Positions 1 through 47,030 of a DNA stretch of 47,030 nt are shown piece by piece. Numbering within the stretch: position 1 is the first letter of the stretch; the number at the start of each line of letters is the position of its first letter. Under the pieces are notes generated by a model. It had not been told where the DNA came from. It worked only from the letters and a program-made list of their open reading frames with translations, and searched no databases. The DNA lies in assembly GCA_026395795.1 (NCBI GenBank), contig JAPLYB010000037.1, positions 1 to 47,030 on the forward strand, written 5' to 3'. This DNA comes from Candidatus Pacearchaeota archaeon. Its GTDB lineage: Archaea > Nanobdellota > Nanobdellia > Pacearchaeales > UBA284. The translations under genes and the position numbers were made by a program.

Positions 1-139
1 GTTGGTACAATGATGTTAAGCCGCATAAATCTTTAAAGTTTGATGAACTAGAAACACCGTCACAAGCTTTTATAAGAAAAATGAGAAAATGAAAACCCGA
101 GAAAATGTATCGTTAGGAAATAATAACGGGATAACACAG
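1..139 (+). mobile_element. 3' end of an IS element; transposase C-terminus encoded at 3..92
   Basis: Frame 3 reads WYNDVKPHKSLKFDELETPSQAFIRKMRK*, like the C-terminus of an rve/integrase-core (IS3/IS481-like) transposase. Identical reverse complement at 46892..47030. Confidence 0.8.
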
Positions 140-238
140 ATTTCAGCTCGAGGGTTTAAAATAATTTTTATAAAATATATTAGGCAAGAAGAATGAAAAA
201 AAGAAAAAAAAGAAAAAATAAATTAAATTTAATCAATC

Positions 239-724
239 TTAAGCAGCATGCACTTTCTTTATGAACTTAAAGGCGTAAGGGTATACTTGACCGTTTAATG
301 TATACGTTCCACCAGTCATAGAAGCATCAAATGCTTTTCCTGCACCTATTGCTGTTCCAGTACATGTAACTGTAAAGGTCACACTTGCTCCAGCGACCAC
401 GTCTGTAGCTGCTGCAGGTGCTGTTACCGTACATCCAGTTTGTCCTTTTACAGTAACCCCTGTTGGAACTCCGGTGAATTGCACTGTATCTCCAAGGTTA
501 TTTGTAACCACTATTGATGCCTCAAGACCTGTTGCAGTTGCAGATGCCATATCACAAGTAACTCCAGTGATTATTGTTCCGCCAACTCCACAAGATTCTT
601 GGACACTTGGATTTAATACACCAAATGCAATCAAAGCTGCAATCGCGATGATAGCAATAAGTATAGCCCATCCGTAAGTCATCAAGAACTCCATAGCTGC
701 CTGTCCTTTCTTAGACATTCTCAT
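239..724 (-). CDS. Class III signal peptide-containing type IV pilin-like protein
   Basis: N-terminus MRMSKKG|QAAMEFLMTYGWAILIAIIAIAALIAFG: basic residues, G|Q cleavage context, E+5 and hydrophobic helix, typical of archaeal pilins. Confidence 0.85.
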   Translation of the reverse strand: MRMSKKGQAAMEFLMTYGWAILIAIIAIAALIAFGVLNPSVQESCGVGGTIITGVTCDMASATATGLEASIVVTNNLGDTVQFTGVPTGVTVKGQTGCTVTAPAAATDVVAGASVTFTVTCTGTAIGAGKAFDASMTGGTYTLNGQVYPYAFKFIKKVHAA

Positions 725-809
725 TTTTATTTTACCTCCTTTTTAATTTAATTCTCTTTTCTTTTGTCTATCTGCCTGATTTAAGCATCAAATTGAAACT
801 CAATCAAGC

Positions 810-971
810 TCAATCATGATATCGCTCGAGCTCGCTTCGCTCGCTCTTGCTTAAAGAGCCAATCAAAGATTCGCTCTCGTCTTGCTCCACCTCATTTTCA
901 GTGTCGCATTGCAAAGATTGATCAAAGCATTCACGCATGCATGCGATATCTTGAATATGATATTTTTCCAT
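810..971 (-). CDS. Possible small protein (53 aa), below the ORF-track size cutoff
   Basis: ATG at 971..969, TGA at 812..810. Reads MEKYHIQDIACMRECFDQSLQCDTENEVEQDESESLIGSLSKSERSELERYHD. More GC-rich than its AT-rich flank. Confidence 0.3.
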   Translation of the reverse strand: MEKYHIQDIACMRECFDQSLQCDTENEVEQDESESLIGSLSKSERSELERYHD

Positions 972-1193
972 GTATATAAATATATTGTTAGTTACTCGGT
1001 TTATTTTATAATATTGATCATTTAATCTGATTAGTTTAATGATAATAAGATTATTTATGTATTATAAATTATTTATTTTTAATGACGTCACAGCAAGGAG
1101 CTATTTCGTTTATTTATAAATTATTAATTTGATTTTAATTTATTTATTCTGGTTATTTATTAATGAGATAATTTATAATTTAATTATTTTTTA

Positions 1194-2282
1194 TTAAGCA
1201 AAACAGGTCCAATTCATATCATAAAGGCTCGCATTTTCAGCCTCGTCTTCGTACAATCTGACTTTAGTCATCCCGATAACATTACCTTCCCCAAAAATCT
1301 CATTAACAAACTCAAAATCAACAACACTATATTCTAGGTTTGGATTATCTATGCAGTTACTCAATTTGGAGGTATCAATTAAACTCTCAATACCTTGCCC
1401 GTAAGGATCTGCAGTATAATTCCCAGCAAGTCTCATTAAATAAGATGGTGCTCTAAGAGAAGGAATATACATTGAACCTGCTGTTCCACCAGTTGCGAAG
1501 AAAGCAGTAATGTTTGTTAAATTACAAGGGTCACTAAATCCTCCCCGTAATATTGGTGTATAAACATTAGAAGAAATTCTATTTCCGCAGTTTGGCCCGA
1601 ACTCAAGGACATACAAAGGATCTTCAAAATTAACAATGGGGATCAAAGCAGTAATTTTTATATCTCTATGCCAACTAACACCAGAGATAGTATCGGTTAA
1701 ATTATACCTTACTGGAAAAGAAAGGCTAATGTACCAAGGATCTGTTTGATTTACAACAAATTCACCTGGATCAATTGCATCAAAAGTCGTATTTAGATTT
1801 ACAGCCACTGCTAAAGCATTTACTTCTCCAGTCCAATTGCTTATTGTGGCTCCTCTAAGAAAATCTTCTGCTTCAGGATAATTTAAACTATAATTCAAAG
1901 AACTATTAAATAGGGCGTCCGCAAAAACCATTTGGACAGTTGGTCTTCCATCTTGACCATCAATTGGTTCTGGCTTAGTATTATTATGCGTCGTTGTCAA
2001 ATAAGCGCTAATGGCCAGCATTGTTCTATACCCTGAAATATAAACTGCTCTTGAAGCATCTCTCTCAATACTTTTCACAAAGTTATTTGCTGTTATTATC
2101 CTTGCTTTTTCTCCTTCAGAAGTCATATCCTTTCTATATTGAAAAGACAACAACAAAAGGAGGATTATACAGAACATCACAATCAATGTAAAGTAAAATG
2201 CCTTTTTGTTCTTGCTAAAAGTAAAGACTTTTTGCAAGTTAAAAATCTGCTGATTTTTATTCTCAAATAATTTTAATTTCAT
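1194..2282 (-). CDS. Membrane-anchored pilus-locus protein with pilin-like N-terminus
   Basis: NKKAFYFTLIVMFCIILLLLLSFQY N-terminal helix, 2 nt from the adjacent VWA gene, extracytoplasmic-like Asn/Ser/Thr-rich body. Confidence 0.6.
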   Translation of the reverse strand: MKLKLFENKNQQIFNLQKVFTFSKNKKAFYFTLIVMFCIILLLLLSFQYRKDMTSEGEKARIITANNFVKSIERDASRAVYISGYRTMLAISAYLTTTHNNTKPEPIDGQDGRPTVQMVFADALFNSSLNYSLNYPEAEDFLRGATISNWTGEVNALAVAVNLNTTFDAIDPGEFVVNQTDPWYISLSFPVRYNLTDTISGVSWHRDIKITALIPIVNFEDPLYVLEFGPNCGNRISSNVYTPILRGGFSDPCNLTNITAFFATGGTAGSMYIPSLRAPSYLMRLAGNYTADPYGQGIESLIDTSKLSNCIDNPNLEYSVVDFEFVNEIFGEGNVIGMTKVRLYEDEAENASLYDMNWTCFA

Positions 2283-2284
2283 TT

Positions 2285-5200
2285 TTATCTCCAGCTGACA
2301 AAGTTTGCCTTTGTGTAAAAAAGGAATGGAACCGATGGAAGCAAGATTGTATTTATATTATAATCTGAAAGTTTTGTATCAACAATACAATTATCTGGAT
2401 TAACATCATATTTTCTTAATAATAAGTAAGTAGCTTGTGCAATTGCATCATATTGAAGTACGTTGTTCGTTCCATTTGCACAACCCCCGCTAACAAGGGC
2501 ACTATAATAACAGATATCTTGTCCAGTATAATTCGCAGGAATTGGTGTTATAACAAAGTTATTGTCATTAGTTCCATCTCGATATTGTATTGTCCAGTTG
2601 CATCCTGCTGCATTGCTAGTAACATTTGAATAAGAATAATTTGAAAGAGTAAGAAGTGTATAAAATATTTTATCTGAACCGCTTGCGTGAACTTCACTCG
2701 AAGAGTTAGCGATAGTTAGATTAAGCGTATTATTATTCCCCACATTTACAAGAGGGATATTTATCCTGAAAGGGTCTCCAAGAGTTGGATAATTAATTCC
2801 ATATTCATTTAAATTGTAAACTGTAACAAAATTAGTTCCATTTATACTATTGTTATCAATTCCCAGCCATTTTGACCACTTTGATCCAGAATAAGATGTA
2901 ACAGCAACTTCAATAGGGTAACCTTCTTGGAAACTAAAATTATTCAAACCAGTTGCAGGATTAAAATACCCACTTTCAAAAATAATAGTGCTTCCAAATT
3001 TCTTTAAAGTTTCTAAATAATCATATCTAAGGTCACAAATTCCTCCGCAATCATCATAATGATATTCAATGTACGAATCATTATATAAAATTGAAGAAAA
3101 GTTACCTGTTAAGTTTGTTCGTTGTTCTGCATAACTTAAGCTAGCAATATCTTCTGCCCATTTTTTCATTATATCTCTTAATTGTGTAGAATTTTTGCTA
3201 ACTAAATATTCTCCGTTTCCTGTTTCTGCGATGTCTTTCATTTCTTCTTGAGCAAAAGGACAATATTCAATTGGACCAAAACCAATTGCATAGGTTTTAT
3301 TAAAATTTGTCAGTGCAGCAACTTTTCCAGCATCAGATATCGCTTGATCTGCTGCATGATTTGAAACAGCATCTCCGCAGGTTTTATACCATTTTCCTGA
3401 ATCCCATGCAAAGAAGAAAGGTTCATATTCACTTACTCCTAATAAAATATACCACCTATTATTTGTTAAATTATATTCAAAATCAGGAGTATAAGCATAA
3501 TTACTATCTCCAGCTCCTGAAAGGCCATTAACATAGGCAGATTTACTCTTCCAAGCACTTCCATTCCAATAGAATCCTACAGGGCTTGTTGAAGAAGTTC
3601 TTCCAATAATCATTGTCCAGTTTCCATCACCAGTCACATTAAAAGCAACTGCTGGAAAAGTATTAGTTCCTTGATCTCCAATTCCATTAACAATAGAGGC
3701 ATTTGACGCCCATCCTGTTCCGTTCCAAGTATAGCTGGAAATAAAACCACTTGAATTTCCAGCAAATAAGGTGAATTTTCCGTTATTGCTGAAGTTATAA
3801 ACAACTTCACCAACAGCATATGCTGCTGGCAAGCCAATGACAATACTTGCACTTGACCATCCTGTTCCGTTCCAAGTATACCCGAGAGGACTTGTGCTTG
3901 AAAAACTTGAAGTTATTATAGTTAATTTTCCATCGCCAGTTAAATTGAAGATTGTTGCAGAATATCCTTTGCTTGTGAAGCCAGAAATGTATGTGCTAGA
4001 ATTAACCCACCTTCCATCACTAAAGTTGAAACCCCTTTTATTATTGCTTTCTCCAACAACTAGTGCATTTGGAATGTTAGAAATAGACAAGCTTAAATTG
4101 AAAATTTCTCCTCTCCTTTCAAGAGAATTAAATACAGGAAAAATATAATACAAGCAGCCGAATCCATTGTTTGGACGACAGTAACTATTGCTATAAGTGC
4201 ATAAATCTGGACTGCAGACACTTAGACTTTCATTATTTACATCATTACATTGATAATTTGTTAAACCATCTGTCATGACCACTAAAAACTTTCTTCTTGA
4301 AGAATTGCTTTGCTGCTGGAGCATAATCCTCGCTTTCCTTATCCCTGCGCAAATTGCTGTTCCGCCGTTTGCAGTGTATCCTGAAATTCCAGAGCTGCCA
4401 TTTACAATCAAAGTTAAGTTTGAGGTTAAATTTACATAAGACCGTATTGGGCTAGCTTCATAAGCTACCAAACCAATTTTATTTCCAGAAATGTTTAGAA
4501 TAATTGTTGCAAATTCTATATCTAGACATCTTGCTAAACTCATTCTTGAATTATTACTCCAGAAAATTTTATTATTTGGATTAGACAAATTTCCACATTG
4601 TGATGCTGGAAAGTTATTTGGAGCGCCACTATCATCTTGACCAATGCTCCAAGCCATACTTCCAGAAACATCTGTAACAATTATAACATCTGCAACCCCG
4701 TCCCCCGTACTGCCTGCAAACTCTCCAAATCCAAGTCTAACAGGGACTGTTTTATTGCTTAGGTTAGCATAAGTCAAGCCGCCGTTAGCAAAAAGAGAAG
4801 CACTTATCTCAGAATCAGTTAATATTCTTACAAAGTCATTAACAGACCCTCGAGTTTGATTCACATAAATGGTTGTGTTTCCAATTCTCAAAGACAGGGT
4901 TGTATTTTGGTCTGCAGAAACATTTATTTTGTAATGCAATCTTGCATTCATCGAGGTGATGGTATTTGAAGAATACATAGAATCATAGAGGTTGATAACT
5001 CCCTCGATTCCAGGGAAATATTGTTTTTGAGCCACAGTATATCCGGGATTAGGAGTTTTATATGCTATCTTTACATAGCCCCCAGAAATTGCCAGCATCT
5101 CACTCGTATTTTTAAATTCGATTAGATTTGTTCCATTTTCAAAATAATTAAAAGAACTTTCTGGAAAAGATATCGTAACGGGAGTTAAGAAATTTGGATC

Positions 5201-5956
5201 AGAACTGCCAGCATAATTCCCGACTGAATGATTATTGATGCTCAAATCAAATGGATGATTTATTGCAAGTTCAAGAGTCACATTTGTTATGTTTGTCACA
5301 TTTGATAGATCAACTGTAGCAGTAATATTCCCGTCTCCAATATATCCTCCGAAATAGAATAAATTTATTCTCTCTTTTCTTTGTAAAAATGCTCTGGCGC
5401 TGTATCCGCTTATTTCTCTCCCTTTATAAACTCCACTGATAAATTGTTGTGAGCTTACGATATCTTCTGCATTGCTAAATAAGATATTGCCCCTAATAAA
5501 AACAGGTTCAACTCCACTCCCATTATTAAAAAATATTCCGAAATTATCCCTTGGTCCAATGGCACTCCCAAAAAAGGAGTCTGCTATGGCTGCTGCATTA
5601 TCAATCCTCGACACTCCTGGCCCTCCAACACCCCAACTGCTTGAGTTTGTTGCCCATAGTTTAGAAAGTGTCTCAATAAGAACATCATTTGGATAAAGGG
5701 TTTCGTTATAAATAGAGTTATTTACAATATTGTTGATAGAGATACTGTTAATATCAGAAGTTTTTATGGTAGAAAGTATTTGCAAAGCATCCTCCTGAAT
5801 GTAAGACATCTGATAATGTTCATCAATATTCGAAATGCTGGTGTAAGGAAGAAGTGCAATAACAACAAGAAGCATTGTCAATGCAAACAAAGCATCCAAT
5901 GTAAAATAGAAACCTTTTTTATTCTTCCGGTTGTTCAAAATTTTCTTAAATTCCAT
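2285..5956 (-). CDS. Large VWA-domain surface protein with pilin-like N-terminus and an inserted repeat module
   Basis: KKGFYFTLDALFALTMLLVVIALL N-terminus; MIDAS DVSGSMAWS; VMTDGLTNYQC; repeats with YTWNGTGW motifs; many N-x-S/T sequons. Confidence 0.8.
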   Translation of the reverse strand: MEFKKILNNRKNKKGFYFTLDALFALTMLLVVIALLPYTSISNIDEHYQMSYIQEDALQILSTIKTSDINSISINNIVNNSIYNETLYPNDVLIETLSKLWATNSSSWGVGGPGVSRIDNAAAIADSFFGSAIGPRDNFGIFFNNGSGVEPVFIRGNILFSNAEDIVSSQQFISGVYKGREISGYSARAFLQRKERINLFYFGGYIGDGNITATVDLSNVTNITNVTLELAINHPFDLSINNHSVGNYAGSSDPNFLTPVTISFPESSFNYFENGTNLIEFKNTSEMLAISGGYVKIAYKTPNPGYTVAQKQYFPGIEGVINLYDSMYSSNTITSMNARLHYKINVSADQNTTLSLRIGNTTIYVNQTRGSVNDFVRILTDSEISASLFANGGLTYANLSNKTVPVRLGFGEFAGSTGDGVADVIIVTDVSGSMAWSIGQDDSGAPNNFPASQCGNLSNPNNKIFWSNNSRMSLARCLDIEFATIILNISGNKIGLVAYEASPIRSYVNLTSNLTLIVNGSSGISGYTANGGTAICAGIRKARIMLQQQSNSSRRKFLVVMTDGLTNYQCNDVNNESLSVCSPDLCTYSNSYCRPNNGFGCLYYIFPVFNSLERRGEIFNLSLSISNIPNALVVGESNNKRGFNFSDGRWVNSSTYISGFTSKGYSATIFNLTGDGKLTIITSSFSSTSPLGYTWNGTGWSSASIVIGLPAAYAVGEVVYNFSNNGKFTLFAGNSSGFISSYTWNGTGWASNASIVNGIGDQGTNTFPAVAFNVTGDGNWTMIIGRTSSTSPVGFYWNGSAWKSKSAYVNGLSGAGDSNYAYTPDFEYNLTNNRWYILLGVSEYEPFFFAWDSGKWYKTCGDAVSNHAADQAISDAGKVAALTNFNKTYAIGFGPIEYCPFAQEEMKDIAETGNGEYLVSKNSTQLRDIMKKWAEDIASLSYAEQRTNLTGNFSSILYNDSYIEYHYDDCGGICDLRYDYLETLKKFGSTIIFESGYFNPATGLNNFSFQEGYPIEVAVTSYSGSKWSKWLGIDNNSINGTNFVTVYNLNEYGINYPTLGDPFRINIPLVNVGNNNTLNLTIANSSSEVHASGSDKIFYTLLTLSNYSYSNVTSNAAGCNWTIQYRDGTNDNNFVITPIPANYTGQDICYYSALVSGGCANGTNNVLQYDAIAQATYLLLRKYDVNPDNCIVDTKLSDYNINTILLPSVPFLFYTKANFVSWR

Positions 5957-5959
5957 TTT

Positions 5960-6544
5960 TTAAGCTGATTCGTTTGTCCATAAGTATAAGTTTAATTTAA
6001 CTGGTTTGACAAGATAAGATGACTGGTCAGAGATTGTATCATTGTACAAAATAATTCTTTGAATCTTCACAATTTGCTTTGGATTTTCACCATTAAAATT
6101 CCAGCCAATGTCTGCTAAATTCTCATCTGAAAAATTAATGTAATAATTATATTTAGTGTTGATTTTTCTTTTTGAAAGAGAATAATTAGCAACATTAAGT
6201 ACAGTCGTATTTCCAACCCATGTGCTAAAATTGCTTAGTTTCATAGGGTCTAGAAAACCTCGGTCATCAAGTAAACCAAAAGAATATGTTTGGTTTATTG
6301 TTGCAAAACTCCAATTATAAGGATAACCTGTACTTACCAGAGCTCCAGAGGCATAGCCTCCCTCAGCTATCATCTTATTTACCAGTGGGTCTTCTGGAGC
6401 AAAACTTATTGAAAAATTATAGAACAGAAAGATTACGCCAATAAACAGCACAAGTGAAATAGACAAATCAATCGCCCATACTTGTCCTCTTTTATTTCTA
6501 GATAATTTATTCTTAACAATCAAGTTTTTTATTGTACTTTTCAT
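5960..6544 (-). CDS. Pilin-like membrane protein
   Basis: KRGQVWAIDLSISLVLFIGVIFLFYNF N-terminus; tight gene packing with the VWA gene. Confidence 0.6.
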   Translation of the reverse strand: MKSTIKNLIVKNKLSRNKRGQVWAIDLSISLVLFIGVIFLFYNFSISFAPEDPLVNKMIAEGGYASGALVSTGYPYNWSFATINQTYSFGLLDDRGFLDPMKLSNFSTWVGNTTVLNVANYSLSKRKINTKYNYYINFSDENLADIGWNFNGENPKQIVKIQRIILYNDTISDQSSYLVKPVKLNLYLWTNESA

Positions 6545-6558
6545 TTTTATTATTTTTA

Positions 6559-6981
6559 TTAATTAGGATTAACAAATATCCCTGTTTGGTTTTTTATTAT
6601 TGAATTATTTCCCGGGATGTTGAATTTTGCAGATGAGTTATAAAGTAAAGGTATCCCCCTAAAAGACGCTGCTAGAGAAGTATTGACAGCTAGTGAATAA
6701 TTAGACATGTGAACAGTATAATCCTTGCCTCCAATCTGTCTAGGCAACGAAAATGTTCTGTTGTATCCATCCTCTACCTTCGAAGCTAGTATAATCTCTT
6801 GTTGAATAAAACTTGCCATGTTGTCAACTCCCTCTTGTTCATTCTTTGTTCTCCCTTGCGACATGTTATAGAAAATTGTAAAGAGAAATGCTGCAACAAA
6901 AATAGTAAGGATTGAAAAAACAAGAAGAAATTCTAAACTAGCTTGTGCTTTCCTTGTTTCTCTTGTTTTTCTTTCGTACAT
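6559..6981 (-). CDS. Class III signal peptide pilin-like protein
   Basis: RKA|QASLEFLLVFSILTIFVAAFLFTIFY N-terminus. Confidence 0.75.
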   Translation of the reverse strand: MYERKTRETRKAQASLEFLLVFSILTIFVAAFLFTIFYNMSQGRTKNEQEGVDNMASFIQQEIILASKVEDGYNRTFSLPRQIGGKDYTVHMSNYSLAVNTSLAASFRGIPLLYNSSAKFNIPGNNSIIKNQTGIFVNPN

Positions 6982-7053
6982 TTTTCATTATTTCTGTTTT
7001 TCAGCATAAGGAAAATTTAAAATTTAATCTTAACATAATTTCTAATCAATTCA

Positions 7054-7566
7054 TCAAAATGCCGATACCAATGTTACATTTGAGTTCTCACCAGCAGTTA
7101 TGATCAAATGCTTTAAGCCAGCACTCTTAAAAGTGTCTTTATCCAATGGTTGATCAAGGGCATCAACTCCATTTATGTTTGCTTTGAAATAATAAATTGA
7201 ATATGCATCCCCTGTTGAGCCCGTAAATTTGAAGGTTATACTTTTTGCAGCCCTATTAATCAGGATAGACTGAATATTACTTGGCATTGTCAAATCAATT
7301 GTTGCTTTTGAAGGCGGCCCAAGATAATAAACAGTGTCGGTGGTTTCAACAATTTTCTTCCCCACTTTATCAATTTGATTCATAATGATTTGATGTTTAG
7401 CAGAAGTAGAATAAGAAAGAGCAACAGCCACAACAATTGTAAGAGCAACGATTATCAAACCAATAACTAAAGTATACTCAATACTTACCTGTGCTTTTTT
7501 TCTTAAATTTTTACAAGATTTTTTATCTGATTGAACAATCCTTTCGTTGCATAAAACGTTCTCCAT
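7054..7566 (-). CDS. Class III signal peptide pilin-like protein
   Basis: KKA|QVSIEYTLVIGLIIVALTIVVAVAL N-terminus. Confidence 0.75.
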   Translation of the reverse strand: MENVLCNERIVQSDKKSCKNLRKKAQVSIEYTLVIGLIIVALTIVVAVALSYSTSAKHQIIMNQIDKVGKKIVETTDTVYYLGPPSKATIDLTMPSNIQSILINRAAKSITFKFTGSTGDAYSIYYFKANINGVDALDQPLDKDTFKSAGLKHLIITAGENSNVTLVSAF

Positions 7567-7655
7567 TTTCCTCTTTTTTATTGCTTTTTTAGTAAGATTT
7601 ATAAAATGCTTACTACTTGATAATAAAAAGAGGATACTTTTAAGTTTATAAAATT

Positions 7656-9365
7656 TTGCAAATGGACGATAATGAAAAATTTTTGAGAAATAAATATGAT
7701 CCAGAATTCTTAAGAGAAATATTCAATCCGGAAGTTAAGAAAGTAATGATTCTAGAGACATATCGTGGGGAGATTGTTATAGAACTTTTTCATAAAGATG
7801 TCTCATTAACAGAAGATGTTTTAACAAAAGCATTAGTAGGGGAGTATAATGGAATCACATTTCACAATTGTAATCCTTTTTTTGTGCAGATAAGAAAAAA
7901 TTTCGGAGAAACAGAAGGAAAGAGAAGGATAATAGTCCCTTACCTTAAGAATACTAGGGGTTATGTCGGGCTTGTTAATTCAAAAAAGAAACCAGAGAAC
8001 TCATTGTTAGATCATTTCTATATATGCTTAAAAGACATCCCAGAATTTAATGAAAGATATACGGTGATTGGAAGAGTTGTAAAAGGATTAGACGTTCTAA
8101 ACAAAATTTGGGATGGAAACACTGTAAAAAATGTAAGAATTGAAAAAGATTATGATAAAAAACGAGGTGTGAAGTTCAAGTTCAATTTACTCTTCTGGTT
8201 AGGTTTTATCCTTTCAATAGTCTCTCTAATAATATACCTGTCAACAAAGATCAATTTATTAAAAATTGCACAAGACACTCTTTTCAAAAAACAGATAACT
8301 GATCTAATCCCGGCTAATATTTCTTTGCTCATCTTGGGTGCAGGAATCATTTTAATGTTATTCTCAATTATATTTGCCCCACTAGCAAGAAAACGTGTAG
8401 AAAGACAAGCAGAACTAGAAGCAATTCCTGAACCAAAAGAGAGAATTTTCCCAGAAGAAAAAGTTCAGCCTTCAGAAGGAGAGCAAGAAAGTCTAAAGAA
8501 AATTGAACAAATAAGAATCAACGCAAGCCTTATGAGGGGGAAAGAAGAAGCAAGGAGGAAAGCAGAGGAAGAAGAAAAGAGAATACTAGCAAGAAAAATT
8601 GTTATGGAAGAGGAAGCAAGAAGAAAAGCAGAAGAAAAGAGAAGAGAAAAAGCTGAAGAAGAAAGAAGATCCCGGGAAGAAGCAATAAAAAAGAAACTCG
8701 AAGGAACAAGACAATCTAAAGAACAGCAAGAAAAGATGAAAAAACTAAAGGCTTTAGAGATAAAATCAAGAGAAATTATGCAAAAAGAACAAGAAAAAGA
8801 AGAGAAAAGGAAAAGAATGCATGAAGAACAAGAAATCAAGCTTTTAGCAGAACAAAAGAAGATTGAAGAAGAAAGAAGGAAAGAAGAAGAAAATATGATG
8901 AGACAAGAAGAAGAGAGAAGAAAGCTTAAAGCTCAAAAAGAAGAGAAAGAACAGCAAGAAAAGATGAAAAAACTAAAGGCTTTAGAGATAAAATCAACAG
9001 AACTTTTCAAGAAGGAGAAATCAGAAAGAGAGAACTTAAGAAAAGAATTTGTCCAAAAGATGGATACTGGGGGAAATATTGGAGAAGAAATAAAGAAAAA
9101 AGGTAAAGAAGAAATTAAAGCAGATATCCTTCCAAAAATTGCAAAAAGAACAGAAACACATCTAGATGTTTTGTTTGATCTCTTAGAAAGATATGGTGTA
9201 TTAAAAATGAGTTACATAGTTCAAACATTTAACATAGACAAAGAAGAAGCCTTAGAATGGTGTAATATATTAGTTGAACATGATTTGGCAGAATTAGACT
9301 ATCCAGCTTTTGGAGAACCAACATTGAAAAAGAAAGAGCAAGAACCAGCAATAACTGAAAAATAA
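7656..9365 (+). CDS. Cyclophilin-like domain, TM helices, long coiled coil and C-terminal winged-helix-like domain
   Basis: Cyclophilin-like VMILETYRGEIVIELFHKDVSL...GYVGLVNSKK...ERYTVIGRVVKGLDVLNKI; two hydrophobic segments; Glu/Lys/Arg-rich coiled coil with repeated EQQEKMKKLKALEIKS; C-terminal LFDLLERYGVLKMSYIVQTFNIDKEEALEWCNILVEHDLAELDYPAFGEPTL. Confidence 0.7.
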   Translation: MQMDDNEKFLRNKYDPEFLREIFNPEVKKVMILETYRGEIVIELFHKDVSLTEDVLTKALVGEYNGITFHNCNPFFVQIRKNFGETEGKRRIIVPYLKNTRGYVGLVNSKKKPENSLLDHFYICLKDIPEFNERYTVIGRVVKGLDVLNKIWDGNTVKNVRIEKDYDKKRGVKFKFNLLFWLGFILSIVSLIIYLSTKINLLKIAQDTLFKKQITDLIPANISLLILGAGIILMLFSIIFAPLARKRVERQAELEAIPEPKERIFPEEKVQPSEGEQESLKKIEQIRINASLMRGKEEARRKAEEEEKRILARKIVMEEEARRKAEEKRREKAEEERRSREEAIKKKLEGTRQSKEQQEKMKKLKALEIKSREIMQKEQEKEEKRKRMHEEQEIKLLAEQKKIEEERRKEEENMMRQEEERRKLKAQKEEKEQQEKMKKLKALEIKSTELFKKEKSERENLRKEFVQKMDTGGNIGEEIKKKGKEEIKADILPKIAKRTETHLDVLFDLLERYGVLKMSYIVQTFNIDKEEALEWCNILVEHDLAELDYPAFGEPTLKKKEQEPAITEK

Positions 9366-9457
9366 TTAGTAAAGATTAATAAACCAAAAAATATAAAATA
9401 AGAATATAGGTTGATTATTAAAAATAGTTTTGTAAAGAATTTAAAAAAGAGGATAAG

Positions 9458-11404
9458 ATGAAGAACAAGAGAATCATAAAAAGAAGTCAGAAAAGTATTG
9501 CTCATTCTCACAAGACGAAACATCGCATATTTCACAGAATTCCTGTGCCTCTCCCACTTCCTACAAAAGAGAACCCTACTGATCTAAAAGAAGAAAAAGC
9601 AGAAATAGTAGATGCAGGTTCTGAAGTCACGCCAACAATAACTGGCTCATCGCCAGAAGATGAACCAGTAGCTTCTCCATATTTACAACAGAATCATGAG
9701 GAAGTTGCAAAAAGGTATGGATTACCAGGCCCAGTTATAAAGAAGTTGCATCTTGACGCAAAATCAGAAGATTATACTGAAAAAGAGACTAAAGAGAGGA
9801 TATCGCTTTCAGATTCAAGAGAAAGAGCAATTCAAGCAAAACAACAACAAGAAAGTAGTGGTGAAACACCAAAGATGCTTACTGGAAAAGAGATGGTCGA
9901 ACAGATGGTGAATTATATAAAAGATGGGACCATCCTAGAAGAATACAGGGTTAATGCAAACCAAGTTAATGTTAAAGTAAGCATTGCGAGCACAAGTGAA
10001 GGAAAGTTTTATTTTTTGAAAATCCCAGAATTATCTATCCCAACAAAAGCCTTGTTAGATACTGTTAGACAAAAGCTCGTAGCAGCCATTGAAGTTAATT
10101 TTGAGATCACAGATGTCAATGCAATTGATAAACTAACAAGAAATCTTAAAGAAAGAGCAGAAATAATCTTAAAACAACAATTTCATCTGCCTGAAGAAAA
10201 TATCAATCTGCTTTCCGGTATCCTTATCAATGAAATGATTGGTCTGGGAAATATTGAGCTTCTTGTAGCTGATCCAAACCTTGAGGAAATCGTTGTTACA
10301 TCTGCAACAGAATCGGTCCGTGTTTATCACAAGAAATACGGCTGGCTGATAACAAATGTTCTTCTAGAAAGTGAAAAACAGATTGAGAATTATTCAGCAA
10401 TAATTGCAAGGAGAGTTGGAAGACAGATCACAACATTAACACCGATGCTTGATGCTCACTTGATAACAGGAGATAGGGTTAATTCCATTCTTTATCCAAT
10501 TTGTACAAAAGGAAATACTATTACAATAAGAAAATTTGCAAGAGAACCCTGGACAGCTATCGACTTTATTAATAATAAAACATGTTCTTTGGATGTTTTC
10601 GCATTAATATGGACTGCGATGCAATACGAACTGAATATTCTTTTCTCTGGAGGAACTGCATCAGGAAAAACAACCATACTTAATGTATCATCATTATTCC
10701 TCCCGCCATATCATAGAGTTATCAGTATTGAAGATACAAGGGAGTTGCAGCTTCCAGAGCACTTATACTGGACGCCATTAGTCACAAGAATGCCTAATCC
10801 AGAAGGAAAAGGGGCAGTAACAATGCTTGACTTGCTGGTTAACTCATTAAGAATGCGTCCAGATAGAATCATCCTTGGAGAAATGAGAAGACAGGAAGAG
10901 GCAGAAGTTCTTTTCGAAGCCATGCATACCGGTCATAGTGTTTATGCAACAGTTCATGCAGATAGTGCTGCCGAAACAATCTCAAGACTTGTCAATCCAC
11001 CAATAAATGTTCCTTCAAATCTTTTGAAAGCAGTGCATCTTTGTGTAACAATGTTCAGAGATAGAAGAAGAGGTATGAGAAGAACATATCAAGTTGCAGA
11101 GTTTATTCCAGATGAGTCTGAAAAAAATGGAGTCAAACCAAATATCTTATATAGATATGAACCGACAACAGACAGCATAATCAAACATGGAACCTCAATA
11201 AGAGTTTTCGAAGAACTAAGCAGACACACCGGTTTGAGTATAACAGAAATAAATAAAGAGCTAGAAAACAAAAAACAAATCTTAATGGGGTTGGCAAAGA
11301 GGAACATAAGAGATATGAATGGGGTAGCCACGGCAGTAAAAAAATATTATTTAGAACAAGGGGTATTAAATTCATCAACAAAATTAAAACAAAGAAAAAA
11401 TTAA
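9458..11404 (+). CDS. Type II/IV secretion system ATPase (PilT/VirB11/FlaI superfamily)
   Basis: Walker A SGGTASGKTTILN; Asp box SIEDTRELQLPEH; Walker B RIILGEMR; His box ATVHADSAAETISRLV. Confidence 0.92.
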   Translation: MKNKRIIKRSQKSIAHSHKTKHRIFHRIPVPLPLPTKENPTDLKEEKAEIVDAGSEVTPTITGSSPEDEPVASPYLQQNHEEVAKRYGLPGPVIKKLHLDAKSEDYTEKETKERISLSDSRERAIQAKQQQESSGETPKMLTGKEMVEQMVNYIKDGTILEEYRVNANQVNVKVSIASTSEGKFYFLKIPELSIPTKALLDTVRQKLVAAIEVNFEITDVNAIDKLTRNLKERAEIILKQQFHLPEENINLLSGILINEMIGLGNIELLVADPNLEEIVVTSATESVRVYHKKYGWLITNVLLESEKQIENYSAIIARRVGRQITTLTPMLDAHLITGDRVNSILYPICTKGNTITIRKFAREPWTAIDFINNKTCSLDVFALIWTAMQYELNILFSGGTASGKTTILNVSSLFLPPYHRVISIEDTRELQLPEHLYWTPLVTRMPNPEGKGAVTMLDLLVNSLRMRPDRIILGEMRRQEEAEVLFEAMHTGHSVYATVHADSAAETISRLVNPPINVPSNLLKAVHLCVTMFRDRRRGMRRTYQVAEFIPDESEKNGVKPNILYRYEPTTDSIIKHGTSIRVFEELSRHTGLSITEINKELENKKQILMGLAKRNIRDMNGVATAVKKYYLEQGVLNSSTKLKQRKN

Positions 11405-11498
11405 AAAGATGATAACTTATTCAATAAAGGAAAAACGCACAAAAATTAGAAAATTTTTGGCTCGCCGAAAATGCAATCATTTTCGAGCGGAGGCGTAA

Positions 11499-12377
11499 AT
11501 GTTTAAGATACCATTTTTGATACTTCCGTATAAAATAGTAGACAGACTCTCAAATATATTTCTAAATTTTGGAAGATCGGTTGTAGCCAAACAAAAAAAT
11601 TTTAGTTTATATTTCCTTCAAGCAGATATCCCTATAAAACCAGAGAAGTATGTTGCAATTGGAGTTGCTTCTGCAATAGTTAACTTTCTTATTTTTAGCA
11701 TATTCACAATAATTTTGGCTATTCTTGGAAAAAGTCAATGGTTATATGTTTTGATTGCATCAGTAATAGTTGTCTTTTTCATGTATATGCAACAAATGAG
11801 CTATCCAAAACTTGTTGTCTCAAAAAAAGTGAGAAATATAGAAGCAAATCTTCTTCCTGCACTAAGAGCAATGACTGTTCAGTTGACAGCAGGGGTCACT
11901 TTCTTCAATGCATTAAAGAACATAGCAAAAAGCAATTACAGTGTAATCTCAGATGAATTCCAAAAAGCAATTAATGCTATGGAATCTGGAACTCCAGCAA
12001 TAGAGGCGCTTGAGCGAGTTTCTCGAGACAATCCTTCATTATTCTTTAGAAGAGCAATATGGCAGATTATCACGGGAATGCAAGTTGGAGCAGATATTTC
12101 CGGAGTTTTAAGAGAAATTGTCAAATCATTGATCCAAGAGCAAGTAACAGAGATTCAAACATATGGTGGAAAATTATCTCCATTAAGTATGTTTTATATG
12201 GTCATCGCGATAATCTTCCCAGCACTAGGCATTACATTTGTTCTCGTACTTTCAACATTTGTTCAAGCACTTGGAGACAATTACAAAACAATCTTATTTG
12301 TCATTATGGGGACAGTCATATTCCTGCAAATAATCTTTTTAGGCATGATTAAATCTGGGAGACCGCCTTTACTATGA
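11499..12377 (+). CDS. TadC/FlaJ-like pilus assembly membrane protein (T2SSF family)
   Basis: LRAMTVQLTAGVTFFNALKNIA ... GTPAIEALERVSRDNPSLFFRRAIWQIITGMQVGADISGVLREI plus C-terminal TM helices; follows the ATPase. Confidence 0.85.
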   Translation: MFKIPFLILPYKIVDRLSNIFLNFGRSVVAKQKNFSLYFLQADIPIKPEKYVAIGVASAIVNFLIFSIFTIILAILGKSQWLYVLIASVIVVFFMYMQQMSYPKLVVSKKVRNIEANLLPALRAMTVQLTAGVTFFNALKNIAKSNYSVISDEFQKAINAMESGTPAIEALERVSRDNPSLFFRRAIWQIITGMQVGADISGVLREIVKSLIQEQVTEIQTYGGKLSPLSMFYMVIAIIFPALGITFVLVLSTFVQALGDNYKTILFVIMGTVIFLQIIFLGMIKSGRPPLL

Positions 12378-12418
12378 TTATTTACTTAAATAAAAAATAA
12401 AAAAAACAAAATAAAAAA

Positions 12419-13393
12419 ATGTATCCATTATTAGCAAGACTATTTCCCTGGTACACTAAGATCATTGAAAAGATGGCTGTGTATGTAGATATGAAAAAAG
12501 ATCCTAGAGAATACACTAAAGTCATAATTTTAGCAGGAATCATAATTGGAGTAATCGGGTTTGCAGCTGTATTAATTTTTTTAAATTGGATGTTTGCCAT
12601 ATTGGCATTGATAGTCTGTTTTGGATTAACTCTTTTTGTATCCTACATCCTTTTGATGTTAGAAGCAGACAAAAGAGCGAAAGAAGCTGAAAATGCGCTT
12701 CCTGATGCATTACAGTTAATGGCTACAAACTTAAGAGCTGGTTTAACAACTGACAAAGCATTCTTAGTTTCTGCAAGAGATGAATTTGGTGTTCTTAATA
12801 CAGAGTTTAAGAAAGTTGCAAAAGAAATCGCAACTGGAAAAGATCTTGTTGATGCATTAACCGAAATGGCAAAGAGGATAAAGTCAGATATAGTAGCAAG
12901 AACAACTGATCTTATAACTTTCGGTATAACTTCTGGAGGAGAACTAGCACCTTTACTTGAAGAATCAGCAATAAGTCTAAGACAACAATTGTTGACAAGA
13001 AAGCAGATTCATGCAAGTGTTATGATGTACACAATATTTATTTTTATCGCAGTGGGATTCATCTCTCCGTTATTATTCGGATTAAGCACGGTTTTATCAG
13101 AGATTATGTCTTCAACTCTGGGGAGCATTGGAACCATCCCTCCAGAAGTTGCAGCAAACGTTCCTTTAACTGTAGCAACAGTCATACTAAATCCAACATT
13201 TATCAGATTCTTTGCAATAGCATTGCTTATAGTTTCAGCAATACTAAGTTCTCTTGTCTTAGGATTAATTAACACTGGTGAAGAAAAAGATGGGCTAAAG
13301 TTTATACCAATCCTTCTTGCTTGTGGTTTAGCAACATTTTTCATAGTAAGAGTAGCAATCAAGATGGTTCTTTCCTACTTTATACAATCATGA
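12419..13393 (+). CDS. Second TadC/FlaJ-like pilus assembly membrane protein
   Basis: ALPDALQLMATNLRAGLTTDKAFLVSARDEFGVLNTEFKKVAKEIATGKDLVDALTEMAKR, T2SSF signature, multiple TM helices. Confidence 0.85.
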   Translation: MYPLLARLFPWYTKIIEKMAVYVDMKKDPREYTKVIILAGIIIGVIGFAAVLIFLNWMFAILALIVCFGLTLFVSYILLMLEADKRAKEAENALPDALQLMATNLRAGLTTDKAFLVSARDEFGVLNTEFKKVAKEIATGKDLVDALTEMAKRIKSDIVARTTDLITFGITSGGELAPLLEESAISLRQQLLTRKQIHASVMMYTIFIFIAVGFISPLLFGLSTVLSEIMSSTLGSIGTIPPEVAANVPLTVATVILNPTFIRFFAIALLIVSAILSSLVLGLINTGEEKDGLKFIPILLACGLATFFIVRVAIKMVLSYFIQS

Positions 13394-13448
13394 TGAAGGA
13401 TAATAATAAGAATTCGGGGATTTTCTGTTCATAGGCTTTGCGTACAAA

Positions 13449-14409
13449 TTAGCAATTCTTAATTTTTTTTAAATAAGATAATCTTGCTCGATTATGCAAG
13501 ATTATTCTTGCCATAACTTGAACAAACTTGCTATGTCCTCTAACTTTTCTTATAATTCCAAATACTCTCTTAAAAGCAGAATGAAAACTTTCACAATGGC
13601 TTCTTTGATGATATTCTTGAAGCCATAAAATAACGTCGGCAAAAAATTCTAAATACATTTCTTTCCATGCTTCACTTCCATTAAGATCATTACTTTTGTA
13701 AGGGTAAACATAGGGAAGCATTCCTTTTTCTGCGATTTTTCTTACCAATTCTCTATCGTTGAATCCAGCATCTAACCTTTAAACTGTCTCCTTCAACTTC
13801 TTCAACTAATGAATGCATTGCCTTGCATTCATCTTCTCCAGAGAAATCAAAGGCTTGAATTATTTCTCTTGAATCAACAATAGAAGTAAGAAAATCTTTT
13901 GTTGATTTTCTTTCCTTTCCATAGTTTTGCCGTCGTGAAGTCTCTAAACCAGTACCATCTCCTGAGAGAATTCCATCACAATTTTTTCTCTTATCAAAAA
14001 TTTGTTTCAAAATAAATGCTACCTCCTTCTTGTTATACGCATTCCCTATAACTCTATCGTCGAGCTTTTCACAAATTCCGGCAATGTGTCCAAAGATTTC
14101 AATAAATCCTTGTGCGTTTCTTTCTGTTAGATCAAACATTTCACAAATCAAAACAACCTTGGTATAAAGTTTAACATCAAATGGTTTTCCAACTTTTCTT
14201 GGCGGTAAAAAACATTTTTCAACTTCTTCATTTACAAATTTTAATGACTCTTTTATATTATCAATTTGAGAAAAAGTATATGCTTTCCAATCAATTTTTC
14301 TTGGTTCTTTATCTTCGTAAATCTTCTTTGTTTTGTCTTCTCTCCCTTCATTAATAAATTCAACTAATTTTCTGAATTTTTCATTGGGCAATTTCTTTTT
14401 TGTGTTCAT
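13449..14409 (-). pseudogene. Transposase (DDE, IS4/IS5-like), frameshifted
   Basis: N-terminal ORF 13753..14409 (SGDGTGLETSRRQNYGKER) ends ...GDSLKVRCWIQR*. The +1 frame continues DAGFNDRELVRKIAEKG... into 13449..13748. One +1 shift near 13780 joins them. Confidence 0.8.
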
Positions 14410-14411
14410 TA

Positions 14412-14437
14412 ATAAGTATATAATATTATATACTTAT
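14412..14437. repeat. Perfect 26-bp palindrome between divergent IS genes
   Basis: ATAAGTATATAATATTATATACTTAT, just upstream of the transposase ATG. Confidence 0.9.
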
Positions 14438-14507
14438 GTCTTTCCGTGTTTTAAGATATATATTCTATCGCCGAAATCTTTATATATACAAGTATATATT
14501 CATATAT

Positions 14508-14678
14508 ATGTCAAAAAAACCTTTAAGGTCCATAAAACTTGAAAAAGGGAAGTTAGAATTGAAAGATGAATTTGAATTAATCTTTGAAAGAACAATTACA
14601 AAGTTTGGCAACGGAGCAAAGATAGATGCTCCCAAGGATTTGTTAGGAAGAAAGGTTTATGTTATTCTTAGAAAATAA
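14508..14678 (+). CDS. Small transposon-encoded protein, DUF2080-like
   Basis: MSKKPLRSIKLEKGKLELKDEFELIFERTITKFGNGAKIDAPKDLLGRKVYVILRK, 56 aa, inside the IS boundaries and divergent from the transposase. Confidence 0.7.
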   Translation: MSKKPLRSIKLEKGKLELKDEFELIFERTITKFGNGAKIDAPKDLLGRKVYVILRK

Positions 14679-14742
14679 TTGAATAAGCACGCAAAGCCCT
14701 GTTCATACAAAAGTTTAAAAATTAATTCTATCTAATAATACC

Positions 14743-15543
14743 ATGGCAACAAAAAGAGGAAAAACAAAAACCAAGGCCAGTAAAGTTAAGATTAAGAAAG
14801 CTAACTCAAAAAGTTCGAATATACCTGCTTCTGAGAAAATTCCAACAATGGTTTCTACCTTTGATGATATGTGCTACGGAGGATTTAACAAAGAATCCGT
14901 AAATTTAATTGTTGGGGGTGCAGGATCTGGAAAAACAATTTTTGCTAACCAATTTCTTTTTGGAGGATTAGAAAAAGGGGAGAAGTGCATGTACATTACA
15001 TTTGAAGAAAAAAAAGAGGAGCTCTATAGAAATATGCTTAACTTAGGTTTTGATCTAGCAAAGTATGAAAAAGCAGGCAAATTTATTTTTGTTGAATATT
15101 CTCCTGAAAAAGTGAAGTCTATGCTTGAAGAAGGAGGGGGAACTTTAGAAAGTATTGTCTATAAAGAGAAGATAAACAGGCTTGTCATTGATTCCATTAC
15201 TTCTTTCACATTACTATTTGAATCAGAACTATCAAAAAGAGAAGCAGCCCTCGCGTTATTTGATATTATCAAAAAATGGAAGTGTACGGTTCTTTTAACA
15301 ATGGAAAAAGAACTTTCAAAAGAAGAGCTTATTTCAGGTTCTGAATCAGCAATGGAATTTGAAGTTGATTCAGTTGTCTTGATATTCTACCTTAGACTCG
15401 ATGGAACAAGAAAACGTCTTATTGAAATATTGAAAATGAGGGGCACAAAACATTCAAGGGAGATCTTTCCTTTTGAAATTGGAAAAGGCGGAATAGATAT
15501 ATCAAAAAAACCAGAAAAACATTTAAGAATTAACATAATTTGA
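14743..15543 (+). CDS. KaiC/RadA-like RecA-superfamily ATPase
   Basis: FDDMCYGGFNKESVNLIVGGAGSGKTIFANQFLFGGLEKGEKCMYITFEEKKEELYRNM; NRLVIDSITSF. Confidence 0.85.
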   Translation: MATKRGKTKTKASKVKIKKANSKSSNIPASEKIPTMVSTFDDMCYGGFNKESVNLIVGGAGSGKTIFANQFLFGGLEKGEKCMYITFEEKKEELYRNMLNLGFDLAKYEKAGKFIFVEYSPEKVKSMLEEGGGTLESIVYKEKINRLVIDSITSFTLLFESELSKREAALALFDIIKKWKCTVLLTMEKELSKEELISGSESAMEFEVDSVVLIFYLRLDGTRKRLIEILKMRGTKHSREIFPFEIGKGGIDISKKPEKHLRINII

Positions 15544-15589
15544 TTCATCTCTTACAAACTCATTTCTTTCATACTTCAGAAAGGTAAGA

Positions 15590-15660
15590 TGCGCCGTCCG
15601 AGAATTGAACTCGGCTCTAAACCTTGGGAAGGTTTCATTCTACCGATAAACTAACAGCGC
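15590..15660 (-). tRNA. tRNA-Gly(CCC)
   Basis: GCGCTGT/ACGGCGC acceptor; AAACC-TTCCCAA-GGTTT anticodon arm; CCGAG-TTCAATT-CTCGG T arm; CCA not encoded. Confidence 0.93.
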
Positions 15661-15735
15661 ACGATTTCCTTTTATCTGTTTTAGTAGATAAATGTTTATA
15701 AAATAATTGGATTTATAAAACAAAGGATAAAACAA

Positions 15736-16017
15736 ATGCAAACAATATATTTTGCTGGTCTTTTGGGAATTGGTGGTTTTGCACCAGAAGAAATGCAAAG
15801 ATATCTGCGAGTTAAAGAAGGGGATTGCTTACAAAGAAGAGACACTATTGCAGTTGCTAAAGAAGGTACATTAGATAATATTCCCGCTTTTCTTGTGAGA
15901 GCATTTTTTATAAATCGAGGAAGAGCATTTAGTGTAGTAGCACCTTATGACTGTACTGTTCAAAAGATAGATATAGCAAAAGGGTCTGTTACGATAGAAG
16001 CGCTAGTGTATTTATAA
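15736..16017 (+). CDS. Hypothetical small protein, possibly barrel/hybrid-motif-like
   Basis: ORF reading MQTIYFAGLLGIGG...VKEGDCLQRRDTIAVAKEG; TAA is directly followed by the next ATG. Confidence 0.5.
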   Translation: MQTIYFAGLLGIGGFAPEEMQRYLRVKEGDCLQRRDTIAVAKEGTLDNIPAFLVRAFFINRGRAFSVVAPYDCTVQKIDIAKGSVTIEALVYL

Positions 16018-16932
16018 ATGTGTATCTTAATAGATAAAGGGCTGAGGAAAATGACCAAACCAATTTCTGCATTACAAACTGCATCAATGGAAGGCAATGT
16101 AAAAATTAGAATCGGAAGATTTCAATATTCCTGTAGATACCTCGAAACTCATGTCTTGCAAGATGATCAAGAGGGGGTTCATGAAGAGAGGTTAGAAGAA
16201 ACTCTCCAACAGGCCCAAAAATTTTCAGATAAATATATATTGGCTCCAAGTCCAATTGTTACAAATATGTTACTCCGAGCTAAAAGCGGAGATTTTAATT
16301 CTCAACAAACTCGCGCAAGAGTAATCCAAAATACTAGGGGAAAACCGCTAACAAGAGTTTTAACAAATAGCGTTTTAGCAGTCCCCCAGGAAGCTTATCC
16401 CCAACTTGATTCTAGATTGAGAAAGGAAATTGATAGAAAAAAAGAAGAAACAAAGTTGGAAGATTGGTGGTTATTCTTATCTTTTTTAAGTAGAACTGAA
16501 GGGCTTTATTCTGCTAAGAGTCATTTCTGGCTTCGAAGGATTAATTTAATTGGTCCAGGAAGAGTTTTTGAAGAAACAGACACGCTTTACTTGTTGAATA
16601 AAGGAAGAGAAAGAGATGTAAGAGAAGTACTTTCAGTGATAACTGGAGTTCCAAGAGCATATGTTGATGATAAGCTTAGATATGGCCCAGAAACTACTGC
16701 AGTAGGAAGGAATTCAGTGATAAGAACTGGTTCAGGTCTATCTAGCATTAATCCAATTTATCTTGAAACAAATGAATCAGGACAAGGAGAATTTAATTTT
16801 ATAATAGATCCAACTAGAAACTACACTGGAATTGGGATTTTATTCAAAACTGGCTTAAAACTTAGCCCTGTTTTGCAAACAAAAGGTGGAAAGTCTAGAT
16901 TCTATGACTTAAGGAAATCAAAACCCCTTTAA
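16018..16932 (+). CDS. Hypothetical protein
   Basis: 304-aa ORF starting immediately after the previous stop codon. Confidence 0.55.
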   Translation: MCILIDKGLRKMTKPISALQTASMEGNVKIRIGRFQYSCRYLETHVLQDDQEGVHEERLEETLQQAQKFSDKYILAPSPIVTNMLLRAKSGDFNSQQTRARVIQNTRGKPLTRVLTNSVLAVPQEAYPQLDSRLRKEIDRKKEETKLEDWWLFLSFLSRTEGLYSAKSHFWLRRINLIGPGRVFEETDTLYLLNKGRERDVREVLSVITGVPRAYVDDKLRYGPETTAVGRNSVIRTGSGLSSINPIYLETNESGQGEFNFIIDPTRNYTGIGILFKTGLKLSPVLQTKGGKSRFYDLRKSKPL

Positions 16933-17032
16933 TTCTCTTTTTCTTGAAGATTTATAGAAAAACCGCAATAGATTACATTAACTATTTTAAAATTAGGACA
17001 CACATTTAAAAACTTTCTTCCCTTACAAATTC

Positions 17033-18154
17033 ATGAGCAAAAGAATAAGTCTCCCTCGGCAGATCCTGCAAAATTTGTACTTAAATAAAGAGATGTCGAC
17101 ATATAAACTTGCTAAAAGGTTTAATTGCGATCCAACCGTTATTCAAAATAGATTAAGAGAATATAAAATAAAATTAAGAAATCCGAAACAGAAAATCGAA
17201 ATCTCAAAAGAGAGACTCTATGATTTATACATAAACAAAAAATTTTCTACTCAGAAAATATCTAAAATTCTTGGAATTGGCTCTTGTACTGTTTATTACA
17301 AGCTAAAGGAGTTTGATATTCATACAAGACAAAAGAATATAGTCAGAATAAACAAAGAAAAATTAAAAAAACTATATACCAAAAAAAATTATTCATGCTC
17401 AGAAATTGGGAAACTAATTGGTTGTGGTAGGATCACGGTATTCAATAAATTAAGAAAATTTAAAATAAAAACCAAAAGTCTTTCTTTAGCAAATACAATT
17501 TATCCTAAGAAAAAATTTGAAGGCAATAATGGACTTAAAGCCTACATGATCGGTTTTCGTCTTGGAGATCTAAACGTAAGAGCAGTAAATAAAGACTCAA
17601 CAGTGATGGTTAAGTCTAGTACAACTAAGAAAGAGCAATATGATTTAATTAAGAAGATCTTTGGGGGATATGGTCATTTTAGGGTTAGTCATCGACCTGG
17701 TTTTTACAGTATTTGGTGTAATCTAGATAATTCTTTTTCATTTTTAATTCCCAAAGAAGATACGATCGAAAATTGGATTTTGAACGATAATAAATATTTT
17801 TTTGCTTTTTTAGCGGGGTATTCGGATGCAGAAGCCAATATAGGGGTTTCTCAAGGAAGAGCAAGATTTAGGATAAGAACGTATGACAAAAATATTCTTT
17901 TGCAGATTCATGATAAATTAAATTCATTAGATATCAATACGAAATTTACACTTGCTGGCAGAAAAGGGTTTTATTATGGGAGAAGGTATAACCGGGATTG
18001 CTGGGGTATTTCGATTAACAGCAAAAAGAGTTTGTTAAGACTATTTAAATTAATTAAACCTTACATCAAACATAAAAAAAGATTAAACGATTTAAATCTT
18101 GCAGAAAAAAACATATTAGAAAGAAATAAAAAGTACAAAATTAAAAAGGATATT
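17033..18154 (+). CDS. LAGLIDADG-type homing endonuclease-like region with three N-terminal HTH repeats, in frame with MetRS
   Basis: Repeats LYLNKEMSTYKLAKRFNCDPTVIQNRLREYKIKLR / LYINKKFSTQKISKILGIGSCTVYYKLKEFDIHTR / LYTKKNYSCSEIGKLIGCGRITVFNKLRKFKIKTK; LAGLIDADG-like YMIGFRLGDLNV and AFLAGYSDAEANIGV. Confidence 0.8.
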
Positions 18155-20077
18155 ATGGCAAAGAAAGAAATTAAGAAAACTAAATTTTATATCACAACAC
18201 CAATATATTACACCAATGCAGATATACATCTTGGCGGAGCCTATACTACTATAGCTGCAGATGTTTTGGCGAGATGGAACAGGCTTCAAGGAAAGGAAGT
18301 TTTCTTCTTAACAGGAACAGATGAACACGGCCAAAAAATTCAAGAAACAGCTGAAAAAGAAGGGCTTAAACCAAAGGAATTTGTTGATAAGATTGTCAAG
18401 AATTTTAAAGAAGCTTTTGAGATGCTTAATATCTCTAATAACAATTTTATAAGAACTACAGACAAGGAACATGAAAAAGAGGTAAAAAAGGTTTTGCAGT
18501 ATCTTTATGATAAAAAATTTATCTACAAGGGGGTTTATGAATCATATTACTGTGTTGGATGTGAACAATATTTGACCAAATCTGATTTGGTTGATGGAAA
18601 ATGCCCCCTACATAATAAAGAACCCGAGCTAAGAAAAGAAGAGGCATATTTGTTCAAACTCTCTTCTTTTCAAAAACAACTTTATGATTTAATTAAGTCG
18701 GGGGAGTATGAAATTCTTCCAGAGATAAGAAGAAAAGAAATCTTAACATTTATTGAATCTGGTTTGCAGGATATTTCCATTTCAAGATTAAAAGAAAAAG
18801 TTAGCTGGGGAATTGAATTGCCTTTTGATAAAAAACACACCTGTTTTGTTTGGGTTGATGCTTTTTGGAACTATATCACCGGCTTGCAAGAGGAAAAAGT
18901 TTTTGATAAATTCTGGCCAGCAGACGTTCAGTTAATGGCAAAAGACATTATACGCGTTCATGCCACAATTTGGCCAGCTTTGCTTCTCGCAACAAAAAAT
19001 AAACTTCCAAAGACTCTTTTTGTTCATGGTTATTTTACCGTAAATGGAAAAAAAATGAGCAAAAGCTTGGGAAATGTTCTTTCTCCAATAGAATTGGTTA
19101 AGAAATATGGTGCGGACAGTGTAAGATATTTTTTAATGAGAAATATATCCTTTGGTCAGGACGGAGATGTTACTGAGCAATCATTAGTCTCACGACATAA
19201 TACTGAACTGGCAAATAAACTTGGAAATCTGGTTAGCAGAGCTACAGGACTAATTGACGATAAAGTGGATATAGACGTTGATACCTCTAATATTGTAAGA
19301 GATGTTACCGAATTGATCGAAAAATTTGAATTTGATAAAGCATTAGCAACTGTTTTTGCATTTATTGACATGCTTAATCAATTTGTGCAGGAAAAGAAAA
19401 TTTGGGAAACTAGAAACAAAAAAGATCTTTATGAACTTGTTACAGGAATAAGAACAGTTACTGTCCTTCTTTGGCCGTTCATCCCAGAAACATCAGAGAA
19501 AATTGCGAAAATCTTTAGTTTCAATATTTCTCTTGAGGAATTGAAAAAACCATTAAAAAGCGTTAAAGTCAAGAAAGCAGACATCTTGTTCAAAAAGATT
19601 GACTTTGATGTTTCAAAAAATTTGCCCGATTTAAAGACAAGAACGCAGGATATTAAACCAAGCGCACAACAAAATCCTAAAAATATTAACTTACATACTT
19701 CTGATAATAAGATTAATAAATCCAAAATACCCGGAATAATTAACATGACAAACGTTCAATTTTCAGATTGGCAAAAACTTGAATTAAAAGTCGGCAAAAT
19801 AGAAAAAGCAGAAGATATTGAAGGAGCTGACAAATTATACAAGTTAACGATAAATATCGGAAGTGAAAAACGGGTGGTTTGTGCAGGAATTAAAAAATAT
19901 TATAAAAAAGAAGATCTTAAAGGAAAGCTATGCGTGCTTTTTGTCAACCTAGCTCCAAGAACAATGAAGGGGATAGAAAGCCAGGGCATGATTCTTGCAG
20001 CTGTTAATGAAGACGAATCAAAAGTTCTATTGATCCAGCCAGACAAAGACATCGAAGTTGGTTCGAGAGTTTCTTAA
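18155..20077 (+). CDS. metG: Methionyl-tRNA synthetase with C-terminal tRNA-binding domain
   Basis: MAKKEIKKTKFYITTPIYYTNADIHLGGAYTTIAADVLARW; FFLTGTDEHGQKI; Zn-binding CVGCEQYL; KMSKSLGNV; C-terminal ELKVGKIEKAEDIEGADKLYKLTINIG. Confidence 0.95.
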   Translation: MAKKEIKKTKFYITTPIYYTNADIHLGGAYTTIAADVLARWNRLQGKEVFFLTGTDEHGQKIQETAEKEGLKPKEFVDKIVKNFKEAFEMLNISNNNFIRTTDKEHEKEVKKVLQYLYDKKFIYKGVYESYYCVGCEQYLTKSDLVDGKCPLHNKEPELRKEEAYLFKLSSFQKQLYDLIKSGEYEILPEIRRKEILTFIESGLQDISISRLKEKVSWGIELPFDKKHTCFVWVDAFWNYITGLQEEKVFDKFWPADVQLMAKDIIRVHATIWPALLLATKNKLPKTLFVHGYFTVNGKKMSKSLGNVLSPIELVKKYGADSVRYFLMRNISFGQDGDVTEQSLVSRHNTELANKLGNLVSRATGLIDDKVDIDVDTSNIVRDVTELIEKFEFDKALATVFAFIDMLNQFVQEKKIWETRNKKDLYELVTGIRTVTVLLWPFIPETSEKIAKIFSFNISLEELKKPLKSVKVKKADILFKKIDFDVSKNLPDLKTRTQDIKPSAQQNPKNINLHTSDNKINKSKIPGIINMTNVQFSDWQKLELKVGKIEKAEDIEGADKLYKLTINIGSEKRVVCAGIKKYYKKEDLKGKLCVLFVNLAPRTMKGIESQGMILAAVNEDESKVLLIQPDKDIEVGSRVS

Positions 20078-20172
20078 AGAATTTGTATCCAAACTATTAA
20101 GCAGTGATATTTAGCCTAGTCATGTAATACCTCTGCTTCTTATAATCCCTTCCGGAAAAATTAAAAACCTTC

Positions 20173-20742
20173 TTAGTAGCTGATAAAATAAATTTGGGTG
20201 TGAGCCATCTTTTTGTAAAAACTTAGATCCCTGGTCTTTTTGCCTTCATCTTCGTGAATAAACAGGGCTTTTGCTAGACCTTCCCAGAAGAAAAACCAAC
20301 CAGCTGGCTCTAGAATGATTGTTAAAACTGCTGCGAGAAATGTGCCTTCCATAAATTTTTTGAATATTAAAAAAGCGCCCAATATCATAAGGATAAAGCC
20401 GATTATAGCTAACGACAAACCACTGTTTATAATATGGGAGACTTCTCGCCGTCTTTCAAAAACATGTTTTTGAAAATGATCTTTAAGTCTTCTTTTAATT
20501 TTTAATTCATGAGCAATATTCCTTTTTGATTCTGGCATTAAAAGCCTTAGCTCAAAACCTTCGCTTGGTTTGTCTCTAACAGCCCTTTTGCATTCTATCA
20601 AAAAATCATCCGAGAGTGCTCTTTCTGAATAATTTCTTGGATCGAAATCTGAAAAGATATCATTATACGATTCTAATACAAGGCTCACATTTCCTTCTTT
20701 TTGAGAACTTAAAGGATTATTAATTACACGCTCTTTTTCCAT
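20173..20742 (-). CDS. Hypothetical membrane protein
   Basis: Two hydrophobic segments (SLAIIGFILMILGAFLIF; FLAAVLTIILEPAGWFFFW). Confidence 0.6.
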   Translation of the reverse strand: MEKERVINNPLSSQKEGNVSLVLESYNDIFSDFDPRNYSERALSDDFLIECKRAVRDKPSEGFELRLLMPESKRNIAHELKIKRRLKDHFQKHVFERRREVSHIINSGLSLAIIGFILMILGAFLIFKKFMEGTFLAAVLTIILEPAGWFFFWEGLAKALFIHEDEGKKTRDLSFYKKMAHTQIYFISY

Positions 20743-20785
20743 AAAATGGTTAGTTAGATATAATTTATAAATTTATCATTAGGTA

Positions 20786-20878
20786 GTATCTACTTAGGCG
20801 TCTGAAGTTGCCCGTCGATAAGCAAAAATCAATAAAAAACTCGCTCCGTCGCTGAGCTTCAGAAAGCTAAGCAAGTAC
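20786..20878. repeat. Candidate 93-bp MITE-like or structured inverted-repeat element
   Basis: Ends GTATCTACTTAGGCGTCTGAAG and (revcomp) GTACTTGCTTAGCTTTCTGAAG, 16/22 match; flanked by direct repeat ATTAGGTA at 20778..20785 and 20879..20886. Confidence 0.5.
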
Positions 20879-21019
20879 ATTAGGTATCATAAATTATATT
20901 TTAGGATTATTCTAGAGGACAACAAAATCAGATAAGAAATCTCACATCTTCAACAACCAAAGAATGATGTCTTTGTAAAAAACAAAAGTTATTTTAAGCA
21001 TTTAATTTATATTATTCAT

Positions 21020-21091
21020 GGGCTTGTGGTCTACCGGTATGACATCGCTCTCACACAGCGAAGATACTCAGTTCGATTCTGAGCAGGCCCA
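21020..21091 (+). tRNA. tRNA-Val(CAC)
   Basis: GGGCTTG/CAGGCCC acceptor; TCGCT-CTCACAC-AGCGA anticodon arm; CTCAG-TTCGATT-CTGAG T arm. Confidence 0.94.
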
Positions 21092-21100
21092 TTTTAGTTA

Positions 21101-21805
21101 CTATTCTTTTCTTATCAAAACTTTCTCAAAAAAAGGTTTTGCAATCTGAGAGAAATCTTCCAGGATGCTGTCAGAGGTTTTTTCCAGTCTTTCCAGCTCT
21201 TTATCATTACATTTGTTCGGACGAAATTGTTGTAATACAAAAAGCTTGTTAGCTCTGACACTTTTAAGATATTCTGATATCTTTAAGATATCGTCTTTTG
21301 TGATGCCTGGAGCAAGTGTTATCCTGAATTCATAATGGGGAACTTTTTTTATTATGTCTATTGATTTTTTTATTTTGTCTAAATCAACTTTTGCTCTTAC
21401 GATATTCTCATAATTTTCAAAAGAAGCCTTAAAATCCATAGAGACGCAGTCCAGCATATTTCTGCTCAATAGTTCTTGCAGCATTTCTGGATTTGTACCG
21501 TTTGTATCTATTTTAATTTTTAACCCCAAATCATAGACTTTTTTTATAAATTCTGGAAGATCTGGAGAAAGAGTTGGCTCACCTCCTGAAAAAACAACGC
21601 CATCGATGAATCCAAGATTTTGTTCAAGATGGTCTAACACTTCTTTTTCAGTGTATGTTTTAACCTCCTCTGCTTTCTCTGCATTCCTTAATTCTGGATT
21701 GTGGCAAAATCCACAATTAAAATTGCAGCCAAATAGAAATATCACACTGGCTACATTTTCTGGATAATCAATCATGCTTAATTTTTGAAAGCCTTTAATT
21801 AACAT
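21101..21805 (-). CDS. nrdG: Anaerobic ribonucleotide reductase activating protein (radical SAM)
   Basis: IFLFGCNFNCGFCHNPELRN CxxxCxxC motif; VVFSGGEPTLSPDL; adjacent to nrdD. Confidence 0.9.
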   Translation of the reverse strand: MLIKGFQKLSMIDYPENVASVIFLFGCNFNCGFCHNPELRNAEKAEEVKTYTEKEVLDHLEQNLGFIDGVVFSGGEPTLSPDLPEFIKKVYDLGLKIKIDTNGTNPEMLQELLSRNMLDCVSMDFKASFENYENIVRAKVDLDKIKKSIDIIKKVPHYEFRITLAPGITKDDILKISEYLKSVRANKLFVLQQFRPNKCNDKELERLEKTSDSILEDFSQIAKPFFEKVLIRKE

Positions 21806-21918
21806 TTTTTATCCTCGATAATAATTATTGAATATAACTTACAAGCTTATATATTAACTGTTTTATTATTTATTATATCTTTTAGCAAAAACCAATCTTA
21901 AAAAATTTAAAAAAGAAA

Positions 21919-24900
21919 TTATGCTGGACCTGGGTAAGACCCGATTATTTCATTCCTGATTTCTGATCTTGTTGGTTGAATAGGGGTTGCATGATCTGGG
22001 ATGTTGCTCATCTCATTTGCACTTCCAGAACCATTAAAAGCAGAGTAATTATATGTCTTCCTTTGTCTGAATTCTTCCTGTTTTCCAAGATTCCAAGCTG
22101 CTACGGGCCGGATGTAACCAACAACTCTGCTGTACACTTCAGTAGGTGCTTTGCATGTCGGACATGTCTCTTGTTTTCCAGTAAGGTATCCATGGTTCTG
22201 GCATACTGAAAATGTCGGGGTGAGCGTTACATAGGGTATTCTGAAATTATGTGTAATCTTCTTCACTAACAGCTTTGCAGCATCTCCAGTCAGCGCCTCA
22301 CCAAGGAATGTATGGAAAACAGTCCCCCCTGTGTAAAGTGTTTGTAATGGTTCCTGGTGTTTTAAGGAATATAAGATATCATCGGTATATTCAACTGGAA
22401 GTTGGGTTGAGTTTGTGTAAAATGGCACGTCTTTTCCGTTTGTGATTATGTCTGGATAAGCTTTTTTATCGTTTTTTGCGAGTCTATGAGATGAGCCTTC
22501 TGCAGGAGTTGCTTCTAAGTTGTATATATGGCCTGTTTCCTCTTGATACTCTTGAAGTCGATCTCTCATAAATAAAAGTACTTTCTCTGCGAATTTCTTT
22601 CCTTTTTCTGATGCAATGTTCTCTCCTAAAAAGTTTAAGCATGCTTCATTCATGCCCACAAGACCTATTGTTGAAAAATGGTGGTCTAGATTTCCTAAGT
22701 ATCTTCTTGAATATGGAATCAACCAATTTTCAAAATTCTTTGAAACAATCTTTCTTTTTATCTCAAGAGAGGTTTTTGCTAGATACATCAACTGCTCTAA
22801 TCTCTCAAAAAATTGAGCTTCTGTTTTTGCAAGATAACCTATTCTCGGAAGGTTGATTGTTACAACACCAACACTGCCCGTACTTTCTCCAGATCCGAAT
22901 AACCCTCCTGTGATGTTTCTTGAAAGTTCTTTTAAATTGAGTCTTAGTCTGCAACACATACTTCTAACATCTGAAGGATTAAGATCAGAGTTTATAAAAT
23001 TAGAAAAATAAGGGATGCCATATTTTGCGGTAATTTCAAAAAGCAAATTTGAATTTTCACTATCCCAGTCAAAATCTTTTGTGATGTTATACGTGGGGAT
23101 TGGCCAAGTAAATACGCGGTCTTTTGCGTCTCCCTTTAGAACAACTTCGAGGAATGCTTTGTTAATCATATCTACTTCTTTTTGAAAATCTCCGTATGTT
23201 TCTTTCTGAGGTTTTCCTCCTATGATAACTGGCTGATCTTTTAGATCTGAAGGAACATTAAAATCCATGGTTATATTAGAAAAGGGACTTTGTCCCCCCC
23301 ATCTCGAGGTGACGTTTATATTATAGATAAATTCCTGCATACATTGCTTTACATCCCCATATGTTAAATTATCATATTTAATAAAGGGGGCGAGATATGT
23401 GTCAAATGAAGAAAATGCTTGTGCACCAGCCCATTCATTCTGTAATGTCCCAATGAAATTAATCATCTGCCCCATTGCAACTCGTAAATGTTTTGCAGGA
23501 GAACTCTCAATTTTATGGGGAACCCCGCCAAATCCTTCTGTTAATAACTGTCTTAGTGACCAGCCAGCGCAATTATGAGATAAAATACCATTGCAAATAA
23601 ATGTGTTGCTTGCAGTTGTTATGTCATAAACATATTCACCATCATTTTTTATCTCCTCAATTTTTTTTAGATCACTGAATTCTTTTTGTTTTAATTTTTT
23701 AGCATATTTAAAATCCGAACCAATTTTTAAGCAAGGGGAAAATAAATGTTTTTTCTCTTTTGGAATAAAGATTGTCAGACAATACAGTTGTTTTTTAGGC
23801 ATTATCTTAACCCCGTTCTTAACCCCGTTATATTCTCTTTCCCCATATCCTTTGACAGTGCTTAAGCTAGAGTTAATATCCTGTAAATTTAACCAGTATT
23901 GTATTTGAGAAAGCAGTGTTTTTGATGTTAATCTTAGGACTACTCTGCTAACCCATTTGTCATCATTTCTGACAATTCCATCTCCATCTATTAAACCAGA
24001 AATAATTGAACCGACAATATCTTGATGAAACTCCAGAAAATCTATGGGCATATTTTTATTTTCTGATTTTTTTCTTATTTTTAGGTCTTTAGAGAAAAAA
24101 TCACTTAATTTTTTACTTGAAATTATGATTTCGCTGCTTTCTTTGGTTTTTCTATCTTTAACTTCTCTGTACTTTATTTTTTTATTTTTTAAATAATTTG
24201 TTAATTTGATATATTCTTTATTTTTTCTGCTTATTTGCATCATAACTTTATAATTATCATACCATCCTTCGGCTATGAAGAAACCAATAAACCAGCCAGT
24301 TTCTTTATCTACTTTTCTTATTTTGCCAAGATCGCAGTTTATCTGAGGAGTTATCACATAATTGTTTTTGTTGATTTTTTCTGCTGGCAAAAATTTTCTT
24401 AAAGCTAGATCGATCTTTTCTATATTCTCATTGAAATTAGTGCCACATTCTTTACATTTGAAATAGTCTTTATTATTTTTATTTGTTCTATTTTTTATAA
24501 TATTGGTATTGTTGCATTTAGGGCATTTGATTGATTTTTTTTGATTTAAAGTTATAAATGGATGATCATTTGTTACAATTAGATTATGACCATTTGCTAC
24601 ATTAAAAGAAATAAGTGGTTTTGAAGATTTATGTCTTAGTACCCTAAGCAAAGGCGTCCATTTATTTTCATCAAGGACTTCATATTCTTGTGTATATTTA
24701 ATTTCAAATCCATCAAGATTGTCTGTAAGACCATCAATAAGGTCAAAAAGTTGCTCTAAAGCCAAACAAAACAATCTTTTTGTTTTTTTATTTCTTATTA
24801 CAACTGTTTCGTTTCTGTAGAAGGAATAACCACATAATGGCATACTCATGTTATGAATATGATAATCGCTGTTTGAGTGAGCTTTTGCTATCTCTGGAGG

Positions 24901-25359
24901 ATAAACATGATTCAATGCATAATAAGCCATAACCGTCCCCACACCATGCCAGAGCAATCCTGAGTGAGAATAATCTATATTTGCGTTTTCGTTGACTCTC
25001 CAGTCTTTTTGTCCTATATATTTTGTAATTATCTCTTGTGAATCCAGAAGTGTTTTTGTAGCCTCTCTCATCTTCTTTCTGTCTTCTCTATAAAGTATGA
25101 ATGCTTTTGCAACATCTGGGTAACCACGTTTCATTAAGACGTCTTCAATATAATCCTGGACTTCTTCAACATGGGGGATCTTTGACTTTTTTACAATTAT
25201 ATCAATAACTTCTGTTGAAAGATAATTTGCAAGTTCTTTACTTCCTTTTCCTAAAGATTTAAATGCCTTGAACATAGCCTCGCTAATTTTATCAGAATTA
25301 AAGTCTGCTAAACTGCCATCCCTCTTTCTAACCTTTTTTATTAATATTTCCTCTGTCAT
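21919..25359 (-). CDS. nrdD: Anaerobic ribonucleoside-triphosphate reductase with internal intein
   Basis: N-terminal ATP cone (KKVRKRDGSLADFNSDKISEAMFKAF); HIHNMSMPLCGY/CAGWSLRQLLTEGFGG; C-terminal CPTCKAPTEVYSRVVGYIRPVAAWNLGKQEEFRQRKTY glycyl-radical region. Confidence 0.95.
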   Translation of the reverse strand: MTEEILIKKVRKRDGSLADFNSDKISEAMFKAFKSLGKGSKELANYLSTEVIDIIVKKSKIPHVEEVQDYIEDVLMKRGYPDVAKAFILYREDRKKMREATKTLLDSQEIITKYIGQKDWRVNENANIDYSHSGLLWHGVGTVMAYYALNHVYPPEIAKAHSNSDYHIHNMSMPLCGYSFYRNETVVIRNKKTKRLFCLALEQLFDLIDGLTDNLDGFEIKYTQEYEVLDENKWTPLLRVLRHKSSKPLISFNVANGHNLIVTNDHPFITLNQKKSIKCPKCNNTNIIKNRTNKNNKDYFKCKECGTNFNENIEKIDLALRKFLPAEKINKNNYVITPQINCDLGKIRKVDKETGWFIGFFIAEGWYDNYKVMMQISRKNKEYIKLTNYLKNKKIKYREVKDRKTKESSEIIISSKKLSDFFSKDLKIRKKSENKNMPIDFLEFHQDIVGSIISGLIDGDGIVRNDDKWVSRVVLRLTSKTLLSQIQYWLNLQDINSSLSTVKGYGEREYNGVKNGVKIMPKKQLYCLTIFIPKEKKHLFSPCLKIGSDFKYAKKLKQKEFSDLKKIEEIKNDGEYVYDITTASNTFICNGILSHNCAGWSLRQLLTEGFGGVPHKIESSPAKHLRVAMGQMINFIGTLQNEWAGAQAFSSFDTYLAPFIKYDNLTYGDVKQCMQEFIYNINVTSRWGGQSPFSNITMDFNVPSDLKDQPVIIGGKPQKETYGDFQKEVDMINKAFLEVVLKGDAKDRVFTWPIPTYNITKDFDWDSENSNLLFEITAKYGIPYFSNFINSDLNPSDVRSMCCRLRLNLKELSRNITGGLFGSGESTGSVGVVTINLPRIGYLAKTEAQFFERLEQLMYLAKTSLEIKRKIVSKNFENWLIPYSRRYLGNLDHHFSTIGLVGMNEACLNFLGENIASEKGKKFAEKVLLFMRDRLQEYQEETGHIYNLEATPAEGSSHRLAKNDKKAYPDIITNGKDVPFYTNSTQLPVEYTDDILYSLKHQEPLQTLYTGGTVFHTFLGEALTGDAAKLLVKKITHNFRIPYVTLTPTFSVCQNHGYLTGKQETCPTCKAPTEVYSRVVGYIRPVAAWNLGKQEEFRQRKTYNYSAFNGSGSANEMSNIPDHATPIQPTRSEIRNEIIGSYPGPA
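23572..24825 (-). mobile_element. Intein in NrdD (418 aa) with LAGLIDADG homing endonuclease and zinc-ribbon-like insert
   Basis: Block A SFYRNETVVIRN; block B GHNLIVTNDHPFI; LAGLIDADG GWFIGFFIAEGW and ISGLIDGDGIV; C-terminal VYDITTASNTFICNGILSHN|C. Excision restores PLCGY|CAGWSLRQLL. Confidence 0.9.
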
Positions 25360-25581
25360 TTTTTAAGAATTTGCTAATGCGTTTTTATGAAAAATTGTAT
25401 CTATTTAAAGCCTTGCTACAACTTTTTAATAATGAAGACGAGACACAATTTTTGTTCAAGAAAACTTGAAAAGATATATTTTTTCATTGTTAAAAAATCA
25501 AAATCGAGCACAGTTTAACACAATTTATTTGATAATCCGTCGATCTTTTAATAGCAAAAGAAAGTTTTTTCTTTTTTATCC

Positions 25582-26019
25582 CTAGTCTTTCAATTCTTTT
25601 AGTGTTTTTCCGAATTCAGAAACATCTTTGAAGTCTCGATAAACTGATGCAAATCTTACATATGCGATTTTATCCAATCGTTTTAGTTTTTTCATGATAA
25701 GCTCCCCTATAACTTTGCTAGGCACTTCTGATTTTGAATAAGAGACTAGTTCTGCTTCTATTTCAGTTACAATATTGTCAATTTTATCCTGACTTACGGG
25801 ACGCTTTTCACATGCTCTAAGAATTCCGTTTTTAACTTTTTCTCTTGTATAAGGTTCTCTTCTTCCATCTTTTTTTATAACTGCAATTTTTGTTTCCACT
25901 CTTTCATAAGTTGTAAATCTTCTTTTACACTTAAGACACTCTCGTCTTCTTCTTGTAGCATCCTGACTCTCTCTTTTATCAAGAACTTTTGTATTGGAAA
26001 GACAATGCGGGCATTTCAT
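25582..26019 (-). CDS. nrdR: NrdR-type transcriptional regulator (zinc ribbon plus ATP cone)
   Basis: MKCPHCLSNTKVLDKRESQDATRRRRECLKCKRRFTTYERVE ... VIKKDGRREPYTREKVKNGILRACEKRPVS. Confidence 0.93.
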   Translation of the reverse strand: MKCPHCLSNTKVLDKRESQDATRRRRECLKCKRRFTTYERVETKIAVIKKDGRREPYTREKVKNGILRACEKRPVSQDKIDNIVTEIEAELVSYSKSEVPSKVIGELIMKKLKRLDKIAYVRFASVYRDFKDVSEFGKTLKELKD

Positions 26020-26213
26020 GTTTCAATTAATTTACAAGCACAATCCCTTGTGCCTCTTTTCAAAATTATATCAATCCCTGGTATTTATAAACTTTATCGT
26101 GTTTTTGAACGTGCAATCTAAAATCAGCCTTAAAAATGGATACTAAGAAATATTGAGAAATCTTTTTATACAACGCTTTCTTAAATAAACATTAAAAAGA
26201 GGCTGAATAAAAG

Positions 26214-27941
26214 ATGAGTTTATTGGAACTTTCCGGAAACGTGATTAATCTGATATTTATACAAAACCCCTTATCAAGCCCATCTATTTTGATTAGTATT
26301 GCCTTAGTTTTGATTATTGCCGCCGTCCTAGCTTTAATTTCAAAATTATTGAAACAAGATGTTATTCTTGCTTACATTCTTACAGGAATCATAATTGGTC
26401 CATTAGTTCTAGGACTGATTAAAGACCCTGTTACGATAAACGGACTAGCTGAAATTGGAATCACTTTTCTATTATTTGCTGCAGGTTTAGAGATGAGCCT
26501 CAGCAAATTTAAAGGGAGGATCTCAACAATCCTGCTAGCAGGTATAATTCAGGTTGTTTCAGTTATCGCTCTTTCATTTTTTGTTTTTCAAGCATTTCAT
26601 TTTAATCAATCAGAATCATTATGGCTAGGAATAGCAATAGCATTAAGTTCAACAGTAGTCATAACCAAGATTCTTTCAGATAAAAACGAACTGAACACAC
26701 TGCATGCCCGTTTTATCATGGGGATTATGTTTATACAGGATATGGTTGCAATAGGTGCCTTAGCCTTGCTATCCAAAGATCTGTCTTTAACATTTGTTTT
26801 AGTCTCAATTGCCAAAGTCCTTCTTTTAGCATTATTCGCATTTTTAGTCAAAATAGCAATAAAACCAATAATGAAAAAAGCAGCTTCATCTTCAGAACTG
26901 TTATTATTGATAGTTCTAGCATTCTTATTCTTATTTTCTTCAATAGCTTATCTCTTGAAACTTTCAATAGCAATAGGCGCTTTTATGGCTGGAATAATGC
27001 TGGCCAACACAGAGTACAAAATAGAAATAAGTTCTAAAACAAAAACCCTAAGAGACTTTTTTGCAGTAATCTTCTTTGTTTCAGTTGGCATGTGGTTGAC
27101 AAACGTTTCTAAAAATATTATCTGGCCTCTAATCACAGTGATGGCCATTTTGATTATTTTTGAGCCATTAATCACGGCGCTGGTAATAAGGTTGAGGGGA
27201 TATGGGTCAAGAACTTCATTAAAAGTTGGTTTTGCATTCGCTCAAGTAAGTGAATTTAGTTTGATTTTGATGATTTCTGCACTAAGCTTAGGGATTGTTT
27301 CCCAGAGTGCTTTTGATGTAATTGTTTTAGCAGCAGTTATTTCTATTGCAATAACTCAGTACACTGTAAAAACTGGAGAACCACTAGCTAAACTTTTTTC
27401 AAAGATTTTTTCATTCATAAAAATTTCAACGTACAGAGAAAGCTACAACTACACTAGTCCTGGAAAGAAGACGATTCTCTTAATTGGCTGTCATAGGATG
27501 GGAACAATTTATCTAAAAAATTTGGAAAAACAAAAAGAAAATATTTTAGTTTTGGACTACAACCCCGAGATTACTAAAGCAATATCAAAACAAAAGATTT
27601 CTTGCATTTATGGTGACGCTGGTAACACAGAAATGTTAAATCAAATTCCTAGTGAAAATTTAAAGATTGTTGTTTCAGCAATCCCACAAAAAGAAGACAA
27701 TCTTTTTATAATAAAATACTTCAAAAGATTATCAAACAAGATTCATATCATCGTAACTGCACAAACGATAGATGATGCTTTAGATTTTTACAAAGCAGGA
27801 GCAGATTATGTCTTACTTCCAATGGTTATTGGGGCAGAACAGTGTTTAAATATTATGCAAAAGATGAATAAAAAAGAATTTTTTGAATTAAAGTCAGAAC
27901 ATATTGAATATCTTCAGGATATTCATAGATATTTATACTAA
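26214..27941 (+). CDS. Kef/CPA2-type monovalent cation:proton antiporter with C-terminal TrkA-N-like domain
   Basis: Polytopic; IALSSTVVITKILSDK; GAFMAGIMLANTEY; C-terminal TILLIGCHRMGTIYLKNLEKQKENILVLDYNPEI ... CIYGDAGN. Confidence 0.9.
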   Translation: MSLLELSGNVINLIFIQNPLSSPSILISIALVLIIAAVLALISKLLKQDVILAYILTGIIIGPLVLGLIKDPVTINGLAEIGITFLLFAAGLEMSLSKFKGRISTILLAGIIQVVSVIALSFFVFQAFHFNQSESLWLGIAIALSSTVVITKILSDKNELNTLHARFIMGIMFIQDMVAIGALALLSKDLSLTFVLVSIAKVLLLALFAFLVKIAIKPIMKKAASSSELLLLIVLAFLFLFSSIAYLLKLSIAIGAFMAGIMLANTEYKIEISSKTKTLRDFFAVIFFVSVGMWLTNVSKNIIWPLITVMAILIIFEPLITALVIRLRGYGSRTSLKVGFAFAQVSEFSLILMISALSLGIVSQSAFDVIVLAAVISIAITQYTVKTGEPLAKLFSKIFSFIKISTYRESYNYTSPGKKTILLIGCHRMGTIYLKNLEKQKENILVLDYNPEITKAISKQKISCIYGDAGNTEMLNQIPSENLKIVVSAIPQKEDNLFIIKYFKRLSNKIHIIVTAQTIDDALDFYKAGADYVLLPMVIGAEQCLNIMQKMNKKEFFELKSEHIEYLQDIHRYLY

Positions 27942-27973
27942 ATTTTTGAGAATGATTTATTCTATGATTCTTC

Positions 27974-28000
27974 GCGCGCCTGTGGGCGCGCCTCTTTTTA
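27974..28000 (+). terminator. GC-rich hairpin with T-rich tail
   Basis: GCGCGCC-TGTG-GGCGCGC followed by CTCTTTTTA, just after the antiporter gene. Confidence 0.65.
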
Positions 28001-28074
28001 TTAGAAAAGATTAAAAACCAAGGATATCTTGAAAAAGAGAGGTGAAAGAAACCTCTGGTTTCTAGGAAATTAAA

Positions 28075-28626
28075 ATGACTAAAGATTTAGCAAATATTGC
28101 ACAACCACTTATTCCACTGCCAGAATACTCTGGATTAGTTGCACGAGTGCATCCAGACATAGCCTCTGAACTTTTTGGTAATAGGGGTAGAGTAAAAAAA
28201 GATGAAAGATTAACAAGGGTCAGTGATATATTCTTGAGCAGGTATGGAATTATGGGTTATGTTGAATATAATAAGACCAGTGAACAACTTTCAGGCATCA
28301 TAGAAGTTCCTAAAAAACTTACTTTAATCCTGCAATTAGTTGATTCTTATGAAAGATTTAAACAGAAATTTTTTATGGGTTGGGATCTTGAAAAATTTGA
28401 TGAAACCTTATCAATCCCGCAATTGCAAGGAGTTAAATTTTTAGATAAAACATATTATTGGGCTCTTACTTGTGAATCTTCTGCTGGTCCAAATATGAAA
28501 TCTGACGTAGATAGCCTTTGCGAAAGTATTTGTGGGCAATTAAAAGATTATGATGCTTGGGTAGATGCTGTTAATCCAAGTAGAGTTCCTTCAAACGAAG
28601 CCTTTGAACGTCTTGCCTTAAAATAA
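28075..28626 (+). CDS. Hypothetical protein
   Basis: 183-aa ORF in an intergenically bounded position. Confidence 0.5.
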   Translation: MTKDLANIAQPLIPLPEYSGLVARVHPDIASELFGNRGRVKKDERLTRVSDIFLSRYGIMGYVEYNKTSEQLSGIIEVPKKLTLILQLVDSYERFKQKFFMGWDLEKFDETLSIPQLQGVKFLDKTYYWALTCESSAGPNMKSDVDSLCESICGQLKDYDAWVDAVNPSRVPSNEAFERLALK

Positions 28627-28715
28627 GTCCTTTCTTTACCCGCAGGGCGCGCTTCTCTTTTCTTTTATGAATTTAATTGCAATAATCTTTATAAAACCAA
28701 ATAACTAAGCTTTTT

Positions 28716-29417
28716 ATGGCAGATTTAGAAACGCTTGTTGTAAAAAGTCCAGAAACAGATAAGTTCTTTTCAAGATTATCAGAACAAGAAAGAGAAGCGG
28801 TTAAGAGAATAATTAAGACGACTGATGACATATGTACAAAGTATAGGGGATCTTTAGAAGATGCCGGGTCTGCTGTAAACGCTTTCATTCAAGCTGGAAT
28901 GAAAAATGCCTTTTTTTCAGTCTATGCTATCGGTGGACAAGTAACTAAAGAGGGAGCCAGACCGGATATTGATTTGATGATTGTAACAAATATGTTTTTT
29001 TATGAAGGTGTTCCTTGGGGTATTGATGATGAAGATGAGTTAACTTATTCTGGATTAATAAGAGGTTTAGGGGAGTTTGGTTTCAAGGTTAAGGCTAGAG
29101 GAGATCTTCCAGATAGATATAATCTTTCAAAAAACCAAGGAAAAGTTGTTTTTGACTTAACTCCTCAACAACCCAGATACAGGCCAATGAATGTTCTTTA
29201 TATTAGGGGATTTGATTCAGAAAAATATCGCCTTGAAGATGAATCGGTTTTTCTTGCGAAAGACATTGATGAGAGTGGAAAACCTTTACCAAAAGTCTTG
29301 CTTTATAATAAGACTTTTACTACAGATGATCTAGGAATTTCTGGTGCCTTGCAGAGACAAAAGGAAGAGGATGAACGTTTTGACAGAGCTCTTGCAGAAT
29401 TATGCAAATCTAGATAA
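28716..29417 (+). CDS. Nucleotidyltransferase-like protein
   Basis: VYAIGGQVTKEGARPDIDLMIVTNMFF, pol-beta NTase-like GG...DxD pattern. Confidence 0.55.
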   Translation: MADLETLVVKSPETDKFFSRLSEQEREAVKRIIKTTDDICTKYRGSLEDAGSAVNAFIQAGMKNAFFSVYAIGGQVTKEGARPDIDLMIVTNMFFYEGVPWGIDDEDELTYSGLIRGLGEFGFKVKARGDLPDRYNLSKNQGKVVFDLTPQQPRYRPMNVLYIRGFDSEKYRLEDESVFLAKDIDESGKPLPKVLLYNKTFTTDDLGISGALQRQKEEDERFDRALAELCKSR

Positions 29418-29475
29418 ATAATAAATTAGATTGTTCTACACCTGTGGGCGCGCTTACTTTTTTTTATTTTTTAAA

Positions 29476-29628
29476 ATGAAACACATTACAATTAACAATA
29501 CAGAACAAGAACCAGAAGAAGGCATCTTCCTAGTTAATCCAACATGGATTCACTTAGACGAAAAAGAAATCCAAGACAAATTAGAGAAAGGGGAGAAGTT
29601 ATTTAGGGTTAAGATTGAAGAAATTTAA
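29476..29628 (+). CDS. Small hypothetical protein (50 aa)
   Basis: MKHITINNTEQEPEEGIFLVNPTWIHLDEKEIQDKLEKGEKLFRVKIEEI; the ORF-track start at 29431 spans a GC-rich intergenic unit, so the internal ATG is preferred. Confidence 0.5.
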   Translation: MKHITINNTEQEPEEGIFLVNPTWIHLDEKEIQDKLEKGEKLFRVKIEEI

Positions 29629-29644
29629 ACGAAAAGTTTAAATA

Positions 29645-29670
29645 GTATACCCAAGTATACTTAAGTATGG
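29645..29670. promoter_or_regulatory. Candidate antitoxin operator: GTATAC motifs at 10-bp period
   Basis: GTATACccaaGTATACttaaGTATGG, upstream of the antitoxin gene. Confidence 0.45.
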
Positions 29671-29714
29671 AAACAATGAAAATCTTAAAGATTTTTAAGC
29701 TTCCATTTTGAAAA

Positions 29715-29951
29715 ATGGAAACAACAATAAAATTAAATCCAAATACAAAACTAGAGCTTGATAATTTTAGACAATACAAAAATGAAAGCTATGATGAGCT
29801 AGTGAGAAAACTTCTTTATTTGGCAAAAACATGTGAAAAAGATCCTAAATTAAGTCAAAAAACAATTCAAGAAATCAAAGAAGCTAGAGAAAGAATTAAA
29901 AAAGGCGAGTTCTATACAGAAGCAGAATCAAAAAAGATACTAGGACTTTGA
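29715..29951 (+). CDS. Antitoxin-like protein of a type II TA pair
   Basis: METTIKLNPNTKLELDNFRQYKNESYDELVRKLLYLAKT, RHH-like N-terminus; adjacent to a RelE-like gene. Confidence 0.65.
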   Translation: METTIKLNPNTKLELDNFRQYKNESYDELVRKLLYLAKTCEKDPKLSQKTIQEIKEARERIKKGEFYTEAESKKILGL

Positions 29952-30259
29952 TGAATGTATCAACTTATGCTAGAAAATTGAGAATTTTCTGCATGACGAA
30001 AAACAAAATGTTTTCCATCATTTTTGAAAAAAGAGCCTTGCATGATTTGAATAAGTTAGATATTCTTATCAAACAAAGAATTTGGGATAAGCTTCAAGTT
30101 TGCAAGGAAGATCCATTTCGTTTTCTTGAACATTTAGAAGAGATTGATGGACTTAAACTTCGTATTGGAGATTATCGTGTAATTCTAGATGTAGATAAAA
30201 CAAATCAAGTTTTGAGGGTCTTAAAGGTTGGGCATCGAAAGAATATTTATGATAATTAA
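29948..30259 (+). CDS. RelE/ParE-family toxin; true start may be ATG at 29993 or 30008
   Basis: MFSIIFEKRALHDLNKLDILIKQRIWDKL...DGLKLRIGDYRVILDVDKTNQVLRVLKVGHRKNIYDN. Confidence 0.85.
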   Translation: MMNVSTYARKLRIFCMTKNKMFSIIFEKRALHDLNKLDILIKQRIWDKLQVCKEDPFRFLEHLEEIDGLKLRIGDYRVILDVDKTNQVLRVLKVGHRKNIYDN

Positions 30260-30301
30260 TGTTCTACGCCCGGACAAAAAGTCTATACGCCCGCACCGAG
30301 A

Positions 30302-31645
30302 TTATTTTTCTAGTTTTATGCTTTCTATGCTCATCTCTTTTATCATATCATTGTTCTTAAATTTGTTAAAAAAAATCTCGAAAGAAACCAATTCTCTTTT
30401 CGCCTTCGCATAAAGCCTTTTATCTTTGATAAACACATTCTGCCATTTGTATTTGAATGCTTCAGTGTGTTTTTTGTCAATATTTACTGGAGGGCCCTTG
30501 ATTATATACTCTTTTTCTGGATCTTTTAAAATAAAATAAAATCTTGCGTCCAATGTTCTTTCATCAAAATCGAAATTACACTTGATGATAGAGAATCCTG
30601 CTCTTTTTAGAGAATAAATGAAAAATTCATAGAATTTCTTTAGTTTTGCTCCAGCAATATCAACTTTGTCTTTTGTACTCTTCACAGTTATAATGTAAAA
30701 TCTTGCTTTTTGTTTTAGTGCTTGATGATAAAATGAATTTACATCGATTCTCTCTTTCACAAAATGTTTTTCAGATGGTTTTGCGAAAAAAGATTTACAC
30801 GCTGCAATAAACTTTTCCAGGGTTTCTTGCCCTAATGCAGCTGTAACATTCCTTTCTTTCTGAACAGGATCTATTAAAATCAAAGGAGATATTTTTTTAG
30901 ACTCATTTATCTCTTCTAGAATTTTCTTGTCTGATTTGTAATATCTCTCTGGGTCTATTATTGTCTTTTTATTAACAGACCATTTCATGGATGCTGAAAT
31001 GAATTTTAGAAATGAACCATAGGTTGATACCAAAACCTCTAAAGCATAGCCTGAAAAACCATTTACATATGACTCTGCGCCATAACAATCATGAGCATAA
31101 CAAAAAGATTTTGCTAGTTTTATTTCATCTGAAAGTTTGTTGTTCTTTGTCTTTTTTTCTTTTTTTGTTATGTATGTAACATGTAATGGAGAAATGTCAG
31201 TTATATTCAATGCTTCCTTGACATTTTTTATTTCTAAGATAGGAACAACTTCTATGATGATATTGTTAAAGGGGATTTGAAAATAATTTCTAGATCCCTT
31301 TAGTTCTTGATAATTAATTTTCTTTTTCTTCAGGACGTTCTCTAAAATCTGGGAGATCTGATTTGATTTCGTCTTATACTTTTTGTAATCGAAAAGAACA
31401 AAAACATCCACATCATAATTCTTCTCTTTTTTTATTAAGGTGTTTTTAGCTAAACTTCCTCCGATAAATAGTTTTGCACCTATTTTTCTTAACTCTGGTT
31501 CTACTTGTTTTCTAAAGCCCATTGTTGTTTCTTCAATTTGCTTTTTTGTTTCTTCTGGAACTTCTACTTGCTTGATAACTTCTTTTAGAATGATGCTGAT
31601 AGAATTAACTTTTTTGATTCTTTTTTTTATTTGTTTTTTGGGCAT
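30302..31645 (-). CDS. cca: Archaeal-type CCA-adding enzyme
   Basis: LFIGGSLAKNTLIKKEKNYDVDVFVLF; KLAKSFCYAHDCYGAESYVNGFSGYALEVLVSTYGSF; IDPVQKERNVTAALG. Confidence 0.9.
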   Translation of the reverse strand: MPKKQIKKRIKKVNSISIILKEVIKQVEVPEETKKQIEETTMGFRKQVEPELRKIGAKLFIGGSLAKNTLIKKEKNYDVDVFVLFDYKKYKTKSNQISQILENVLKKKKINYQELKGSRNYFQIPFNNIIIEVVPILEIKNVKEALNITDISPLHVTYITKKEKKTKNNKLSDEIKLAKSFCYAHDCYGAESYVNGFSGYALEVLVSTYGSFLKFISASMKWSVNKKTIIDPERYYKSDKKILEEINESKKISPLILIDPVQKERNVTAALGQETLEKFIAACKSFFAKPSEKHFVKERIDVNSFYHQALKQKARFYIITVKSTKDKVDIAGAKLKKFYEFFIYSLKRAGFSIIKCNFDFDERTLDARFYFILKDPEKEYIIKGPPVNIDKKHTEAFKYKWQNVFIKDKRLYAKAKRELVSFEIFFNKFKNNDMIKEMSIESIKLEK

Positions 31646-31679
31646 TTTACCTCAATTTATTCCTTTTGTTTTATTTAAA

Positions 31680-32576
31680 TTATTTATCAATTTTTTGTTT
31701 TATTCCAATATATCTCACAAACTCTTTTTTCATTAACGGGGTCAGTCTATTTAATCTTTTTAAGGATTCTTTTAACTGTGATTTGTTAATATTAAGTTTT
31801 GAACTCTCTTTTTCAAGCATTATCTCTTTTTTATTTTTGATATATTCCAATACTTTTAAATCTAACTCGGCGTCTTTTTTAGATTGTTGGTTTGTGAACA
31901 AAACAAAAACCATGTGCGGCATGAATCTTGGAGCATATCCCTTTCTATGCGCTCTGAAATTAACTTTTTTTATTTTGTATTTTGCTTTGTAAATCTGTGC
32001 GATCTTTTTTACAATGTTTGGATATGTTCTAGACTTGCTTCCAGTTGATATTTTTTGTTTTCCAATTCTCATGTAATACACAAAAATGCAGCCTTTTCTG
32101 TTTAAGAGAGATCTAATAGCTGCGATTGACAGCCCCTGTTGTCCTCCACATGCTTCAAACGTGAATGTCCAGTCATATTCATTTATCTTTCTTGGGATTA
32201 ACTCGTAGTTTGAATGAATATAATTTGAGAACTTTGTTTTAACTTCCTTCTTTGCGTAATCTATCATTGATTTTGAAATATCGCTGTACGTCACATTCGT
32301 GCCCGCCTCTTTTATTTTAGACGCCCAACTTGCGTAATAACCGGCTATTGCTAAAACATTATCATTTCTTTTTATCCCAAGTTTTTTTAGAAGTAATGAG
32401 TCTTCAGGAGTTGTGGCTTGCTCTTTTATTCTTTGTTTTTTCCATTCTTTTAATTCTGCTGACCAGCCGTACCCTGCCTTATGGGACCATATTGGCTTCA
32501 ATATCTTATTGAGATCTGGAATTTTCAAATTTTTCATTTTAGTTTGTTTCCCTTTTTTTATTTTACCTTTTTGCAT
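31680..32576 (-). CDS. SAM-dependent methyltransferase-like protein
   Basis: NDNVLAIAGYYASWASKIKEAGTNVTYSDISKSMIDYAKKEV, Rossmann-MTase motif I/II-like; C-terminal helical extension. Confidence 0.65.
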   Translation of the reverse strand: MQKGKIKKGKQTKMKNLKIPDLNKILKPIWSHKAGYGWSAELKEWKKQRIKEQATTPEDSLLLKKLGIKRNDNVLAIAGYYASWASKIKEAGTNVTYSDISKSMIDYAKKEVKTKFSNYIHSNYELIPRKINEYDWTFTFEACGGQQGLSIAAIRSLLNRKGCIFVYYMRIGKQKISTGSKSRTYPNIVKKIAQIYKAKYKIKKVNFRAHRKGYAPRFMPHMVFVLFTNQQSKKDAELDLKVLEYIKNKKEIMLEKESSKLNINKSQLKESLKRLNRLTPLMKKEFVRYIGIKQKIDK

Positions 32577-33385
32577 CCTTCTCTTAGCTCTTCAACTACT
32601 CTATAATCGCAGCCATATTTTCCGATTCTTGTTCCAGGGTGAGAATCTGTATGAAAGTCACTTCCCCCCGTCTGAATCAGATCATGTTTTTTTGCAAATT
32701 TTATTATTTTTTTAGTTACTGGTTTTTTATCCCAAAAAGGACATTCAATTTCAGTCCCCTTCAAACCAGCTTCGAGCAATGAAGGAAGTCTTTTCATGAC
32801 ATCCTTCTGAACCCAAGGATGCGCGAGAACAGAAACACCTCCCGCTTGTCTTATAATCTCGATAACCTCTTCTGCTTTTTCTAGTTTACTATTTACGAAT
32901 GCAATTCCATCATTAAGATACACCATCTTCACTAATTTTTGCATTAGTTCTTCTCTTTCTTTTCCTTTCTTATCTTTTACAATGTATTTTAAGGCATTCT
33001 TTGGAAGAAGCAAGTGTCTGACAAACCTTCTAACTTCACCATACTTCACATTATAACCTGCTTCATTCAATTTGATAATAGTTTTTTTTGCTTTCTTGTC
33101 GCCTTCTTTTCTAATTTTTAATAACAATTTTTGTAATTTTTTATTTTTTATATCAATATAGTATCCTATAACTTCGCTGCAATCACAGCATATCTCTACT
33201 CCGGGGATTACTTCTATATTCTTCCTTTTTCCAGCATTAACCGCTTCCAGAACACCCGCAGTAGTATTATGGTCTGTTAAAGAAATACATTTCAAATCCT
33301 TCCTTTTTGCCAAATTAATAATTTCTGTTGGATTGTAGTCTCCATCTGAACAAGAACTATGAATATGAAGATCTACTTTTTTCAT
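32558..33385 (-). CDS. PHP-domain phosphoesterase
   Basis: MKKVDLHIHSSCSDGDYNPTEIINLAKRKDLKCISLTDHNTTAG ... GVSVLAHPW ... GGSDFHTDSHPGTRIG. Confidence 0.88.
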   Translation of the reverse strand: MKKVDLHIHSSCSDGDYNPTEIINLAKRKDLKCISLTDHNTTAGVLEAVNAGKRKNIEVIPGVEICCDCSEVIGYYIDIKNKKLQKLLLKIRKEGDKKAKKTIIKLNEAGYNVKYGEVRRFVRHLLLPKNALKYIVKDKKGKEREELMQKLVKMVYLNDGIAFVNSKLEKAEEVIEIIRQAGGVSVLAHPWVQKDVMKRLPSLLEAGLKGTEIECPFWDKKPVTKKIIKFAKKHDLIQTGGSDFHTDSHPGTRIGKYGCDYRVVEELREGCKKVK

Positions 33386-33424
33386 TTTCTGTATGTTCCA
33401 TTATTAGTTTATCCTAGTTCAAAC

Positions 33425-34975
33425 TTACAAGATTTCCATCGGCCAAATCTGTTTTAGAACTCCCATGGCATGCTCTAATTTTTCTTTGTTTTCTGCGTAT
33501 AGTGTAAACAAGGGTTCATTATAGAATACTTTCTCTCCAGAATGTTTGTGTATGTATATCCCGGCCCCTTTGTCTGATGGACAACCAAGAATGTAGGCGA
33601 TGCGAGCAATCTTTTTGTTGTCTATTTCGACTATTCTCCCAACCTTATGAGACTTAATCAATTCTGAAAATTTTCCTAATTGCAACTTCTTTGCGATATC
33701 ACTCTCTCTTACACTCCCTTCTTGAGAATGGATTATATCCTTAAATTTCGCATAAGCCATGCCAGAATCGAGCATCAATCTGCAAACTTCCTCTGCCTCT
33801 TTCTTTGGAATAATTAAAGAAAGTAATTCTGATGCAAGCAGAAGTGCCTTTTTCTCCAAATCTAGAGGGCGATGCTTATTCCTAGTTAGAACAGCAATTA
33901 AATCTCTCATCTCTAGTGCAGGGCCCATACCATTTCCAATTGGTTGATTTCCATTGGTGATTAAGCATTTCACCTTTACATGGAAATGCGCGCAGACTTT
34001 CTCAACTAAACTTTTTATGTGTTTTGCTGCTTTTTTTGTGAACTTTGCTGTTTTTCCATAAGGAATGTCTATTAGAACATGTGTTGAACCCATTGCAATT
34101 TTCTTTGCTAATACACTTGCAACAAGTTGTTCGTGAGATTCTAGTTGGATCAACCTTTCAATTTGAATTATTTTATCATCTGCGGGAGCAATTCCTAAGA
34201 TGCCATTCCAAACAAGACAGCCCTTATTTTTTTCAACAATTTTTCTCAACTCTTGTCTTGTAAATTCTATCGGAGCAAGGATTTCAACAACATCTGCTGT
34301 TCCAGCAGCGCTTGTTATCGCTCTTGAAGAGGTTTTTGGTATAACTGCATCTAATTTTAAATGATCGATTGCCGAAGCAATCACACTAACAACGATGGGT
34401 GTTGTTCTATTTCCAGCAACTCCACTGCAACAGTGCTTGTCTAGAACATATTTGTGATTCCATTTCATCTCTTTTCCGACTTTTATCATTGCTCTAGTTA
34501 GGGAGATAACTTCATTTAAGTTCATATCATTCAAACCGACTGCTGCTACAAAATATGCAATTTCAACTTCTGTCAATTCTTCGTTTACTATATCAGAAAT
34601 AATTGAATGTATCTCAGTGTAACTCAAAGTGTGTTTTAGAATTTTTTTTGTGATATAACTTGTACTCAGGGGTTTTTGTGCCGGTTCTACATGTACCAAC
34701 GCATTTCTTTCAACACCTAATGTTTCAACAACTTCTTGTGAAACTGCAATTTCATTTTCTTTTAACAAACCTTTCGCAAGATCAACAACAGCAATTATCT
34801 TTTTTCCCAAATGTTTACAATGTGGTTTTGAAGAAAGACTGCACTTTTCACACTTCCCACATTTGATTTCTACTCTTTCATCAACATGAATTTTTAATTT
34901 TTTTGCAGTATCTCTATGCAGAACAGCGATTGGCCTACCAGCTGATAAGTTTAATTGTTTTACTCTAAGTAACAT
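33425..34975 (-). CDS. AMP phosphorylase / thymidine phosphorylase family
   Basis: LDKHCCSGVAGNRTTPIVVSVIASA; KTSSRAITSAAGTADVVE; LVWNGILGIAPADDKIIQIERLIQLE. Confidence 0.92.
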   Translation of the reverse strand: MLLRVKQLNLSAGRPIAVLHRDTAKKLKIHVDERVEIKCGKCEKCSLSSKPHCKHLGKKIIAVVDLAKGLLKENEIAVSQEVVETLGVERNALVHVEPAQKPLSTSYITKKILKHTLSYTEIHSIISDIVNEELTEVEIAYFVAAVGLNDMNLNEVISLTRAMIKVGKEMKWNHKYVLDKHCCSGVAGNRTTPIVVSVIASAIDHLKLDAVIPKTSSRAITSAAGTADVVEILAPIEFTRQELRKIVEKNKGCLVWNGILGIAPADDKIIQIERLIQLESHEQLVASVLAKKIAMGSTHVLIDIPYGKTAKFTKKAAKHIKSLVEKVCAHFHVKVKCLITNGNQPIGNGMGPALEMRDLIAVLTRNKHRPLDLEKKALLLASELLSLIIPKKEAEEVCRLMLDSGMAYAKFKDIIHSQEGSVRESDIAKKLQLGKFSELIKSHKVGRIVEIDNKKIARIAYILGCPSDKGAGIYIHKHSGEKVFYNEPLFTLYAENKEKLEHAMGVLKQIWPMEIL

Positions 34976-35032
34976 TTTCTTCTTATTTTTTACCTCTTTT
35001 TTTATATTTCTTTGTATTTTCTTCTATTTTTA

Positions 35033-36061
35033 TTAACTTCTGATCTTTAAATTATTTGTCCTATAAAGTTCTATGAATATTAAAAGGAATTCTAGTATTA
35101 TTGGGCCAGCAATTATCCCAACTGGCCCCATTACAATAATTCCACCAAGCATCCCTATAAATACTATCAGAGGATTTATCTTGCTCTTTTTTCCAATGAT
35201 AAAAGGTCTGACGATATTATCAATTGTACTTATTACTAATAGACCATATATCGCAAGCAAGATTCCATTCATCTGACTTCCCGTTGCTATCATTGAAAGA
35301 GAAACAGGAATCCAAACAACCCATGCCCCCAAAAGAGGAAGCATTGCAAAAAAGACAGCAAGCATTGTGAAAAGGAATGGAGATTGTGTTTTAAACATAT
35401 AAAATCCAATTCCTGCTGTTAAACCTTGAATTATCCCCACAGCTACCTGTCCATAAATTGTGGCGAAGGATATCTGTTCTGATCTTTTTATAAATTTGTC
35501 ATTTATTTCTGGTTGGAATGGCAATATTTCTCTAATATAGTCTACTATTTTTTTACCATCTTTCAAACCATAAAAAGCTACAAAGAAAGATACAAAAAAT
35601 CCAGTTATTAAAGAAGGGATATTAAGCAATGTGCCTTTTATTTCTGTTATTAAAGCATTTACAATCTCAGTGATCGATCTTTGAACGGTGATTGATAGTT
35701 CTCTGATCATATCTGGAGAATTAGGGAACATAAATCCAAGCATTTTGTCAATTAAGGCAAGAAGATCAATCTTTCCGACGTTCAAGTAAAGATTAAATGC
35801 TTCTTTTATAATTATTTGTGCTAAAAAATAAACTCCAACTGTCAAAATCACGAAAAATAGAACGCAGATGATGCCTGCGCTTATCCCTGGCTTTTTAATG
35901 AGTTTTGTGAGTTTTTTATGCGGCCATTGAAGAACATACGCCATGATTATGCCAAGGACTATGGCCCCGAAGAAGGGTTTAACTATGATAAATGCCAAAA
36001 CAAGCAAAATCAATAAGATTGCTATCACAAATATCTTTCTGGTTAGATCATTACTTACCAT
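35033..36061 (-). CDS. AI-2E family (PerM-like) transporter
   Basis: Polytopic; FVAFYGLKDGKKI; PLLGAWVVWIPVSL; STIDNIVRPFIIGKKSKINPLIVFIGMLGG. Confidence 0.85.
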   Translation of the reverse strand: MVSNDLTRKIFVIAILLILLVLAFIIVKPFFGAIVLGIIMAYVLQWPHKKLTKLIKKPGISAGIICVLFFVILTVGVYFLAQIIIKEAFNLYLNVGKIDLLALIDKMLGFMFPNSPDMIRELSITVQRSITEIVNALITEIKGTLLNIPSLITGFFVSFFVAFYGLKDGKKIVDYIREILPFQPEINDKFIKRSEQISFATIYGQVAVGIIQGLTAGIGFYMFKTQSPFLFTMLAVFFAMLPLLGAWVVWIPVSLSMIATGSQMNGILLAIYGLLVISTIDNIVRPFIIGKKSKINPLIVFIGMLGGIIVMGPVGIIAGPIILEFLLIFIELYRTNNLKIRS

Positions 36062-36174
36062 CTTGTCTTCGAATTAAAAAGCAAAATTGTTTTATAAATC
36101 TTTCTTGGTATCTTTAGTTTTTCATATCCTATATTTCAATAATACTTATAAAGTATAATGTGCTTTTCTTAACT

Positions 36175-37980
36175 ATGTGTGGGATTATAGGGTATGTTGG
36201 AGAAAAAGAGATTGTGCCTTTGCTTATTGATGGTTTGAAGAAGTTGGAGTATCGAGGATATGACAGCGCTGGAATTTGTGTTATCAACGAAAATGGAGAA
36301 CTCGAATGTGATAAGAAGAAGGGGGGAATCTTAGATCTGGAAAATGGAGTTCATGACAAAAAGATAAAAGGTATGATAGGTATAGCTCACACAAGATGGG
36401 CTACTCATGGTGAACCAAACGAAATTAATGCCCACCCTCATTTTGATTGCAAGAAAGAAATTGCAATAGTACATAACGGTATTATCGAAAATTATAGTTC
36501 TTTAAGAGAGTTATTAAAAAAAGAAGGGCATGTTTTTGTTTCTGAAACAGATTCTGAGGTTGTTGCTCATTTAATAGAAAAATTTTATGCTGAACGTGGT
36601 GATCTAAAGGAATCTGTTTTAAAGGCATTGAAAATCATTGAAGGAACTTTTGGGCTTGCGATTATACATAAGAATGAAAAAAAGATTATAGCTGCTAGAA
36701 GAGGATCGCCACTTATCATAGGAGTAGGAGAAGGGGAGATGTTTGTTGCATCAGATGTCCCAGCTATATTAAATCATACTAAAAAAGTGATTTATTTAAG
36801 TGACAATGAAATCGCAGAGATAACAAAAGATGGTTATTCTATTGAAAATCTAGATGGAAAATTAATTGATAAAAAGGTCTATGATATAAAATGGACTATA
36901 AATCAGATTGAAAAGAAAGGATTCAAACATTTTATGTTAAAGGAAATTTTTGAACAACCAGAAGCAATCAAGAATGCGTTAAGAGGAAGAATTAAGGATA
37001 ACAAGATAAAGCTAACAATCGATTTGAATTCAGAGGATATTGGAAGGATAATTATCACTGCTTGCGGAACCAGCTGGCATTCTTCTCTTGTTGGCAAGCA
37101 TTTCATCGAGAAAATCACTGGAATTCCTGTTGAAGTAGATTATGCTTCTGAATTTAGGTATAGAAATCCCCTTGTTAAACCAGGAGATGTTGTTATTGTA
37201 ATATCTCAATCAGGAGAAACAGCAGACACGCTTGCTGCTTTGAGAGAAGCGAAGTCGAAAGGTGCAAAAATAATAGGTATCATAAATGTTGTTGGTTCAA
37301 CAATATCTAGAGAGGTTGATTCTGGTATTTATTTACACGCTGGTCCGGAAATTGGGGTTGCGAGCACAAAAGCATTTACTTGCCAGATAACTGCATTGCT
37401 TCTGATCGCTTTGATGTTAAAACAAAAAAAATCTGCGCTTGACGTGACTTTATTAAATGAATTATTTATTCTTCCCGAAAAAATTCAAGAAGCTTTAAAG
37501 AGTTCAGATGAAATCAGAAAAATTGCAGAAGAATTCAAAGATAGCAAGAATTTTCTGTATCTTGGAAGAGGGATTAACTTTCCTGTTGCTTTAGAAGGAG
37601 CCTTAAAATTAAAAGAGATTTCATATATTCATGCTGAAGGATATCCTGCTGCTGAGATGAAACACGGGCCGATTGCTTTGATTGACGAAAACATGCCTGT
37701 TGTTTTTGTTGCGCCAAAAGACAGTACATATGAAAAAATCTTAAGCAATATGGAAGAGATAAAGGCAAGAAAAGGGAGAATAATCGCCGTGACAAATGAA
37801 GATGATGAAAAAATCAATAGACTTGCAAATTATGTCATCAAAGTCCCAAAAGTCTGTGATGAACTTCTTCCGATAATCAATTCTATTCCACTCCAGCTTT
37901 TTGCGTATCATCTTGCTGATCTAAAGGGGTTGGATGTTGACAAACCAAGAAATCTTGCCAAAAGTGTAACTGTTGAATAA
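36175..37980 (+). CDS. glmS: Glutamine-fructose-6-phosphate aminotransferase (isomerizing)
   Basis: MCGIIGYVGEKEIVPLLIDGLKKLEYRGYDSAGI; SIS domains ISQSGETADTLAALREAK; C-terminal KPRNLAKSVTVE. Start set at 36175 so the nucleophile Cys is residue 2. Confidence 0.97.
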   Translation: MCGIIGYVGEKEIVPLLIDGLKKLEYRGYDSAGICVINENGELECDKKKGGILDLENGVHDKKIKGMIGIAHTRWATHGEPNEINAHPHFDCKKEIAIVHNGIIENYSSLRELLKKEGHVFVSETDSEVVAHLIEKFYAERGDLKESVLKALKIIEGTFGLAIIHKNEKKIIAARRGSPLIIGVGEGEMFVASDVPAILNHTKKVIYLSDNEIAEITKDGYSIENLDGKLIDKKVYDIKWTINQIEKKGFKHFMLKEIFEQPEAIKNALRGRIKDNKIKLTIDLNSEDIGRIIITACGTSWHSSLVGKHFIEKITGIPVEVDYASEFRYRNPLVKPGDVVIVISQSGETADTLAALREAKSKGAKIIGIINVVGSTISREVDSGIYLHAGPEIGVASTKAFTCQITALLLIALMLKQKKSALDVTLLNELFILPEKIQEALKSSDEIRKIAEEFKDSKNFLYLGRGINFPVALEGALKLKEISYIHAEGYPAAEMKHGPIALIDENMPVVFVAPKDSTYEKILSNMEEIKARKGRIIAVTNEDDEKINRLANYVIKVPKVCDELLPIINSIPLQLFAYHLADLKGLDVDKPRNLAKSVTVE

Positions 37981-38112
37981 ACTTTTATGTCACTTATCGC
38001 AAGATTTCTTGATTTTAACTAAAAAATGAATATAAACTCTTTTTGGGACGTTGTTTTTATTAAAGTTATATCAAAAACAAGTTAATTCGCTTCGCTCATA
38101 GCTCACACTAAT

Positions 38113-39111
38113 TCAAATCATCCAATAACTCAATCTTTCTTTGTTTTCAGGAGGAGGTTTTTTGCAATATAACATTAACTTTGCCTCCTGAAAACAAATC
38201 GGACATAGAACAAACCTCTTTCTCCTCTTTTCCCTCAATAATCCATGTTTTATAATTGACTGCTGAACATCATTATTAGTTTTTCTTATCTTCCTTCTTG
38301 AATAACATCCATAATATCTTACAAGCCTTTCATTCTTTTCAGGAATATGCTGTATAATTGCTGAAATAAAATCATGCACGAGCATGATTTTATAGTGGAT
38401 TTTTCCTTTATTATCTTCATAATAAAACTTCACAGCTTCTCCGTTGTAAGCAATTATTCTTGAGTTTGCTATCGCTGGATGCCTTACATACCTTCCAATG
38501 TATCTTGCTAATTGCCTGCTTGATTTTATTTGCTCTGGTCGAACATAAACACAAAAGCCATTAGGATATTTCCTAAAAGCTTCATCAATAATGTTTTTAA
38601 GAAGATATTCTCTCAAAGCATTCAGGATTTCATACTGCCATTTTTTATGCAGGGCATTATAATTAATGTACCTTCCAATTGAAACAAACTTTCCATGAGC
38701 ATAGCCTCCTTCTGTAACAATGCTATGAACATGAGGCTGATATTTTATATCTCTCCCAAATGGATGAATTGTTTCTATGCTTCCTGGCTCAATGTTTTTC
38801 TTGCTCATGCTTGAGAAAAACATTTTCAGTGTTTTATGGACGCAATCCATAAGCACCTTTCTCAGCTTCTTGCTTTGCTTGAAGTAATTCCAGAGCATAT
38901 CCGGAATTCCAAACACCAAATGCCTGTGAACAATTCCTTTGGCAACTTTCTTAGAAAGCATATCTGCCCATCTGTCAGTGTATCTCTTGCCACAGCAAGA
39001 GCATATCCTTGAATTGCATCCAAATGCAACAATAATTTCTTTGTTGCAATGCTCGCAAAAGAAGATGAAGCACCCTCTTTCATGCCCTTTGCATGAAAGC
39101 ATCTTTTCCAC
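38113..39111 (-). CDS. IS91-family-like transposase; coding frame probably extends upstream
   Basis: CEHCNKEIIVAFGCNSRICSCCGKRYTDRW zinc motif; HUH-like YQPHVHSIVTEGGY; RQLARYIGRYVRHPAIANSRI. Upstream in-frame NKNLFSVKQIFQEHWDDYLLYYNVRDVEKLEVEK. Confidence 0.85.
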   Translation of the reverse strand: MEKMLSCKGHERGCFIFFCEHCNKEIIVAFGCNSRICSCCGKRYTDRWADMLSKKVAKGIVHRHLVFGIPDMLWNYFKQSKKLRKVLMDCVHKTLKMFFSSMSKKNIEPGSIETIHPFGRDIKYQPHVHSIVTEGGYAHGKFVSIGRYINYNALHKKWQYEILNALREYLLKNIIDEAFRKYPNGFCVYVRPEQIKSSRQLARYIGRYVRHPAIANSRIIAYNGEAVKFYYEDNKGKIHYKIMLVHDFISAIIQHIPEKNERLVRYYGCYSRRKIRKTNNDVQQSIIKHGLLREKRRKRFVLCPICFQEAKLMLYCKKPPPENKERLSYWMI

Positions 39112-39223
39112 CTCGAGCTTTTCAACATCTCTTACATTATAGTATAGAAGATAGTCATCCCAGTGCTCTTGGAAAATTTGCTTGACTGAGAAAAGGTTTT
39201 TATTTCTCTCTTTTTCTATTATA

Positions 39224-39281
39224 TTTGTGTTGTCATGAATAACAACACAAAGAGGTTAGACCTAATAAGTTTAACCTCTTT
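39224..39281. repeat. Two adjacent hairpins upstream of the IS91-like transposase
   Basis: TTTGTGTTGT/ACAACACAAA (39224..39233 with 39242..39251) and AAAGAGGTTA/TAACCTCTTT (39249..39258 with 39272..39281). Confidence 0.7.
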
Positions 39282-39355
39282 TATAATTTATATACAAATA
39301 ATTAAAAAATTTCCTTATTAGATAACTTTTTAATATTCTATTTCTATGAGATTAC

Positions 39356-41137
39356 ATGGTGCTTAAAAATATTCCTTCGAGTGGAGAAAAGAAGATTACT
39401 GAAAACGCAAAAAAAATTCGTGCCCCAATTGTAACTGTTGCAGGGCATGTTGATCATGGAAAGACAACTTTGCTAGATTCTATTAGAGGGACATGTGTTG
39501 CTTCTAAAGAAGCTGGTGCAATAACTCAGAAGATATCCTTCACATTTGTTCCTTCTAGTGTTGTTGATGAAAGATGCCTCAATGTTTTGAACAAGTTTAA
39601 GATTAAACTCGAAGTTCCAGGATTTTTGTTTATTGATACACCGGGGCATGCTGCGTTTAGCAATTTAAGAAAAATTGGAGGCAGTTTAGCTGATCTTGCT
39701 ATCCTTGTCATTGACATAAATGAGGGAATCAAAGAACAAACACGTGAAACAATAGAAATATTAAAATCGAGCAAGGTGCCGTTTATAGTTGCTTTGAATA
39801 AGGTTGATGCTATCTCTGGATGGAGAAAGTTTTCAGAAAGTTTGATTGAAAATATTGAGAAACAGCCTGATTATGTCAGAAAAGAGTTTGATAAGAAGCT
39901 TTATTCTATCATCGGAGCGATAAATTGTTTTGGGTTTGATTCTGACTTATTTTTTAGGATTTCTAAGTTTGAGAAACAACTTGCTCTTATTCCTTGCTCT
40001 GCCAAAACCAAAGAAGGTTTGCCTGAGTTGATGGCCATGCTTGCTGGACTTGCGCAAAAGTTTTTGAAAGAAAAACTGTCTCTTGGAGAAGAAGCAAAAG
40101 GAACAATCCTTGAAATAAAGAGAGAAAAGGTGACTTACGCAGAGGCAATTTTGTATGATGGGGTTCTAAAAAAAACAGACACCCTTATAATTGCCACACT
40201 TGACAAGGCAATTGATACAAAAATTCGGGCATTGTTCAATGCAGTTCCTTTAGGGAAGGGATTTGAGACAGCTAATGAGGTGTCTGCTGCAACTGGAATA
40301 AGATTGCAGTTTCCTTCCGAAGCAACTGAAAAACTGATTCCCGGAATGCCGTTTATAGTTGCAAAAAAGACTCAGGACATCAATGTTTTAAAAGCGGAGA
40401 TTCAAAAAGAAGTTAATTATGCCATTCAAACAAGCAAAGAGGGAATAATTGCGAAAGCAGACTCTCTTGGTTCTTTAGAAGCATTGCTGTTGTTGTTGAA
40501 AAATGCTGGTTTTAAAATTGCAAAAGCCTCTATTGGAAATGTAACTCAATCAGATGTTTCTCTAGCGAAATCTTTTAATGAAATGAATCAGGTAATTGTT
40601 GGATTTAATGTAGAAGGAGAAGTTGAAAACCAAGATAAGGATATTAAAATAATCTTGAATGATGTTGTTTATCATATTATTGAACAATTACAAGGATGGA
40701 GCAAGGAAAGAGCATTAGAAATTGAGAGGAATAAGCTGCAAAAATTGACATGGCCTGCTAAAATTAAGATTATGCGAAACTGTTGTTTCAGACAAAGTAA
40801 GCCTGCAATATTCGGCGCACGAGTAGAAGCTGGAATTTTGAAATCTGGAACACTCATGATGAATGCTAAAGGTGAAGAGATTGATAGAGTCAAGGGGATA
40901 CAGTCTGAAAATAAAAGTGTTGATAGGGTAAAAACAGGTAAGGAGGTTGCAATTTCTTTTTCAAATGTGACTTTTGGAAGACAGATAAAAGAAGACGAGT
41001 GTCTTTATTCTTCCTTAAACGAGCAGGAATTTCTTGGACTTAAAGAAAATAAAAAGTACTTGAATGGCGATGAAATTTCTTTATTGCAGGAAATCGCTGG
41101 AATCAAAAGAAAACAGAAAGCAACGTGGGGAATCTAA
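39356..41137 (+). CDS. infB: Translation initiation factor aIF5B (IF-2-like)
   Basis: PIVTVAGHVDHGKTTLLDSIRGTCVASKEAGAITQKI; FLFIDTPGHAAFSNLRKIGG; ALNKVDAI. Confidence 0.95.
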   Translation: MVLKNIPSSGEKKITENAKKIRAPIVTVAGHVDHGKTTLLDSIRGTCVASKEAGAITQKISFTFVPSSVVDERCLNVLNKFKIKLEVPGFLFIDTPGHAAFSNLRKIGGSLADLAILVIDINEGIKEQTRETIEILKSSKVPFIVALNKVDAISGWRKFSESLIENIEKQPDYVRKEFDKKLYSIIGAINCFGFDSDLFFRISKFEKQLALIPCSAKTKEGLPELMAMLAGLAQKFLKEKLSLGEEAKGTILEIKREKVTYAEAILYDGVLKKTDTLIIATLDKAIDTKIRALFNAVPLGKGFETANEVSAATGIRLQFPSEATEKLIPGMPFIVAKKTQDINVLKAEIQKEVNYAIQTSKEGIIAKADSLGSLEALLLLLKNAGFKIAKASIGNVTQSDVSLAKSFNEMNQVIVGFNVEGEVENQDKDIKIILNDVVYHIIEQLQGWSKERALEIERNKLQKLTWPAKIKIMRNCCFRQSKPAIFGARVEAGILKSGTLMMNAKGEEIDRVKGIQSENKSVDRVKTGKEVAISFSNVTFGRQIKEDECLYSSLNEQEFLGLKENKKYLNGDEISLLQEIAGIKRKQKATWGI

Positions 41138-41199
41138 AATAGTAATTCTAAAGTAGTTAAAAGAGAAACGTTTATAAAGAAAGAACTCTCTAAGAGAAC

Positions 41200-41628
41200 A
41201 TGTCTGAATATCTTACTATTGAACAAAGAACGGATTTGGTGGGTTGGTTTGGAAAAAAGTTATTGGAACACAAATTAGATGAGATTCCTAGAAATATGGT
41301 CAACTTTGCTCTTGCTATAAACGAAGGTGAATTTAAACACGTGCCTCTGGAAAGAAGGGCGATTTATGCAACCGCAGCAGCAGATATGGCAGAAAGTGTT
41401 CGCCAATTACTTATTAAACAAGACGTAAAAGTAGTTGCTCTTCCAAACGATGGTTTTGAAACAGAGGTCTTAAAACAATTTTGGCCAATGTATGATGATG
41501 GAACTGTTGGAAATTTGCTTTCTGGAACTGAATTTTTAATGGCTATGTTAGGTCTAACTTATAATGTCTATATGGAGGATCGTAGATATAGGGACACTCC
41601 AATTACAACCCCTGTTAAGCAAAACTAG
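41200..41628 (+). CDS. Hypothetical protein
   Basis: 142-aa ORF between aIF5B and S6e. Confidence 0.5.
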   Translation: MSEYLTIEQRTDLVGWFGKKLLEHKLDEIPRNMVNFALAINEGEFKHVPLERRAIYATAAADMAESVRQLLIKQDVKVVALPNDGFETEVLKQFWPMYDDGTVGNLLSGTEFLMAMLGLTYNVYMEDRRYRDTPITTPVKQN

Positions 41629-41689
41629 ATATTTTAATAATTTCTTTTCTTTCCGCAACCTTTTTAAACATTCTTAAACAAGATTTAAC

Positions 41690-42121
41690 ATGACAATCAA
41701 ATTAGACATCGGAGACCCTAAAAGCAAAAAAACTTTTCATGCAGAAACAGCTAGTGTTGCTTTTATTGGGAAAAGAATCGGAGAAAGTATAAAAGGAGAC
41801 ACGATAAATGAGTTTGCTGATCTTTCTGATTATGAATTTATTATTACTGGATTTTCTCACATGTCTGGGATACCTGGACTAAAAAAAGTTCAAGGGTCAA
41901 ACCTAAGAAAGATGCTTATGACTAGAGGAAAAGGAATGAAAACCAAGAAACCTCAAGGGTTGAGATTAAAAAAGACAGTTCATGGAAATACGATTACAGA
42001 ACAAATTGTTCAGATTAATTTAAAAGTTTCTAAATCAGGCGAAAAAACATTGCCCAAGGTGTTCGGAAAAGAAGAAGTCAAGGAAGAAGTTAAAGAAGCT
42101 ACCATAACTTCTGCTTCTTAA
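41690..42121 (+). CDS. rps6e: 30S ribosomal protein S6e
   Basis: TIKLDIGDPKSKKTFHAE...GKRIGESIKGDTI...YEFIITGFSHMSGIPGLKKVQGSNLRKMLMTRGKGMKTKKPQGLRLKKTVHGNTI. Confidence 0.94.
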   Translation: MTIKLDIGDPKSKKTFHAETASVAFIGKRIGESIKGDTINEFADLSDYEFIITGFSHMSGIPGLKKVQGSNLRKMLMTRGKGMKTKKPQGLRLKKTVHGNTITEQIVQINLKVSKSGEKTLPKVFGKEEVKEEVKEATITSAS

Positions 42122-42230
42122 AAGAATAATTTTTCTTAAATAATTTTCAAGTATAAATGGGGCAGCTCTTTGTTTTCTTGCTTTTGCTGTCACTGGGCAG
42201 GAGCGAAAGGTTTATAAGTCTCTGTGATTA

Positions 42231-42743
42231 ATGAAAAGTACAATGGCAGGAAAAGATTATGCAGATAGTGGGGGGGTATTGACCTTAGAACCTTTTGTGG
42301 AGTTAACTCTGAAAGCACTTTCTTTAATGTATAGTCGTGGAATTCCAAGATTAGACGTTCTTGCAATGAGTGGAGATTATCAATCTGCAATCAAAACTGT
42401 TAGAGCTCATTTAGCATTGGTTGCTAAGTATGTACCTCGGGAAATAACTTCCGAAAGAGATTTTGTAAAAGGACCAACAGATGAAGAATTAATTATGTTT
42501 AATCACGGGAGAGATCTTGCAAGATTAATCGAGATTAATACAGATGAAGGCAATTCGGGAGCTTATAAAAGATTAGATCAATTAACACTTGCGTTAGCTA
42601 GTCTTGGTGGATTAGATTGTGCTTCTAATCCAAGTGCAGAAACTTTTAGATTATTGATAAAGGAATTTGCAGTTCCTTATAGGATTGCTTTGATGTTAGC
42701 AAAAGCAGAAACAACCCAAGCAGACCGAGTTGATCAACAATAA
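42231..42743 (+). CDS. Hypothetical protein
   Basis: 170-aa ORF immediately upstream of aIF2-gamma. Confidence 0.5.
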   Translation: MKSTMAGKDYADSGGVLTLEPFVELTLKALSLMYSRGIPRLDVLAMSGDYQSAIKTVRAHLALVAKYVPREITSERDFVKGPTDEELIMFNHGRDLARLIEINTDEGNSGAYKRLDQLTLALASLGGLDCASNPSAETFRLLIKEFAVPYRIALMLAKAETTQADRVDQQ

Positions 42744-42773
42744 TCTTAAAAACCCCCGTTCTTTTTGTGTTAA

Positions 42774-43988
42774 ATGATTACTAAACAACCTGTATTGAAT
42801 ATTGGACTTGTGGGACATATCGATCATGGAAAAACGACTGTTTTGTATCATCTCACAGGAGTCTGGGCTGACAAACATTCTGAAGAATTAAAGAGAGGAA
42901 TAACAATCAAGCTAGGATATGCTGATGTAATTATTCACAAATGTACAAAATGTAATCAGTATGCCATAAAAAAAACATGTTCTTGCGGAGGCGTTGCAGA
43001 GCCTGTTAAGTATGTTAGTTTTATCGATGCTCCGGGGCATGAGATGCTTATGGCAACTATGCTTGGAGGAGCAGCCATAATTGATGTTGCTCTTTTGACA
43101 ATCGCTGCAAATGAACCTTTCCCTCAGCCACAAACAAAAGAACATTTGCTTGCTCTTGAATGCAAAGGTGTTAAACAGATTATAATCCTGCAGAACAAAA
43201 TAGATTTAGTTACAAAAGAAAAAGCAATTGAACAGTATAAAAAAATTAAAGAATTTGTTAAAGGAAGTGTTGCTGAAAATGCAAGAATTATTCCGATATG
43301 TGCACAGCAAGATGTTAACATAGACCAGATTTTGGAAGAGATTAATACAATTGAAAGTCCTAAGAGAGACACGGAAAGCAAACCTTTGTTCTTAATCGCA
43401 AGAACTTTTGATATTAACAGACCTGGAACTGAGATAAAAGATTTGCAGGGGGGAGTTTTAGGAGGAATCCTGAAATCAGGAAAGTTGAAGATAGGAGATA
43501 TAATTGAGATTAAACCAGGAGAAAGTTTGAAGAAAAAAGACCAAACAATATACAAAACAGTAAAGACAAAGATAATCGCATTGCGTGCTGGAAAAAATGA
43601 ATTGCAAGAAGTAACTCCTTCTGGATCTTTAGCAATACAAACTGCTTTAGATCCATTTATGACAAAATCAGATGGACTTGTAGGATGTGTTGCTGGTTTA
43701 GACAATTCACTGCCAGAAATTTCTTATACTCTTAAGTTAAAAACAACATTATTCAAAGAAATTGTCGGAGCGAAAGAACAATTAAAAATAGATCCTCTTA
43801 AAACAAGTGAATTTTTGATGTTGAGTGTTAATACAAGCACGACAATAGGAAAAGTTATGAAAATGAAAGGCAATGAAGTTGAGCTTGCTTTGAAAATTCC
43901 TGTTCTGCCTTTCAAAGGAGACAGAGTTGGACTAGCAAGAAATTATCAAAGCCATTGGAGATTAGTTGGTTGGGGAGAAATTCTTTAA
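42774..43988 (+). CDS. eif2g: Translation initiation factor aIF2 subunit gamma
   Basis: NIGLVGHIDHGKTTVLYHLTGVWADKHSEELKRGITIKLGYAD; zinc knuckle CTKCNQYAIKKTCSCGG; RTFDINRPGTEIKDLQGGVLGGIL. Confidence 0.97.
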   Translation: MITKQPVLNIGLVGHIDHGKTTVLYHLTGVWADKHSEELKRGITIKLGYADVIIHKCTKCNQYAIKKTCSCGGVAEPVKYVSFIDAPGHEMLMATMLGGAAIIDVALLTIAANEPFPQPQTKEHLLALECKGVKQIIILQNKIDLVTKEKAIEQYKKIKEFVKGSVAENARIIPICAQQDVNIDQILEEINTIESPKRDTESKPLFLIARTFDINRPGTEIKDLQGGVLGGILKSGKLKIGDIIEIKPGESLKKKDQTIYKTVKTKIIALRAGKNELQEVTPSGSLAIQTALDPFMTKSDGLVGCVAGLDNSLPEISYTLKLKTTLFKEIVGAKEQLKIDPLKTSEFLMLSVNTSTTIGKVMKMKGNEVELALKIPVLPFKGDRVGLARNYQSHWRLVGWGEIL

Positions 43989-43991
43989 AAT

Positions 43992-44839
43992 TTATTTCAT
44001 TTCTGGATGTCGATCAGATAAATACGCTACTAAGGCACTTGACACTCTTTCATTTGCATGAATCCCATAAACCCATCTTTCAAAAGTTATAGGGTCGTCT
44101 GTTGTTATCAGAGTTCCTCTTAGACTTAGGTTCCCATCTGAAAGAAGAGTGCCCCTATAAAATGTACCTGCGTCACTTAAACCGAAAACATGAGGTGTGC
44201 CATCAATAGAGATAGTTACTCTGTTTTCTTCTTTAAATTCCCTTTCCCTTTGAGATAACGTTTCTGCATCATCTGTTTGTGTAATACCCCCCATAAACCC
44301 CCAAGCAGGAGGCGATAACCAACCGGGAAACCCAACAACGTGTGGCCCTCTTACAATGTCTTCGTAGTTCCATCCTTTAAATTTGTCTTTTAGGGAAGGC
44401 CCGCTGTTATATCAACGATATCAGGATAGGTTCTGCTTTTACTAAAATAAGATACAGTAGCAACAAAATCTGCTTCTTTAGGATGTTCTTGTTCTTCTTC
44501 GACTAGTGAAACTGTTCCAAAAACAATTTTTCTTACTTCATTGACTATTCTTTCTGGTTTGATAGTTCTTACAACTGCACCAGTCGTATCTCTAAGAGTA
44601 GCATGAATTGTAACTCCTTCATGTCTAGTTCCAAGTCTCCTTAAATTTCTTTCTTTAATTTTTCTTGAATCTCCAAAGAACATTAATGCCATCTCTTCAA
44701 CTGGAGAATAAACTTCGCCTAGTTTGGAAATTCGATAACCATCATAATTTAATTGAACGGTGTCATAAGAAAATGGATAAACGTTTGTGTGCAGTCCAGA
44801 ACATCTTAGTCTATCACTGATGTGTTCGAATAGTGGCAT
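43992..44839 (-). pseudogene. Hypothetical protein, apparently one gene split by a frameshift (ORFs 43992..44294 and 44390..44839)
   Basis: The downstream frame is open through the 95-nt gap (PSLKDKFKGWNYEDIVRGPHVVGFPGWLSPPAWGFMGGITQ) without a start codon and overlaps the upstream ORF end ...DITAGLP*. Confidence 0.6.
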
Positions 44840-44904
44840 TTTATTTTTTAAAATACTAATCTTTTAGTAATTTTACTGTAGTAACTTTTGCCTTTTAAAT
44901 CTTT

Positions 44905-45687
44905 TTATTTTTTCCTCCATAGGATTATCTTGCTTGTTATAAATGTCACGAGCAAAATCCATTGGCTTTCTGCTAGTCCTAAGAAATAATTTTGATAAAC
45001 CCTTAAGAAATCATTGAAAAATCTGAAGAAAGAATATAAAATTAAGAAGCAGAGGAATAATGCGCCATTTTTATTTAATAATTTCTTGAACTTTGTTAAT
45101 TTTGCATCTGGATTCTCTTTTATTTTTTTAAACCAAATTAATAATCCGAAGATAACTAAACAATAAAGTGTTTCATATAACTGAGTTGGATGTCTTAAGA
45201 TATCTCCGGCAACTTGAATTGCCCATGGAAGGCTCGAGGCAATTCCAAAATCATCCCAATTTAGGAAACAGCCAATCCTGGCAATCGCAAGTCCTAATGC
45301 AAGATAAGGTGCAACAGTATCTAAAATTTGACTGAAGCGAATTTTGTCTTTGTTCTTCTTGCAGTAGAGCCACACAAAGAGAATAGAGAGGATAATTCCC
45401 CCATAACTTGTTTCTCCCCCTTTTCCAAATGCGAGAATTTCCAAGGGTTTAGAAATAAAATAAGAAAGATTCTCAAAAATAAAAAATAATCTTCCTCCGA
45501 TTATCGCTCCTAAAAGAATGAGCAGAAGGATGCTCCAGATTGTGTTCTCTTCTATCCCTCTTTTTCTTGCTTCTCGAAAAAATAGTATGGATGTAATAAG
45601 AAATGCCAAGACAAAGAATGCTCCCCAAGTGTAAATTGTAAAATTTCCAATCTTAAGCAGATAATGAATTGGTGTTAGTGGAATCAT
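44905..45687 (-). CDS. lgt: Prolipoprotein diacylglyceryl transferase (Lgt)-like
   Basis: GAIIGGRLFFIFE; GGETSYGGIILSIL; LGLAIARIGCFLNWDDFG; SLPWAIQ...RHPTQLYETLY; polytopic. Confidence 0.88.
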   Translation of the reverse strand: MIPLTPIHYLLKIGNFTIYTWGAFFVLAFLITSILFFREARKRGIEENTIWSILLLILLGAIIGGRLFFIFENLSYFISKPLEILAFGKGGETSYGGIILSILFVWLYCKKNKDKIRFSQILDTVAPYLALGLAIARIGCFLNWDDFGIASSLPWAIQVAGDILRHPTQLYETLYCLVIFGLLIWFKKIKENPDAKLTKFKKLLNKNGALFLCFLILYSFFRFFNDFLRVYQNYFLGLAESQWILLVTFITSKIILWRKK

Positions 45688-45790
45688 TAATAAAACTATA
45701 GAAGAGGACTTAAATATTTCTTGTATAATTGTTTAGTAGTAACAAAAGAAAAGATTTATAAATAAAAATTGCTTTGTATGAATCTAAAAA

Positions 45791-46525
45791 ATGTCATCAA
45801 AAATTTTAGTCTGTGGGCTTGTTGCTTTACTTGCTTGTTCTCCAAGACATGAAACTGGAAATGTTCATGCTGTTAATATGACCCAAGCATCTCAAAAAGC
45901 ATATAATGGGCAATATGATTATGTTACAGTCCATAGTGCTGGTTCTGTAGCAGAAGATCATCTGAGACAGTTTACTGCATTAACACTTTATAGAACGAAT
46001 GTTTTAAGAAATCCTCAATCTGTTTTGTTTCTTGACGGTTATGAATGCAGGGGAAGAAGTCTCGAGCAGACATTTGTGGAAGATGAAAGACTTGTTGATC
46101 AAATGAAACATTTCCCAGATTCAGAGCATTTAGAAATTGCTCATGCACACAACACTCCAGCAAATACTCAAAGATTAAGAGAAAGAGGACATCAAGAAAA
46201 ATTGAAAATTTTAATTGTTACTTCTGACTATCATGCTCCGAGAGTTGCACAAACAACAGGATATTATTTTACAGAAAACATGCCAGAACAAATTGATGTT
46301 TTAGGAATTAATTCTGGAAGAGCAGACATGAAAGTTTTAGCAAAAGAATTTTTTGCAAGATGGCAAACTTGGGCAATTTTTAAACATTTAGAAAAAGGTT
46401 CTAATCCAGAGAAGTTAACTCAAGCATATGATACACAAATTTATAATGTTATTGATGGAGCTCTTGTAAAAAAGCCCTTACTTGAACAAGGAAGAATATT
46501 CTTAAGAGAATATTTGAGGAGATAA
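45791..46525 (+). CDS. Predicted lipoprotein with DUF218 (YdcF/SanA-like) domain
   Basis: Signal MSSKILVCGLVALLAC|SPRHE with lipobox LLAC; DUF218-like ILIVTSDYHAPRVAQTTGYYF. Confidence 0.75.
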   Translation: MSSKILVCGLVALLACSPRHETGNVHAVNMTQASQKAYNGQYDYVTVHSAGSVAEDHLRQFTALTLYRTNVLRNPQSVLFLDGYECRGRSLEQTFVEDERLVDQMKHFPDSEHLEIAHAHNTPANTQRLRERGHQEKLKILIVTSDYHAPRVAQTTGYYFTENMPEQIDVLGINSGRADMKVLAKEFFARWQTWAIFKHLEKGSNPEKLTQAYDTQIYNVIDGALVKKPLLEQGRIFLREYLRR

Positions 46526-46555
46526 GTTTTAAATAATATTCCTTCTTGAAGATTT

Positions 46556-46843
46556 ATGCGAAAACATTTGCGAAAAATAAGAGGGAAGTCAGTTGTAACA
46601 AAAAGAGAGGTTATTGCTGATTTGATTTTCCTTGCAATATCTGCTTTTATCTCACTCATAATAATCTTCTTATTTGATATTCATAGAAGTTTTTACGAAT
46701 GGCCGATTCAATTATCTTTCTTGTTTAAGACGCCGGGGCCATATGTTTTCTTTGGATTTATTGGAACGCTTGTAGGATTTTTCTTGATAAAACTTTTTCT
46801 ATTAGGTGTAAAAGAAGAGGGAATTGGAAAAAGAAAAAGATAA
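46556..46843 (+). CDS. Small membrane protein
   Basis: Two hydrophobic helices (LIFLAISAFISLIIIFLF; YVFFGFIGTLVGFFLIKLF). Confidence 0.55.
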   Translation: MRKHLRKIRGKSVVTKREVIADLIFLAISAFISLIIIFLFDIHRSFYEWPIQLSFLFKTPGPYVFFGFIGTLVGFFLIKLFLLGVKEEGIGKRKR

Positions 46844-46891
46844 TTTCTTTTTTCTCCTCGATGACATGCAAAGCTTTTTAAGTTTTTCCAA

Positions 46892-47030
46892 CTGTGTTAT
46901 CCCGTTATTATTTCCTAACGATACATTTTCTCGGGTTTTCATTTTCTCATTTTTCTTATAAAAGCTTGTGACGGTGTTTCTAGTTCATCAAACTTTAAAG
47001 ATTTATGCGGCTTAACATCATTGTACCAAC
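46892..47030 (-). mobile_element. 3' end of the same IS element, inverted copy; transposase C-terminus at 46939..47028
   Basis: Exact reverse complement of 1..139. Likely IS terminus reads CTGTGTTATCCCGTTATTATTTCC. Confidence 0.8.

Follow-up and report, generated by a model that had tools for sequence, protein, structure and literature searches.

The archaeon whose 47,030-nucleotide stretch of DNA was analyzed here (the window) probably encodes a bacterial-type lipoprotein maturation route, in which a working but divergent prolipoprotein diacylglyceryl transferase (Lgt) of the C-type feeds a signal peptidase II (Lsp). In the proposed pathway, this C-type Lgt would take secreted proteins that bear a lipobox and transfer to their lipobox cysteine a glyceryl group, di-alkyl or di-acyl, drawn from a phospholipid of the membrane. 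The Lsp, whose gene lies on another contig, would then cut directly before that cysteine, and the mature lipoprotein would remain anchored on the outer face of the membrane. This suggests a possible means of anchoring cell-surface proteins in these putative symbionts.

According to papers published in 2025 and 2026, Lgt is absent from archaea; a literature search pairing DPANN with prolipoprotein found no paper. AliA and AliB of Haloferax volcanii lipidate lipobox cysteines in archaea (PMC12186497; PMC13251419), but according to PMC13251419 they share no homology with the bacterial enzymes. The Lgt and Lsp genes of the archaea considered here have probably already been named automatically in public databases, so the surprise is an unrecognized distribution pattern, not a new protein fold. 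A large archaeal phylum has both genes together in ~61% of its sampled genomes, which presents a test case of an enzyme for bacterial ester phosphatidylglycerol confronted with archaeal or host-derived lipids.

An Lgt homolog with a conserved predicted fold

The earlier note had placed an Lgt-like gene and a divergent neighbor at the coordinates listed in Table 1, and both open reading frames lie exactly there. The Lgt-like protein proved to be real. Its match to the Pfam family LGT (PF01790) covers profile positions 2-239 of 240 (E 9.4e-54; 182.7 bits vs. a cut-off of 24.9), and in a profile search no other protein of the 957 kb assembly matched this family. The motifs GGR, RIGCFLNWDDFG, and HPTQLYE are present, and E. 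coli Lgt (5azb) is a sequence match (E 1.6e-13). An AlphaFold model built with 16 relatives has a mean pLDDT of 92.2, and a PDB search with this model returned 5azb as the sole match at E <= 0.001 (TM 0.82/0.75). The seven-helix Lgt fold is thereby predicted for the window protein. The TATA-like stretches of the intergenic region are candidate archaeal promoters.

Table 1. Features of the window and the lsp gene found elsewhere in the same genome
Feature	Position	Strand	Description	Basis
aIF2-gamma gene	42774..43988	+	Convergent neighbor of lgt; archaeal anchor of the contig	Pfam eIF2_C, GTP_EFTU
lgt	44905..45687	-	C-type prolipoprotein diacylglyceryl transferase homolog, 260 aa	Pfam LGT, residue table, AlphaFold model
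Divergent intergenic region	45688..45790		TATA-like stretches TTTATAAATA before the plus-strand gene and AAATATTTAAG before lgt	Sequence reading
DUF218-like (YdcF/SanA-like) gene	45791..46525	+	244 aa; candidate lipoprotein signal peptide MSSKILVCGLVALLAC	DUF218 match, lipobox filter
Lipobox codons L-L-A-C	45827..45838	+	Residues 13-16 of the DUF218-like protein	Translation
Transposase-like frame at contig end	46939..47028	-	WYNDVKPHKSLKFDELETP	
lsp (signal peptidase II)	G000:C19:7132-7560		Same genome, other contig	PF01252 82.2 bits, Pfam E 5e-23

Key residues and the lipid donor

E. coli Lgt, whose numbering is used for all residue positions, requires Y26, H103, R143, N146, G154, and R239 (PMC13251419). 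Three of these six (R143, G154, and R239) are kept by the window protein, and W26, Y103, and C146 occupy the other three positions. The earlier note had named loss of essential residues as evidence against its reading, and the alignment shows such a loss in part. The full list of substitutions is Y26W, H103Y, G142A, N146C, E151D, and E243D. Equivalents of R246, Y235, and E202 are also kept. These residues, the predicted fold, and the HPxQLYE motif are shared with the E. coli enzyme (5azb/5azc), from which the window protein differs in its archaeal host and in an identity of just 24% in the structural alignment.

Archaeal Lgts fall into two kinds. Canonical representatives carry almost all of the key residues, whereas the divergent C-type, to which the window protein belongs, has C146, in most cases together with W26 and frequently with Y or F at position 103. 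Bacterial Lgts of the C146-type (in Omnitrophota, Dethiobacter, WOR groups, Atribacterota, and others) share the motif RIGCFLN with the window protein and, like it, often have Y at 103 and D or C at 151. Most of them keep Y26, a position at which the window protein and the majority of its archaeal relatives carry W. Previous work describes Firmicutes Lgts with Y at 103 and more distantly related Lgts with C at 146, and it presumes low activity for a mycobacterial homolog with Y26H and N146C (PMC13251419). The same source states that monoderm Lgts do not complement E. coli. Furthermore, the H103Y variant fails to complement in E. coli (PMC4728403).

Given such changes, it must be asked whether the window protein keeps the Lgt fold but performs an altered job, with another donor or acceptor or with little transferase activity, the true enzymes being the canonical Lgts of other members of the phylum. 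This seems unlikely, albeit worth serious attention. Y26W, H103Y, G142A, and N146C all fit a changed job, as does the rarity of W26 in bacterial C-types compared with its typical presence in archaeal ones. The protein also scores below the cut-off of the NCBI equivalog TIGR00544 (106.7 vs. 118.9 bits), but two close relatives with the same W/Y/C pattern, G317 (122.5 bits) and G219 (125.8 bits), pass it. Moreover, the window protein is the only LGT-family match of a genome that also carries Lsp and lipobox proteins. Y103 and C146 are likewise seen in bacterial Lgts that are the sole LGT-family match of their genomes, so the residue changes in the window protein need not mean a loss of function. 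A single LGT match is found in 16 of the 20 genomes behind C-type loci, and 13 of those 16 are bacterial. The occurrence of bacterial C-types as the only detected Lgt, as in a 4.1 Mb Dethiobacter genome, suggests that this kind of enzyme works.

Residue loss of another sort is seen in three canonical-type Lgts from family f2 of the order (L040, L043, and L044, from genomes G281, G364, and G213), for which the alignment shows no counterparts of E202 and Y235. No Lsp was detected in these three genomes, and the fold of their Lgts is possibly used differently.

For the working C-type Lgt that we favor, the source of the lipid presents a further question. Profile searches of the window's own genome found no member of the GGGP synthase family (PF01884) and no CDP-alcohol phosphatidyltransferase (PF01066), for which all 14 controls were positive. 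Since this genome is 87.5% complete, the lipid genes in question may be part of what the assembly lacks. Among 100 genomes of the phylum, PF01066 is also lacking in 32 of the 91 that have Lgt, some of which are nearly complete. Archaea of this kind obtain lipid from their host. Thus, with neither family found in the genome, the donor lipid probably is acquired from a partner cell.

A more speculative proposal is that archaeal C-type Lgts have re-tuned their donor pocket through Y26W, H103Y, and N146C, so that they pass an archaeal ether lipid or a host-derived lipid on to lipobox cysteines. This is offered tentatively, as an idea that might well prove wrong. If true, a bacterial-type lipoprotein pathway would operate on borrowed lipid of the opposite stereochemistry. 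As a separate observation, 59 of the 60 PF01066-positive genomes among the first 100 of the phylum have Lgt, and eight of the nine genomes that lack Lgt also lack PF01066 (Fisher p 0.003); this association could be shared genome reduction.

Lsp and lipobox-bearing proteins

A search for Lsp, which the earlier note had suggested, recovered a candidate in the same genome (Table 1). When aligned to the solved lipoprotein signal peptidase 6ryo, the protein keeps the aspartate motifs NxxDR and FNxAD as NMLDR and FNIAD. Its gene adjoins that for aRF1 (eRF1 domain of archaeal release factors) on contig C19, and its score lies below the NCBI lspA equivalog cut-off (59.9 vs. 73.95 bits).

Possible substrates were sought with a filter of our own, distinct from SignalP, that calls for a signal-peptide-like N terminus and a cysteine at the lipobox position, and expected counts were derived from cysteine frequency. 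In ~1.23 Mb of stretches pooled from ten genomes with both Lgt and Lsp, 16 lipobox frames were found vs. 2.0 expected, four of them from one locus and one of them the DUF218-like candidate of the window. In ~1.0 Mb from five genomes with neither gene, one frame was found vs. 1.3 expected. The difference between the two sets has a Fisher p of 0.001, in a sample that was enlarged twice, the second time following an interim look that had given p 0.01. Lipobox-bearing signal peptides are therefore enriched only in the genomes that carry Lgt and Lsp. The sample from the window's own genome holds four frames vs. 0.53 expected, and one of the candidates there has a putative Ig domain (He_PIG). Another candidate, from G317, has nuclease and lamin-tail domains (SNase/LTD).

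The neighbor of lgt had been described as a lipobox-bearing protein with a YdcF/SanA-like core, and thus as a candidate substrate adjacent to its enzyme. The lipobox LLAC is indeed present and passes the filter. The core is only partly upheld: the motifs HNTPANT and VTSDYHAPRV, shared with YdcF/SanA-like DUF218 proteins, are legible, but the match to DUF218 (PF02698) falls just below the Pfam cut-off (26.0 vs. 27.6 bits). The two genes do lie side by side, divergent and 103 bases apart, which together with the lipobox could be taken to mean that enzyme and substrate were acquired jointly as a dedicated pair. Such a pairing is not conserved, however. The DUF218-like protein has no relative in the 108 other genomes of the order, which weakens the idea of an adjacent substrate, and in G317 and G219 lgt sits beside the aIF2-gamma gene without it. 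A dedicated pair is therefore highly improbable, and the adjacency gives little reason to regard the DUF218-like protein as a substrate.

In G283, lgt runs at its 3' end into the start of a DJ-1/PfpI gene that carries a clear lipobox, IAGC (L283:7506-8114 and L283:8080-8901, both on the minus strand). This overlap is a better enzyme-substrate neighborhood than the pair in the window, and translational coupling of enzyme and substrate is possible there.

Distribution, origin, and archaeal context

In a survey that covered 371 genomes of the phylum (Pacearchaeota/Woesearchaeota group), Lgt was found in 251 and Lsp in 243. Both are present in 228 genomes and neither in 105, with Lgt alone in 23 and Lsp alone in 15 (odds ratio 69, Fisher 4e-52, values that ignore kinship and are descriptive). 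Four named archaeal control genomes have no match to either gene, and most bacterial controls were positive. The B. subtilis control gave no Lgt match in this phylum-scale search. B. subtilis does have an lgt gene, so the Lgt and Lsp counts must be read as lower bounds. One 1.5 Mb genome (G078) has six LGT-family matches.

Within the order of the window the distribution is patchy, with 12 members having an Lgt match and many genomes lacking both genes. Such a pattern might be expected if the window gene were the decaying remnant of an Lgt inherited from an ancestor, neither expressed nor needed any longer. There is very little to recommend this reading, given the intact frame of 260 aa, the conserved buried motifs, the 60% identity to the G317 protein, and the retention of Lsp.

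The phylogenetic comparison with bacterial Lgts proposed in the earlier note places the window protein with archaeal C-types amid bacterial C-types, and its closest non-archaeal relatives are C146-type bacterial Lgts (up to 39% identity). Canonical archaeal Lgts are placed with canonical bacterial ones. Those of the Woesearchaeota group, such as L004 and L007, come from the same phylum, and in most genomes an Lsp accompanies them. They have every key residue and are nested in this way, with an origin separate from that of the C-type. A single clade for all archaeal Lgts was rejected (p-AU 0.0012), whereas one clade of archaeal C-types was not (p 0.735). The tree was built by a quick method, has several long branches, and includes few canonical bacterial sequences; for this reason no donor phylum is named. 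The locus scan used a narrower alignment, as the broad one was too diverse. Overall, these comparisons support an ultimate bacterial affinity of archaeal Lgts, with two kinds that have separate bacterial affinities. The horizontal acquisition suggested earlier thus holds with regard to affinity, but it would not be a lone event in one archaeon, given the spread of Lgt through the phylum. We infer that the pathway may have entered the phylum from bacteria at least twice, once for the canonical lineage and once for the C-type lineage, and that it was then largely kept.

The earlier note had deemed bacterial contamination unlikely, and its judgment is borne out. The window is the complete contig C8 of an assembly with an estimated contamination of 0.18%, and the genes for aIF2-gamma and S6e adjoin lgt. 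The G+C content is even (33.5% in lgt vs. 33.3% across the window). The convergent arrangement of lgt and the aIF2-gamma gene is common to three genera of the family, including G317, which was assembled as a single contig of 710,724 bases, and G219. The loci L045/L280 and L281 represent this neighborhood. The nearest proteins to the window Lgt, from G317 and G219 (54% identity for the latter), are both archaeal. Although no more than 2.2 kb separate lgt from a contig end and the LGT family is bacterial elsewhere, a contaminating or chimeric contig has a negligible chance of explaining the gene, and it was rejected on the basis of this synteny and the single-contig relative, in addition to the archaeal kinship, the uniform G+C, and the presence of lgt in two thirds of the phylum.

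The frame at the contig end (Table 1) resembles the tail of an IS481/IS3-type transposase, and the contig therefore probably was broken inside an insertion sequence.
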